Assembly: GCA_017621035.1 (NCBI GenBank)
Contig: JAGATY010000060.1
Span: forward strand, 1 to 45,724
Length of the DNA stretch: 45,724 bases
Reading direction: 5' to 3'
Source of the DNA: Bacteroides sp.
GTDB lineage: Bacteria; Bacteroidota; Bacteroidia; Bacteroidales; Bacteroidaceae
Part shown: one piece after another, positions 1 through 45,724 of the stretch
Layout: each line of letters opens with the position of its first letter
How positions within the stretch are numbered: the first letter of the stretch is position 1
Notes under the pieces: generated by a model
The model's database searches: none
The model's input: only the letters and a program-made list of their open reading frames with translations
What the model was told of the DNA's origin: nothing
Position numbers and translations under genes: made by a program

Positions 1-42
1 AACTATCAACTATCAACTGTCTACTGTCTACTGTCTACTGTC
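1..42. repeat. Short tandem repeats at window edge
   Basis: ACTATCA units followed by CTGTCTA units in direct tandem. Similar 7- to 10-nt tandem tracts (TTGATAGTTGA, CTGATAA, CATAATTC) recur in other intergenic regions of the window. The tract overlaps the last codons and stop of the adjacent fimbrillin gene. Confidence 0.7.
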
Positions 43-996
43 ACCCAGATACAAATCCTCATCCTGATTGTTCCAAGAGTTCAGGGTACATACCCCCTCC
101 AGTACCGCACTCTTATTGAAGTAGAGGCTGAGGACGAAGAGCTTGCCGACAGTACTATTAGCATCGGTTATTTCATTACCCTCCAGGTCATTTAGCTTAA
201 TGAGCACCTCCTTATCCTCCCCTTTAGAAGTCTCAATCTTTAATGTGTATTCCGTAGCCGGGCTACAGAGGACAGAGCCTACTTCTTGGATGGTGGTGGC
301 AAGGGGCAATCCGTCAGTAGATTCAAGAGCTACAATGTCTACATTATTTCCGTCATAAGTAACTGTTCCTGAGGCAAGTTCAACTGTGACCTGAGCTTTG
401 CTCACCACCTTAATACTAGTAATCTCTCCCCAAGTAGCCGGGGTATCCTCACTGGTGGCGCACACGCAGATTTTCAGCCAGGTAAGCAGGTGATTGAATT
501 GCAGAGGTGTTTGGGAGAAAGGACTTGTCCAAGAGCCTGAGCGCTGAGGGGCAAACATGAGGTCTTGCGCACCATCGATGGTGGCAGATACAGTTTGATT
601 GTCTGTGCTACTACTCCATTTCCCACTGGGATAGAGACCTACACAGTAGGCTGAGCCACCACTAGGATACTTTAAGTCTTTATTCTCATTCTGAGGGTAC
701 TCCAGGGCCTCACTGTCAAACTCTATTGTGGTGTGGCAGGGGAGGTTAGTCCCTACATCTGCCACGGTAGAACTATACTCTCCGCTAGTGGCAGAGAACC
801 ACACATCTGCAATAAATTTGTTGTCAGAAGAGGGCGTGGTACCCTTGTAAGGAGCAGCTGTTGCGGCACGGGTAGTGACAGCAAGCTCTCCCACCGATGC
901 ACTCAGGGCAATTCTCCTATCCGGTTCCTCCATCTCTGCCTGACTACAGGCTGTGAGTAGGGAGGCAATTAGTATGATGTAGCAAATATTCTTCAT
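28..996 (-). CDS. Fimbrillin family lipoprotein (pilus subunit, 5th in locus)
   Basis: A 322-residue protein with a type II signal peptide and lipobox (LLTACSQ, Cys17). This fits type V pilins, which are exported as lipoproteins and polymerise on the cell surface after protease trimming. The body has the fimbrillin pattern of a VWFSATSGEY strand, a YCVGLYPSGKW strand, DLMFAPQ and an FNHLLTWLKI core strand. It is closest in layout to the upstream gene at 1140-2249 (GLYPY, DVMFAPE, YYHLLTWLRI), so the two look like paralogues. It is the last gene of the locus and is separated from the previous one by 143 nt holding 22-nt repeats. The final residues GDSRQ are encoded by the intergenic CTGTCTA repeat, so the natural C-terminus may have been altered. 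Pilin role is by family; whether it is a tip, anchor or stalk subunit is unknown. Confidence 0.8.
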   Translation of the reverse strand: MKNICYIILIASLLTACSQAEMEEPDRRIALSASVGELAVTTRAATAAPYKGTTPSSDNKFIADVWFSATSGEYSSTVADVGTNLPCHTTIEFDSEALEYPQNENKDLKYPSGGSAYCVGLYPSGKWSSSTDNQTVSATIDGAQDLMFAPQRSGSWTSPFSQTPLQFNHLLTWLKICVCATSEDTPATWGEITSIKVVSKAQVTVELASGTVTYDGNNVDIVALESTDGLPLATTIQEVGSVLCSPATEYTLKIETSKGEDKEVLIKLNDLEGNEITDANSTVGKLFVLSLYFNKSAVLEGVCTLNSWNNQDEDLYLGDSRQ

Positions 997-1062
997 TTCG
1001 CTGTTCTATTTTCAATGTTCAATTAGCAACTCATCTGTGGGTGGGTACGGAACCCTCCCTTT

Positions 1063-1139
1063 GACCCTCGGCGACCTAGACCCCGACCCTCGGCGACCTA
1101 AGGCCTGACCCTCGGCGACCTTCGGTTTGACCCTTCGGT
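1063..1139. repeat. 22-nt tandem repeat, copy 1 (three cores)
   Basis: Three copies of the 15-nt core GACCCTCGGCGACCT start at 1063, 1085 and 1107, exactly 22 nt apart, with 7-nt variable linkers (AGACCCC, AAGGCCT). A decayed fourth core (GACCCTTCGG) starts at 1129 and abuts the stop codon of the gene at 1140. The same array occurs at 8434-8492 and, inverted, at 28962-29020. Confidence 0.9.
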
Positions 1140-2249
1140 TCACTCTGTGATTTCTCCGGAAGCTATGCCACCTGTTTCCCAGTCTGTTGTCCGGGCAGCG
1201 ACGGTGATGGTGTTACCCATCTTGAAGTTGAGCAGCAGGGTGAATTGCTTGCCCATGGTACTACCGGTGAAAGAAGTGTTAGCCGCACTCATCAGGTCTA
1301 CCGGCACCTCCACCGTACGTTCTGTTGTCTGCACGGTTAGGGTGTATTCTGTTGTACTCTTAGTCTCACCATCTACTTCTTCACTGGCAGTAGCAGTTAC
1401 CGGTTCACAGAGGACGTAGGCGACTTCTTCTACATAGTCCATCTTGTCGATTTTTTCATCAGCATTAGCAGGAGGAGGGGCAGGAATGGTAAATCCTTCA
1501 TCCTCTCCTGTATAGGAGAATAGCTCATCCGTACCTGTCTTATAGAAAGTAAGTAAATTGTCTGTAGCACCAGAGAATGATACATTATCCTCGGGTTTTG
1601 TCGTTACTGCTAAGTTTATGCTTACCTGATTTCTACTTTTAATAGAGATGCTTTTTAACTTTCCCCATGCATTTCTAATAGTCTCACTATCTGCCACTAT
1701 TTCAATGCGAAGCCAGGTGAGCAGATGGTAATAATGCAGTTTCACTACACGTTGTTCTACTTCATCAGCACTGACATATGTACCTGAAACTTCCGGGGCA
1801 AACATGACATCGTCCTTACCGTTAAAAGTGCAAGAAGCAGTAGTCCCGTCTGTGTTGGTTTCCCAATTAACTGTATAAGGATATAAACCTATAAAATATA
1901 CAGGTTTTTGATTGTATGGATAAATGGCATGCCTAAGCAACTGTTTCTCCCCTCCTCTGAATGTTGCCTCTGAATGTACAGCTACCGTATAATCGGGTGC
2001 TGCATTACCAAACTTTTGGTCATCAATGTATTTCTTTTCTGTTGTAGATGCCCACACCGCTGAGTGAAGTGGTACATCCGGCGTAGGTATGGTTAGTTCA
2101 TAAGGTGTGCGTGTGCCCGCCACCCCACTGAGGGCTGCTGCCAGATAGATGCCTCTGTCTTCTTCATCACCCCAGTTTGGTTCATTACCCTCTTGGCAAG
2201 CAGTAAAGAGGAATAGTGTACTCAGCAATATGTAAAGTGTCTTTCTCAT
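1140..2249 (-). CDS. Fimbrillin family lipoprotein (pilus subunit, 4th in locus)
   Basis: A 369-residue protein with a lipoprotein signal (LFLFTACQE, Cys18). Fimbrillin-like landmarks are HSAVWASTTEKKY near residue 62, YFIGLYPYTVNW near 118, DVMFAPEVSGTY near 145 and YYHLLTWLRIEI near 173. It ends with an LLLNFKMGNTITVAARTTDWETGG strand region typical of the last strands of pilins. It resembles the 322-residue protein downstream more than the other three. The start lies 3 nt after the stop of the upstream fimbrillin, so the two are probably co-translated. The region 1470-1720 is richer in A+T than its surroundings. Its exact place in the pilus cannot be told from sequence. Confidence 0.82.
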   Translation of the reverse strand: MRKTLYILLSTLFLFTACQEGNEPNWGDEEDRGIYLAAALSGVAGTRTPYELTIPTPDVPLHSAVWASTTEKKYIDDQKFGNAAPDYTVAVHSEATFRGGEKQLLRHAIYPYNQKPVYFIGLYPYTVNWETNTDGTTASCTFNGKDDVMFAPEVSGTYVSADEVEQRVVKLHYYHLLTWLRIEIVADSETIRNAWGKLKSISIKSRNQVSINLAVTTKPEDNVSFSGATDNLLTFYKTGTDELFSYTGEDEGFTIPAPPPANADEKIDKMDYVEEVAYVLCEPVTATASEEVDGETKSTTEYTLTVQTTERTVEVPVDLMSAANTSFTGSTMGKQFTLLLNFKMGNTITVAARTTDWETGGIASGEITE

Positions 2250-2252
2250 ACG

Positions 2253-3308
2253 CTATTCTACTTCAATAATGTTTTTATAGGGTATAGCATCCCAACGCTC
2301 TACCAGTACATCAAAGAGGATTTCTGCACCGGGGTCTCCTAAGTTCAATACATAGGTATATTTCATGCCAGGTTCCCATGTCTTGAGTGTTTCCGTGTAG
2401 ATAGGTGTAGGAATCGGGTCAAAGGTTCCGTTGTCTGCCCTGGTACCGGCAATGTGCATGTTAACACCATTTATACTCTGCGGCATAACCAAGAATGGTC
2501 CGGCAAATACTGTATTGAAGTTAATATCATCCGGAATGGTTTTGCCTATTTCAAATTTATGTTCAGTAGCTGTACCAGTGGGAGTCCAAGTTCCAGAGGT
2601 AAATGTATCAGAACCTGTGTTATCGTCATTTAGATATGTCCCTTGGTGATAGATACTTTTAAAAGTGATACTCTCTAAAGGATTCAGACGCAGTGACTGC
2701 TTCAGCTTAAAATACACCACCGCAAACGGGTGGACGAATTGTAGCTCGACACGGCCGCTGTTGGTGTCCTTTTGCTGATTCTTGCTGAGGGCGTAGATGA
2801 ATTCTGAGACAGTCTCCTCATTCTGTGAACTTTCGGGTAAGGTGGCATTGAAGGTAACGCCGGATGAGGTGTAACCAATGCTGGTTTTATCAATATAGTT
2901 ACAGCCCGTCAAGTCATACGGCATGTAAGCCAGAAAGTCCAGGTAGCCATTGTTGGGCCAATAGCTGGTGTAATAGTTTGTGCCATCAAAGAATCGCCAG
3001 GTCTCTAAAGACTTACCGTTTTCATCCTTCTGTCCTTCGGCATCTGCAAAGTAGTTTACCCGTGCATCAATATACTTAGTATAGTCTGTGCCGGTTTCTG
3101 CCTCATGAAAGTATGCCTGCACCGTAAAGTTTCCGGCAGCCTTTAGGTCATTCAAGCTCTCAAACAAGGAGGCGCGGGTGTTGGTGGTTTGGTTGTTGAC
3201 CACCTCCAGCCGGATGCTGTCCTTGGGTTGGGGAGCATCTTCCGTGCTGCAAGCCACTAGCAGAAGGGCTGTTGCCAGGTGAAGAATCGTGATACCTCTT
3301 TTCATCAT
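2253..3308 (-). CDS. Fimbrillin family lipoprotein (pilus subunit, 3rd in locus)
   Basis: A 351-residue lipoprotein; the lipobox is LLLVACST. The start ATG overlaps the stop of the upstream gene in an ATGA arrangement, indicating translational coupling; a second in-frame ATG follows at once. Pattern matches Mfa-like fimbrillins: residues TRASLFES (the threonine-arginine near residue 43 sits where many fimbrillins carry the trimming site), YWPNNGYLDFLAYMP near 115, a QFVHPFAVVYFKLK core near 195, and a terminal WEPGMKYTYVLNLG segment followed by VLVERWD. The two genes upstream (3305-4261 and 4294-5523) share these last motifs, so these three form one subgroup. Function is by family; a minor pilin is the most likely role. 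Confidence 0.82.
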   Translation of the reverse strand: MMKRGITILHLATALLLVACSTEDAPQPKDSIRLEVVNNQTTNTRASLFESLNDLKAAGNFTVQAYFHEAETGTDYTKYIDARVNYFADAEGQKDENGKSLETWRFFDGTNYYTSYWPNNGYLDFLAYMPYDLTGCNYIDKTSIGYTSSGVTFNATLPESSQNEETVSEFIYALSKNQQKDTNSGRVELQFVHPFAVVYFKLKQSLRLNPLESITFKSIYHQGTYLNDDNTGSDTFTSGTWTPTGTATEHKFEIGKTIPDDINFNTVFAGPFLVMPQSINGVNMHIAGTRADNGTFDPIPTPIYTETLKTWEPGMKYTYVLNLGDPGAEILFDVLVERWDAIPYKNIIEVE

Positions 3309-4261
3309 TCTTTGTTATTAAACCTGTGTTCTATGATTTCTTCCAGAAACTTCACATCGTCTATGCCTACCGACAGGGTGTAGGTGTAGCTACGTCCGGC
3401 CTGTAGGTTGGTGCGCAGGGGCACGGTTTGCAGCCGCTGCGTGATGCCGGTTTGTGCTGCGGTGGTGTAGTCGTACTCCACCGTTACGCGCGTCTCCAGC
3501 TGTTGTGGCAGCATCAGCCAATAGTTGCCAATGGGCTGTGGCAATGCGTCAGCCCTCTCCTCCCCCTCAAAGAAGGTCAGTGGGGTGAGTGAGGCATCCA
3601 GGCTCCACTGCGGTGAGGGCAGTGAGCGGAAGCTGCCTTTGTGCCGCACCTCGTCTATGCTGATGCGGCGGATGGTTATTTGCTCACTTTCTTCTACCCG
3701 ATGCTTTACCCGGAACTTCACCAGACAGAGTGCATGCTCAAAGCGCAACTGCACCACCCAGCCGTCCTTTATCTTCTGCTTGTCGCTATGCGGGGCGGTG
3801 TAGAGCAGGTCAGTCTGATTCTCCAGCATATCGGTGCTGTACTGTATGCCGGCGGTGGCGTCACACTCACAGTTGGCGGAAAAAGGTGCATAGGCCAGGA
3901 AGGTCAGCGACTGATACTTACTTGGCCAGCTGGTCTCTTCACCAATCATCCAGAGCGTGTCCTTCACCGTCTCGCGCAGGGTGGTGTCGCTAATCAGCAC
4001 CTCCCGACTCTTGGCTTCCGACAGTGGTAAATATTCCGTAGCCTCTCGGCTCCCCTCACTCCAGCTCTGTCCGTCGGGCAGTGCCCAGGCACGCACACCG
4101 AAGCTCTCACTGGTGGGGAACTCCTCTACCTCCTGATGGCTCACCTGCATATACATGCCGGGCTGGAACATCAGACGGCACCCGGGATCAAAGTCCCGGG
4201 GCTCGTCGAATGTACAGCCTATGAGTGAAAGAACCAAAAGTATAACGAGAGGCTGCTTCAT
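3305..4261 (-). CDS. Fimbrillin family lipoprotein (pilus subunit, 2nd in locus)
   Basis: A 318-residue lipoprotein with a short signal and lipobox LSLIGCTF (Cys16). It carries the same landmarks as its neighbours: ESFGVRAWALPDG near residue 53, SLTFLAYAPF near 122, LLYTAPHSDKQ, an LRFEHALCLVKFRVKH core near 175, and the closing RSYTYTLSVGIDDVKF. It lacks the long acidic tail of the upstream 409-residue fimbrillin. It sits 32 nt downstream of that gene and its stop overlaps the next start by 4 nt. Small size and position right after the larger fimbrillin suggest a minor or anchoring subunit, but this is inference. Confidence 0.82.
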   Translation of the reverse strand: MKQPLVILLVLSLIGCTFDEPRDFDPGCRLMFQPGMYMQVSHQEVEEFPTSESFGVRAWALPDGQSWSEGSREATEYLPLSEAKSREVLISDTTLRETVKDTLWMIGEETSWPSKYQSLTFLAYAPFSANCECDATAGIQYSTDMLENQTDLLYTAPHSDKQKIKDGWVVQLRFEHALCLVKFRVKHRVEESEQITIRRISIDEVRHKGSFRSLPSPQWSLDASLTPLTFFEGEERADALPQPIGNYWLMLPQQLETRVTVEYDYTTAAQTGITQRLQTVPLRTNLQAGRSYTYTLSVGIDDVKFLEEIIEHRFNNKE

Positions 4262-4293
4262 TTATCTATGAGTATTTTGTTGTAAGCAAACAA

Positions 4294-5523
4294 TTAGACT
4301 TGAGGAACCTCAATATCATCATCTCCATTGGTGGAATTGTCACCATCCAAGTCATCATCCCAAGGTTCTACCGCAGGTGCGAAATAGATTTCATCAAGAC
4401 CAATAGAAATGATATAAGTATAACGCATTCCGGGCTTCCACTCTTTTGTGATAGCATCATTTGTTCCGTCATTAAGAGATACTTCATATGTCTGTGTTAT
4501 TGCATCAGTTGAATCTCCCGGAGGATTTATTGTATAAGTTATGGTCACTTTTGCCCCTTCAGTAGTAGAAGTTCCATCACTAGAAGCTGTAGCTAATGTC
4601 TGAGGAAGGAGAATTGCATCAGTATACTTAGTTGCTGTTCCACTTGTTGTTGAGTTTGCAACTCTTGTTAAAGTTGTAGTAACAACTTGTGCAGTAGTTG
4701 TACCATCAAAAGCTGTATAGGTTGCTTGAGAGGCTTGATTGCTCCAAGCCGGCACTTTATTGGTTTGATAAGCATATGCCGCTCCATCTTGCACATTCTC
4801 AGCAAAATCACCCTTAGAATATATACCGCTAAGTTCAATTTTAGTAATACTGATAGTGGTACCACTATAGTCGTCCAACATCTTTGCCTTAAACTGAATT
4901 GAAGATAAGGCATGTTGAAATGTTAAATCTACACCATCGTAGGTTTCATTAGAGCCACCGGTACTGGAGGTTTTATTAAATGTACGCTCACTGAATAACA
5001 AATCATATTGTGCGGCACAAGTTGAAGGTACTGTAAAGCCTGTAATGCTTAATCCATTTTCACCATAAATTATTGTTGGTTCGCTAGTACCAGTGCCTGC
5101 AATTCCGGCAGGTGAATAAGCAGCAAATGACAATGAACCATTCTTTGGCCAATAGTATTGGTCTGCAGTAGTTGCAGGCTTCCAAGCTCCATTACCAGCA
5201 GTAGCACCTTCCGCAGGAGTATCACCATCACCAGTTGTTGAGTTATACTCTACTTCCACTCCATCCATATATAAAGAACCATTTTTCCAATTACTTGTTG
5301 CATCATTAAAAGCTTCATGCCACACTGCATATACTACAAATTTTTCTGTAGTAGGGTATGTCGTTCCTATTTCTCCAAATACAACAGCCTTGGTGCTAGC
5401 TCCCACCACCGGCGTGCTAAATGTGATTTCTTTCTCTCCTCCACCCGAGAGATCCGGTTCATTGCTTACACAGCCTGTCAGCGCTACGCCGACCATTGCT
5501 GCTAATAAGAAATACTTTTTCAT
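4294..5523 (-). CDS. Fimbrillin family lipoprotein, likely major pilin
   Basis: A 409-residue lipoprotein with signal and lipobox VALTGCVS. Landmarks are STKAVVFGE near residue 43, KFVVYAVWHEA near 62, YYWPKNGSLSFAAYSP near 122, a DLTFQHALSSIQFKAKM core near 200, and KEWKPGMRYTYIISIGLDEIYFAPAVEPWDD near the end. A low-complexity acidic tail (DGDNSTNGDDD) follows. The gene is richer in A+T than its neighbours, a pattern often seen in variable surface pilins. A threonine/serine-rich stretch lies around residues 275-325. As the first and largest fimbrillin of the locus and the one best fitting the family consensus, it is the best candidate for the stalk subunit. Donor-strand polymerisation is known for the family and not shown here. 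Confidence 0.85.
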   Translation of the reverse strand: MKKYFLLAAMVGVALTGCVSNEPDLSGGGEKEITFSTPVVGASTKAVVFGEIGTTYPTTEKFVVYAVWHEAFNDATSNWKNGSLYMDGVEVEYNSTTGDGDTPAEGATAGNGAWKPATTADQYYWPKNGSLSFAAYSPAGIAGTGTSEPTIIYGENGLSITGFTVPSTCAAQYDLLFSERTFNKTSSTGGSNETYDGVDLTFQHALSSIQFKAKMLDDYSGTTISITKIELSGIYSKGDFAENVQDGAAYAYQTNKVPAWSNQASQATYTAFDGTTTAQVVTTTLTRVANSTTSGTATKYTDAILLPQTLATASSDGTSTTEGAKVTITYTINPPGDSTDAITQTYEVSLNDGTNDAITKEWKPGMRYTYIISIGLDEIYFAPAVEPWDDDLDGDNSTNGDDDIEVPQV

Positions 5524-5599
5524 ACTTTTGATTTTAAGTGTTTGTTAATTTGTTTGCCTTATGTTTATTGTTAGAATTATCTTCTTACTCTCCTCTTAC

Positions 5600-5765
5600 T
5601 TCACCTTTCCCGCCTCCCCGTTATCGGGGGAGAACAACCTTCCTTAACCTGAATTCGGCAGATGGTCTGAAAGACCGGGTGGCAAAAACTGATAACTGAT
5701 AACTGATAACTCAAAAATCATAATTCATCATTCATAATTCATCATTCATAATTCATCATTCATAA
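5600..5765. repeat. Repeat-rich gap between DUF5119 and fimbrillin genes
   Basis: This gap holds a hairpin TCCCCGTTATCGGGGGA near 5615, a GGTCT-GAA-AGACC hairpin at 5664-5676 (also at 34621 and 39884), three and a half CTGATAA units near 5688-5711 and three full 14-nt units CATAATTCATCATT near 5719-5760. The last unit abuts the DUF5119 stop codon. No gene is seen. I find no clear second promoter for the fimbrillins here. Confidence 0.75.
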
Positions 5766-6854
5766 TTAAATCACGATTTCCGTCTCCACATCTCCCCACT
5801 CGTCCACGCCGGGGTTGAAGCCACCACCTTCACTTCTGGGAGGTGGAGGAATCACGATGGTGTGGTCAATGAGCAGCCACTGGTGGTTGATAGCCTCCGG
5901 AGTGGCGAACTCGTCGGTGATGTTAATGGTCTCACTATAAGGTTCCCCATAAACGGTGAGGAAGTCGAAAGTTATCTCCAGGTCGTTGTCCACATCGGGC
6001 AGCTTGCCAAAGGTGCTGAAGGTGGTGTAGAGCGTTACGGTGCTGCTCTCCCCCTCGCCGGTGCCACTGCTCTTCTTGATGCCGGTGGCAGCATTCTCAC
6101 CCGGCTGCATCTCAAAGTAGACGGTTACCAGGTCACTCAGGTCCATGCCTCCGCCATTGAGCCATGAGGAGCCGGAGAGGCCGGTCAGCAGTCCTACCGA
6201 CGATGAGGCATACTCCATGCCCTGCACCCGTACCTGCAGGTAGTAGGACTTCACGATGCTCTGTGCCGTAAAGTAGCCTCCCTCCACGGGAACCAGTGTG
6301 TCGATGCGCTCGGTGTAGGGAATGTCCACCTCGCCACAGTTGGCGGCAAAGAGGTGGTCCGGCTCATAGACAATCTTCTCGTTGCGGGTGGTAGCCCCGT
6401 CATCGGAAGCACTCTTGGTTACGCGGCTGGTGATGCGTGTGTAGAGGTGTGAGGCAATCTCATTGGTATATGCTTTTGCCTCTTTATGGTTGCTGTTGCC
6501 ACTTATCTGAGTGGTCTCGGTATCAAAGTTATAGGCCATCAGGGTGTAGACGCCCGGGTCGGCAATGATGTAGCCCTCATAGTAGGTGCCTCGTGCATCC
6601 TTTCCGCGGTCGCGGAGGAAACGCTCTGCCCGTGCCTCACCGGTAACGGGGTCGGCCAGGATGAGACGCAGCACCTCGGGTGAGCTATAGTTGGGGCGTG
6701 CATACTCACTGTTGTAGAAGCCCGTGGTCACGTTCAGCAACGCCTCGTCCACATATACCCGCACATAGTGGGTGTTGTTGGCTTCCATGAGGGGGCGACG
6801 CTCGCAGGAGGCGAGGAGGAGGAGAAGGAAGAAGAAGAGGCTCCTACTATTCAT
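5766..6854 (-). CDS. DUF5119 family lipoprotein of the pilus locus
   Basis: A 362-residue lipoprotein; lipobox LLLASCERRP gives Cys17. The CERRPLxE start after the signal, followed by a VRVYVDEALLNV strand, is typical of the DUF5119 family, whose members sit in Bacteroidales fimbrial loci next to DUF3575/DUF3868 proteins and fimbrillins. Other visible features are a YEGYIIADPGVYTLMAYNFD strand pair near residue 92 and a proline/glycine-rich end (PPPPRSEGGGFNPGVDEW). The start overlaps the upstream DUF3575 gene by 8 nt, so they are coupled. The family has no proven biochemical role; an assembly or anchoring function is inferred from context. Confidence 0.8.
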   Translation of the reverse strand: MNSRSLFFFLLLLLASCERRPLMEANNTHYVRVYVDEALLNVTTGFYNSEYARPNYSSPEVLRLILADPVTGEARAERFLRDRGKDARGTYYEGYIIADPGVYTLMAYNFDTETTQISGNSNHKEAKAYTNEIASHLYTRITSRVTKSASDDGATTRNEKIVYEPDHLFAANCGEVDIPYTERIDTLVPVEGGYFTAQSIVKSYYLQVRVQGMEYASSSVGLLTGLSGSSWLNGGGMDLSDLVTVYFEMQPGENAATGIKKSSGTGEGESSTVTLYTTFSTFGKLPDVDNDLEITFDFLTVYGEPYSETINITDEFATPEAINHQWLLIDHTIVIPPPPRSEGGGFNPGVDEWGDVETEIVI

Positions 6855-8094
6855 AATAAACCTCCTTTCTCTTCTTCACCGGCACATTGATAGGCAGTAC
6901 CAGTGACACCTTTAGCTTGGTGGGGCCGAAGTAGCCCATGCGACCCTGCTTATTGTTGTCTTTCAGCAGCTCCTCGTAGTGAGTGGAGGGGCGGTAGTGG
7001 CGGTAGGCCGTGGAGAGGTAGCCAAGAGAGGCCGAGAACTCCAGGTTGAACCACTTGCCAATGGGCATGGCGTAGCCGTAGGTCACACCGGTGGACCAGT
7101 ACTCACCCTGATAATTAAGAGAGGTGTCCCACTGGAAGTCATACTTGGCCGACATGACATACACGCCGCCAAAGTGTCCGCAGAGCACCTTGCGTGCAAA
7201 GTTACGTTTGAACCAGTAGCGTCCCTCTACCCCCATCTCCCACATCTGGAAGGCATACTTATTACCCTTGTGCCACCAGGGGAAGACATCTTCCACCATT
7301 ACCGACCACTTCTGACCAATGGGTACCTCCACCTCCACGTTCAGTGCCGTGGCCAGGTCATACAGTAGGTTAGTCTTCAGTGCCAGAATGGTGACCTTGT
7401 CCTTCACCGTGCGCTCCATGCGCTTGGGTGCCGGGACGGGGTATGTGGGTTGCATATAGAGGGCTTGATTGTTCTCCAACTGCGGCTCGGCCGGCTCTGC
7501 CAGGGCAGGCACAGGCAGCTCGTTGTAGTAGAGAATGCAGAACATGGAGTTACGGATGCGCGGGTAGTAGGTGCGCAACAGGTAGCGATAGACGGGCAGC
7601 TGCTCCATGCGCCACTTCTTGGTACCAATGTTCACGTCGGCATCAATCACAGAGAGCACCTTTTGGATAGTACTGTTCTTCATCAGCGTATCGCGCTTGA
7701 CGTACTCACGCAGACGCAGCCACGACTCACCGTCAGGGTGCACAAACAGCTTGCTCTTCAGCTCGGGGTGCACCTTCTCCAGGTGTCGGCGCATGGTGTT
7801 GGCACGGTTGCGGGAGAGCCACTGGTTATGCTCGTAGACACCCTCGGGTGACGATTGCGACACAATCACCACCGAATCCACCCGCTCCAACCCCAGTGAG
7901 TCAATCACTGCAGAGAAGCGTTGCAACGATGCCTCGTTGCCCATGTAACCCAAGTCGAGGAAATGCTTGTCGAAGCGGAAGTGCACCTCAATGCCCATGA
8001 GGCTCTTCTGTTCGCTCTTATAGAAAGTTTGCGCAGAAAGCCCTGCTGCTCCGAGGAGTAGTAAAAACAGGAGTATCTCTACACGGCGTCTCAT
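6847..8094 (-). CDS. DUF3575 outer-membrane protein with OmpA-like domain
   Basis: A 415-residue protein with a cleavable signal (LLGAAGLSAQ). Residues about 33-195 look like an OmpA-type peptidoglycan-associated domain (VHFRFDKHFLDLGYMGN, then NQWLSRNRANTMRRHL). A proline-rich linker (PAPKRMERTVKD) leads to a DUF3575 domain from about 235 to 415 (ALKTNLLYDLATALNVEVEVP, VMVEDVFPWW, YGYAMPIGKWFNLEFSASLGYL), probably a small membrane-associated barrel. Proteins of this build head many Bacteroides fimbrial operons. It is first in this operon, behind the promoter at 8251-8282 and a leader of about 150 nt. It may fix the pilus or its assembly factors in the outer membrane, but this is inference. 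Confidence 0.82.
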   Translation of the reverse strand: MRRRVEILLFLLLLGAAGLSAQTFYKSEQKSLMGIEVHFRFDKHFLDLGYMGNEASLQRFSAVIDSLGLERVDSVVIVSQSSPEGVYEHNQWLSRNRANTMRRHLEKVHPELKSKLFVHPDGESWLRLREYVKRDTLMKNSTIQKVLSVIDADVNIGTKKWRMEQLPVYRYLLRTYYPRIRNSMFCILYYNELPVPALAEPAEPQLENNQALYMQPTYPVPAPKRMERTVKDKVTILALKTNLLYDLATALNVEVEVPIGQKWSVMVEDVFPWWHKGNKYAFQMWEMGVEGRYWFKRNFARKVLCGHFGGVYVMSAKYDFQWDTSLNYQGEYWSTGVTYGYAMPIGKWFNLEFSASLGYLSTAYRHYRPSTHYEELLKDNNKQGRMGYFGPTKLKVSLVLPINVPVKKRKEVYYE

Positions 8095-8250
8095 CTCTAT
8101 TTACACTTGCTTGCTAAGTTGTTTGCATCCGGCATATGGTCTTTCAGGTCCCATGCCGTATAACGTTAAGTATTGTTTGCTACTTCCGGTGGCTAATTAC
8201 AAATCAATCTTTTCTACCTCTGCTTTCAGGCTAGTAACCGAAAGTGGCTA

Positions 8251-8282
8251 CAAATATAAAAGGAGTAAATAATAAATACAAG
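8251..8282 (-). promoter_or_regulatory. Predicted promoter of the pilus operon
   Basis: Read on the minus strand: CTTG, 20 nt, TATATTTG. This matches the Bacteroides consensus (TTTG, 19-21 nt, TAnnTTTG) at the -33 and -7 positions. The start point would be near 8245, about 150 nt before the DUF3575 gene. Confidence 0.6.
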
Positions 8283-8433
8283 CAAATCGTACAATTTTTA
8301 ATAAAGATGGATGCATTTTCTTTAAAACTGCACATAGGGGGGGTAAGTGTGCAATCTTTAAATCCCCAACCGACGGTTGAAACATCCTCCCCTCCCCGAC
8401 CACCGGAAAAACATGCTGCCGAACCCTCGCCCC

Positions 8434-8492
8434 GACCCTCGGCGACCTAGGCCCTGACCCTCGGCGACCTAAGGCCCGACCCTCGGCGACCT
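8434..8492. repeat. 22-nt tandem repeat, copy 2 (three cores)
   Basis: The core GACCCTCGGCGACCT occurs at 8434, 8456 and 8478 with linkers AGGCCCT and AAGGCCC. A decayed core (GAACCCTCGCCCC) precedes it. Same period and core as at 1063-1139. Confidence 0.9.
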
Positions 8493-8574
8493 TCTTTGGA
8501 GGGGTGGTATTGCCGCAGCTATCACAACTAATAACTAATAATCCACAACTCATAGCTAATAACTTACAATTCAC

Positions 8575-8583
8575 TACCTTTGC
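8575..8583 (+). promoter_or_regulatory. Predicted -7 box of the LuxR-type gene
   Basis: TACCTTTGC matches TAnnTTTG plus the common trailing C. No clear -33 TTTG is visible at the right distance. It lies 18 nt before the chosen ATG and overlaps the upstream TTG start, which supports the ATG at 8601. Confidence 0.5.
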
Positions 8584-8600
8584 AGCGTCAAATAAAGCAG

Positions 8601-9176
8601 ATGAATATGAGACCGGAAATAGCTATTATCGATGCCAACACACTCTCGTGCCTGGGGCTGCAGGGATTGTTACAAGAGGTGATACCGCAAGCAACCATCC
8701 GTACATTCCCATCGTTTGCAGCGCTGATGGCCGACACACCGGATATGTATGCCCACTACTTCGTGTCGGCGCAGGTCTACTTTGAGCACACCTCATTCTT
8801 CAGGGAGCGCCGTCCTAAAAGCATCGTGCTGACCATGCAGGACAATCTGCCCCAACTCTCCGGAATCCCTACCCTGAACATCTGTCAGGACGAACAACAC
8901 CTGGCCAAGAGCATTCTGCAACTGCGCAGTCATGGTCACCACGGTGGCGGTACGCTGCCCGATGAGGAACACGACCTGTCGGTGCGGGAGATAGAAGTGC
9001 TCACTCTGCTGGTGAAAGGCCTCATCCACAAAGAGATTGCCGACCGCCTGAACATCAGTCTTACCACCGTCATCACTCACCGGAAGAACATCACCGAAAA
9101 GCTAGGCATCAAATCACTCTCCGGCCTCACCATCTATGCGGTCATGCGGGGGTATGTGGAGGCGGATGGAATCTAA
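8601..9176 (+). CDS. LuxR-family (GerE HTH) transcriptional regulator
   Basis: A 191-residue protein. The N-terminal 110 residues (RPEIAIIDANTLSCLGLQGLL) resemble a response-regulator receiver fold but lack the usual phosphorylation aspartate pattern, so it may be a pseudo-receiver. The last 65 residues are a LuxR-type helix-turn-helix (LSVREIEVLTLLVKG, HKEIADRLNISLTTVITHRKNI, EKLGIKSLSGL). I chose ATG 8601 because a longer frame starts with TTG inside the promoter box; ATG 8607 is also possible. It lies 79 nt upstream of a TonB-dependent receptor in the same orientation, but that gene has its own promoter. The simplest reading is that it controls the receptor, and perhaps the divergent pilus operon. 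Confidence 0.85.
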   Translation: MNMRPEIAIIDANTLSCLGLQGLLQEVIPQATIRTFPSFAALMADTPDMYAHYFVSAQVYFEHTSFFRERRPKSIVLTMQDNLPQLSGIPTLNICQDEQHLAKSILQLRSHGHHGGGTLPDEEHDLSVREIEVLTLLVKGLIHKEIADRLNISLTTVITHRKNITEKLGIKSLSGLTIYAVMRGYVEADGI

Positions 9177-9193
9177 ATCCTAATAAATGAGGA

Positions 9194-9224
9194 TTGCCCC
9201 AATGCTCGGGTTGCACTACTTTTG
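9194..9224 (+). promoter_or_regulatory. Predicted promoter of the TonB-dependent receptor
   Basis: ATTG (TTG at 9194-9196), 20 nt, TACTTTTG (9217-9224): a close match to the Bacteroides consensus. The predicted start is about 25 nt before the receptor ATG. Confidence 0.75.
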
Positions 9225-9255
9225 CGGCGGAGAATCAAACTAAAACTTTACCTGA

Positions 9256-11682
9256 ATGAATAAAAGAGTGCTGGCCTATGCGTGCCTGATACTGATGAGT
9301 GCTTCGGTAGGAGCAGAAGAGATTGATACATTGAAAGTAGTGGATATAGAAGAGGTGACAGTTGTTGCCACCCCTAAAGAGACACGCCGGCTGAGAGAAC
9401 TGCCGTCGGCCGTCAGCCTGCTGAATGCCAACCGTCTGCAGGCTTCGTATGTGACCGACATCAAAGGGCTGACATCGGTAGTGCCGGGGCTGTTCATCCC
9501 TGACTATGGCTCCCGACTGACCTCAGCCGTCTACATCCGCGGCATCGGCTCCCGCATCAACACACCGGCAGTGGGACTGTATGTAGATAATGTGCCTTAC
9601 GTGGATAAGTCTGCCTTCGACTTCAACCAGAGTGATGTGGAACGCATCGATGTGCTCCGCGGACCGCAGGCCACCCTGTATGGGCGCAATGCCATGGGTG
9701 GCATCATCAAGATTCACACCAAGTCACCCCTCAACCATCAGGGTACAGACATCAACCTGGGGGCAGCCACCCGAGGCGGCTACAACGCATCGGCCACCCA
9801 CTATGCCCGCCCGTCGGATAAGTTTGCCTTCTCGGTAGGAGGCTTCTATGAGCGGGAAGATGGCTTCTTCCGCAATGCAGCCCTGGGAGATGAGAAGATG
9901 GACTACAGCAACAATGCCGGAGGTCGCCTGCGTGCCCTCTTCATGCCGTCAGACAGCTGGAAGCTGGACTTCACGCTGAACTATGAGTACAGTGACCAGG
10001 GAGGCTATCCTTATGGAGCATATACTGTAGAAACCGGTGAGTGGAAGAAGCCGGAATACAACCGTGAGAGCGGTTACTACCGAAACCTGCTGAATGCCGG
10101 TCTGGGCATCGAGTACCAGGCAGAGCACTTCACGCTGAGTGCCGTCACCGGTTACCAGTGGCTGAAGGACCGCATGTTCCTAGACCAGGACTTCACAGCC
10201 CAAGACATCTACACCCTGGAGCAGCGCCAAAACATCCACACCCTCTCAGAAGAGATTGTGCTGAAGAGCAAGCCCGACCGTCGCTGGCAGTGGACCACCG
10301 GCGTGTTCGGCTTCTACCAAGACCTGAAGACTGAGGCACCCGTCACCTTCCGGAAAGAGGGCATGGGGATGCTGAACCGAATGCTTGGCGGTGTGATTCC
10401 CGGCAAGATAGAGGTTCCCATGGGGCCTGCCATGAGCATGAACATACTGCCCTCACTGGCCATCACCGACACCGAGATGCCTATTGACGGTCACTTCAAG
10501 ACACCACAAGTGAATGCCGCCATCTTCCACCAGTCCACCTTCCGCCATCTGTTTGGTGCCGAGGGACTCTCATTCACAGTAGGCCTTCGCCTGGATTATG
10601 AGAAGATGAAGCTGGAATACAACTCTGGTACCGCACTGGGCTATACCGTAGGCATCAAGGGTGAGATGATGCGAGGGGGACAACTGATGCGTGAAATTGA
10701 GATGATGCCCACCACCCCGCTCACCGTAGAGTCGCGTTACCGAGGTGCCCTGAGCAAGGACTACGTACAGCTGCTGCCCAAGTTTGCCCTGCAATACGAC
10801 TTCAAGGGTAACCGAGGCAACATCTACGCCACCGTCAGCAGAGGCTATCGCTCTGGAGGTTACAACATACAGAACTTCAGCGAACTGCTCCAGACCAGCC
10901 TGCGCAACGACATGATGCGCCAGTCGAAGGAGGAGATTATGGCCGTGGTTCCCGAGAACTATGCCTCTCTGGTGGGTCAACACTTCCCCGATGCGGGTGA
11001 GAATCCGGATGCCCGTGCCTCGGTAGAGTACAAGCCGGAACAGACCTGGAGCTATGAGGCCGGCACACACCTGAATCTGTGCAACCACCGCCTGCAACTA
11101 GATGCTGCCCTCTACCTGATGGAGACCAAAGACCAGCAGATTTCTCGCTTTGCCGACAGTGGTCTGGGACGTGAGACAGTGAATGCCGGCGAGAGCCGCA
11201 GCCTGGGAGCCGAACTCTCCCTGCTGGCTGCCGTGACCGATGCCTTCAACCTGAATGCTGCCTATGGCTATACCTACGCCACCTTCCGGGACTACTATGT
11301 GGGAGCTGCCTCAGCCGAAGAGGTACCCACCGACTACACCGGCAACTATGTACCCTTTGTGCCTAAGCACACTCTGAATCTGGGTGCCGACTACACCTTC
11401 CGCCTGAACAGATGCCCCTGGCTGGATCGCATCGTACTGAGTGCCAACTACAACGCTGCCGGCCGCATCTACTGGACAGAGGATAACAGTGTGAGCCAAT
11501 CGCTCTACGGCACCCTGAACGGTCGTCTCGGCTTCCACAAAGGGGGCATGGCGCTGAACTTCTGGGTACGCAATGCGCTGAATGAAGATTATGCCACCTT
11601 CTATTTCGAGAGCATGGGCAACGGCTTCATGCAGAAGAGCCGTCCCGTGCAGGCAGGGATTGAGTTGAGAATAAGGCTGTAG
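9256..11682 (+). CDS. TonB-dependent outer-membrane receptor
   Basis: An 808-residue receptor. A signal peptide (MNKRVLAYACLILMSASVGA) is followed by a probable TonB box (IEEVTVVATP) near residue 30-40. The plug domain spans about 45-165 (RELPSAVSLLNANRL, GLYVDNVPYVDK, VERIDVLRGPQATLYGRNAMGGIIKIHTKSP). A 22-strand-type barrel follows (GRLRALFMPSDSWKLDFTLNYEYS, NIYATVSRGYRSGGYN, LDAALYLMETKDQQISRF). It lacks the N-terminal carboxypeptidase-regulatory domain and any SusD partner, so it is built like iron-siderophore or cobalamin receptors rather than SusC glycan transporters. The ligand cannot be read from sequence. It follows a LuxR-type regulator that probably controls it. Confidence 0.93.
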   Translation: MNKRVLAYACLILMSASVGAEEIDTLKVVDIEEVTVVATPKETRRLRELPSAVSLLNANRLQASYVTDIKGLTSVVPGLFIPDYGSRLTSAVYIRGIGSRINTPAVGLYVDNVPYVDKSAFDFNQSDVERIDVLRGPQATLYGRNAMGGIIKIHTKSPLNHQGTDINLGAATRGGYNASATHYARPSDKFAFSVGGFYEREDGFFRNAALGDEKMDYSNNAGGRLRALFMPSDSWKLDFTLNYEYSDQGGYPYGAYTVETGEWKKPEYNRESGYYRNLLNAGLGIEYQAEHFTLSAVTGYQWLKDRMFLDQDFTAQDIYTLEQRQNIHTLSEEIVLKSKPDRRWQWTTGVFGFYQDLKTEAPVTFRKEGMGMLNRMLGGVIPGKIEVPMGPAMSMNILPSLAITDTEMPIDGHFKTPQVNAAIFHQSTFRHLFGAEGLSFTVGLRLDYEKMKLEYNSGTALGYTVGIKGEMMRGGQLMREIEMMPTTPLTVESRYRGALSKDYVQLLPKFALQYDFKGNRGNIYATVSRGYRSGGYNIQNFSELLQTSLRNDMMRQSKEEIMAVVPENYASLVGQHFPDAGENPDARASVEYKPEQTWSYEAGTHLNLCNHRLQLDAALYLMETKDQQISRFADSGLGRETVNAGESRSLGAELSLLAAVTDAFNLNAAYGYTYATFRDYYVGAASAEEVPTDYTGNYVPFVPKHTLNLGADYTFRLNRCPWLDRIVLSANYNAAGRIYWTEDNSVSQSLYGTLNGRLGFHKGGMALNFWVRNALNEDYATFYFESMGNGFMQKSRPVQAGIELRIRL

Positions 11683-11698
11683 AAGTAAGCCCCCTCAA

Positions 11699-11750
11699 CT
11701 CCCCCCGAGGGGGGAGCTTAGGAACAGCCTCTCCCCGGAGAGAGGCTTTT
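11699..11750 (+). terminator. Terminator hairpins after the TonB-dependent receptor
   Basis: Two hairpins in a row: CTCCCCCC-GA-GGGGGGAG at 11699-11716, then GCCTCTC/GAGAGGC at 11727-11746 followed by TTTT. The second looks like an intrinsic terminator. The same C-rich module recurs near 17.08, 39.48 and 39.55 kb. Confidence 0.65.
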
Positions 11751-12771
11751 AACAATTCTCCGCCCCACAGTGCGGGCATTTTCCTAGCTTACGCAGAGAA
11801 GCATTGCAATGTCCACAGCGGTAGGGGGTGATGCTTACGGTGCGACGGAAGCGGTGACAGAAGTAGAGGATGAAGGCCAGCAGGAAGAGATAGCCTATAT
11901 AAATAGGTGTAGTAAGAATAAAGAAGAAATAGCAAGCAATGCAGACTACCGTCAGTCCCAGCGTATAATAGATGGCTGCCGAGGGAGCCAACAGCCGGAA
12001 GATGACCTCCAGCGCGGCCAACAGTACCACAAAGAAGGCCCATACACCCAACAAGAAGAGTGCCAACACCGGCGGAACGGCCAGTGGCGATAGCGTGGGA
12101 TTGAAGTAGAAGTGCTCCCAGGTGTCGGGCACAAACGTCTGCATGCTTTCATACAGCGTGGCATTCACAGCCATCAGCAGGCAGAGCAGTAGCGGGTAGA
12201 CACTGTCGATATCATTCACCCCCACCAGCAACAGCGGCTTATGACGCTGCAACCGGAAGAGCCAGGCAGCCAGAAAGAGGGTGCATACAAGCAGAAAACC
12301 GGAGGCATGGGTGCGACTGAAGAGATAGATAAAACCGGAAATGCTGTCGGCCGGCACAAAGTAACGCTTCATCTCACACTCGCGAATCCACCCCTGTTCC
12401 TCCTCCGAGGCAGCCAGCTTCACCCACTGAGTATCAATGCTATCGGCCGGATGTACCGCCACCTCGGCCACCACCACACGGTCACCTCTCTCCAACCGCA
12501 CAAAGCGATCCTTGAAAGGAAGGCAGGTGAGCCGGAAACTATCTGCATAAAGTTCCAGATTGGTGCCGAAGGTGTAGTGCCGCCGGTAGAGACAGGTAAG
12601 TGAGTCGCGCTCTGCCTTCTCCAACTCCGGGTTCTGCAGGTCGGGGGAGGAATAATGACAAGCACTCAGCAGGAGCAGTAGAAGCCCCAGCAGAGCGGTC
12701 ACTCCTCTTCTTCTGCCGGCAATAGAGATACGGGGAAAGAGATGGGGTATCAAGAGCTTACTCTGTGGCAT
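11749..12771 (-). CDS. Multi-pass membrane protein with C-terminal zinc ribbon
   Basis: A 340-residue protein I cannot assign to a named family. A hydrophobic N-terminal segment ends in a possible lipobox (LLLLLSACHYS). Residues about 45-135 look like an extracytoplasmic beta domain with an SH3-like feel (DRVVVAEVAVHPADSIDTQWVKLA, EQGWIRECEMKRYF). Four to five membrane helices follow (about 150-170, 185-205, 230-260, 265-310). The protein ends in a zinc ribbon with two CxxC knuckles (RCGHCNASLRKLGKCPHCGAE). Its start overlaps the end of the upstream U32 gene by 14 nt, so the two are probably one operon. The role is unknown; a link to RNA modification would be a guess. Confidence 0.7.
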   Translation of the reverse strand: MPQSKLLIPHLFPRISIAGRRRGVTALLGLLLLLLSACHYSSPDLQNPELEKAERDSLTCLYRRHYTFGTNLELYADSFRLTCLPFKDRFVRLERGDRVVVAEVAVHPADSIDTQWVKLAASEEEQGWIRECEMKRYFVPADSISGFIYLFSRTHASGFLLVCTLFLAAWLFRLQRHKPLLLVGVNDIDSVYPLLLCLLMAVNATLYESMQTFVPDTWEHFYFNPTLSPLAVPPVLALFLLGVWAFFVVLLAALEVIFRLLAPSAAIYYTLGLTVVCIACYFFFILTTPIYIGYLFLLAFILYFCHRFRRTVSITPYRCGHCNASLRKLGKCPHCGAENC

Positions 12772-14629
12772 AGACCTTCATCTGACAATGTTTACAATCA
12801 AATTCCAGGCGGAAACGTCGGCCGTCGGTACCCACTAGAAAGTAAGGCTCCCGATAGGGCGAGCGTCCCTTCTGATGGGTAGGACACCAGCCAAAGGCGT
12901 GACGCAGGCAGTGGCGACAGAACATGAGAACGGCTTGCGGAACAGCCTCTGCCTCATAGGCCGGTGCCACTCGGGCAACGCCATGCTCCAGATAGAAACG
13001 TCGGGCCTGACTATTCATCACATTGCCCAGGTAGGTCAGTGAGGGCTGCTCACCGTCGCGCACATCCGGCAACGGGAAGGGGTGGGAAGTCTTGCAACGC
13101 ACTGCCACCTCCTGCCGGTAATTGATGCGTCTCAACGCCAGCAACCGCTCCATCACCTGCCGCCTCCATTCGGTCAGCACAGAGGCAGGAATGAACCAGT
13201 TACCCTTCAGCGTTATGCTGATGGCATCGTCAGCATCGGCAACCACCTCAAACGGGGTGCCACCCAGCTTGCGGAGCACGTTGCAGAGGTTCTCTCTCTG
13301 TGGGGTACGTGCCTCCTCTTTAGTATAGGGAAAGGTAAGGGTTGCCTGGTTGTCATCCTCGTCGGTGGCAGTCAAGGCAAAGCCAACGGGTGTTTCACTC
13401 AGCTGCCAGGAGAGTGTCATCTTACGCTCACTGCTCTTATGAGAGAGTAAGCGTTCAAACTCCTGGTCAAAGTTCCGGTAGAGCGGGGTGCGGGGCTTGA
13501 TGCGGGGTACACTGCCGGCGGGAAAGAGTTTGTTGCCCTCCACACGGTTGATGCGGAAACCCTGCAGGCGACCTTGCTCATCCAGGTAGCAAACCCCGTC
13601 ACCATTATGAAAAGGCTTGACACCTGCCACGGAGAGCCATGCCCCGCGCTGCTCTTTCAGGGTACCCATTGCCTCACCCAATGACTTCGGGGTGTTGAAA
13701 GAGGCAATCTCCTGTTCGCGTCCGTGCAAAAAGTAGGTAGTGAAGCCCCTACTGAAACTCTTCTCCGGCTGTGGCCGGAAGGTGTAGCGGCAACTTCCGG
13801 AAGAGGCACGCATATACTCCGGCCGGCGGGAAAATATCTTATCCAATGCCTGTCGGTAGGCTGCGGTAATATTCTTCACATAGGAGGCATCTTTCAGCCG
13901 TCCCTCTATCTTCAGTGAGGTGACACCGGCATCCAGCAGCTGCTCCAAGGCATCCATCCGGTTCATGTCACGCAAAGAGAGGAGATGCTTGTTTTCGGCA
14001 ATCACGCGCCCGTCAGCATCCAGCAGGCTGAAGGGCAGGCGGCAAAACTGTGCACACTCACCTCGGTTGGCACTGCGGCCAAAGCAGGCCTGGCTGGCAT
14101 AGCACTGCCCGCTATAACTCACACAGAGGGCACCGTGCACAAACACCTCCAGCGGTGTGTCCGGACAGGCCGTGTGAATCCGACGGATCTCTTCCAGTGA
14201 CAACTCCCTCGCCAACACCACCTGTCGGAAACCGGCCTCTGCCAGAAAGCGCACCTTGTCTGCCGTGCGGTTATCCATCTGTGTGCTGGCGTGAAGCGGA
14301 ATGGGGGGTAGTTCCAGTTGCAGCAGAGCAGTGTCCTGTATAATCAGTGCGTCTGTTCCCAGCCGGTACAGCTCCCACACCAGCCGACGTGCCTCCTCCA
14401 GTTCCTCTTCCTTCAGGATGGTGTTCAGTGCCACGTAGACACGCACATTGTATAGGTGGGCATGAGCAATCAAGGCTGCAATGTCTTGCAACGAGTTCCC
14501 TGCCGCCGCACGGGCACCAAAGCGGGGGGCACCTATATAGACAGCATCGGCTCCATGCTCTATGGCCTCAATGCCACATTGCAGGTTCTTTGCCGGTGAG
14601 AGCAGTTCTATCTTACGAATCTTCTTCAT
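12758..14629 (-). CDS. U32 family protein with DUF3656-like extension (RlhA-like)
   Basis: A 623-residue U32 protein. The N-terminal TIM-barrel-like part (ELLSPAKNLQCGIEAIEHGADAVYIGA, LHASTQMDN, VVLARELSLEEI) leads to the conserved cysteine cluster near residues 168-195 (HGALCVSYSGQCYAS, GRSANRGECAQFCR), which in this family binds an iron-sulfur cluster. About 300 further residues match in length the DUF3656-type extension of E. coli RlhA, which makes 5-hydroxycytidine in 23S rRNA. Although annotated as peptidases, characterised U32 proteins of this type act in RNA hydroxylation. An RlhA-like job is inferred from length and architecture. It is co-transcribed with a zinc-ribbon membrane protein downstream. 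A second, shorter U32 gene lies at 18535-19824. Confidence 0.88.
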   Translation of the reverse strand: MKKIRKIELLSPAKNLQCGIEAIEHGADAVYIGAPRFGARAAAGNSLQDIAALIAHAHLYNVRVYVALNTILKEEELEEARRLVWELYRLGTDALIIQDTALLQLELPPIPLHASTQMDNRTADKVRFLAEAGFRQVVLARELSLEEIRRIHTACPDTPLEVFVHGALCVSYSGQCYASQACFGRSANRGECAQFCRLPFSLLDADGRVIAENKHLLSLRDMNRMDALEQLLDAGVTSLKIEGRLKDASYVKNITAAYRQALDKIFSRRPEYMRASSGSCRYTFRPQPEKSFSRGFTTYFLHGREQEIASFNTPKSLGEAMGTLKEQRGAWLSVAGVKPFHNGDGVCYLDEQGRLQGFRINRVEGNKLFPAGSVPRIKPRTPLYRNFDQEFERLLSHKSSERKMTLSWQLSETPVGFALTATDEDDNQATLTFPYTKEEARTPQRENLCNVLRKLGGTPFEVVADADDAISITLKGNWFIPASVLTEWRRQVMERLLALRRINYRQEVAVRCKTSHPFPLPDVRDGEQPSLTYLGNVMNSQARRFYLEHGVARVAPAYEAEAVPQAVLMFCRHCLRHAFGWCPTHQKGRSPYREPYFLVGTDGRRFRLEFDCKHCQMKVYATE

Positions 14630-14723
14630 TTGCTTGCAAACCTTTAAAAGAATCAGTGGTTATCCGTGTAATCCGTGCCTAAAAAACATTTAACACAGAT
14701 TCCCACTGCGGATGTTTCATGTC

Positions 14724-15641
14724 TTAACGTATCTCTTCTATATCAAAAGGAGTCTCCTGGTAGACAAAGTAGTTCAGCCAGTTGGAGAACAAAAGGTTGG
14801 CATGTGCACGCCAAGAGACTTGCACTCCCTTCTCCGGTTGATTATCAATGTAGTAGTTACGCGGCATCTCAATGGGTAGCCCCTTCCCTAAATCACGACG
14901 ATATTCAGTGTCCAGCGTGAGGGGAGAGTACTCGGAATGGCCGGTCACAAAGAACTCACGCCCCCCGCGAGCCATTACCATATAGACACCGGCCTCCTCA
15001 GACTCGCTGAGCAGTGTCAGCTCAGGCACCTTCAAGATGTCGGCACGCCGCACCTCGGTATGACGGCTGTGGGGTACACAGAAGGTATCGTCGAAGCCCC
15101 GGAAGATGGGATGCAACGGTTGTAAAACACGGTGGGGGAAGATGCCGAACATCTTCTTCTCCAGTGGATATTTAGGAATGCCATAGTGATGATACAGACC
15201 TGCCTGTGCTGCCCAGCAGATGTAGAGGGTAGAGGTGACGTGTGTGCGTGCCCAGTTGAATATCTCTATCAGTTCCGGCCAATAGGTTACCTCTTCAAAA
15301 TCCATCTGCTCCACCGGTGCACCGGTAATAATCATGCCATCAAACTTCTGGTGACGCAGCTCCTCAAAGTCGGTGTAGAAGGCCTTCATGTGCTCCACAG
15401 GAGTATTCTTCGAGGTGTGGCTCTTTATCTTCATGAACTGTATCTCCACCTGCAACGGGGTGTTCGACAACAGCCGGATAAGGTCTGTTTCCGTGGTAAT
15501 CTTCAGGGGCATCAGGTTCAAGATGACGATACGCAGCGGACGAATGTCCTGGCGCGTGGCACGCGATGCATCTATCACAAAGATGTTTTCTTGCTTCAGC
15601 AGTTCTATGGCCGGTAGACGGTCTGGTAGATTCAGGGGCAT
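14724..15641 (-). CDS. metA: Homoserine O-acyltransferase (MetA; residue 111 predicts acetyl-CoA use)
   Basis: A 305-residue MetA, full length for the family. It activates homoserine for methionine synthesis. The catalytic residues are all present: Cys142 (LYICWAAQAG), His235 and Glu237 (TGHSEYSP). The start MPLNLPDRLPAIELLKQENI is typical. Residue 111 is glutamate (TGAPVEQMDFEEV). In Bacillus cereus MetA Glu111 goes with acetyl-CoA use, while E. coli MetA has glycine there and uses succinyl-CoA. So despite the usual name homoserine O-succinyltransferase, I expect an acetyltransferase. The gene is alone, with its own promoter at 15741-15773 and a strong hairpin in its leader. Confidence 0.93.
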   Translation of the reverse strand: MPLNLPDRLPAIELLKQENIFVIDASRATRQDIRPLRIVILNLMPLKITTETDLIRLLSNTPLQVEIQFMKIKSHTSKNTPVEHMKAFYTDFEELRHQKFDGMIITGAPVEQMDFEEVTYWPELIEIFNWARTHVTSTLYICWAAQAGLYHHYGIPKYPLEKKMFGIFPHRVLQPLHPIFRGFDDTFCVPHSRHTEVRRADILKVPELTLLSESEEAGVYMVMARGGREFFVTGHSEYSPLTLDTEYRRDLGKGLPIEMPRNYYIDNQPEKGVQVSWRAHANLLFSNWLNYFVYQETPFDIEEIR

Positions 15642-15680
15642 AATTCTATTGTTTATTTAAGTTTCGCAACTAATGGAGGG

Positions 15681-15707
15681 CGTGCCTAAATATTGAATTT
15701 AGGCACG
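15681..15707 (-). promoter_or_regulatory. Stable hairpin in the metA leader
   Basis: Perfect 11-bp arms (CGTGCCTAAAT at 15681-15691 and its complement at 15697-15707) around a 5-nt loop. On the minus strand the stem can be extended outside by a further partly paired segment (CTAGTG with CATTAG, one G-U). It lies between the promoter and the metA start. No U-tract follows, so it is not a plain terminator; a control or stability element is possible. Confidence 0.5.
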
Positions 15708-15740
15708 TCACTAGCAAAAGCTAAGTTACTTATTAACTGA

Positions 15741-15773
15741 CAAAGGTAGTACTTTTCCTGCGTTAGCTGCAAG
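15741..15773 (-). promoter_or_regulatory. Predicted metA promoter
   Basis: Read on the minus strand: CTTG, 21 nt, TACCTTTG. It gives a leader of about 90-95 nt before metA. Confidence 0.65.
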
Positions 15774-15793
15774 TTTTTGTGTGATTTCCTGCA

Positions 15794-16858
15794 CTAACAA
15801 ATAATACCACCCCCCAACAATAGACCGTCAGCGTTGTAAAAGGCGGCGGACTGGCCGGGAGCAATAGACTCCAACAGCTGTTCCAGGCAGACATGCAGGC
15901 GATTCTCTTCCCCCAACATCACCCTGCAACGATTGGCCTGTTTGCGGTAGCGTATCTTGACAATAACCCCTTCGGCCTCCAGTACCCGCGCAGGCTCCAC
16001 CAGATTCCAATCCTTCAAACAGAAATCCTGCCTATAGAGAGAAGCCAGCGGTGCCAGTACCACCACGTTGCGCTCCGGAAGAATCTCCTTCACAAAAATA
16101 GGATGATTCAGCTGCAGCCCCAGCCCTCGCCGCTGACCTACAGTATAGAAGGGATAGCCCTCGTGCCGACCTACAAAATTGCCCATTTCATCGAGAAAAT
16201 TTCCTCTCCCCGGCAACTTCTCGGCAGGTACTTCCCGCAGCAGAAAAGAGCGATAGTCTCGCGGACAGAAACAGACTCCTATGCTATCTTTCCGAGTAGC
16301 CACCCGCTCAAAGCCACGGGTAGCGGCATAGGCTCTGGCTGCCGGTTTGGTCATGTCACCCATGGGCAGCAACATACGAGAAAGTGTCTCTTGTCGCAAG
16401 CCCCAAAGAAAAAAACTCTGGTCTTTATCGGTATCGGCAGCAGGAGCAATGAAGTAAGAATCCCCCACCCTGACCTTCCGCACATAATGACCGGTGGAGA
16501 TGTAAAAAATGCCCATTTCATCGGCTATTTTTTGCAGTAGAGGCCACTTCAGAAGAATGTTACACACCATGCAGGGAACCGGTGTGCGACCGGCCATATA
16601 CTCCTCCACAAAGTAGCGGATGATGTGTTGCCGAAACTCCTCTCGGGCATCATACGTCAGATGGCGAATGCCCAGCCGGTCAGCCAGTGCACGAGCCTCC
16701 TCCAGATAGTCGGTCTGCCCATCCACCTCATAGAAGCGAAACGTCACTCCCACTACCTCGTAGCCGGCTTCTTGCAACAGCATGGCAGCCACGGAGCTAT
16801 CCGTTCCCCCGCTCATGCCCAGCAGTACTCGTTTCTTCTTTTCCTCCCACTCTTTCAT
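15794..16858 (-). CDS. mnmA: tRNA-specific 2-thiouridylase MnmA
   Basis: A 354-residue MnmA/TrmU, the ATP-dependent enzyme that thiolates U34 of Lys, Glu and Gln tRNAs. It has the PP-loop SGGTDSS near residue 16, the catalytic cysteine pair Cys99 (CMVCN) and Cys196 ([13 protein letters not shown]), DKDQSFFLW near 145 and [11 protein letters not shown] near 240. I start at ATG 16858; a frame continues 20 codons upstream, but that stretch is the promoter itself. Only 5 nt separate the -7 box from this ATG, so the message may be leaderless. It is a single gene with metA downstream under a separate promoter. Bacteroides often carry more than one MnmA paralogue, so which one this is remains open. 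Confidence 0.92.
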
Positions 16859-16863
16859 GGGGG

Positions 16864-16895
16864 CGAAGATAGTGCAAAAATTGAAAGCCAGCAAA
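16864..16895 (-). promoter_or_regulatory. Predicted mnmA promoter
   Basis: Read on the minus strand: TTTG, 20 nt, TATCTTCG. It ends 5 nt before the mnmA ATG, placing the start of transcription at or very near the start codon. Confidence 0.7.
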
Positions 16896-16918
16896 AGGAG
16901 GGAGGATGAGTGAGTCAC

Positions 16919-17308
16919 AATTTACGATTTAACTAAGTACAATTTACGATTTGATAATTTACTATTTGACAATTGAATTTACGGAGCCTATCTCAGAGGT
17001 GTGTCATAAATCAACTCATTGATATTTTAACTTTTGACACATCCACAAGTTACCATCACTTTATGCTTCCACCGCGCAGCCTAAGCTCCCCCTCGGGGGG
17101 AATTGAGGGGGCTTCTTCTCCCATATCTCTTTCTTACCCATTCGGTACTGCTTCGATATATATTCGGTAAAGTACTAGTATTTCAAGTAGATATCATAGA
17201 AATATCGAAGCAATACTGAATGGATTACGAGGAAGGTATGCCCTTGGTACAGTCCGAGAGCCTTGCTTATGCTTCCACTGTATAAAGTGGAGGAAAATCA
17301 AGAAGCTG
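16919..17308. repeat. Repeat-filled gap between mnmA and dusB
   Basis: No gene. From left to right: TTTACGATTT-type A+T repeats (16920-16980); an inverted copy of the GTTACCATCACTTTATG...CCACCGCGCAGCCTAA module (about 17050-17083); a C/G-rich hairpin CTCCCCCTCGGGGGGA near 17085; a match to 39462-39480 (TTCTCCCATATCTCTTTCTT); the 64-bp element at 17149-17212; and a hairpin CTTCCACT/AGTGGAGG near 17274-17295 just past the dusB stop. Confidence 0.7.
17149..17212. repeat. MITE-like 64-bp element, copy A
   Basis: Perfect 11-bp terminal inverted repeats, TGCTTCGATAT at 17149-17159 and ATATCGAAGCA at 17202-17212. The inner sequence TATTCGGTAAAGT is shared with the oppositely oriented copy at 39375-39440. 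It has no coding potential. Confidence 0.75.
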
Positions 17309-18289
17309 TTACAGCAGCCGCTCTTCTATTTCGGTGAGGATGCGGAAGAGTTCGTCGCGGGTTTCGGCACGGAGCATGGCGATGCGGGTGTCCCTGAAGT
17401 TGGGGATGCCTTTGAAGAGCGGGCTGGCGGCAAGGTGACGGCGGACATGCAGAATGCCACGACGCTCGTCTAGCAGATTGATGCTGTCGGACACCTGCTG
17501 ACGCAACACGTCCAGCCTCCAGGCAGCACTCAGTGGGGGGAGAGGCTCGCCGGTAGTAAGGTAGTGTTTCACTTCCTTAAATATCCAGGGGCGGCCAAAG
17601 CTGGCTCGGCCAATCATTACACCATCCACACCATAGCGTTCGAAACACTCTTTGGCACGTTCGGGGGTGGTTACGTCACCGTTGCCAATGATGGGGATGT
17701 GCATGCGGGGATTCTGTTTCACCTGACCAATCAGCGTCCAGTCTGCCTCTCCGGTGTACATTTGTGCACGGGTGCGACCGTGAATGGTCAGGGCGCGGAT
17801 GCCGCAGTCTTGCAGCTGTTCTGCCAGTTCTACAATGATTTTGCTGTTGGCATCCCAGCCGAGACGGGTCTTTACGGTGACAGGCACCTTTACGGCATCG
17901 ACCACGGCACGGGTTATTTCCAGCATCAGAGGTATGTTTTGCAGCATTCCGGCTCCTGCGCCTTTGCCAGCCACCCGCTTGACAGGGCACCCGAAGTTGA
18001 TGTCCAGCACGTCGGGGTGTGCCTGCTCCACAATCTTGGCGGCCTCAACCATGGTTGCCACATCGCGCCCATATATCTGGATGGCTACGGGGCGTTCGTC
18101 ATCACTGATATTCAGCTTCTGCTCCGTCTTGCTGACAGAGCGTATTAGGGCATCGGCCGACACGAACTCGGTGTAGACCATATCGACTCCGAAACGCTTA
18201 CACATCAGGCGGAAAGCGGGGTCGGTCACATCCTCCATAGGAGCCAGCAGCAGCGGCATGTTGCCTAAATCTATATCTCCAATCTTCAT
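17309..18289 (-). CDS. dusB: tRNA-dihydrouridine synthase, DusB type
   Basis: A 326-residue flavoenzyme that reduces uridines in tRNA to dihydrouridine using NADPH. Motifs visible: LLLAPMEDVTDPAFR at residue 13 (FMN site start), VAIQIYGRD, the catalytic Cys101 in DINFGCPVKRVAGKGAGAGML, KTRLGWD, TIHGRTRAQMYTGEADW near 185 and GNGDV then GVMIGRASFGRPWIF for phosphate binding. Length and the VKRVAGKGAGAGML motif fit DusB. It has its own promoter, divergent from the neighbouring U32 gene. A second, more distant Dus homologue is at 38368-39312. Confidence 0.93.
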   Translation of the reverse strand: MKIGDIDLGNMPLLLAPMEDVTDPAFRLMCKRFGVDMVYTEFVSADALIRSVSKTEQKLNISDDERPVAIQIYGRDVATMVEAAKIVEQAHPDVLDINFGCPVKRVAGKGAGAGMLQNIPLMLEITRAVVDAVKVPVTVKTRLGWDANSKIIVELAEQLQDCGIRALTIHGRTRAQMYTGEADWTLIGQVKQNPRMHIPIIGNGDVTTPERAKECFERYGVDGVMIGRASFGRPWIFKEVKHYLTTGEPLPPLSAAWRLDVLRQQVSDSINLLDERRGILHVRRHLAASPLFKGIPNFRDTRIAMLRAETRDELFRILTEIEERLL

Positions 18290-18308
18290 ATTCTGATAGT
18301 TTGAGCCG

Positions 18309-18336
18309 CAAAAGTACAGAAAAAAGCCTACCTTTG
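18309..18336. promoter_or_regulatory. Divergent -7 boxes for dusB and the TrhP-like gene
   Basis: On the minus strand TACTTTTG (18309-18316) lies 19 nt before the dusB ATG. On the plus strand TACCTTTG (18329-18336) could drive the U32 gene, giving a leader of about 190 nt. The -33 boxes are weak or at off-standard distance in both cases. Confidence 0.5.
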
Positions 18337-18534
18337 TGGCAAATCTAACCGAGAAGCTGTCATGATTTTATTTAAAAAGTAGTCTTTCAGCTTCTTTGAA
18401 GTTTCTTTTCAGCCTCTTTTCCTCCTCTTCATCGCCACATAGCCCGCTATGCTCCTCAGAAGAGAAGAGAGACAGCCTTGAAAAGATTGTTTAAAAGATT
18501 GCAGAAATAAATTCATAACAGCTTCTAAGAAAAG

Positions 18535-19824
18535 ATGAAACCCAACCTGAAGGACTTTGAAATCATGGCACCTGTGGGTAGCCGCGAATCGCTGGCAGCA
18601 GCCATTCAAGGAGGTGCCGACTCTATTTACTTCGGCATTGAGAACCTGAACATGCGTGCCCGCTCGGCCAGTACATTTACCATTGATGACCTGAAAGAGA
18701 TTGCCCGCACCTGCGATGAGCATGGCATGAAGAGTTACCTCACCGTGAACACCATCATATATGACAATGACCTCCCCTTGATGCGTACCATTGTGGATGC
18801 CGCCAAAGAGGCGGGCATCTCTGCCGTGATTGCAGCCGATGTGGCGGTACTAACCTATGCCCGAAGCATCGGGCAGGAGGTTCACCTCAGTACACAGCTC
18901 AACATCAGCAATGTGGAGGCACTGCGTTTCTACGCTCAGTTTGCCGACGTGGTGGTGCTGGCACGCGAGCTGAACCTGGAGCAGGTGGCAGAAATCTATC
19001 GCTGCATTGTGGAGGAGAAAATATGCGGACCTTCGGGACAGCCCATCCGCATAGAGATGTTCTGCCACGGTGCACTCTGTATGGCAGTAAGCGGAAAGTG
19101 TTATCTATCACTGCATCAGATGAATAACTCCGCCAACCGAGGTGCCTGCATGCAGGTGTGTCGCCGTTCTTATCTGGTGACGGACAAGGAGACCAACGCA
19201 GAGCTGGAGGTGGACAACCAGTACATCATGTCACCCAAGGACTTGAAGACCATTCATTTTATGAACAAGATGCTGGATGCCGGTGTGCGGGTGTTCAAGA
19301 TTGAGGGGCGTGCCAGAGGGCCTGAGTATGTGCGAACCGTGGTAGAGTGTTACAAAGAGGCCATCCAAAGCTATGTAGAGGGCACTTTCACAGACGAGAA
19401 GATTGCCGACTGGGACAAGCGTCTGGCTACCGTATTCAACCGTGGTTTCTGGGACGGTTACTACCTGGGACAGCGTTTGGGAGAGTGGACCAAGAACTAT
19501 GGCTCGGCAGCCACAGAGCGTAAGATTTACGTGGGTAAAGGCATCCGTTACTTCTCTAACATCGGTGTGGCAGAGTTTTTAGTGGAGGCAGCCGAGGTGC
19601 ACGTGGGCGACAAACTGCTCATTACGGGACCCACCACTGGTGCAGAGTTCCTCACGCTGGAAGAGGCTAGGGTGGATTTGAAGCCGGTAGAGTGTGTGGG
19701 CAAGGGGAAGCACTTCTCCATGAAGGCACCCAAGATACGGCCTAGTGATAAGCTCTACAAGCTGGTCACCGTGGAGGAGCTGAAACGCTTCAAGGGGCTG
19801 GATGTGGAGAAACAGAGAGGATGA
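18535..19824 (+). CDS. U32 family protein, TrhP (YegQ)-like tRNA hydroxylation protein
   Basis: A 429-residue U32 protein, the length of TrhP/YegQ, which with a prephenate-dependent route makes 5-hydroxyuridine at tRNA position 34. Landmarks: IMAPVGSRESLAAAIQGGADSIYFGI at residue 10, STQLNISNVEAL near 122, FCHGALCMAVSGKCYLS near 176 and NRGACMQVCRR near 200 with the family cysteines, and FKIEGRARGPEYVRTVVECY near 258. A C-terminal beta domain follows from about 330. The reaction is inferred from family; the protease label of U32 is probably wrong for this member. The leader of about 190 nt is long for this genome. Confidence 0.88.
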   Translation: MKPNLKDFEIMAPVGSRESLAAAIQGGADSIYFGIENLNMRARSASTFTIDDLKEIARTCDEHGMKSYLTVNTIIYDNDLPLMRTIVDAAKEAGISAVIAADVAVLTYARSIGQEVHLSTQLNISNVEALRFYAQFADVVVLARELNLEQVAEIYRCIVEEKICGPSGQPIRIEMFCHGALCMAVSGKCYLSLHQMNNSANRGACMQVCRRSYLVTDKETNAELEVDNQYIMSPKDLKTIHFMNKMLDAGVRVFKIEGRARGPEYVRTVVECYKEAIQSYVEGTFTDEKIADWDKRLATVFNRGFWDGYYLGQRLGEWTKNYGSAATERKIYVGKGIRYFSNIGVAEFLVEAAEVHVGDKLLITGPTTGAEFLTLEEARVDLKPVECVGKGKHFSMKAPKIRPSDKLYKLVTVEELKRFKGLDVEKQRG

Positions 19825-19852
19825 GAAGAGGTTAAAAAGTTAACAAGGAGAC

Positions 19853-19935
19853 AAGTTGACGAGTTGACAGGGGAAAGTTAACAAGGATTTTGTCCCCACA
19901 CCTTGTCAACTCGTCAACTCATTCCTTGTCAACTA
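19853..19935. repeat. AAGTTGAC-type inverted repeat
   Basis: Arms AAGTTGACGAGTTGACAG (about 19853-19870) and CCTTGTCAACTCGTCAACTC (19901-19920) form an imperfect hairpin between the TrhP-like gene and the thioesterase gene. Related hairpins lie at 27440-27490, 39937-40005 and 40073-40123. Confidence 0.75.
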
Positions 19936-19957
19936 TAAAACAAACATCAACTACTTT

Positions 19958-20368
19958 ATGGAGTATATTTATGAACTGGAAATGAAGGTACGCGACTATG
20001 AGTGCGACCTGCAGGGCATTGTGAACAATGCTAACTATCAACACTATCTGGAGCATACGCGCCATGAGTTCCTGCTATCGGAAGGGGTAAGCTTTGCCAA
20101 ACTGCATGAGGAGGGCGTAGACCCCGTGGTGGCACGCATCAACATGGCTTTCAAAACCCCGTTGCGCAGTGGAGACGAGTTTGTCAGTAAGCTCTACCTG
20201 CAGAAGGAGGGCATCAAATATGTCTTCTATCAGGACATCTACCGCAAAAGCGATGGGAAACTCTCACTGAAGGGTGTCGTAGAGACTGTCTGCCTGATTG
20301 ACGGACGCCTCAGGAACTGTGAACTGTTTGATACCTACTTCAAGCGGTATCTGGAGAAGGAAAAGTAA
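19958..20368 (+). CDS. Hotdog-fold acyl-CoA thioesterase
   Basis: A 136-residue single-domain hotdog protein of the 4HBT/YbgC type. The N-terminal VRDYECDLQGIVNNANYQHYLEHTRHEFL motif region is characteristic, with the aspartate/asparagine of the active loop near residues 16-24, and ARINMAFKTPLRSGDEF forms the next strands. It would hydrolyse acyl-CoA thioesters in the cytoplasm. It lies 35 nt upstream of dprA and may share its transcript. Substrate chain length cannot be read. Confidence 0.87.
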   Translation: MEYIYELEMKVRDYECDLQGIVNNANYQHYLEHTRHEFLLSEGVSFAKLHEEGVDPVVARINMAFKTPLRSGDEFVSKLYLQKEGIKYVFYQDIYRKSDGKLSLKGVVETVCLIDGRLRNCELFDTYFKRYLEKEK

Positions 20369-20403
20369 TAGCCTATCACAATCCTTAAATCTGAGTTACC
20401 TAT

Positions 20404-21519
20404 ATGAATAATGAAGAACGCATCTGTTGCCTGGCACTGTCACTCTGTAACGGGGTGGGTGCCATCGGTGCCAAAAGGTTGGTAGAGGAGCTGGGCAGTG
20501 CGACGGAGGTTTTCCGCCGTCGGCAAGAGTTGCCCAAACTGCTCAATGGGGTAGGGCCTGCACTGGTCAAGGCATTGGATAACCCGGAAGCCTTCCGGAG
20601 GGCTGAGCGGGAGATGGCGTTTGTGGAGAAGAACAAGCTGGGCTGCTACACCCTGAAGGATGAAAACTATCCGAGCCGGTTGCGCGAGTGTGAGGATGCT
20701 CCACTGGTACTCTTCTTTAAGGGTAACTGCGACCTTAACCGGCTGCACGTCATCAACATGGTGGGGACACGACAGGCAACCGAGTACGGGAAGCAATTTT
20801 GCAGAGACTTCCTACGCGACCTGGCGGAGCAGTGTCCTGACGTGTTGGTAGTCAGCGGATTGGCTTATGGCATCGATATTCATGCTCATCGGGCAGCACT
20901 GGAGAATGGGGTGTCCACCGTAGCCGTGCTGGCACATGGGCTGGATCGCATCTATCCGCACGTGCATCGCAAGACAGCCATCGAGATGCTGGAGAAGGGT
21001 GGCCTCATCACAGAGTTTCTTACCGAGACAACACCCGACCGCTATAACTTTGTCAGCCGCAACCGTATAGTGGCAGGCATGGCTGACGCGACCATTGTGG
21101 TGGAGTCGGCCGCCAAAGGAGGCTCTCTGATTACGGCAGATTTGGCAGGAGGCTATAACCGCGACTGCTTTGCCGTACCGGGGCGAGCCACCGACGCCAT
21201 GTCTGTGGGCTGCAACCGGTTGATTCGTGATAACAAAGCCTCCCTGATTCAAAGCGCTGAAGACTTTCTGCAGGCCATGCGATGGCTACCCGGTCAGCAG
21301 GCTTCCAAACCGGCGGCAGTGCAACGCAACCTGTTCCTAGACCTCTCAGAAGAGGAGCAAACCATCGTCAACATCCTCACCCAACATGAAGAGCTGCACA
21401 TCAACACCCTGGTAGTGGAGGCCAACATCCCCGTCAACCGCATGTCCGCCCTCTTGTTTGAGCTGGAAATGAAAGGAGTGGTAAAGGCCATGGTGGGAAG
21501 CAACTATCGGTTGCTATAA
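20404..21519 (+). CDS. dprA: DNA-processing protein DprA
   Basis: A 371-residue DprA/Smf protein, which loads RecA on incoming single-stranded DNA in transformation. The N-terminal helix-hairpin-helix region (CNGVGAIGAKRLVEELG, NGVGPALVKALDN) precedes the Rossmann-like core: MVGTRQATEYGKQF near 117, VSGLAYGIDIHAHRAAL near 148, FVSRNRIVAGMADATIVVES near 216, KGGSLITADLAGGY near 238 and FAVPGRATDAMSVGCNRLI near 255. A C-terminal winged-helix-like domain (EEQTIVNILTQHEELHINTLV...) is present. Many Bacteroides keep dprA without known natural competence. Confidence 0.95.
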   Translation: MNNEERICCLALSLCNGVGAIGAKRLVEELGSATEVFRRRQELPKLLNGVGPALVKALDNPEAFRRAEREMAFVEKNKLGCYTLKDENYPSRLRECEDAPLVLFFKGNCDLNRLHVINMVGTRQATEYGKQFCRDFLRDLAEQCPDVLVVSGLAYGIDIHAHRAALENGVSTVAVLAHGLDRIYPHVHRKTAIEMLEKGGLITEFLTETTPDRYNFVSRNRIVAGMADATIVVESAAKGGSLITADLAGGYNRDCFAVPGRATDAMSVGCNRLIRDNKASLIQSAEDFLQAMRWLPGQQASKPAAVQRNLFLDLSEEEQTIVNILTQHEELHINTLVVEANIPVNRMSALLFELEMKGVVKAMVGSNYRLL

Positions 21520-21550
21520 TGTTAAGAAGCAAACTAAAATTAACAATAGA

Positions 21551-22558
21551 ATGAGAATACTTTCTTTCCTCTTACTATTCCTTTGTGGCGCAGCAGAGGC
21601 ATACTCGCAACTACAGAACACCCCTTTCTCAGGGAACCATCAGACAAAAGTGCCTGCAGCTGAATCGTGCATCATAACAATCATCCATGAATATGACACT
21701 CCTAAAGAGAAACATTATAACATTGAATATATCCGTGAGGGTAATAAAGTGACTTATGGAAATGGCTATACTGATATTATGGTGGAATACAATTCGTCTG
21801 GTCAGATTATAAGGTATAAAGAGCTCTTATACAACATTGAAGAAGAATATACATATGACCAAGAAGGCCGGATATTGGAAGTTTTAGGAACAGCATCTAA
21901 GAAACATTATTATTATACCGGTACTTCCACAGACTCTATTGTTTCGTGGAATTATGCTGCCCCTGTAAGCACATGGTATAAAACAGGAAAAGAAGAAATT
22001 ATCTATACTGAAACCGGTTATAATGATGTGCATTATACCTATAATAATGAATCAAACTCCTACGCTTATTGGTTTACTGCTGAATATGTTCTAGATGAAT
22101 TGCAACGAGTGGTAGAGATAAGGGAGAGTGATAGAAGCCAAAACAACAGATGGACTTATGAATATACCGAGAATGGTTGTATCTACACAGTCTATCAACC
22201 GGCAGCTTCAGCATTCTGTAGAACAGAATACACCTACAATAGTGATGGCGACCTCATAAAAACTATATACAGCGAATGGATGAATAACTCCTATTGGTTT
22301 CCTGTTATTACCACCACGTATGAATATAACTGCCTGACTGCCATCAACAAAGTAAAGCAGGAACCTCTTGATATAGATATAAAAGTTGTAGGAAAGAACC
22401 TTTGTGTACACTCTGATTCAGAAGTAAGCATCGAACTGTATAATTTGCAGGGGAAGGTCATTAAGCGTGCAACAGCTGATTTAGAGGTTTCTCTAACACC
22501 AGGTCTCTACATCCTGAAAGCAGGAAATCTGAGTCGGAAAATATCAATCAGCCACTAA
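21551..22558 (+). CDS. Secreted YD-repeat-like protein with C-terminal sorting-like domain
   Basis: A 335-residue protein with a signal peptide (LLFLCGAAEAYSQ). The middle consists of irregular tyrosine-rich units of the form EYxYDxxGRIxxV (EEYTYDQEGRILEV, TEYTYNSDGDLIKTIYS, AEYVLDELQRVVEI), like the YD/RHS motif found in wall-associated proteins. The last 75 residues (VVGKNLCVHSDSEVSIELYNLQGKVIKRA, LTPGLYILKAGN) have the pattern of type IX secretion C-terminal domains, though in Bacteroides such domains may only be remnants. The gene is clearly richer in A+T than dprA 31 nt upstream, which suggests a different history. Function unknown. Confidence 0.75.
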   Translation: MRILSFLLLFLCGAAEAYSQLQNTPFSGNHQTKVPAAESCIITIIHEYDTPKEKHYNIEYIREGNKVTYGNGYTDIMVEYNSSGQIIRYKELLYNIEEEYTYDQEGRILEVLGTASKKHYYYTGTSTDSIVSWNYAAPVSTWYKTGKEEIIYTETGYNDVHYTYNNESNSYAYWFTAEYVLDELQRVVEIRESDRSQNNRWTYEYTENGCIYTVYQPAASAFCRTEYTYNSDGDLIKTIYSEWMNNSYWFPVITTTYEYNCLTAINKVKQEPLDIDIKVVGKNLCVHSDSEVSIELYNLQGKVIKRATADLEVSLTPGLYILKAGNLSRKISISH

Positions 22559-22593
22559 AGCTGAATTGGCATAGTAGCAAAAGAATAAGGGCA

Positions 22594-22661
22594 TAAAAAA
22601 AGGAGTACCGCTGTACTCCAACCTTTTGTCAACCTTAAAATCTAATACTATGAAAAAAATC
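22594..22661 (-). ncRNA. Predicted small RNA (Bacteroidales-1-like layout)
   Basis: On the minus strand a near-perfect Bacteroides promoter (22668-22699) is followed within about 70 nt by a textbook terminator: GGAGTAC / GTACTCC arms (22602-22608, 22613-22619) and seven U. The transcript between carries no start codon with a useful frame; the segment includes TTTTTTTCATAGTATTAG. A stand-alone promoter-terminator unit of this kind is the layout reported for the Bacteroidales-1 RNA motif, but I cannot confirm membership by sequence. Confidence 0.6.
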
Positions 22662-22667
22662 ACGGTG

Positions 22668-22699
22668 CAAATGTAGGGGTTCGGTGGTAACCTACCAAA
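22668..22699 (-). promoter_or_regulatory. Promoter of the predicted small RNA
   Basis: Read on the minus strand: TTTG (22696-22699), 20 nt, TACATTTG (22668-22675). Every fixed consensus position is matched. No protein gene follows on the minus strand. Confidence 0.75.
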
Positions 22700-23080
22700 G
22701 ATTGGTGACGATTTATATTATTTCTTAGCGTTTGTTTATCTATTTTTCAACTTACAACCCTCTTCTGCTACTCTTTTTAAAGGTATTCACATTTCGAGTG
22801 ACGAAATGATACTTCCATACATTACCTTTTCTCCGGCTAAGGAAAAGTAGCAGGTTATATCCTTACAGAATAAGAGAAAAAAGAAGATATACCCCTGCTA
22901 GAAGGGCTTCTGAGAGGGGTTTGTTCCACACAAGTGTGGAGCGTATTCCACACTTGCACGGAGCACGCTCCACACTTGTGTCCAGTTTACTCCACACTTG
23001 TGTGGAACAAACGCACTGCAAGCAACTGTTTTTGGTACTTCAAACCATAGATAGAGAAGGTGGAAGAAGAAAGGGTGATT
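22700..23080. other. Non-coding gap holding a large palindrome
   Basis: Between the small RNA and the operator region there is no supported gene. The main structure is the CACACTTGTG palindrome cluster at 22919-23012. The rest is A+T-rich without clear signals. Confidence 0.5.
22919..23012. repeat. CACACTTGTG palindrome cluster, copy 1
   Basis: Outer arms of 23 bp, perfectly complementary (22919-22941 and 22990-23012; GTTTGTTCCACAC... / ...GTGTGGAACAAAC), enclose further TCCACACTTG units. Part of it recurs inverted at 34450-34545 with a 41-nt identical segment. It could fold into one long stem or several small ones. Confidence 0.85.
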
Positions 23081-23160
23081 TTATCGAAAAACGATAAATA
23101 TTTATCGTTTTACTTGGTGGTATCAGCAGAATGTCTTTCCTTTGCATATCGAAAAACAAT
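23081..23160 (+). promoter_or_regulatory. Operator palindromes and promoter of the CPBP/DUF2975/XRE module
   Basis: The promoter is TTG (23114-23116), 20 nt, TTCCTTTG (23137-23144). Three related sites surround it: TTATCG-AAAAA-CGATAA at 23081-23097, a perfect 24-nt palindrome with arms AAAACGATAAAT at 23088-23111 that shares a half with the first, and ATCG-AAAAA-CAAT at 23148-23160, which would cover the start of transcription. Such paired sites fit binding by a dimeric repressor; the XRE protein at 24708-24908 is the obvious candidate. Confidence 0.6.
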
Positions 23161-23187
23161 AAAAACCTTTAATGAGAGGAGACGCAT

Positions 23188-23265
23188 ATGAATTTTAGTA
23201 TTGTGGCAATCTTGATGTTGATTGTTTCGTTTGTAGCAATGGTTGTATCTTTCTTTTTGATTTGA
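23188..23265 (+). CDS. 25-residue membrane peptide
   Basis: A 26-codon frame starting MNFSIVAILMLIV and ending SFFLI, hydrophobic almost from end to end, so a single transmembrane helix. It has a strong Shine-Dalgarno (GAGAGGAGA) 7-8 nt before its ATG, unusual in this genome. The predicted promoter lies just upstream and the CPBP gene starts 16 nt after its stop. Position, hydrophobicity and ribosome site argue for a real gene below the usual length cutoff. It could be a regulator or substrate of the protease or DUF2975 protein, or a leader peptide. Confidence 0.55.
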   Translation: MNFSIVAILMLIVSFVAMVVSFFLI

Positions 23266-23281
23266 TGGGAGGGTATGAGTT

Positions 23282-24016
23282 ATGATGAAGGCTATTAAAT
23301 TGGTATTGATTTACTTCCTGATGCAGATTGCAGGAGGTGTGGTGCTGTTTCCGCTGATGTTTGTGGCAGTACCGGAAGGTTTGTTGATAGGGTTGGCTCT
23401 GTTACTGGGCTGTCTGTTTATGACAGTTTACCTGTGGAAGAAAGGGTATCTGAAGAATGACGGCCGCATCTTCTCTCCGGTATCGGCAGTCTTTTTAGGG
23501 TGGTCGCTACTGGCAGGAGTATCGGTTATCTTTCTGGAAGACTTGCTGCTATCGAACCTACGTTTTCTGCCCAACCTGATGGAGCAGACGTTTGATGCCA
23601 TGCAGTCCGGCTGGGTAGGCATTCTGGCCATTGCATTGGTGGGACCGGTGGTAGAGGAGTTTCTCTTCCGAGGGGCTATTACCAAAGTGTTGTTACAGAG
23701 CTACTCACCTCGGGCAGCCATCTTGCTCTCGGCACTGGTATTTGGTGTCTTCCACCTGAATCCGGTACAGATTGTAGGTGCCACTCTGGTTGGTTTGCTG
23801 CTGGCCTGGCTCTATTGGCGGACGGGCAGTCTGATGCCGGGCATCTTGATACACATCTTTAATAATAGTCTGTCGGTTTATCTCTCACTTCACTATCCTG
23901 ATGTGGAGTATATGGCAGACATTCTTCCTGCGGCTCCCTACTACGGTTTGCTGGCGGTGGCTGCCGCCTTGCTCTGCATCTCGGTAAAGGTTTTGACTAA
24001 AAAGAAGAAAGTATGA
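23282..24016 (+). CDS. CPBP family intramembrane metalloprotease
   Basis: A 244-residue membrane protein with about seven hydrophobic segments. The CPBP/Abi motifs are all there: EExxxR at Glu125-Glu126-Arg130 (GPVVEEFLFRGAI), FxxxH at Phe154-His158 (FGVFHLN) and HxxxN at His191-Asn195 (HIFNN). These residues form the active site in Rce1-type proteases. Bacterial members include peptide-processing and self-immunity proteins, so the short upstream peptide is of interest. Start: two ATGs in tandem at 23282 and 23285. The last codons overlap the DUF2975 gene by 4 nt (ATGA), showing translational coupling. Confidence 0.88.
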   Translation: MMKAIKLVLIYFLMQIAGGVVLFPLMFVAVPEGLLIGLALLLGCLFMTVYLWKKGYLKNDGRIFSPVSAVFLGWSLLAGVSVIFLEDLLLSNLRFLPNLMEQTFDAMQSGWVGILAIALVGPVVEEFLFRGAITKVLLQSYSPRAAILLSALVFGVFHLNPVQIVGATLVGLLLAWLYWRTGSLMPGILIHIFNNSLSVYLSLHYPDVEYMADILPAAPYYGLLAVAAALLCISVKVLTKKKKV

Positions 24017-24681
24017 AGACAAAGTCAGGAATAATCAGCATCTTGGGCATTCTTGCCATATTGGTTATGGTGGGAGAGTTTGTGTACACCTTCTCCATTG
24101 GTCTGCAAGACTTTAGCGATGGTTTCAACGAAGGCTACGACAGAGGACGTGCCAAACAGGAGCAAGCAGCGACAGAGAGTGGTGAGGATAGTAATGAAGA
24201 GGCATACAAAACCCTCTACGTACATGTACGCCCGGCAGAGGGTGTGCCGGCAGACACGCTATTGAATGTCAACACAGGTAGCTACTCTCCCTATCAGGTT
24301 TCAACCATACGCACCCGCTTCATCCCCTCCGCTGCCTCTGATGTGCTGATGGTGTTGCTGGGAATCTCCGGCATAATAGCTGCCACGGGCATTATCTTCT
24401 TGATTCGGGTATTGCTGAATATCTCCAAAGGACGGGTATTTGTCAAGACCAATGTGCGCAGCCTACGCTTCTTCTCTTACTCACTGGCCTTGATGATGTT
24501 CCTTGTACAAGCTAACGAGTGGTTGGACTATCTGGTTGCCGGCCAGCAGTTATACCTCTCCGGCTACGAGTTGCTGCCACCCGCAACCAATGACTTCACC
24601 TCCCTCATCATCATCTTATTGCTGACAGAGATATTTGCCGTCAGCGTGAAGATAAAGGAGGAGCAAGACCTAACCATTTAA
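24013..24681 (+). CDS. DUF2975 family membrane protein
   Basis: A 222-residue protein with four predicted membrane helices: about 9-30, 108-135 (SDVLMVLLGISGIIAATGIIFLI), 150-170 (FFSYSLALMMFLVQ) and 192-215. A soluble loop of about 75 residues lies between helices 1 and 2, rich in acidic and small residues (GRAKQEQAATESGEDSNEEA). The segment LLNISKGRVFVKTNVRSLRFFSYSL is typical of DUF2975. Members are usually followed by a small YozG-like XRE regulator, as here 26 nt downstream. No biochemical role is known. The ATGA overlap with the protease gene suggests they work together. Confidence 0.82.
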   Translation: MKTKSGIISILGILAILVMVGEFVYTFSIGLQDFSDGFNEGYDRGRAKQEQAATESGEDSNEEAYKTLYVHVRPAEGVPADTLLNVNTGSYSPYQVSTIRTRFIPSAASDVLMVLLGISGIIAATGIIFLIRVLLNISKGRVFVKTNVRSLRFFSYSLALMMFLVQANEWLDYLVAGQQLYLSGYELLPPATNDFTSLIIILLLTEIFAVSVKIKEEQDLTI

Positions 24682-24707
24682 ACCATTCCCTTAAGAGCAA
24701 GTTTTAT

Positions 24708-24908
24708 ATGATAGTAGTAAACCTTGACATAGTCATGGCTCGCCGAAAGATTACCTTAAGTGAACTAGCCGAGCGGATAGGCATTACTCCCGCCAATCTC
24801 TCCATCCTGAAGACGGGGAAGGCCAAAGCCATCCGCTTCTCCACCCTGGAGGCACTCTGCAAGGAGCTGAACTGCCAGCCGGGGGATATTTTGGAGCATC
24901 TTCCCTAA
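24708..24908 (+). CDS. Small XRE-family (YozG-like) transcriptional regulator
   Basis: A 66-residue protein that is essentially one helix-turn-helix domain: VNLDIVMARRKITLSELAER, then IGITPANLSILKTGKAKAIRFSTLEALCKELNCQPGDIL. This is the YozG-like XRE subgroup that is normally paired with DUF2975 membrane proteins. It is the last gene of the operon starting at 23188. The likely targets are the ATCG-N5-CGAT sites around the operon promoter. Such pairs may work like a membrane-tethered or sequestered regulator, which is inference. Confidence 0.87.
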   Translation: MIVVNLDIVMARRKITLSELAERIGITPANLSILKTGKAKAIRFSTLEALCKELNCQPGDILEHLP

Positions 24909-24933
24909 GTCCTGACCGGCTCGGACACTTGAA

Positions 24934-25359
24934 TCATCTTCCCGCCTTTGCCTTAAAGGCCAGTGCGTACATACGCATCTGCTTCACCATGGAGAGCAGG
25001 CCGTTGCTGCGTGTGGGGGAGAGGTGTTCCTTCAGTCCTATCTTGTCGATGAAGTAGAGGTCGGCATTGAGGATTTCGTCTGCCGTATGGCCGGAAACCA
25101 CCTTGATGAGCAGGGCGATGATGCCTTTCACAATGACGGCATCACTCTCAGCTCGGAACAGCAGCTTGCCATCCACCTCATCGGCCTGCAGCCATACACG
25201 GCTCTGGCATCCCTCTATCAGGTTCTGTTCTGTTTTATATTGCTCTTCCAGGGGTTCTTGTTCATTTCCCAGGTCTATCAGCAGTTGGTAACGATCCATC
25301 CAGTCATCGAAGTCGCTGAACTCAGCGATTACTTCGTCTTGCAGTTCATTGATAGTCAT
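24934..25359 (-). CDS. sufE: SufE-like cysteine desulfurase accessory protein
   Basis: A 141-residue SufE-fold protein. SufE takes sulfane sulfur from cysteine desulfurase for iron-sulfur assembly. The sulfur-accepting cysteine lies in NLIEGCQSRVWL (Cys51 from this start). Later landmarks are VKGIIALLIKVVSGHTADEIL and LSPTRSNGLLSMVKQMR. I choose ATG 25359 (MTINELQDEV); nine upstream codons are in frame, but they overlap the end of the preceding gene and are not family-like. It is the last gene of a minus-strand trio with an M28 peptidase and an LD-carboxypeptidase; no suf genes are adjacent. The 24 nt to the convergent XRE gene hold no obvious terminator. Confidence 0.9.
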   Translation of the reverse strand: MTINELQDEVIAEFSDFDDWMDRYQLLIDLGNEQEPLEEQYKTEQNLIEGCQSRVWLQADEVDGKLLFRAESDAVIVKGIIALLIKVVSGHTADEILNADLYFIDKIGLKEHLSPTRSNGLLSMVKQMRMYALAFKAKAGR

Positions 25360-25375
25360 ATGTTTCTGATTTAGA

Positions 25376-26377
25376 TTATTGTTCATTGTAGATTACCTCC
25401 AGCACGGTTTGACCGACGGCATTCAGGGTTGCCTTGTCGATGATGTCCATGTTGTCCTTTTGGGTATGCCAGAAGTCACCGAAGCCGGTGTAGCCGTCCG
25501 GGTCATAGTTGATGATGTCTACACAGGGAATCTGCGCATATTCATAGACATAGACGTGGTCGTCTGTCACCTCAGTTCCCTCCTTCTTGGGGAAGAATTC
25601 CTTGAATCCCAGGCGATGAGCGGCATCCCAAATCTTCTTCACCTCCTTACCGGCCGTACGCTTGGAGAACTGCTCCTGATAGAATGTTCCTCCCTTACCG
25701 CCAACCATATCCAGCAAGATGCCGTAACGGGCGTTATAGTTTGCTACGTGTGGTACCCTGCCCCAGTATTGTGAGCCCAGGCACCAGGTGTGTTCTTTGT
25801 AGGGGCCTTTATGGAAACGGGGAGTACCATAGTCCTCTGCATCAAAGAAGATGATGTCGATACCGATGGCGGGAGCCTGCTTTTGCAACTGACGAGCCAC
25901 CTCCAGCAGCACGCCCACCCCACTGGCACCATCGTTTACACCCAGGATGGGCTTCCGGTGGTTGCGCTCATCGGGGTCGTAGTCGGCATACGGACGGCTG
26001 TCCCAGTGTGCACAGAGCAGTACGCGACGGCGGCTCTCCGGATTGTAGGCACCTATGATGTTGCGTGCCTTCAGGATGGTGTTGTCATAAGCCACCAGGT
26101 CGGCATATTGATTATAGACCTTGGCTCCAAACAGCTCCAGTTGGGCAGCCAGGTAGTCGCCACACGCCTTATGGGCAGCTGTGTTAGGTACCCGAGGACC
26201 GAAGTCGGCCTGCGCCTGGATGTACTGGTATGCACTGTCGGCATTGAAGGACGGCACATTGACGGTGACGGTAGGTTTCTTCTTCTCCGTCTCCTCCACC
26301 GACTTCTTATTACTACTGCAAGCCACCACGGAGGTGAGCAACAGCATCAGCATCACACATATGTAATTGCTTTTCAT
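25376..26377 (-). CDS. M28 family lipoprotein, glutaminyl-cyclase-like
   Basis: A 333-residue lipoprotein (lipobox TSVVACSS, Cys20) of the zinc M28 fold. Metal ligands and neighbours are visible: CAHWDSRPYAD near 140, GVNDGASGVGVLLEVARQL near 168, IIFFDAEDYG near 198, GILLDMVGGKGG near 240 and FGDFWHTQKDNMDII near 308. The single-zinc architecture with DAEDYG and FWHTQKDN fits the type II glutaminyl cyclases of Bacteroidetes, which convert N-terminal glutamine of exported proteins to pyroglutamate. An aminopeptidase role cannot be excluded. It is 15 nt downstream of the LD-carboxypeptidase gene. Expected location is the periplasm, tethered to a membrane. Confidence 0.88.
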   Translation of the reverse strand: MKSNYICVMLMLLLTSVVACSSNKKSVEETEKKKPTVTVNVPSFNADSAYQYIQAQADFGPRVPNTAAHKACGDYLAAQLELFGAKVYNQYADLVAYDNTILKARNIIGAYNPESRRRVLLCAHWDSRPYADYDPDERNHRKPILGVNDGASGVGVLLEVARQLQKQAPAIGIDIIFFDAEDYGTPRFHKGPYKEHTWCLGSQYWGRVPHVANYNARYGILLDMVGGKGGTFYQEQFSKRTAGKEVKKIWDAAHRLGFKEFFPKKEGTEVTDDHVYVYEYAQIPCVDIINYDPDGYTGFGDFWHTQKDNMDIIDKATLNAVGQTVLEVIYNEQ

Positions 26378-26392
26378 ACTATGTTTCTTTAG

Positions 26393-27355
26393 TTATATAT
26401 TAAACCTCAGTTTCGTCTCTTTCTTGCCTACCTCCAGCGTGACGGGTGCCCCATTTATCAGCGGAACGTTCATGCTGACGTGCCCTACCGGGAAGTCGAA
26501 GCAGACGGGGTAGTCATACTCCTTCACCAAATCGGCCAAGGCTCCATACAGTTCCTTGCCCAGCGATTTATTCTCCACGTACTCAGTGAACTGTCCTATG
26601 ATGAGTCCCGACAGCCGCTCTAGTACCCCTCCCAGCTTCAGGCTGTACATCATGCGTTCCACCGCATGCGGGCGTTCTCCCACATCTTCTATAAAGAGGA
26701 TGCTCCCCTCGGCAGGTATGTCCCACGGAGTGCCTCGCAGCCCGTAAGCCACAGCCAAGTTTCCCCCTCTCAGTATGCCCTTAGCCTCCCCTTTGTGGTT
26801 CAGTTTGTGAGCCGGACAGGTATAGAAGAAACCCTCATGCGCGTCGGTACCCACCGCTTCGGCCGTTTCCGGTGTCAGGTGTCCAAACAAGATGTCTTTC
26901 AGAGCTTTGCTACAATAGTCATCCTCGGGTTCCACCGTCAGATGGCGAGCCATGAGAGCATGCAGGGAGGCAAACCCCTCCTTCTGCAGCACATTGTGCA
27001 GGGCGGTAATGTCACTGAAGCCGATGAGCCACTTGGGGTAGCGGCGGAACTTCTCAAACTCCAGCTTACCTACCAGATGTACAGCCCCATATCCACCCCG
27101 ACTGCAGAGGATGGCTTTCGCCTTCTCATCGTCCAGCGCCCTCTGCAAGTCCTCCAGACGCTGTTTGATGCTTCCGGCATAGTTCCCATGAGCCGAGCCT
27201 GCATGAGCAGCTACCACCACATCCAGCCCCCACTCGTTGAGTCGCTTCTTGGCTCCCCGCAGGAAGGATTTATCTATCTTGCCGGAGGGGGAGAGAATTA
27301 CCACGCGGTCGCCCTCTTGCAGATAGGGCGGGAAAATCAAACGCTCCATATTCAC
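26393..27355 (-). CDS. LD-carboxypeptidase (peptidase family S66)
   Basis: A 320-residue S66 enzyme, which removes the terminal D-alanine from tetrapeptides during murein recycling in the cytoplasm. The Ser nucleophile sits in WLIGFSDITALHNVL near residue 115, the glutamate in ILFIEDVGERPHAVERMMY near 218 and the histidine in FDFPVGHVSMNVPLINGAPV near 290. There is no signal peptide, in line with the cytoplasmic role. Two in-frame ATGs (27355 and 27349) are close together. A -7-like TATATTTG lies at 27372-27379, so this is probably the first gene of the trio with the M28 and SufE genes. Confidence 0.9.
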   Translation of the reverse strand: MNMERLIFPPYLQEGDRVVILSPSGKIDKSFLRGAKKRLNEWGLDVVVAAHAGSAHGNYAGSIKQRLEDLQRALDDEKAKAILCSRGGYGAVHLVGKLEFEKFRRYPKWLIGFSDITALHNVLQKEGFASLHALMARHLTVEPEDDYCSKALKDILFGHLTPETAEAVGTDAHEGFFYTCPAHKLNHKGEAKGILRGGNLAVAYGLRGTPWDIPAEGSILFIEDVGERPHAVERMMYSLKLGGVLERLSGLIIGQFTEYVENKSLGKELYGALADLVKEYDYPVCFDFPVGHVSMNVPLINGAPVTLEVGKKETKLRFNI

Positions 27356-27381
27356 TTGCTTTAGTTGGGCACAAATATAAG

Positions 27382-27421
27382 AACATCCTGCTAAAGCAGA
27401 AAGCTTTGGCAGGATGTTTTT
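27382..27421. terminator. Hairpin terminator between esterase and LD-carboxypeptidase genes
   Basis: Arms AACATCCTGC (27382-27391) and GCAGGATGTT (27409-27418), with an inner AAAGC/GCTTT pairing, followed on the plus strand by TTTTTAT. The only gene that could end here is the minus-strand esterase; on that strand the U-tract is weaker (TTCTTAT). Confidence 0.6.
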
Positions 27422-27439
27422 ATCTGTAATACCCTGTTA

Positions 27440-27490
27440 GATACAAGTTGACGAGGAACCTTGTATCTTGTCAACTTGTTAAGTTGTCGA
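27440..27490. repeat. AAGTTGAC-type inverted repeat
   Basis: GATACAAG (27440-27447) pairs with CTTGTATC (27460-27467), flanked by TTGAC/GTCAA units, just past the esterase stop. Same family as at 19853, 39937 and 40073. Confidence 0.7.
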
Positions 27491-27512
27491 CTTCTAACAA
27501 AGTAATAGTACC

Positions 27513-28871
<1,359 letters not shown>

Positions 28872-29203
28872 AATAAAGGGTAGGAAATATCACAGGAAAA
28901 GGAGTCTTTTCTTCCCTCCCCTCACAGGTGGTTATTTGACCCCTCGGAAGGGTCGGTTTGAAGGTCGCCGAGGGTCAGGGTCTAGGTCGCCGAGGGTCGG
29001 GGCTTAGGTCGCCGAGGGTCAAATGGAGGGTTGCCAAGGCTCTTGCGGAAAGGCGGGAACAGGCTTGCCGGCTGAAGGTCAGGAAAGAGCAGTGGCACCG
29101 AAGGAGGGGGATTTGACAAAATGTTATTAAACATAGAAAAAACTTGGGGTGTTATGTGTAGGATGTCGACAAAAATTCAGATATTTGCTCAAAATCAAAC
29201 CGG
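28872..29203. other. Gap upstream of ptb with 22-nt repeats
   Basis: No gene. It contains the third, inverted, 22-nt repeat array (28962-29020). A partial promoter-like GATATTTG at 29180-29187 lies 16 nt before ptb, without a clear -33 box. Confidence 0.5.
28962..29020. repeat. 22-nt tandem repeat, copy 3 (three cores, inverted)
   Basis: The complement of the core, AGGTCGCCGAGGGTC, starts at 28962, 28984 and 29006. Spacing and number of cores equal those at 1063 and 8434; decayed ends (GGAAGGGTC) flank it. Confidence 0.9.
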
Positions 29204-30109
29204 ATGGAAGCGATACGTACCTTTGACCAACTGACAGTTCACCTGCAAAGCCTCGCTACAAGAAAGCGGGTGGCAGTGGTGTGTGCCAACGATGAGCACA
29301 CAGTGTATGCCGTGTTACGCGCCTTGAAAGAGGGGATTGCCGAGTTTCTGATGATTGGCGACGAGGCTGTGCTGGAGCAGTTCCCGGAGCTGAAGCAGTA
29401 TGCCGGACACCTGGAGATGGTGCATGTGGCGGATGCCGACGAGGCTGCCCGAGAGGCGGTACGCATGGTGCGTGAGGGACGTGCTGACATTCTGATGAAG
29501 GGCATCATCAATACAGACAACTTGCTGCGTGCCATTCTGGACAAGGAGCAGGGACTGTTGCCCAAGGGTAAGGTGCTGACGCATCTGGCGGTGATGCAAA
29601 TACCCAGTTATGATAAGTTGCTCTTCTTCTCAGACGCTGCCGTCATCCCCCGCCCCACACTGCAGCAACGCATCGAGATGATTTGGTACGCCATCCGTAC
29701 CTGTCGCCGTTTTGGAATAGAGCGTCCGCGTATCTCGCTGATACACTGCACAGAGAAGGTGAGCGCCAAGTTTCCGCACTCGCTGGACTATGTAAACATT
29801 GTGGAGCTGGCCGAGGCGGGTGAGTTTGGCGACGTCATCATCGACGGTCCGCTGGATGTGAAGACCTCCTGCGAGAAGAGCAGTGGCAACATCAAGGGGA
29901 TAGCCTCACCCATCGACGGGGAGGCCGACGTACTGATTTTTCCCAACATTGAGTCCGGCAACGCCTTCTACAAGGCTGTCTCCCTCTTTGCTCATGCCGA
30001 CATGGCCGGTGTGTTGCAAGGCCCCATCTGCCCCGTGGTGCTACCCTCGCGTAGTGACTCCGGCCTCTCCAAATACTATAGCCTGGCCATGGCTTGTTTG
30101 ACCAGTTAA
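29204..30109 (+). CDS. ptb: Phosphate butyryltransferase
   Basis: A 301-residue phosphotransacylase that converts acyl-CoA plus phosphate to acyl phosphate. Typical signatures: VAVVCANDEHTVYAVLRA near residue 23, EGRADILMKGIINTDNLLRAIL near 92, FSDAAVIPRPTLQQRIEMI near 143, VIIDGPLDVKTSCEKSS near 210 and NIESGNAFYKAVSLF then LPSRSDSGLSKYYS at the end. The kinase gene follows 14 nt later, and the pair makes ATP from butyryl-CoA or branched-chain acyl-CoA. No butyryl-CoA synthesis genes are in the window, so the true substrate (butyrate, isobutyrate or isovalerate) is open. Confidence 0.93.
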   Translation: MEAIRTFDQLTVHLQSLATRKRVAVVCANDEHTVYAVLRALKEGIAEFLMIGDEAVLEQFPELKQYAGHLEMVHVADADEAAREAVRMVREGRADILMKGIINTDNLLRAILDKEQGLLPKGKVLTHLAVMQIPSYDKLLFFSDAAVIPRPTLQQRIEMIWYAIRTCRRFGIERPRISLIHCTEKVSAKFPHSLDYVNIVELAEAGEFGDVIIDGPLDVKTSCEKSSGNIKGIASPIDGEADVLIFPNIESGNAFYKAVSLFAHADMAGVLQGPICPVVLPSRSDSGLSKYYSLAMACLTS

Positions 30110-30123
30110 TCCATCAAAAAAAC

Positions 30124-31185
30124 ATGAAGATACTTGTAATAAACCCCGGTTCCACCTCTACCAAGATTGCAGTCTATCACAACGAGACACCCCTGCTGGT
30201 GCAAACCATCCGCCACCCGATGGAGGAGTTGGTACGCTATCCGCGCATCATTGACCAGTTTGAGTTCCGCAAGGACTTGGTACTGAAGACACTGGAGGAG
30301 GACGGCATCCCCTTCTGTTTCGATGCCATTGTAGGACGAGGTGGATTGCTGAAGCCCATCCCCGGCGGTGTTTACGAGGTGAACGATGCCATGCTGAACG
30401 ACATGATGCATGCCTTGCGGCCTCATGCCTGTAACCTGGGGTGCATCATTGCAGCCGAACTGGCGGTGGCTCTGCCCGGCTGCCGAGCCTTCATTGCCGA
30501 CCCCGGGGTGGTGGATGAACTGGATGAGCTGGCACGCATCAATGGCTCTCCACTGATGCCACGCATCACCATCTGGCACGCACTGAACCAGCGTGCCATT
30601 GCCCGTCGCTATGCCAAGGAACAGGGCACACGCTATGAGGAGTTGAATCTGATTGTTTGCCACCTGGGAGGAGGTATCTCGGTAGGGGCACACTGCAAGG
30701 GGCGTGCCATAGATGTGCCGAATGCACTGGATGGTGAAGGTCCCTTCTCACCCGAACGGGCGGGAACACTGCCGGCGGGTGACCTGATAGACCTCTGCTT
30801 CTCAGGGAAATATACACAGGCTGACCTAAAGAAACAGGTTTGTGGAAAAGGTGGATTAGCTGCTCATCTGGGCACTACTGACATTCCGACCATCGAGCAG
30901 CGCATTGCCGGGGGCAACAAGCAGGCTGAGCAGGTGCTCAATGCCATGATTTATCAGGTAGCCAAGAGCATCGGTGGAGCTGCCGTGGCTCTCTACGGAG
31001 CGGTGGATGCCATCTTACTGACCGGCGGCATGGCACACTCAAACTACATCACCTCCCGCCTGCAGAAGCGTGTCTCCTTCCTAGCTCCCGTCCACATCTA
31101 TCCCGGCGAAGATGAGCTGGAAGCCCTCGCCCTCAACGCCCTGGGTGCCCTACGTGGCGAGTTGCCGATACAGGAGTATAAATGA
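30124..31185 (+). CDS. buk: Butyrate kinase
   Basis: A 353-residue acetokinase-family enzyme producing ATP and butyrate (or a branched acid) from acyl phosphate. Motifs: MKILVINPGSTSTKIAVY at the start (phosphate 1), FDAIVGRGGLLKPIPGGVYEVND near 74, FIADPGVVDELDELARINGSPLMPR near 125, LIVCHLGGGISVGAHCKGRAID near 178 and AILLTGGMAHSNY near 293. I start at ATG 30124; the longer frame begins with TTG within the ptb stop region. Coupling with ptb is direct. Convergent with the metallophosphoesterase gene 30 nt downstream, with no hairpin in between. Confidence 0.94.
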   Translation: MKILVINPGSTSTKIAVYHNETPLLVQTIRHPMEELVRYPRIIDQFEFRKDLVLKTLEEDGIPFCFDAIVGRGGLLKPIPGGVYEVNDAMLNDMMHALRPHACNLGCIIAAELAVALPGCRAFIADPGVVDELDELARINGSPLMPRITIWHALNQRAIARRYAKEQGTRYEELNLIVCHLGGGISVGAHCKGRAIDVPNALDGEGPFSPERAGTLPAGDLIDLCFSGKYTQADLKKQVCGKGGLAAHLGTTDIPTIEQRIAGGNKQAEQVLNAMIYQVAKSIGGAAVALYGAVDAILLTGGMAHSNYITSRLQKRVSFLAPVHIYPGEDELEALALNALGALRGELPIQEYK

Positions 31186-31215
31186 TATAAGAATTAGATT
31201 GGTGCGACGGGGCTG

Positions 31216-32502
31216 TTATCTCTTCTTTGCCTTCACCACATTTACATCCAGCACCTTGCCGTTGCGGTCGAGCAGGGTGAGGGTAAGTTGTTTCTTGGTG
31301 ACTTTCATGTGCATGCCCCCGATGGTTTGCGGGCCTTCGTTCCAGCGGAACTTGATTTTGTCGGCATTGTGCTCCGGTGCCTCACTGCTCACAAGTGCCT
31401 GACCACGTTCATTATCAGAAGAGGGGGTCTGGATGTAGACAGTACCCTGTCCGGGGTCAACCACCTTGCCGTCGTACAGCGGATGGGTGCTGACATAGAT
31501 GTGATTGTTACCTGAAAGGGCGAGGTCGATACCTAACTCATCAAACAATCGGTTCCAGCGGGCGTACTGAGACTCTTTCCCGTTGGTGCCAAAGAACCAC
31601 TGGTAGTGCTCGCACACCACTCTGTAGCGGGCAGGATTCTCAGCCACCACCTTTCTGACCCATTGCTGGGCGGCCTGCAGGCCTTCGTCACTACGCATAT
31701 TCTCGTTGTTCAGCATGATGAAAAGCACATCGCCGTAGTAGAAGTAGTAGCAGACACCCTCCTCACCTTTGTAACCATTCAGCGGATAGGCGGCTGTTTG
31801 GCGGAAGAACTGATTGCTGTTACCCTTGTTGGTGCGCGTCATATTATCGTGGTTGCCATTCACCCCGGCCCACATATACTGTTTGAAAGGCTCCTCTTTA
31901 TAGAGTTCGCGCCAGAAGGAGTAGCTTCCGCCCCAAGCGGTAACATCCCCCAGATGGAGCACCCATTGATAAGGTTGGTCGTAACTTCCGATGGTCTTCA
32001 CCATCTCCATGGCCGATTGTGTACGCTTGTATAAGGGTGCATAAGCGTGGAAGTCAGAAATGATGCAGGCACTCCAGTTCTTGCTGCCCGCCGTCCGGAA
32101 GTGATACACCTCGCTGGTATCTGCTGCAATGATGCGATATTTGTACTCGGTATTCTTCTTCAACCCACTGACAGAGGCGTTGTATTTATTGATTTCCACG
32201 TCTTCATAAAAGTTCTTGCCATCGGGCGTCTTGGAGTAGAGACTGTCGAATACGGTGCAGAGCACTCCCTCCACCACCTGCGTGCGACTCTTCTTCCAGG
32301 TCTTATCTTTCAGGGTAGTGATTTCCAGGCTGGCACTGTGAGTGTCTTTGTCGGTAGCCCAACTGAAGTTCATGGCGTTCTGAGTGTTCTCAGCCGGCGA
32401 AGTGGTGATGCTAAAGGCGCAACCCACAGGCTGTTCTTGTGCAAAGGCTGAACCGGCAACTGCCGTAACGACAACGGATAGGGCGAATAATACTCTTTTC
32501 AT
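31216..32502 (-). CDS. Exported metallophosphoesterase with FN3-like N-terminus
   Basis: A 428-residue exported protein; signal MKRVLFALSVVVTAVAGSAFAQ. Residues about 25-135 form a fibronectin-III-like domain, as in purple acid phosphatases (SWATDKDTHSASLEI, VSGLKKNTEYKYRIIAADTSEVYHFRT). The calcineurin-like domain follows with metal ligands in ISDFHAY, LHLGDVTAWGG, VNGNHDNMTR, CEHYQWFFG and SGNNHIYVST. A C-terminal beta segment ends in KKR. The start is ATG 32502; 13 upstream codons are in frame but do not give a signal peptide. Promoter at 32613-32644. The substrate is not evident. Confidence 0.87.
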   Translation of the reverse strand: MKRVLFALSVVVTAVAGSAFAQEQPVGCAFSITTSPAENTQNAMNFSWATDKDTHSASLEITTLKDKTWKKSRTQVVEGVLCTVFDSLYSKTPDGKNFYEDVEINKYNASVSGLKKNTEYKYRIIAADTSEVYHFRTAGSKNWSACIISDFHAYAPLYKRTQSAMEMVKTIGSYDQPYQWVLHLGDVTAWGGSYSFWRELYKEEPFKQYMWAGVNGNHDNMTRTNKGNSNQFFRQTAAYPLNGYKGEEGVCYYFYYGDVLFIMLNNENMRSDEGLQAAQQWVRKVVAENPARYRVVCEHYQWFFGTNGKESQYARWNRLFDELGIDLALSGNNHIYVSTHPLYDGKVVDPGQGTVYIQTPSSDNERGQALVSSEAPEHNADKIKFRWNEGPQTIGGMHMKVTKKQLTLTLLDRNGKVLDVNVVKAKKR

Positions 32503-32612
32503 CTGATACTGTCTTGTTTTTCTAGGTAAAGGAGGGGACAAAGAATCGACAGAAGGCTCTCATCGGCCACTACCGAAGCCCCACTCCTCTTCACCTAAAG
32601 TTAATAACGAAG

Positions 32613-32644
32613 CAAAGATTGCCAGAAAATTCCGGAAATGCAAG
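32613..32644 (-). promoter_or_regulatory. Predicted metallophosphoesterase promoter
   Basis: Read on the minus strand: CTTG, 20 nt, AATCTTTG, one mismatch in each box. The leader would be about 105 nt. Confidence 0.5.
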
Positions 32645-32787
32645 TAAAAGTAAGGAAAGTGTGAATATTTCCTTCAAAGAAGCTAATAAGAACTTTGGGG
32701 AATGAAATCAATACAGACTAAAACTTTAAGATTTGTTGCAAACAACGAAAAAAGAGGGACAAATGTGCTTTATGTTGCTATTTGTTG

Positions 32788-32795
32788 TACCTTTG
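32788..32795 (+). promoter_or_regulatory. Predicted -7 box of cysS
   Basis: TACCTTTG 30 nt before the cysS ATG, in the right place for a short leader. The expected -33 position reads TGTG, a weak match. Confidence 0.55.
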
Positions 32796-32825
32796 TGCTC
32801 CTTAAAGCATTAAAAATAGAACGTT

Positions 32826-34301
32826 ATGGAACACCAATTGATTATTTACAACACGCTGACCAGAAGGAAAGAGTTATTCAAGCCCTTGCACGAGCCTCAT
32901 GTGGGCATGTATGTGTGTGGCCCTACTGTATATGGTGACCCGCATTTGGGTCACGCCCGTCCGGCAATCACTTTCGACTTATTATTCCGCTACCTGAAAC
33001 ACCTCGGTTACAAGGTTCGCTACGTGCGAAACATCACCGACGTGGGGCACTTGGAGCACGATGCTGACGATGGCGAAGACAAAATTGCCAAGAAGGCACG
33101 CCTGGAGCAGTTGGAACCGATGGAGGTGGCACAATACTACATCAACCGTTACCACAAGGCCATGGAGCTGCTGAACGTGCTTCCCCCCAGCATTGAACCG
33201 CACGCCAGCGGACACATCATTGAGCAGATTCAGTTGGTGAAAGATATTTTGGAGCACGGATATGCTTACGTGAGCGAAGGCTCTGTCTACTTCGATGTAG
33301 CTAAGTATAACCAAGACCATCACTACGGCAAACTCTCAGGCCGCAACCTGGATGATGTACTGAACACTACCCGTGAACTGGACGGACAGGAGGAGAAGCA
33401 TAATCCTGCCGACTTTGCCTTGTGGAAGAAAGCACAGCCGGAACACATCATGCGCTGGCCCAGTCCGTGGAGTGATGGTTTCCCAGGTTGGCACTGTGAA
33501 TGTACCGCCATGGGCAAGAAATATCTTGGCGCACACTTCGACATTCACGGTGGCGGCATGGATCTTGTCTTCCCCCATCACGAGTGTGAGATTGCACAGT
33601 CCGTAGCCAGCCAAGGCGATGACATGGTTCACTACTGGATGCACAACAACATGCTGACCATCAACGGGCAGAAGATGGGCAAGTCATTGGGTAACTTTAT
33701 CACACTGAATGAGTTCTTCACTGGCGAGCACAAAATGCTGACACAGGCCTATACTCCCATGACTATCCGCTTCTTCATCCTGCAGGCACACTACCGTAGC
33801 ACCGTAGACTTCAGCAACGAAGCCTTGCAAGCTGCCGAAAAAGGATTGGCTCGCTTGACCGATGCCATCAGCGGACTGAAGAAGATTAAGCCGGCTGCCA
33901 CATCCACTGTAGACGTGAAGCAACTGCGTGCCAAGTGTTACGAGGCCATGAACGATGACCTCAACTCACCCATCCTCATTGCACACCTCTTTGATGGTAC
34001 AAAGATGATTAACAACATCTTGGCGGGTAACGACACCATCACAGCCGATGATTTGCAGGAGCTGACCGACATCTTCCACCTTTTCTGCTTCGACATCCTC
34101 GGTCTGCAACAAGAGGCTGCCTCCGGAGCCGGACGCGAAGAGGCCTTTGGCAAGGTGGTAGACATGCTGCTGGAAGAACGCGCCAAAGCCAAAGCCAACA
34201 AAGACTGGGCTACCAGTGACAAGATTCGCAATGAGCTTACCGCTCTCGGCTTTGAAATCAAGGACGGAAAAGACGGTGCAAGCTGGAAACTGAATAAGTA
34301 A
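32826..34301 (+). CDS. cysS: Cysteinyl-tRNA synthetase
   Basis: A 491-residue class I synthetase. The zinc-binding first cysteine lies in [20 protein letters not shown], which also holds the HIGH-like HLGH motif. The second zinc cluster is in [37 protein letters not shown] and the KMSKS equivalent is KMGKSLGN near residue 280. The helical C-terminal part ([27 protein letters not shown]) is complete. The start at 32826 ([18 protein letters not shown]) is family-typical. It is followed by a very long hairpin at 34333-34409. Confidence 0.97.
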
Positions 34302-34332
34302 TCGAAGCAGAAACCCCTGCTACTGAAACAAT

Positions 34333-34412
34333 CAGAGGCACGGATGATACCGAGAAGAAGAAGGGTACAACAACCCTCTTCACACCCATCGGTATCATCC
34401 GTGCCTCTGTTT
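34333..34412 (+). terminator. Long hairpin terminator after cysS
   Basis: 21-bp perfect arms (34333-34353 and 34389-34409; CAGAGGCACGG... / ...CCGTGCCTCTG), with an inner AGGGT/ACCCT stem in the loop, followed by TTTTATG. It lies 31 nt after the cysS stop and could act in either direction. Confidence 0.75.
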
Positions 34413-34449
34413 TATGCCTTCTGTAAAGCACTCATTATCAGCCGTTGGT

Positions 34450-34545
34450 GGACACAAGTGCGGAGCACATTCCACACAAGTGTGGAGTAAACTGGACACA
34501 AGTGTGGAGCAGACTCCGCACTTGTGTGGAACAAAGCCGGTTCTA
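34450..34545. repeat. CACACTTGTG palindrome cluster, copy 2
   Basis: Contains TTCCACACAAGTGTGGAG, GGACACAAGTGTGGAGC and CTCCGCACTTGTGTGGAAC units. A 41-nt stretch is identical to the complement of part of copy 1 at 22919-23012. Between it and the DUF3108 gene are a GGTCT-GAA-AGACC hairpin (34621-34633) and CTGATAA-type repeats (34640-34703). Confidence 0.85.
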
Positions 34546-34703
34546 CACCCGCTAGGAGAGGACTAAAATCCCCCCCTGGAAAGAAAAGACTGTACATTAA
34601 CTAACCACCATTCGACAGATGGTCTGAAAGACCGGATGGCAAACCAACATCAGCTAATAATTGATAACTAACAGCTCACAACTAATAACTGATAACTGAT
34701 TAC

Positions 34704-35585
34704 TTACTCCTCCTCCAGCGCAGAGGTCAGTGGGTAGCGATTACCTTTCACGCTTTTGAAGAAGGCCTTGGCGGAGCCGAAGTTCAGATAGAGGTCGAGG
34801 CGAATGGGCAGGTGGTTGTCGTCATCGGAAACAAAGAAAGTGATGACCTCCTCCTCTTTGCCATCCTTGTACTCCACAAAGGAGAATACCAGACAGCGAT
34901 AGGTGATGTCATTGTTTGCCTCCACATTCTTCTTGCCTCGGTAGATGAGCGTCTGCTCCTCTACACGGCGACCGGTAGCCATGGGGAAATGAATCTTGTC
35001 GCCCACTTTGTAATCCTCGGCACGGTAAGAGCGGGCTTGTGCCAAGATGCTGAGCATGTCAAAGATACAGCGACTGTCACTATACTCCATCTCTTGTGTC
35101 TCACGTTGGGGGTTGCGCCAGGTACGGCGTTGCTTAACATACGAGACACCATCCTTATAAGAGAACCAAGCCTCATCCACGGTATGGCGCTTACCCTCTT
35201 CGGCAGCCTTACAGAAGTAGAGCGGCTCCAGTTGCTTGCTCGTGTAGCAGGTGAGTGTGTCACGCATTTTAAAGAAGAAGTCCATCTGCTTGCTACCTAC
35301 ATTCAGCAAGTCATACTTGTAGGCCGGTTGTCCCTGATAGACCGTATCGATAGTATTGAGATAAGCCTTTCCCACCTTCTTCCAGATAAACTTCCAGTTG
35401 AAGTAGAGGTCATACGTTACCTGCTCCCCACTTTGGAATGCCTTGTTTACAGCAGGGCACTGGGCATGTGTGGCGAGGGTAGGAAGCAACAGCAAAAGGG
35501 TAAGCAACAGAGTTACGACGCGATGACTCAGGCGGTTAGCGATTGTTGCTGTTACGATTCTGGTTCCGGTTCTTCTTCTTTTCAT
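34704..35585 (-). CDS. DUF3108 domain protein
   Basis: A 293-residue exported protein: a basic N-terminus, then VVTLLLTLLLLLPTLATHAQ as signal. The rest fits DUF3108: QVTYDLYFNWKFIWKKVGKAYLN near residue 54, DTLTCYTSKQLEPLYFCKAAEEGKRH, RCIFDMLSILAQAR near 175 and NHLPIRLDLYLNFGSAKAFFKSVKGNR at the end. The family is beta-rich and periplasmic, with no known activity. Its first 50 nt overlap the end of the Ig-like-protein gene upstream; no later in-frame ATG is available before the signal, so the overlap is probably real. Conserved pairing with that gene suggests an envelope role. Confidence 0.82.
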   Translation of the reverse strand: MKRRRTGTRIVTATIANRLSHRVVTLLLTLLLLLPTLATHAQCPAVNKAFQSGEQVTYDLYFNWKFIWKKVGKAYLNTIDTVYQGQPAYKYDLLNVGSKQMDFFFKMRDTLTCYTSKQLEPLYFCKAAEEGKRHTVDEAWFSYKDGVSYVKQRRTWRNPQRETQEMEYSDSRCIFDMLSILAQARSYRAEDYKVGDKIHFPMATGRRVEEQTLIYRGKKNVEANNDITYRCLVFSFVEYKDGKEEEVITFFVSDDDNHLPIRLDLYLNFGSAKAFFKSVKGNRYPLTSALEEE

Positions 35586-37542
35586 CAGGTTTCTGTTTTT
35601 TCAATTCATTTACCTTTTGTCTATCCAAAGGCAATTCCCGAATGTTCCAGTCTTGTATCAGTTCAAAGTTTGCCTTTAGTTCCAGCAGTTGGGGATAGTA
35701 GTAGACCTCTTCCGGCTGTTGTTTTTCGGCATAGTTACCGGTGTCCCACTTGCCGTTCTGATTGCTGTCCACCACCAGACGGGCGCCATATTTGGCCGGG
35801 GCAAGGAAGTAGAAGTCGGCCTTCCCCTCTGTCAGAGGCACGGTACGCACCACTTTGTCGCCGGCATCCAGCAGCTCTACAAAGGCCGGGCCGTCCACTC
35901 CGCTGACGTTAAAGAAGATTTGACCATACTCTTCCGGCTTCTTCACCGTGAAATCTTTCTTGATTTTCTCGGTATGCAGGCCGTAAAGTCCCTCCATGGC
36001 AGCCGAGTCTACCTCAAAGGTATAGCTCTCGCCAAATTGCCAATCGGCATATACATTATATTTCTTGATGTCGGCAGAGTCTTGTTCCAGGTCGAAGGGC
36101 ACATCATTCCACAGGGTATCCACCTTTTGCTTCAGGTGGAAGGCATTGCGTTCCAAGCGAGAGAGCGGCTCTTTGAAGGATAGGGTCAGGTAGTCATAGA
36201 TGTCCAATGAACCGGGGGCATAGACCTCCATCGGCAGGAACTCGATGGGTAGCGTCAGAGGCGGAATACTATCTTCCGGCTGCTCTTCACCCTCTTCGTC
36301 ACTCTTCTCTTTCTTCTTACGATTCTTCTTTTGCTGTTTTTCCAACTCTTTCAGTTTCTTTTCCCGCTCTTCCTGCAACTTCTTCTGCTGCTTGGCATAG
36401 GTCAGGCGGGGCAGAATGGTCAGCGTGTCGGTACGTGGCACTACTTGGTTCAGTGTATCGGTAAAGAGATAGGTGAGTTTCACACGCAACGAATCCTGCT
36501 TATAGAGCAGTGAGTCTTTCATCCAATAGCAGAGGGTATCGTTTCTACCTGTCAGGTTTTCAATCACAAACGCCTCTTTATCATCAAAGTTAAGACCCTC
36601 CAGCAGAGGCAGTGTGTCCGCCGGTACGGTAAAATAGAGGGTAAACTTCTCCGGCGTAAGGCGTTCTGCCTTTACCTGACGGTGAACAATGTTGTTCTCC
36701 TTGAAACTGCGTAACAGAATGTCGTCCGGCAGGTAGTGAGTGTAGCGCCGTTCCACAATGGTGTCGATGGTAAGCGAGTCCACCCAGGTAGTATCCTGAC
36801 GCAGACGCTCTTCCATGGTGGGAATAATGATGGAGTCGGCAAAGGCAATCACCTCTGCTGGCTGTGAGTAGTAGTAGTTCTGGTCTGCATCTTGCAGGGC
36901 AAAGATACGGTAACGCCCCGGTGCCACGCCTCGGATGGAGAAGCGTCCGCGGCTGTCGGTACGTCCCACGCGCTCAAAAGGTTGGGTAGTGAAGGCTGAG
37001 TCGGCCAGATTGGCATAGAGTCCTACCTGAATACCCTTTACAGGCTCCAGGTTATTGGCACTCAGCACAGTACCGCTGACTGCCATGGTATCGAGCACAC
37101 CGCCGGTGGAGAAGGCATAGGTGAAGCCTTCCAGCGGGTTGCCCTCATTGTTGTCTTGAATGGCATCACCAAAATCAATGGTGTAGGTGGTATTGAGCTT
37201 CAGGGTGTCCTGCAGATTGATGCCCACCTTCTTGCCGTTAGCTTTAATCTCCGGTTGCTGCACCTGGGGCGGGGAGATGACAATCTTCTCATTGGGTTTC
37301 TCTAACTTGATGTATTCGTCAAACTCAATGGAAATCTTTTTCTTCTGCACATTCAACGCTCCCGGAGCAGGAGTTCCGCCCAAGAAGATAGGCGGCTCCT
37401 CGTCAATGGGGCCACCCTCTATACGACCAATGCTGGCACAAGAGTAAAGTACCAGCACAGCCAACACCCCTCCCAATACACGGCGTAACAGAAGAGAGTG
37501 TTCTCTTTCGGGCTTGTTCCTATGCAATCGGCTGCTGCTCAT
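35536..37542 (-). CDS. Ig-like (Big_5) domain lipoprotein
   Basis: A 668-residue lipoprotein: lipobox LVLYSCAS (Cys34), then SIGRIEGGPIDEEPPIF, the conserved start of this Bacteroidetes family. Residues about 45-150 form a Big_5-type Ig-like domain (KKISIEFDEYIKLEKP, TTYTIDFGDAIQDNNEGNPLEGFTYAFSTGG). A prealbumin-like domain follows (VSGTVLSANNLEPVKGIQVGLYA, GRFSIRGVAPGRYRIFALQD). A charged segment about 390-420 (repeated K/E/Q) is likely coiled coil or disordered. The end is Lys/Asn/Arg-rich (KKKNRNQNRNSNNR) and overlaps the DUF3108 gene. Surface or periplasmic structural role inferred only. Confidence 0.83.
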   Translation of the reverse strand: MSSSRLHRNKPEREHSLLLRRVLGGVLAVLVLYSCASIGRIEGGPIDEEPPIFLGGTPAPGALNVQKKKISIEFDEYIKLEKPNEKIVISPPQVQQPEIKANGKKVGINLQDTLKLNTTYTIDFGDAIQDNNEGNPLEGFTYAFSTGGVLDTMAVSGTVLSANNLEPVKGIQVGLYANLADSAFTTQPFERVGRTDSRGRFSIRGVAPGRYRIFALQDADQNYYYSQPAEVIAFADSIIIPTMEERLRQDTTWVDSLTIDTIVERRYTHYLPDDILLRSFKENNIVHRQVKAERLTPEKFTLYFTVPADTLPLLEGLNFDDKEAFVIENLTGRNDTLCYWMKDSLLYKQDSLRVKLTYLFTDTLNQVVPRTDTLTILPRLTYAKQQKKLQEEREKKLKELEKQQKKNRKKKEKSDEEGEEQPEDSIPPLTLPIEFLPMEVYAPGSLDIYDYLTLSFKEPLSRLERNAFHLKQKVDTLWNDVPFDLEQDSADIKKYNVYADWQFGESYTFEVDSAAMEGLYGLHTEKIKKDFTVKKPEEYGQIFFNVSGVDGPAFVELLDAGDKVVRTVPLTEGKADFYFLAPAKYGARLVVDSNQNGKWDTGNYAEKQQPEEVYYYPQLLELKANFELIQDWNIRELPLDRQKVNELKKQKPDEKKKNRNQNRNSNNR

Positions 37543-37548
37543 CAGAGA

Positions 37549-38301
37549 TTATTCAAAAATCAGGGTTCCAAAGAATTGCGGACAGTGGAATGCCGGCTTC
37601 TCCAGGTCGATGGGGTTCCAAGAGAGGTAATGGCGATTCTGTAACTTGTCACCGCACTTGTAGAAGTTGGCAGTGATGGTCTTTCCGTCCAGTGAGGTGA
37701 GGTTGTGCAAGAAGAATACTTCGTAAGGCACAATCAAGGCAACCTCCCAAGCACACTCTCCAACGCGCTCTTCAAAAGGTTCACGGCCCAGCGACGACCA
37801 ACGTTGTACCTTATCCAGTACCTCCTGAGTGGCTCGCTGACGGCCTTTGCGCTCGGCACCTGCACCAATCAGGATGTTTCCGGCACAGTTACACTCCAAA
37901 TTATAATATACGCCATCGCCGGCAGGAACACTGAAGAACTCTACACAAGCATCTTCCCACACCGGCCCGTTGTCTGCACCGGCTACGGCACGCACACTGG
38001 CCTCTTTAACCTTATAATGTAACAAAATGGCATCGTCAGTATGAGCAATGCGGAACTCCACACTGGGACAGTAGGGAAAGGCTTCCCAGTTCACGATGTT
38101 AATGGGCTGGAAGTCCACTTTCTCTTGGTCGAGAAGAGCGGGAATGGCTTGTACAGGTACGTTAGCTGCACTTACTTTCTTTACTCTCAATTCTTTCATA
38201 TTGCTTTTCTTATTCATTTCTTGTTTCTCTTGTGCCTGAAGCGGAAGCAAGGCAATGGCTGCAAACAGCAGGCTCACAAGTATTTTATGGATTAAATGCA
38301 T
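37549..38301 (-). CDS. CBM9-like carbohydrate-binding protein
   Basis: A 250-residue protein from ATG 38301 (MHLIHKILVSLLFAAIALLPLQAQ, a signal peptide). The frame extends 26 codons further, but the first of these codons lie in the promoter; ATG 38325 is possible but would leave almost no leader. The mature part has the DOMON-like CBM9 pattern: INIVNWEAFPYCPSVEFRIAHTDDAILLHYKVKE, EDACVEFFSVP, YYNLECNCAGNILIGAG, WEVALIVPYEVFF and HYLSWNPIDLEKPAFHCPQFFGTLIF. Related proteins are usually annotated as carbohydrate-binding family 9-like. Ligand not readable. It lies 7 nt upstream of the Ig-like-protein gene on the same strand, so all three may be one operon. Confidence 0.82.
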   Translation of the reverse strand: MHLIHKILVSLLFAAIALLPLQAQEKQEMNKKSNMKELRVKKVSAANVPVQAIPALLDQEKVDFQPINIVNWEAFPYCPSVEFRIAHTDDAILLHYKVKEASVRAVAGADNGPVWEDACVEFFSVPAGDGVYYNLECNCAGNILIGAGAERKGRQRATQEVLDKVQRWSSLGREPFEERVGECAWEVALIVPYEVFFLHNLTSLDGKTITANFYKCGDKLQNRHYLSWNPIDLEKPAFHCPQFFGTLIFE

Positions 38302-38336
38302 AACTATAGATTCTTGTTCAACCATGAATTTAGCGA

Positions 38337-38362
38337 CAAAGATACATATTTTTGTATATTTG
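38337..38362. promoter_or_regulatory. Overlapping divergent -7 boxes (CBM9-like gene and dus)
   Basis: Minus strand: TATCTTTG at 38337-38344, 35 nt before ATG 38301. Plus strand: TATATTTG at 38355-38362, ending 5 nt before the dus ATG at 38368. The two boxes are only 10 nt apart, so the promoters must compete. The -33 boxes are weak. Confidence 0.55.
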
Positions 38363-38367
38363 CAACC

Positions 38368-39312
38368 ATGAACAAGCAATTATTCCCTATACATTTTGCT
38401 CCTCTGCAGGGCTACACCGACGCAGCTTACCGTGCTGCACATGCCCGTTTCTTTGGTGGAGTAGATGTCTACTATGCCCCTTTTACGCGGGTGGAGCATG
38501 GAGAAATCAGGAAAAAAGACGTGCGCGACATCTCCCGCCAATGTAACATAAATGTACCACTCACTCCTCAGTTGATAGGGCTGGAGGCGGACAAGATTTC
38601 TTCCATAATTTCCCTTTTCATCGAGAATTTCTATAAAAAGGCGGACATAAATATGGGATGTCCCTTCCCCATGATTGTCCGGAAAAAGTGGGGCTCGGGA
38701 ATACTGCCCTACCCCGACGAGGCAATACAGCTGATAACCACCCTGACCACCCGCTTTCCCGACCTGCAATTCTCTGTAAAGATGCGGCTGGGCTGGGAGA
38801 AGCCGGACGAGTGTCTGGCACTGCTTCCCGCACTCAACAGACTGCCCTTGTCACACATCACTCTCCACCCCCGCTTAGGAAAGCAACAGTACAAAGGCAT
38901 CCCCGACTTCACCTCCTTCGAGGCTTTCTATCAGGCATGCGAGCACCCCCTCTTCTACAACGGTGACATCAGCACAGTGGAGGACATCTATCACATACAA
39001 ACCCGCTTCCCTCGCCTGGCCGGCATAGCCATCGGGCGCGGACTACTGGCCAATCCTGCTCTGGCGCTGGAATACAAGCAAGGCTTTCCTCTCACAACCG
39101 ACGAACTGACCTCCCGCCTGCTGCAAATGCACGACCATCTGTTCACCACCTATCGCAATCAACTGGAAGGTGGCGAAGCCCAACTCCTGCAAAAGATGAA
39201 AACCTTTTGGCAATACCTGCTTCCCGATGGAGACAAGAAAGCCCACAAAATCATCCCAAAAACCACCAAGCTCACCAACTATCTGGCAGCAGTAAATCAA
39301 CTGCTCAAATAG
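38368..39312 (+). CDS. tRNA-dihydrouridine synthase family protein
   Basis: A 314-residue Dus-fold flavoenzyme, distinct from DusB in this window. Landmarks: IHFAPLQGYTDAAYRAAHARFFGG at the start, PQLIGLEADKI, the catalytic Cys98 in ADINMGCPFPMIVRKKWGSGIL, SVKMRLGWEKPDEC near 138, SHITLHPRLGKQQYKGIPD near 160 and FYNGDISTVEDI then GIAIGRGLLANPAL. The start at ATG 38368 matches the family; the frame upstream of it is promoter. The ATG follows the -7 box by 5 nt, exactly as in mnmA. Which tRNA position it modifies is unknown. Confidence 0.9.
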   Translation: MNKQLFPIHFAPLQGYTDAAYRAAHARFFGGVDVYYAPFTRVEHGEIRKKDVRDISRQCNINVPLTPQLIGLEADKISSIISLFIENFYKKADINMGCPFPMIVRKKWGSGILPYPDEAIQLITTLTTRFPDLQFSVKMRLGWEKPDECLALLPALNRLPLSHITLHPRLGKQQYKGIPDFTSFEAFYQACEHPLFYNGDISTVEDIYHIQTRFPRLAGIAIGRGLLANPALALEYKQGFPLTTDELTSRLLQMHDHLFTTYRNQLEGGEAQLLQKMKTFWQYLLPDGDKKAHKIIPKTTKLTNYLAAVNQLLK

Positions 39313-40122
39313 CCTATACCAAAAGCCTCTTAACCCCCTTAACTCCCCCTACCTTCTCCATCATCCCTATGCCATTGCTTCGATATTCCTATGCTATTTC
39401 CCTGGAATACCAGCACTTTACCGAATAGATATCGAAGCAATATCCTAGATAGAAAGAAGAGATATGGGAGAAGAAGCCCCCTCAACTCCCCCCGAGGGGG
39501 AGCTTAGGCTGCGCGGTGGGAGCATAAAGTGATGGTAACTAAAGTCCCCCTCTACGAGGGGGTGCCCGCAGGGCGGGGGAGGTTAATACAGTTGACAATT
39601 AATAGTTGATAATTGATAGTTGATAATTGATAATTAGGCTGCGCGGTGGGAGCATAAAGTGATGTAACTGAAGTCCCCCTCCGAGAGGGGGTGCCCGCAG
39701 GGCGGGGGAGGTTAATACAGTTGATAGTTGATAGTTGACAATTGATAGTTGATAGTTGAAATAAGAGTTATATATAAGGTGGTTTAACCTCCCCCGTCAC
39801 CTTGTGCCACCCCCTCGTAGAGGGGGACTTCAGATACTCCGTGAACCAAATAGTAAACTGTAAATAACATCAGCTCGACTTACGGTCTGAAAGACCGGGT
39901 GGCATCGCTACTTTCAATAACCGCGGACTTAAAATAAAGTTGACAAGGAACAAGTTGACAAGTTAACGAGGCCCTTGTGTCTTGTCAACTCGTTAACTCG
40001 TCAACTCTAATAGTACTCGATTCCTATCCATCCGTCTGAAAGACGGGGCCGGAGGCTATAGAAGCTTGTTTGAGTTGACGAGTTAACAAGTTGACAAGTT
40101 GTCAACTTGTTAACTTGTCAAC
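39313..40122. repeat. 810-nt repeat-filled gap
   Basis: No gene. In order: the 66-bp terminal-inverted-repeat element (39375-39440); a C/G hairpin with AGCTTAGGCTGCGCGGTGGG (39483-39520); two direct copies of a module running from GCTGCGCGGTGGGAGC through CCCCCTC...GAGGGGG to GGAGGTTAATACAGTTGA (about 39510-39600 and 39634-39722); TTGATAGTTGA tandem units; a module inverted with respect to 44.05-44.32 kb (39740-39860); a GGTCT-GAA-AGACC hairpin at 39884-39896; and AAGTTGAC hairpins at 39937-40005 and 40073-40123. Confidence 0.8.
39375..39440. repeat. MITE-like 66-bp element, copy B
   Basis: 12-bp terminal inverted repeats TTGCTTCGATAT (39375-39386) and ATATCGAAGCAA (39429-39440). Inner sequence is the complement of copy A at 17149-17212 with scattered differences (shared TATTCGGTAAAGT on the opposite strand). 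Confidence 0.75.
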
Positions 40123-40123
40123 T
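40073..40123. terminator. Hairpin at the end of the 932-residue protein gene
   Basis: Arms of 16 bp, GTTAACAAGTTGACAA (40082-40097) and its complement (40099-40114), extend outward with one mismatch to about 40073 and 40123. It abuts the stop codon of the minus-strand gene. It belongs to the AAGTTGAC repeat family and may end transcription, although no U-tract follows. Confidence 0.5.
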
Positions 40124-42921
40124 TAAATAACCACCACTTTCTTCTTTCCTACCAGATAGAAGCCGGAGGTCAGGCCGGTCACTTGGTTCTCTCCTTCGGT
40201 CAGTTGCAGCAGACGAACCATGCGGCCATCACTGTTATAGAGGGGCAGTGTCTGAGCCTCTGCACACCGGATGTAGAGCACACCGTTGGTGCACCACACA
40301 CGCAAAGCCTCATCCTTCAGCAGCGTCTCTATACCGGTCACCTCACCACCCGACGGGATGCCTATGCCATAGTACATCGGGGCGCGGGTAGTTGCTTCAT
40401 TACTGGTGACGTAGGCCTCAAACGGGTTCACCGTGCGCAGGTTGCTGATGAAGGCACTGCCGGCCACATGCTCACCGTACGCCTCTTTGTTCAAGGCATA
40501 GATAGCTTCGCCCTGTGCCACTGCCTCGTATGCCGGATGCAGGTTAAAGCTTGTGCCACTGCTGGCCTTGGCTGCCGTGGTAGCTGCCACTTCTACACCC
40601 TCTTCGGCTGCCGCACTGAAGGTTACGTTGCCTCGGATGTTGAACTCCTCTTCATACGCCTCACTGTTCGGCATGGAGATGATGTATGGCTTATTGGCCT
40701 GCCACTGAGTGACGTTGGCAAAGCCTGTAGCAGTCAGTTCGGCCAGCCAGAAGGGACGAGTGCCTGCCTTGTTGCTGCCGAAGGGTGCCAGTTCGCCACG
40801 CTCCTCACTCACAATGTTTTGTACACTGAAGGGGAGCACGATGCTTTCCCATCCGCCCGGCTGCTTCGGGGTAGTCGGCAGACTGAAGTCACGGGTATAG
40901 CTGATTTGCTTGGCCTTGAAGGCTTCCGGTGCACGCAGGGGCAGCTCGTCTTGCAGCGTAATCTGCTCAGCCATGCCGCCAATCACCACATTGCCGCTAT
41001 AGTTGCTCCTCACACCGGCCGGTGCATATATCAGGCAGTTACCCATCTCGGCTGCAGCGTCAAACACCTCTGCCGCAAGGGTTGCCTGACTGTTCCAGCG
41101 TACCACCAGCAGATGGTCACCCATACCGGCCAACACCTCCTTGCCTATGGTTGTAACGGTTGTCGGCAGAGAGATTTCCTCCAGTGCCGCCATACCGTAG
41201 AAGGCTTTCTCGGGCAGGGTATTATTGGTAATTTTGGCTTCTTGTAACTCTAAAGTCCTTAAAGAGCTTAAGGTCCTTAAAGTCTCTAAGTCGGTGGCAT
41301 TCAGTTCACCGGTCACTGCCAGCTGCTCTATGCTCTCTGCCGGAGTAAAGCTCAGCAAATCACCGGCCGTCCCTGCCTCTGCCACATGCAACGGGTTAGG
41401 CAACGGGTCGGTTACACAGATTAGTTTGATGGAGGCTGATACACTTTCAGCAGCTTCGTCTGCCACATGTAGTAAGGCATAGTAGCGTCCTGCTTTAGGT
41501 AGCTGAATAGTTGTGCCGGCCTGCAGGGTTGCAGCATCTAGCTTGGCTATGCAGACGCTGTCGTTATACAGACGCAGAGCACAGGGCTGCTCGGTACGCA
41601 GACAGAGAGTTCCGGCCTCGGCATCAATGTATCTGACATCGGCACTGTCAGCCTTCAGTCCATGAATGTGATAGACACGGTTCACCGTCAGCGGTTGAGC
41701 CTCTACCACACTCTCATTCACATAGATAAAGGCGGTGCTATCTACACTGCTCCAGAGGTCATTCTCATTGTGGAAAGTCATGTAAAACATACGTTCCTGC
41801 TCTACACCCAGTGTAACCATCACTTTGCCGTCGCCGGTTACAGTAGCGGGTGTTACCGATGCAGTCTGAGGCCAAGTAGTCGGGAAGGGGGTAGCAGGGA
41901 TGTCAAACATCATGTTCTCTATCTCATACGGATTGGCAGGTGTCACCTCCACCGTATCGGCCGGCAGTGAATCAAACCAGTAGGCATACTTATCTACATC
42001 GGATGCCTCTGCACCGTAGCGCGGCACCATGAAGTGCTGGGTACGGACAGGAGTATAACAGCCGTTGGCATCTTTCAGACGATAGTTAAAGAGGTGCACA
42101 CCTATGGGCAGTGCCGAAGCGTCTGCCTCCAGATTCACCAGTCCGTCAGAGGCCACAGCTACGGTAGCCCGTCCGGCAAAGTTATCATCCCACCAGTATT
42201 CACACTGCATCTCATCCAGCATGCTATTGTCCAGAATGGCACGTAGGAAGTTGTGGGAGTGCAGTGCCCCATAGTGACCATACTCATCCACTGCCCGGAA
42301 GTTTAGGCGGTGGATGCCTGCACAGAGCTGTGATACTTCGGCATCGAAGCTGATGATGCCATCCACATTCTCTACACGTTTACGGTTCTCGAAGTCATCG
42401 TCCAGCCAGTACTCACAGGCAAAAGCAGTATAGAGGTTGTTGTCTGCAGAGACTCTCAGGAAGCGGTGCGAGTAGGTGATGGCACTCTCACCCTCAGCAT
42501 TGGCAATATGATAATTGAGTTGATGCAATCCGGGAGGGATAGCTGCTATGTCTGCCTCAAAGCTGATAAGGCCTTCTGCATTGCCGTCGGCCATTTTGCG
42601 GTTGGCATAGTCATCGTCCACCCAGTACTCACACTTCAGCTCTTCCACATTTCTATTGTCCAGAATAGGTTTCAGGAAAGTGTACGAATGGATTATTCCC
42701 GGCATGCCGTCGTCGCGCAGGGCACGGAAACGGAAAGAGTGAATGCCTCCGCGCAAGCCTGAAGCGTCTGCCTCAATCTCTATCTCGGTGGCACTGCTAC
42801 TTACCTGTTGTCGGTTTTCATAGTCTGCATCAAACCAATACTCATACCCCGCCAAGCCGTTTTGTCCCTTTGCCGCTGTGACAAAGAGGAGCAGTAGCAG
42901 TATATAAGTAATCTTTTTCAT
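40123..42921 (-). CDS. Large surface protein with EYW(F/V)DDDY repeats, LRR-like segment and C-terminal sorting-like domain
   Basis: A 932-residue secreted protein; signal peptide KKITYILLLLLFVTAAKGQ. Residues about 25-305 hold four units of about 70 residues, each opening with a YEYWFDADYENR-type motif (YEYWFDADYENR, CEYWVDDDYANR, CEYWLDDDFENR, CEYWWDDNFAGR) and closing with a G(I/L/V)HxxNxR strand and HxFLR or HFM. A fifth, partial motif is YAYWFDSLPAD. A short BspA-like leucine-rich segment follows (LETLRTLSSLRTLELQEAKITNNTLPEKAFYGM...). The end (LPLYNSDGRMVRLLQL, LTSGFYLVGKKKVVVI) resembles a type IX sorting domain. It lies 14 nt downstream of the beta-helix gene. Role unknown; cell-surface display or adhesion is inferred. 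Confidence 0.8.
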   Translation of the reverse strand: MKKITYILLLLLFVTAAKGQNGLAGYEYWFDADYENRQQVSSSATEIEIEADASGLRGGIHSFRFRALRDDGMPGIIHSYTFLKPILDNRNVEELKCEYWVDDDYANRKMADGNAEGLISFEADIAAIPPGLHQLNYHIANAEGESAITYSHRFLRVSADNNLYTAFACEYWLDDDFENRKRVENVDGIISFDAEVSQLCAGIHRLNFRAVDEYGHYGALHSHNFLRAILDNSMLDEMQCEYWWDDNFAGRATVAVASDGLVNLEADASALPIGVHLFNYRLKDANGCYTPVRTQHFMVPRYGAEASDVDKYAYWFDSLPADTVEVTPANPYEIENMMFDIPATPFPTTWPQTASVTPATVTGDGKVMVTLGVEQERMFYMTFHNENDLWSSVDSTAFIYVNESVVEAQPLTVNRVYHIHGLKADSADVRYIDAEAGTLCLRTEQPCALRLYNDSVCIAKLDAATLQAGTTIQLPKAGRYYALLHVADEAAESVSASIKLICVTDPLPNPLHVAEAGTAGDLLSFTPAESIEQLAVTGELNATDLETLRTLSSLRTLELQEAKITNNTLPEKAFYGMAALEEISLPTTVTTIGKEVLAGMGDHLLVVRWNSQATLAAEVFDAAAEMGNCLIYAPAGVRSNYSGNVVIGGMAEQITLQDELPLRAPEAFKAKQISYTRDFSLPTTPKQPGGWESIVLPFSVQNIVSEERGELAPFGSNKAGTRPFWLAELTATGFANVTQWQANKPYIISMPNSEAYEEEFNIRGNVTFSAAAEEGVEVAATTAAKASSGTSFNLHPAYEAVAQGEAIYALNKEAYGEHVAGSAFISNLRTVNPFEAYVTSNEATTRAPMYYGIGIPSGGEVTGIETLLKDEALRVWCTNGVLYIRCAEAQTLPLYNSDGRMVRLLQLTEGENQVTGLTSGFYLVGKKKVVVI

Positions 42922-42935
42922 GCGCTTACTGCTTT

Positions 42936-43991
42936 TTAAAGATTACTGCCCGGCACGGCTACTTTGATGCTGACCTTCAGCTTACCGTTTTCACTCTTGG
43001 TAGCAATCTCTTTCTTCACAACATAAGGAACACTGGGGATGGTGTTGTAGGGATAGTCACCACCATACAGACCGATGGGTTTACCGTCGGTGCCGATGTA
43101 AGTTGTTTTGTAAGAATCGTTAAGTTCATAAGAATCAGTATCGCTGTATTTAGCATATGAACCTTCTACAAAAAAATTAAAATACATGTCTTTCCAGCAT
43201 CCAGTCTGTACTGCCATATCGTCCCAGTAGGCATCACAAGCAACCGAGTTAAAGGCAGAACATGTTGAGGATAGATTACTTGAAGAAGTAGAAGTAGTTG
43301 GATGCCAAATGCCATTAGAATTAGTTAGTAAAATATAAATATAACTATTTTCAAATCGCGCATTTTTTAAATCATAATGTACTCCAAATAATAAAGAGTT
43401 CTGGAAAATAATTGTGGAAGATTCAGTATTCATACCAACATTGTTTATCACTGAGTTGTACACCGTCATCGCATTACACTCACCCGGCTCCAGCCATCCT
43501 GCAATACGGCACTGGTAGAAATAAACCATCTCACTGTTTACCATGGTGTGTACACTATCATTTTTATTGAAGTTGATGCTGTTGAAGCGGCACTTTACAA
43601 AGCTAGCAGACTTCAGCGGTTTTTCCACCCACACTTCATTGTCGTTGCAGAAAACGCCTTCCAAGTAGAAGCCGGTAGCGGTGGAGTCTATCTGAATGTA
43701 CATGTCGCCATTGATTTGTGTCAGGCCGGTGTCGATGGTGTCGTTTGCCACATTGCCCCCTGCACCAAAAATGGCTACAGCCTTGGTGATGACAGGTGCA
43801 TTGAAGATACCGGACGAAAGGGTTACCACATCACCGTGGTTAGCCACCTCCATCGCATCCTTAAAGGAGTCGCTACCATAGAACACCTTGGTTTCAGTGT
43901 CGTTTTGCAAGGTTACCATGGGCGTGTCTTGCGCCCACGCGCCTGTACCAACCGCTATCGCGGCTACAAGCATCATCAGTTTTCTTTTCAT
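42936..43991 (-). CDS. Predicted parallel beta-helix surface protein
   Basis: A 351-residue exported protein, signal MKRKLMMLVAAIAVGTGAWAQ. After SDSFKDAMEVANHGDVVTLSSGIFN the sequence runs in short beta-strand turns of the pectate-lyase-like kind (AVAIFGAGG, FYLEGVFCND, SFVKCRFNSI, VYFYQCRIAG, TVYNSVINNVG, IIFQNSLLFG). It ends with IGLYGGDYPYNTIPSVPYVVKKE and a K/V-rich strand. No active-site residues are recognisable, so it may be structural. The middle (about 43150-43450) is A+T-rich relative to the rest. It is first in a two-gene operon with the 932-residue repeat protein. Confidence 0.72.
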   Translation of the reverse strand: MKRKLMMLVAAIAVGTGAWAQDTPMVTLQNDTETKVFYGSDSFKDAMEVANHGDVVTLSSGIFNAPVITKAVAIFGAGGNVANDTIDTGLTQINGDMYIQIDSTATGFYLEGVFCNDNEVWVEKPLKSASFVKCRFNSINFNKNDSVHTMVNSEMVYFYQCRIAGWLEPGECNAMTVYNSVINNVGMNTESSTIIFQNSLLFGVHYDLKNARFENSYIYILLTNSNGIWHPTTSTSSSNLSSTCSAFNSVACDAYWDDMAVQTGCWKDMYFNFFVEGSYAKYSDTDSYELNDSYKTTYIGTDGKPIGLYGGDYPYNTIPSVPYVVKKEIATKSENGKLKVSIKVAVPGSNL

Positions 43992-44328
43992 ATCTCTTTT
44001 GTTTTTAAGTGATTAAATTATTTAATTATTTACTATTTAGCGATTTACAATTTATGCAATTTACAATTTACTATTTGGCTCACGGAGTATCTCAGTTCCC
44101 CTCCTTCTGGAAGGAGGGGTGGCACAAGGTGACGGGGTGGTAGGTGGAGTTGGTTAACTTTGTGTATTCACCTACCACCTTATATATAACTCTTATTTCA
44201 ACTATCAACTGTCAACTGTCAACTGCATTAACCTCCCCCGCCCTGCGGGCACCCCCTCGTAGAGGGGGACTTGAGTTACCATCACTTTATGACACCCACC
44301 GCGCAGCCTAATTATCAATTGTTAATTG
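43992..44328. repeat. Repeat-filled gap, inverted copy of the 39.6-39.87 kb repeat
   Basis: No gene. ATTTACTATTT units (44010-44075), then CTCACGGAGTATCT, a CCCCTCC...GGAGGGG hairpin, GTGGCACAAGGTGACGGGG, CCACCTTATATATAACTC, TTGATAGTT-type units, a CCTGCGGGCACCCCCTC...GAGGGGGACTT module and TTACCATCACTTTATG...CGCGCAGCCTAATTATCAATT. Nearly all of it matches the complement of 39.63-39.87 kb in the same order. Confidence 0.8.
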
Positions 44329-45711
44329 TTAAAGGAGGGTTGGGGAGAGGCTTTTCTCCGGATACACCGCATCCCCCTCCTCCGGGTCTGCCTTTTTGGT
44401 GGTTACTACCATCGGGTCGCTGTAGGCTGTACCCTTTTCATTGGTGGCATAAGCGCGGATGATGTAGACCGTTTGAGGTGACAGACCGGTGGCGGTGGCT
44501 TGGAAGGCACTATCCTCACCGGTAGCGGTCAGTTTGTTGTCTGCTATTGTCGGGGTGCCCTGTCCTACCACGTAGCAGAAGCCACGCTCGCTGACGGTTC
44601 CACCGCCGGCATCTGTTACAGAGGCCGATACCGTGAAGCCACCGGGGGTTACCTCACCTACCGTTACGGCAGAGAGGGTGGGCAGGACAATCTCTTTCTG
44701 AGTGGTAAACTGCTGTACCTCACCGTAAGCAATGCCTTTCTCATTCTCTGCATAGGCACGGACGTAATAGGTTGTCTGTTGCTGCAGGCCGGTCAGCTCT
44801 GCCGTCAGTGTCAGGCCTTCAGTAGTTACCTCCAGCTTGGTGTTGCTCACGGTAGGAGTGGCTGACTCACTGCTCCAGCAGAAGCCTTTCGAGAGCAGGG
44901 CACAACCGCCCTCATCGGTAATCGCTGCCTCAACGGTGGCTGTGCCGGTGGTGATGTTGTTGACGGTAGTTGCTCCTACGGTAGCCAACCGTTTGGTGCT
45001 GGCCTTGGTGGTGAGAGTCAACGTCTTGCTATAACCTATGCCACTACCATTGACCGCATAGGCACGGATGTTGTACTCGGTGTCAGGATTCAGACCGGAG
45101 AGAGCAGCTGTCAGTGCACCACCGCTGGGAGCTACGTTCACCACGTGGTCGTTAACTGTCGGTTCTCCACCTGCCGAACGTTCCTTATAGCAGAAACCAC
45201 TGAGTGATAGTTCACTGCCTCCTTCGTCAAGAATGCGGCAGGAGAGGTTGGCTGATTCTTCACCTACCGATGTGGCAGTAGGCTCACCAAACACCGGCGC
45301 ATTGCTCTCGGTAGTGGTGAATTCCTTTACCTCACCGCGTGCATGGCTATAGCCGCTGTAGGCATAGGCACAATAATAATAGGTCTTGCCCGGTTGCAGG
45401 TTCTGTACCTGCAGGCTGAAGCTGTTGTTGCCGTCGGTGGCTTTCAGCTCATTGTACTCGGCCATGCTCTTCAGTTCTGAGAGCAAGATGCCATACTCCT
45501 GCACCACGGTGGCCTCACTACGGTTGATGCTTCCCGATAGGGTAGCTCCCACACGGTAGATGTCGGTGGCTGTGCCCGTAGTCAGTGCCGGCGCAAAGTT
45601 ACTTGGTTCGGTGTCCTTCTCACAGCCCGTCAGGCTCAGCAGAAGGAGCATAGCACCCAGCACTCCCCGCAGGGAATCACAGATGCTTCGGTTATTGGTT
45701 ATGTGTATCAT
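44329..45711 (-). CDS. Lipoprotein with FN3-like repeats
   Basis: A 460-residue lipoprotein; a hydrophobic segment ends in lipobox LSLTGCEK (Cys30). Four to five repeats of about 95 residues follow, each with a fibronectin-III-like pattern: ATLSGSINRSEA..., ANLSCRILDEGGSELSLSGFCYKER, ATVEAAITDEGGCALLSKGFCWS, FTVSASVTDAGGGTVSERGFCYV, with LxxxTxYYxRAYAxNxxGxxYSxxxxxxT ends. Such proteins are usually surface-exposed in Bacteroidetes. Its first codons lie near the window edge, so the promoter is not seen. The last 10 or so residues (EKSLSPTLL) are encoded by an intergenic repeat. Possibly expressed apart from the two genes downstream, from which it is separated by a 337-nt repeat region. Confidence 0.82.
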   Translation of the reverse strand: MIHITNNRSICDSLRGVLGAMLLLLSLTGCEKDTEPSNFAPALTTGTATDIYRVGATLSGSINRSEATVVQEYGILLSELKSMAEYNELKATDGNNSFSLQVQNLQPGKTYYYCAYAYSGYSHARGEVKEFTTTESNAPVFGEPTATSVGEESANLSCRILDEGGSELSLSGFCYKERSAGGEPTVNDHVVNVAPSGGALTAALSGLNPDTEYNIRAYAVNGSGIGYSKTLTLTTKASTKRLATVGATTVNNITTGTATVEAAITDEGGCALLSKGFCWSSESATPTVSNTKLEVTTEGLTLTAELTGLQQQTTYYVRAYAENEKGIAYGEVQQFTTQKEIVLPTLSAVTVGEVTPGGFTVSASVTDAGGGTVSERGFCYVVGQGTPTIADNKLTATGEDSAFQATATGLSPQTVYIIRAYATNEKGTAYSDPMVVTTKKADPEEGDAVYPEKSLSPTLL

Positions 45712-45724
45712 AATTGGTTGTTGT

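What the first reader, a model, noticed from the sequence alone, without database searches (positions are those of the whole stretch)
23081..24908. Micropeptide-CPBP protease-DUF2975-XRE module with paired operator palindromes
Four genes in tight order (16-nt gap, 4-nt overlap, 26-nt gap): a 25-residue hydrophobic peptide with a strong Shine-Dalgarno, a CPBP membrane protease with all motifs, a DUF2975 membrane protein and a small XRE regulator. The promoter is bracketed by TTATCG-N5-CGATAA, a perfect 24-nt palindrome, and a degenerate copy (ATCG-N5-CAAT) over the expected start of transcription. DUF2975 plus a YozG-like XRE is a known pairing. The added peptide and protease suggest a membrane signalling or self-protection circuit in which the protease may act on the peptide or the DUF2975 protein. 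This is the most system-like unit I see and the function is not described for these families.
Basis: partly seen in the sequence, partly recalled or inferred. Interest (0 to 1): 0.75.

Follow-up and report, generated by a model that had tools for sequence, protein, structure and literature searches.

The report
Self-repressing membrane protease operon with micropeptide
A gut bacterium carries a small, probably self-controlled operon (a tiny membrane peptide, a membrane protease, a membrane protein and its own off-switch) whose DNA switch sites and a short protein tail recur beside the same off-switch in several bacterial phyla, pointing to a shared but undescribed membrane signalling device.

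Summary
A one-helix micropeptide precedes the CPBP protease in 26 of 39 same-genus loci; 20 clear homologues show purifying selection in frame. The two sites are a conserved operator pair flanking the promoter: present in 22 of 24 genus loci with the XRE gene and 0 of 13 without. The extended site TTATYG-N5-CRATAA lies upstream of 42 of 48 other Bacteroidota DUF2975-XRE operons (1 of 11 unpaired DUF2975 genes) and is enriched upstream of 16 of 23 such pairs on named plasmids from several phyla. Within the genus the XRE is 87% identical and DUF2975 36%, except its last eight residues (KEEQDLTI, 91%). That tail is on 59 of 60 XRE-paired DUF2975 proteins and 2 of 11 unpaired ones, and in one lineage on the CPBP protease itself. 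Best reading: the XRE represses its own operon and the tail draws it to the membrane to relieve repression, as SdpI does for SdpR. Autorepression is well supported by comparison; tail docking is inferred, and its link to the XRE rests on few independent events. Signal and peptide role are unknown.

The parts
23081..23097 (.). Operator 1, TTATCG-AAAAA-CGATAA, just upstream of the -33 region
   Evidence: the only two hits (one palindromic site) of TTATYG-N5-CGATAA in the 2.6-Mb own assembly are here
23088..23111 (.). 24-nt perfect palindrome overlapping operator 1; second arm lineage-specific
   Evidence: second arm in 3 of 17 rows
23114..23144 (+). Bacteroides-type promoter: -33 TTGG (23114-23117) and -7 region ending TTTG (23141-23144); consensus recalled
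   Evidence: both TTTG blocks conserved in the promoter alignment
23146..23162 (.). Operator 2, ATATCG-AAAAA-CAATAA, over the expected start of transcription, 65 bp from operator 1
   Evidence: spacing 65 or 66 bp in 23 of 26 pairs found
23188..23265 (+). 25-residue one-helix micropeptide MNFSIVAILMLIVSFVAMVVSFFLI, a diverged member of a genus-wide family
   Evidence: the window's own peptide was left out of the selection test because it is diverged
23282..24016 (+). CPBP (Rce1-like) intramembrane protease, 244 aa
24013..24681 (+). DUF2975 membrane protein, 222 aa, four predicted helices with a periplasmic stretch between the first two
   Evidence: model mean pLDDT 70.8
24655..24678 (+). Codons of the conserved C-terminal tail KEEQDLTI
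   Evidence: synonymous codons vary while residues hold
24708..24908 (+). XRE/HTH_26 regulator, 66 aa, proposed autorepressor

Best explanation
An autorepressed, membrane-sensing operon. Well supported by comparison: the XRE protein and the paired TTATYG-N5-CRATAA sites belong together, and the sites bracket the promoter, so the XRE most likely binds them and shuts its own operon. Inferred: DUF2975 has four helices with its last residues in the cytosol, and its invariant tail (KEEQDLTI) is where the XRE docks; when DUF2975 senses a change in the membrane or periplasm the tail captures the XRE, repression is lifted, and peptide, protease and DUF2975 are made. The CPBP protease with its one-helix micropeptide is the output; the peptide is most likely a small partner or substrate of the protease. 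DUF2975 is duplicated (up to four copies) and diverges fast while tail and XRE stay fixed, as expected if different signals feed one switch.
For: Operators follow the XRE: 22 of 24 versus 0 of 13 usable same-genus loci (tallied, Fisher 3e-8; all 65 usable loci: 25 XRE+site, 3 XRE only, 1 site only, 36 neither). Other Bacteroidota: 42 of 48 XRE-paired operons versus 1 of 11 unpaired at shuffle p<0.05. Named plasmids: 16 of 23 at p<0.05, 8 with at most one mismatch, exact in Enterococcus raffinosus and Pseudonocardia alni. Six further loci examined later: 5 of 6 have tail and site, the sixth being an XRE fragment with neither. 49 of 50 XRE genes in 196 genomes have DUF2975 just upstream; the odd one has neither partner nor site. 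Tail: 59 of 60 paired versus 2 of 11 unpaired; identity 91% for the last 8 residues, 36% for the rest of DUF2975, 87% XRE, 45% CPBP in 20 loci. Paralogues not directly before the XRE keep the tail. The CPBP of L180 and L181 ends KEEESLTI and KENESLTI. Peptide: 20 homologues, pS 0.70, pN 0.30, pN<pS in 189 of 189 pairs, third codon position most variable (0 of 20000 permutations).
Against: No binding, expression or interaction data. Tail versus XRE is not phylogenetically independent: the tree gives 3 independent pairs and a sign test p of 0.5. The tail motif was widened after the strict form (ending LT[VIL]) gave 48 of 60; on 23 named plasmid pairs the strict form fits 7, the widened one 11, a very loose one 22. 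The tail on CPBP is one lineage (two related MAGs). Three XRE loci lack the site pair (L078, L079, L254) and L086 keeps an operator-2-like sequence without an XRE. In 7 of 16 scored loci a TAnnTTTG box lies between peptide and CPBP, so the protease may be made independently there. Three XRE loci of 24 lack the peptide.
Confidence: 0.5

Rival explanations
1. Plain autorepression without tail docking: the XRE represses the operon, and DUF2975 and CPBP are effectors that never touch it. The tail serves DUF2975 itself, for example as a C-terminal stability or quality-control signal.
For: Operator data do not require tail docking. Two unpaired DUF2975 proteins keep tail-like ends (SENDLIV, DELRHTV). 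Unpaired proteins form mostly one clade, so tail loss may be one event.
Against: Tail appears on a CPBP of the same operon; 49 of 50 XRE genes sit beside DUF2975; the one paired member inside the mostly unpaired clade (G297) keeps SENDLTI while its relatives have SENDSTG, DIKSDND, SVTSGVC.
Confidence: 0.27
2. A toxin-antitoxin-like pair: DUF2975 (or the micropeptide) is a membrane poison and the XRE its neutraliser and autorepressor, with the tail as the neutralisation site.
For: XRE proteins are common antitoxins; an earlier survey listed YoaS-like membrane protein plus Xre as a conserved pair and set it aside (PMC2701414, passages). Many pairs are on plasmids. The peptide resembles type I toxins in size and hydrophobicity (recalled).
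Against: DUF2975 is multiplied up to four times per operon and combined with a protease and DUF3836 genes, more like sensors and outputs. The XRE gene is last, and partners persist without it: the peptide in 5 of 15 same-genus loci where no XRE was found.
Confidence: 0.12
3. One reading: the CPBP protease cuts the micropeptide (a signal or self-toxin) or DUF2975, making a self-protection or peptide-signal circuit.
For: The peptide is conserved next to CPBP and is kept with CPBP when DUF2975 and XRE are absent (L059, L073-L075, L086). CPBP proteins are linked to bacteriocin loci (PMC9298176 and others, listing and start of abstract); a Weissella plasmid has a tail protein and XRE next to a CPBP and a bacteriocin exporter.
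Against: 13 of 39 same-genus CPBP loci have no such peptide; no conserved cleavage motif, secretion genes or receptor were noticed, though none was systematically searched for. Peptides end in many different ways.
Confidence: 0.11

Closest known systems
SdpI/SdpR of Bacillus subtilis (membrane receptor that sequesters its autorepressor)
   Same: Multi-span membrane protein and small autorepressor in one operon; the model proposed here is the same logic (PMC1626106, passages).
   Different: SdpR is recalled as ArsR-type, not XRE; no relation to DUF2975 was tested. Here a CPBP protease and micropeptide are added, and a short tail is the proposed docking site.
YoaS-like/Xre pair (YoaS/YozG; DUF2975 + HTH_26)
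   Same: This is the core of the operon; the association was listed in 2009 as 'a membrane protein, likely permease' beside Xre (PMC2701414, passages).
   Different: No operator, tail or function given in the passages seen; the window version adds peptide and protease. That YoaS is DUF2975 and YozG the XRE is recalled; B. subtilis is a DUF2975 control hit.
VanUG autorepressor of vanG operons
   Same: Small Cro/CI-type autorepressor with two adjacent imperfect palindromes overlapping -35 (PMC4405338, passages).
   Different: NCBIfam VanU score 29 bits against a cut-off of 150; no DUF2975 partner described in the passages seen.
CPBP/Abi proteases in bacteriocin loci
   Same: Same Pfam family (PF02517).
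   Different: Here a genus-wide chromosomal gene usually near ribF and sufE, with no bacteriocin gene recognised next to it.

Membership tests
CPBP/Rce1-like protease (PF02517) | Profile match above cut-off and the two-glutamate, FxxxH, HxxxN motifs | tested here: met
   84.6 bits against 22.4; residues invariant. Activity not tested.
DUF2975 (PF11188) | Profile match above cut-off | tested here: met
   48 bits against 27
HTH_26 / XRE | Profile match above cut-off | tested here: met
   84.2 bits against 22
VanU (NF000090) | Score above curated cut-off | tested here: not met
   29.2 bits against 150
SdpRI-type sequestration system | Autorepressor and membrane protein co-encoded with a conserved operator at their promoter | tested here: met
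   (sequence evidence only)
SdpRI-type sequestration system | Membrane protein physically sequesters the repressor on signal | not testable with these tools
   Only indirect tail evidence
SdpRI-type sequestration system | Homology of the membrane protein to SdpI | not tested
   No direct comparison made; no SdpI family among the Pfam hits
Toxin-antitoxin system | A toxic component neutralised by its partner | not testable with these tools
   No toxicity data
Claudin/TARP-like fold for DUF2975 | Clear structural match | tested here: inconclusive
   Foldseek best E 0.46, probability 0.30; VIA-align Z to 9.9 for unrelated three-helix parts, TARP/claudin rows about 6-7.7

The most novel reading that the evidence does not exclude
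The C-terminal motif (K)EExDLT[IV] is a portable docking tag for one highly conserved XRE repressor: membrane proteins of any family that carry it, usually DUF2975 but also a CPBP protease, pull the repressor off its TTATYG-N5-CRATAA operators. This would be a widespread, undescribed one-component membrane-to-DNA switch in at least four phyla, here wired to an intramembrane protease and a micropeptide.
Probability: 0.4. Interest if true: 0.82.

Novelty: new variant of a known kind. Interest (0 to 1): 0.62.

Why it matters
DUF2975 has no described function in the library searched (2 papers mention it, each once), yet the pair spans several phyla. Naming its operator and a candidate docking tail turns an unknown family into a testable switch: one gel shift, one tail deletion and one reporter would decide it. 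It also gives Bacteroides genetics a conserved micropeptide gene that is easy to miss and a candidate inducible membrane-protease operon.

Tried and rejected
Site as a chance palindrome: rejected by conservation; in the window alone chance is not excluded. A genome-wide regulon: the own genome has the TTATYG-N5-CGATAA site only here, and most other sites in relatives have unrelated spacers at a rate not far from the control pattern; not pursued for every site. Tail as a ribosome-binding artefact for the next gene: rejected because codons vary synonymously and paralogues not next to the XRE keep it. Solved-structure relatives: XRE only 3tyr at 2.3e-5, CPBP none at E<=0.01. DUF2975 fold: no reliable match. 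The genome-contig scan gave few Bacteroidales (L179-L181). Viral contigs gave a few XRE-tail pairs (10 of the 47 loci were examined), no phage-specific story. Papers: DUF2975, Bacteroides+CPBP+small protein, YozG/YoaS, SdpI/SdpR, VanU, CAAX protease+bacteriocin, Bacteroides small-protein profiling, DUF3836 (no paper), and a combined DUF2975/Xre/sequester search gave no description of the operator, tail or peptide in the listings and passages seen; other libraries were not searched.

Rows dropped: one search used 65 of 69 loci (L066, L067, L097, L114 have short flanks); many of the 36 'neither' loci there are distant CPBP relatives, so the same-genus count (37 usable of 39) is the fairer one. 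One search used 20 of 27 peptides (left out: the window's, L059, L064, L085, L086, L091, L179, as diverged or hard to align). One search dropped one row (G373, too short); the tail of G362 was taken because picked the wrong frame there; for Klebsiella grimontii no DUF2975 gene is annotated and I set its start by hand; its tail lies in another frame than the membrane part. In one search the Pseudonocardia tail printed is from a wrong frame; one search shows EENDFTV. Shuffles keep base composition only. The peptide tally (26 of 39) is read by eye; L066 lies at a contig edge.

Full report
What is there. The window's assembly is unnamed; the genus is probably Bacteroides (inference from promoter type, gene order and relatives).

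Conservation of the unit. The CPBP protease has orthologues in nearly the whole genus. I oriented and read 39 same-genus loci, the window included. 24 carry the XRE downstream, with one to four DUF2975 copies between. The micropeptide is in 26 of 39: 21 of 24 with XRE and 5 of 15 without (XRE absence could not be judged at one contig edge, L067). Some loci lacking XRE abut ribF with no peptide (L063, L068, L080, for example). Four loci (L057, L069, L076, L084) add further genes after the operators: in L057 the protein is DUF3836 (5.5e-31), and the others look alike.

The peptide is a gene. Twenty clear homologues (pattern near MKKAFMSISLLVxSxSM) show pS 0.70 and pN 0.30, pN below pS in 189 of 189 pairs, and the third codon position most variable. 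The window's own peptide is a shorter, diverged copy and was not in that test.

The operators. Aligned promoters show an invariant core GCATATCGAAAAACGATAAAT directly after the -7 TTTG, and TTTATYGTTTTTCGATAAAT upstream of the -33 TTTG; spacing is 65-66 bp in 23 of 26 pairs. Same-genus count: 22 of 24 with XRE, 0 of 13 without (Fisher 3e-8). Exceptions: L078 and L079 (operator 2 lost) and Phocaeicola massiliensis (L254, another upstream context). L059, which lacks DUF2975 and XRE, has a decayed operator 2; L086 keeps a near operator 2 without an XRE, a point against. In G029 the XRE and an exact site lie at a separate locus from a site-less CPBP: the site follows the XRE.

Beyond the genus. 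In 198 Bacteroidota genomes DUF2975 was found in 51. Of 48 XRE-paired operons 42 have the site upstream at shuffle p<0.05, against 1 of 11 unpaired genes. My first, stricter pattern (ATCG-N5-CGAT) had found it in only 5 of 60 loci; widening to ATYG...CRAT, the variation already seen in the genus, gave the stronger result. On named plasmids 16 of 23 pairs reach p<0.05, including Enterococcus, Staphylococcus, Bacillus, Klebsiella, Cedecea, Pseudonocardia, Streptomyces and Actinomyces; Gemmatirosa, Roseburia, Lactococcus, E. faecalis, Weissella, Serratia and S. atratus do not. Six loci read later behaved as predicted in 5; the sixth is an XRE fragment.

The tail. DUF2975 copies in these operons mostly end KEEQ[DE]LT[IV] (L071 has a split copy). 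In 20 loci the last 8 residues are 91% identical and the rest 36%, the XRE 87%, CPBP 45%, with varied synonymous codons. In the phylum set 59 of 60 XRE-paired proteins have the tail (widened motif; 48 with the strict one) against 2 of 11 unpaired. The tree shows that unpaired proteins fall mostly in one clade: only 3 independent pairs, sign test p 0.5, so this correlation alone is not decisive. More telling, in L180 and L181 the CPBP protease, an unrelated family, ends KEEESLTI and KENESLTI (2 of 67 loci). The DUF2975 model (mean pLDDT 70.8) has four helices; with the positive residues at the N-terminus and in the middle loop this puts the tail in the cytosol (inference).

How it works. Shown by comparison: peptide is coding, operators and XRE belong together, tail is under strong constraint. 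Inferred: XRE binds the operators and represses; DUF2975 senses something in the envelope and its tail captures the XRE; CPBP plus peptide are the output. This is the SdpI/SdpR logic (PMC1626106, passages). An earlier survey had noted the YoaS-like/Xre pair and set it aside (PMC2701414, passages). VanUG shows that a small autorepressor of this kind can bind two palindromes at its promoter (PMC4405338, passages), but our XRE is not VanU.

Verdict. The pair was known; the operator, the tail and the Bacteroides peptide-protease version appear undescribed in what I searched. I rate it a new variant of a known kind, interest 0.62.

Noticed in passing
L057, L069, L076, L084 between operator 2 and CPBP (L057 CPBP -604..-116): A secreted DUF3836-family protein (tested for L057, 5.5e-31), in some loci with a further 35-48 aa one-helix peptide, has entered the same operator-controlled operon.
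   Followed up: partly
peptide-CPBP gap in relatives, e.g. L057, L058, L061, L065, L070, L072: A TATCTTTG box about 30 bp upstream of CPBP suggests an internal promoter in 6 of 16 scored gaps (a seventh, L085, has a box far upstream); the window's 16-nt gap has none.
   Followed up: partly
L250 (Weissella confusa plasmid pWcMBF8-1): A tail-like membrane protein plus XRE next to a CPBP protease and a peptide cleavage/export transporter annotated for bacteriocin transport.
   Followed up: no
window 24013-24681: The predicted DUF2975 model has a claudin/TARP-like order of helices and strands, but the structural matches are too weak to claim.
   Followed up: partly
window 21551-22558: The gene upstream of the operon is a 335-aa secreted protein with a type IX secretion C-terminal signal (TIGR04183, 23.8 bits against 23), where many relatives have ribF.
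   Followed up: no
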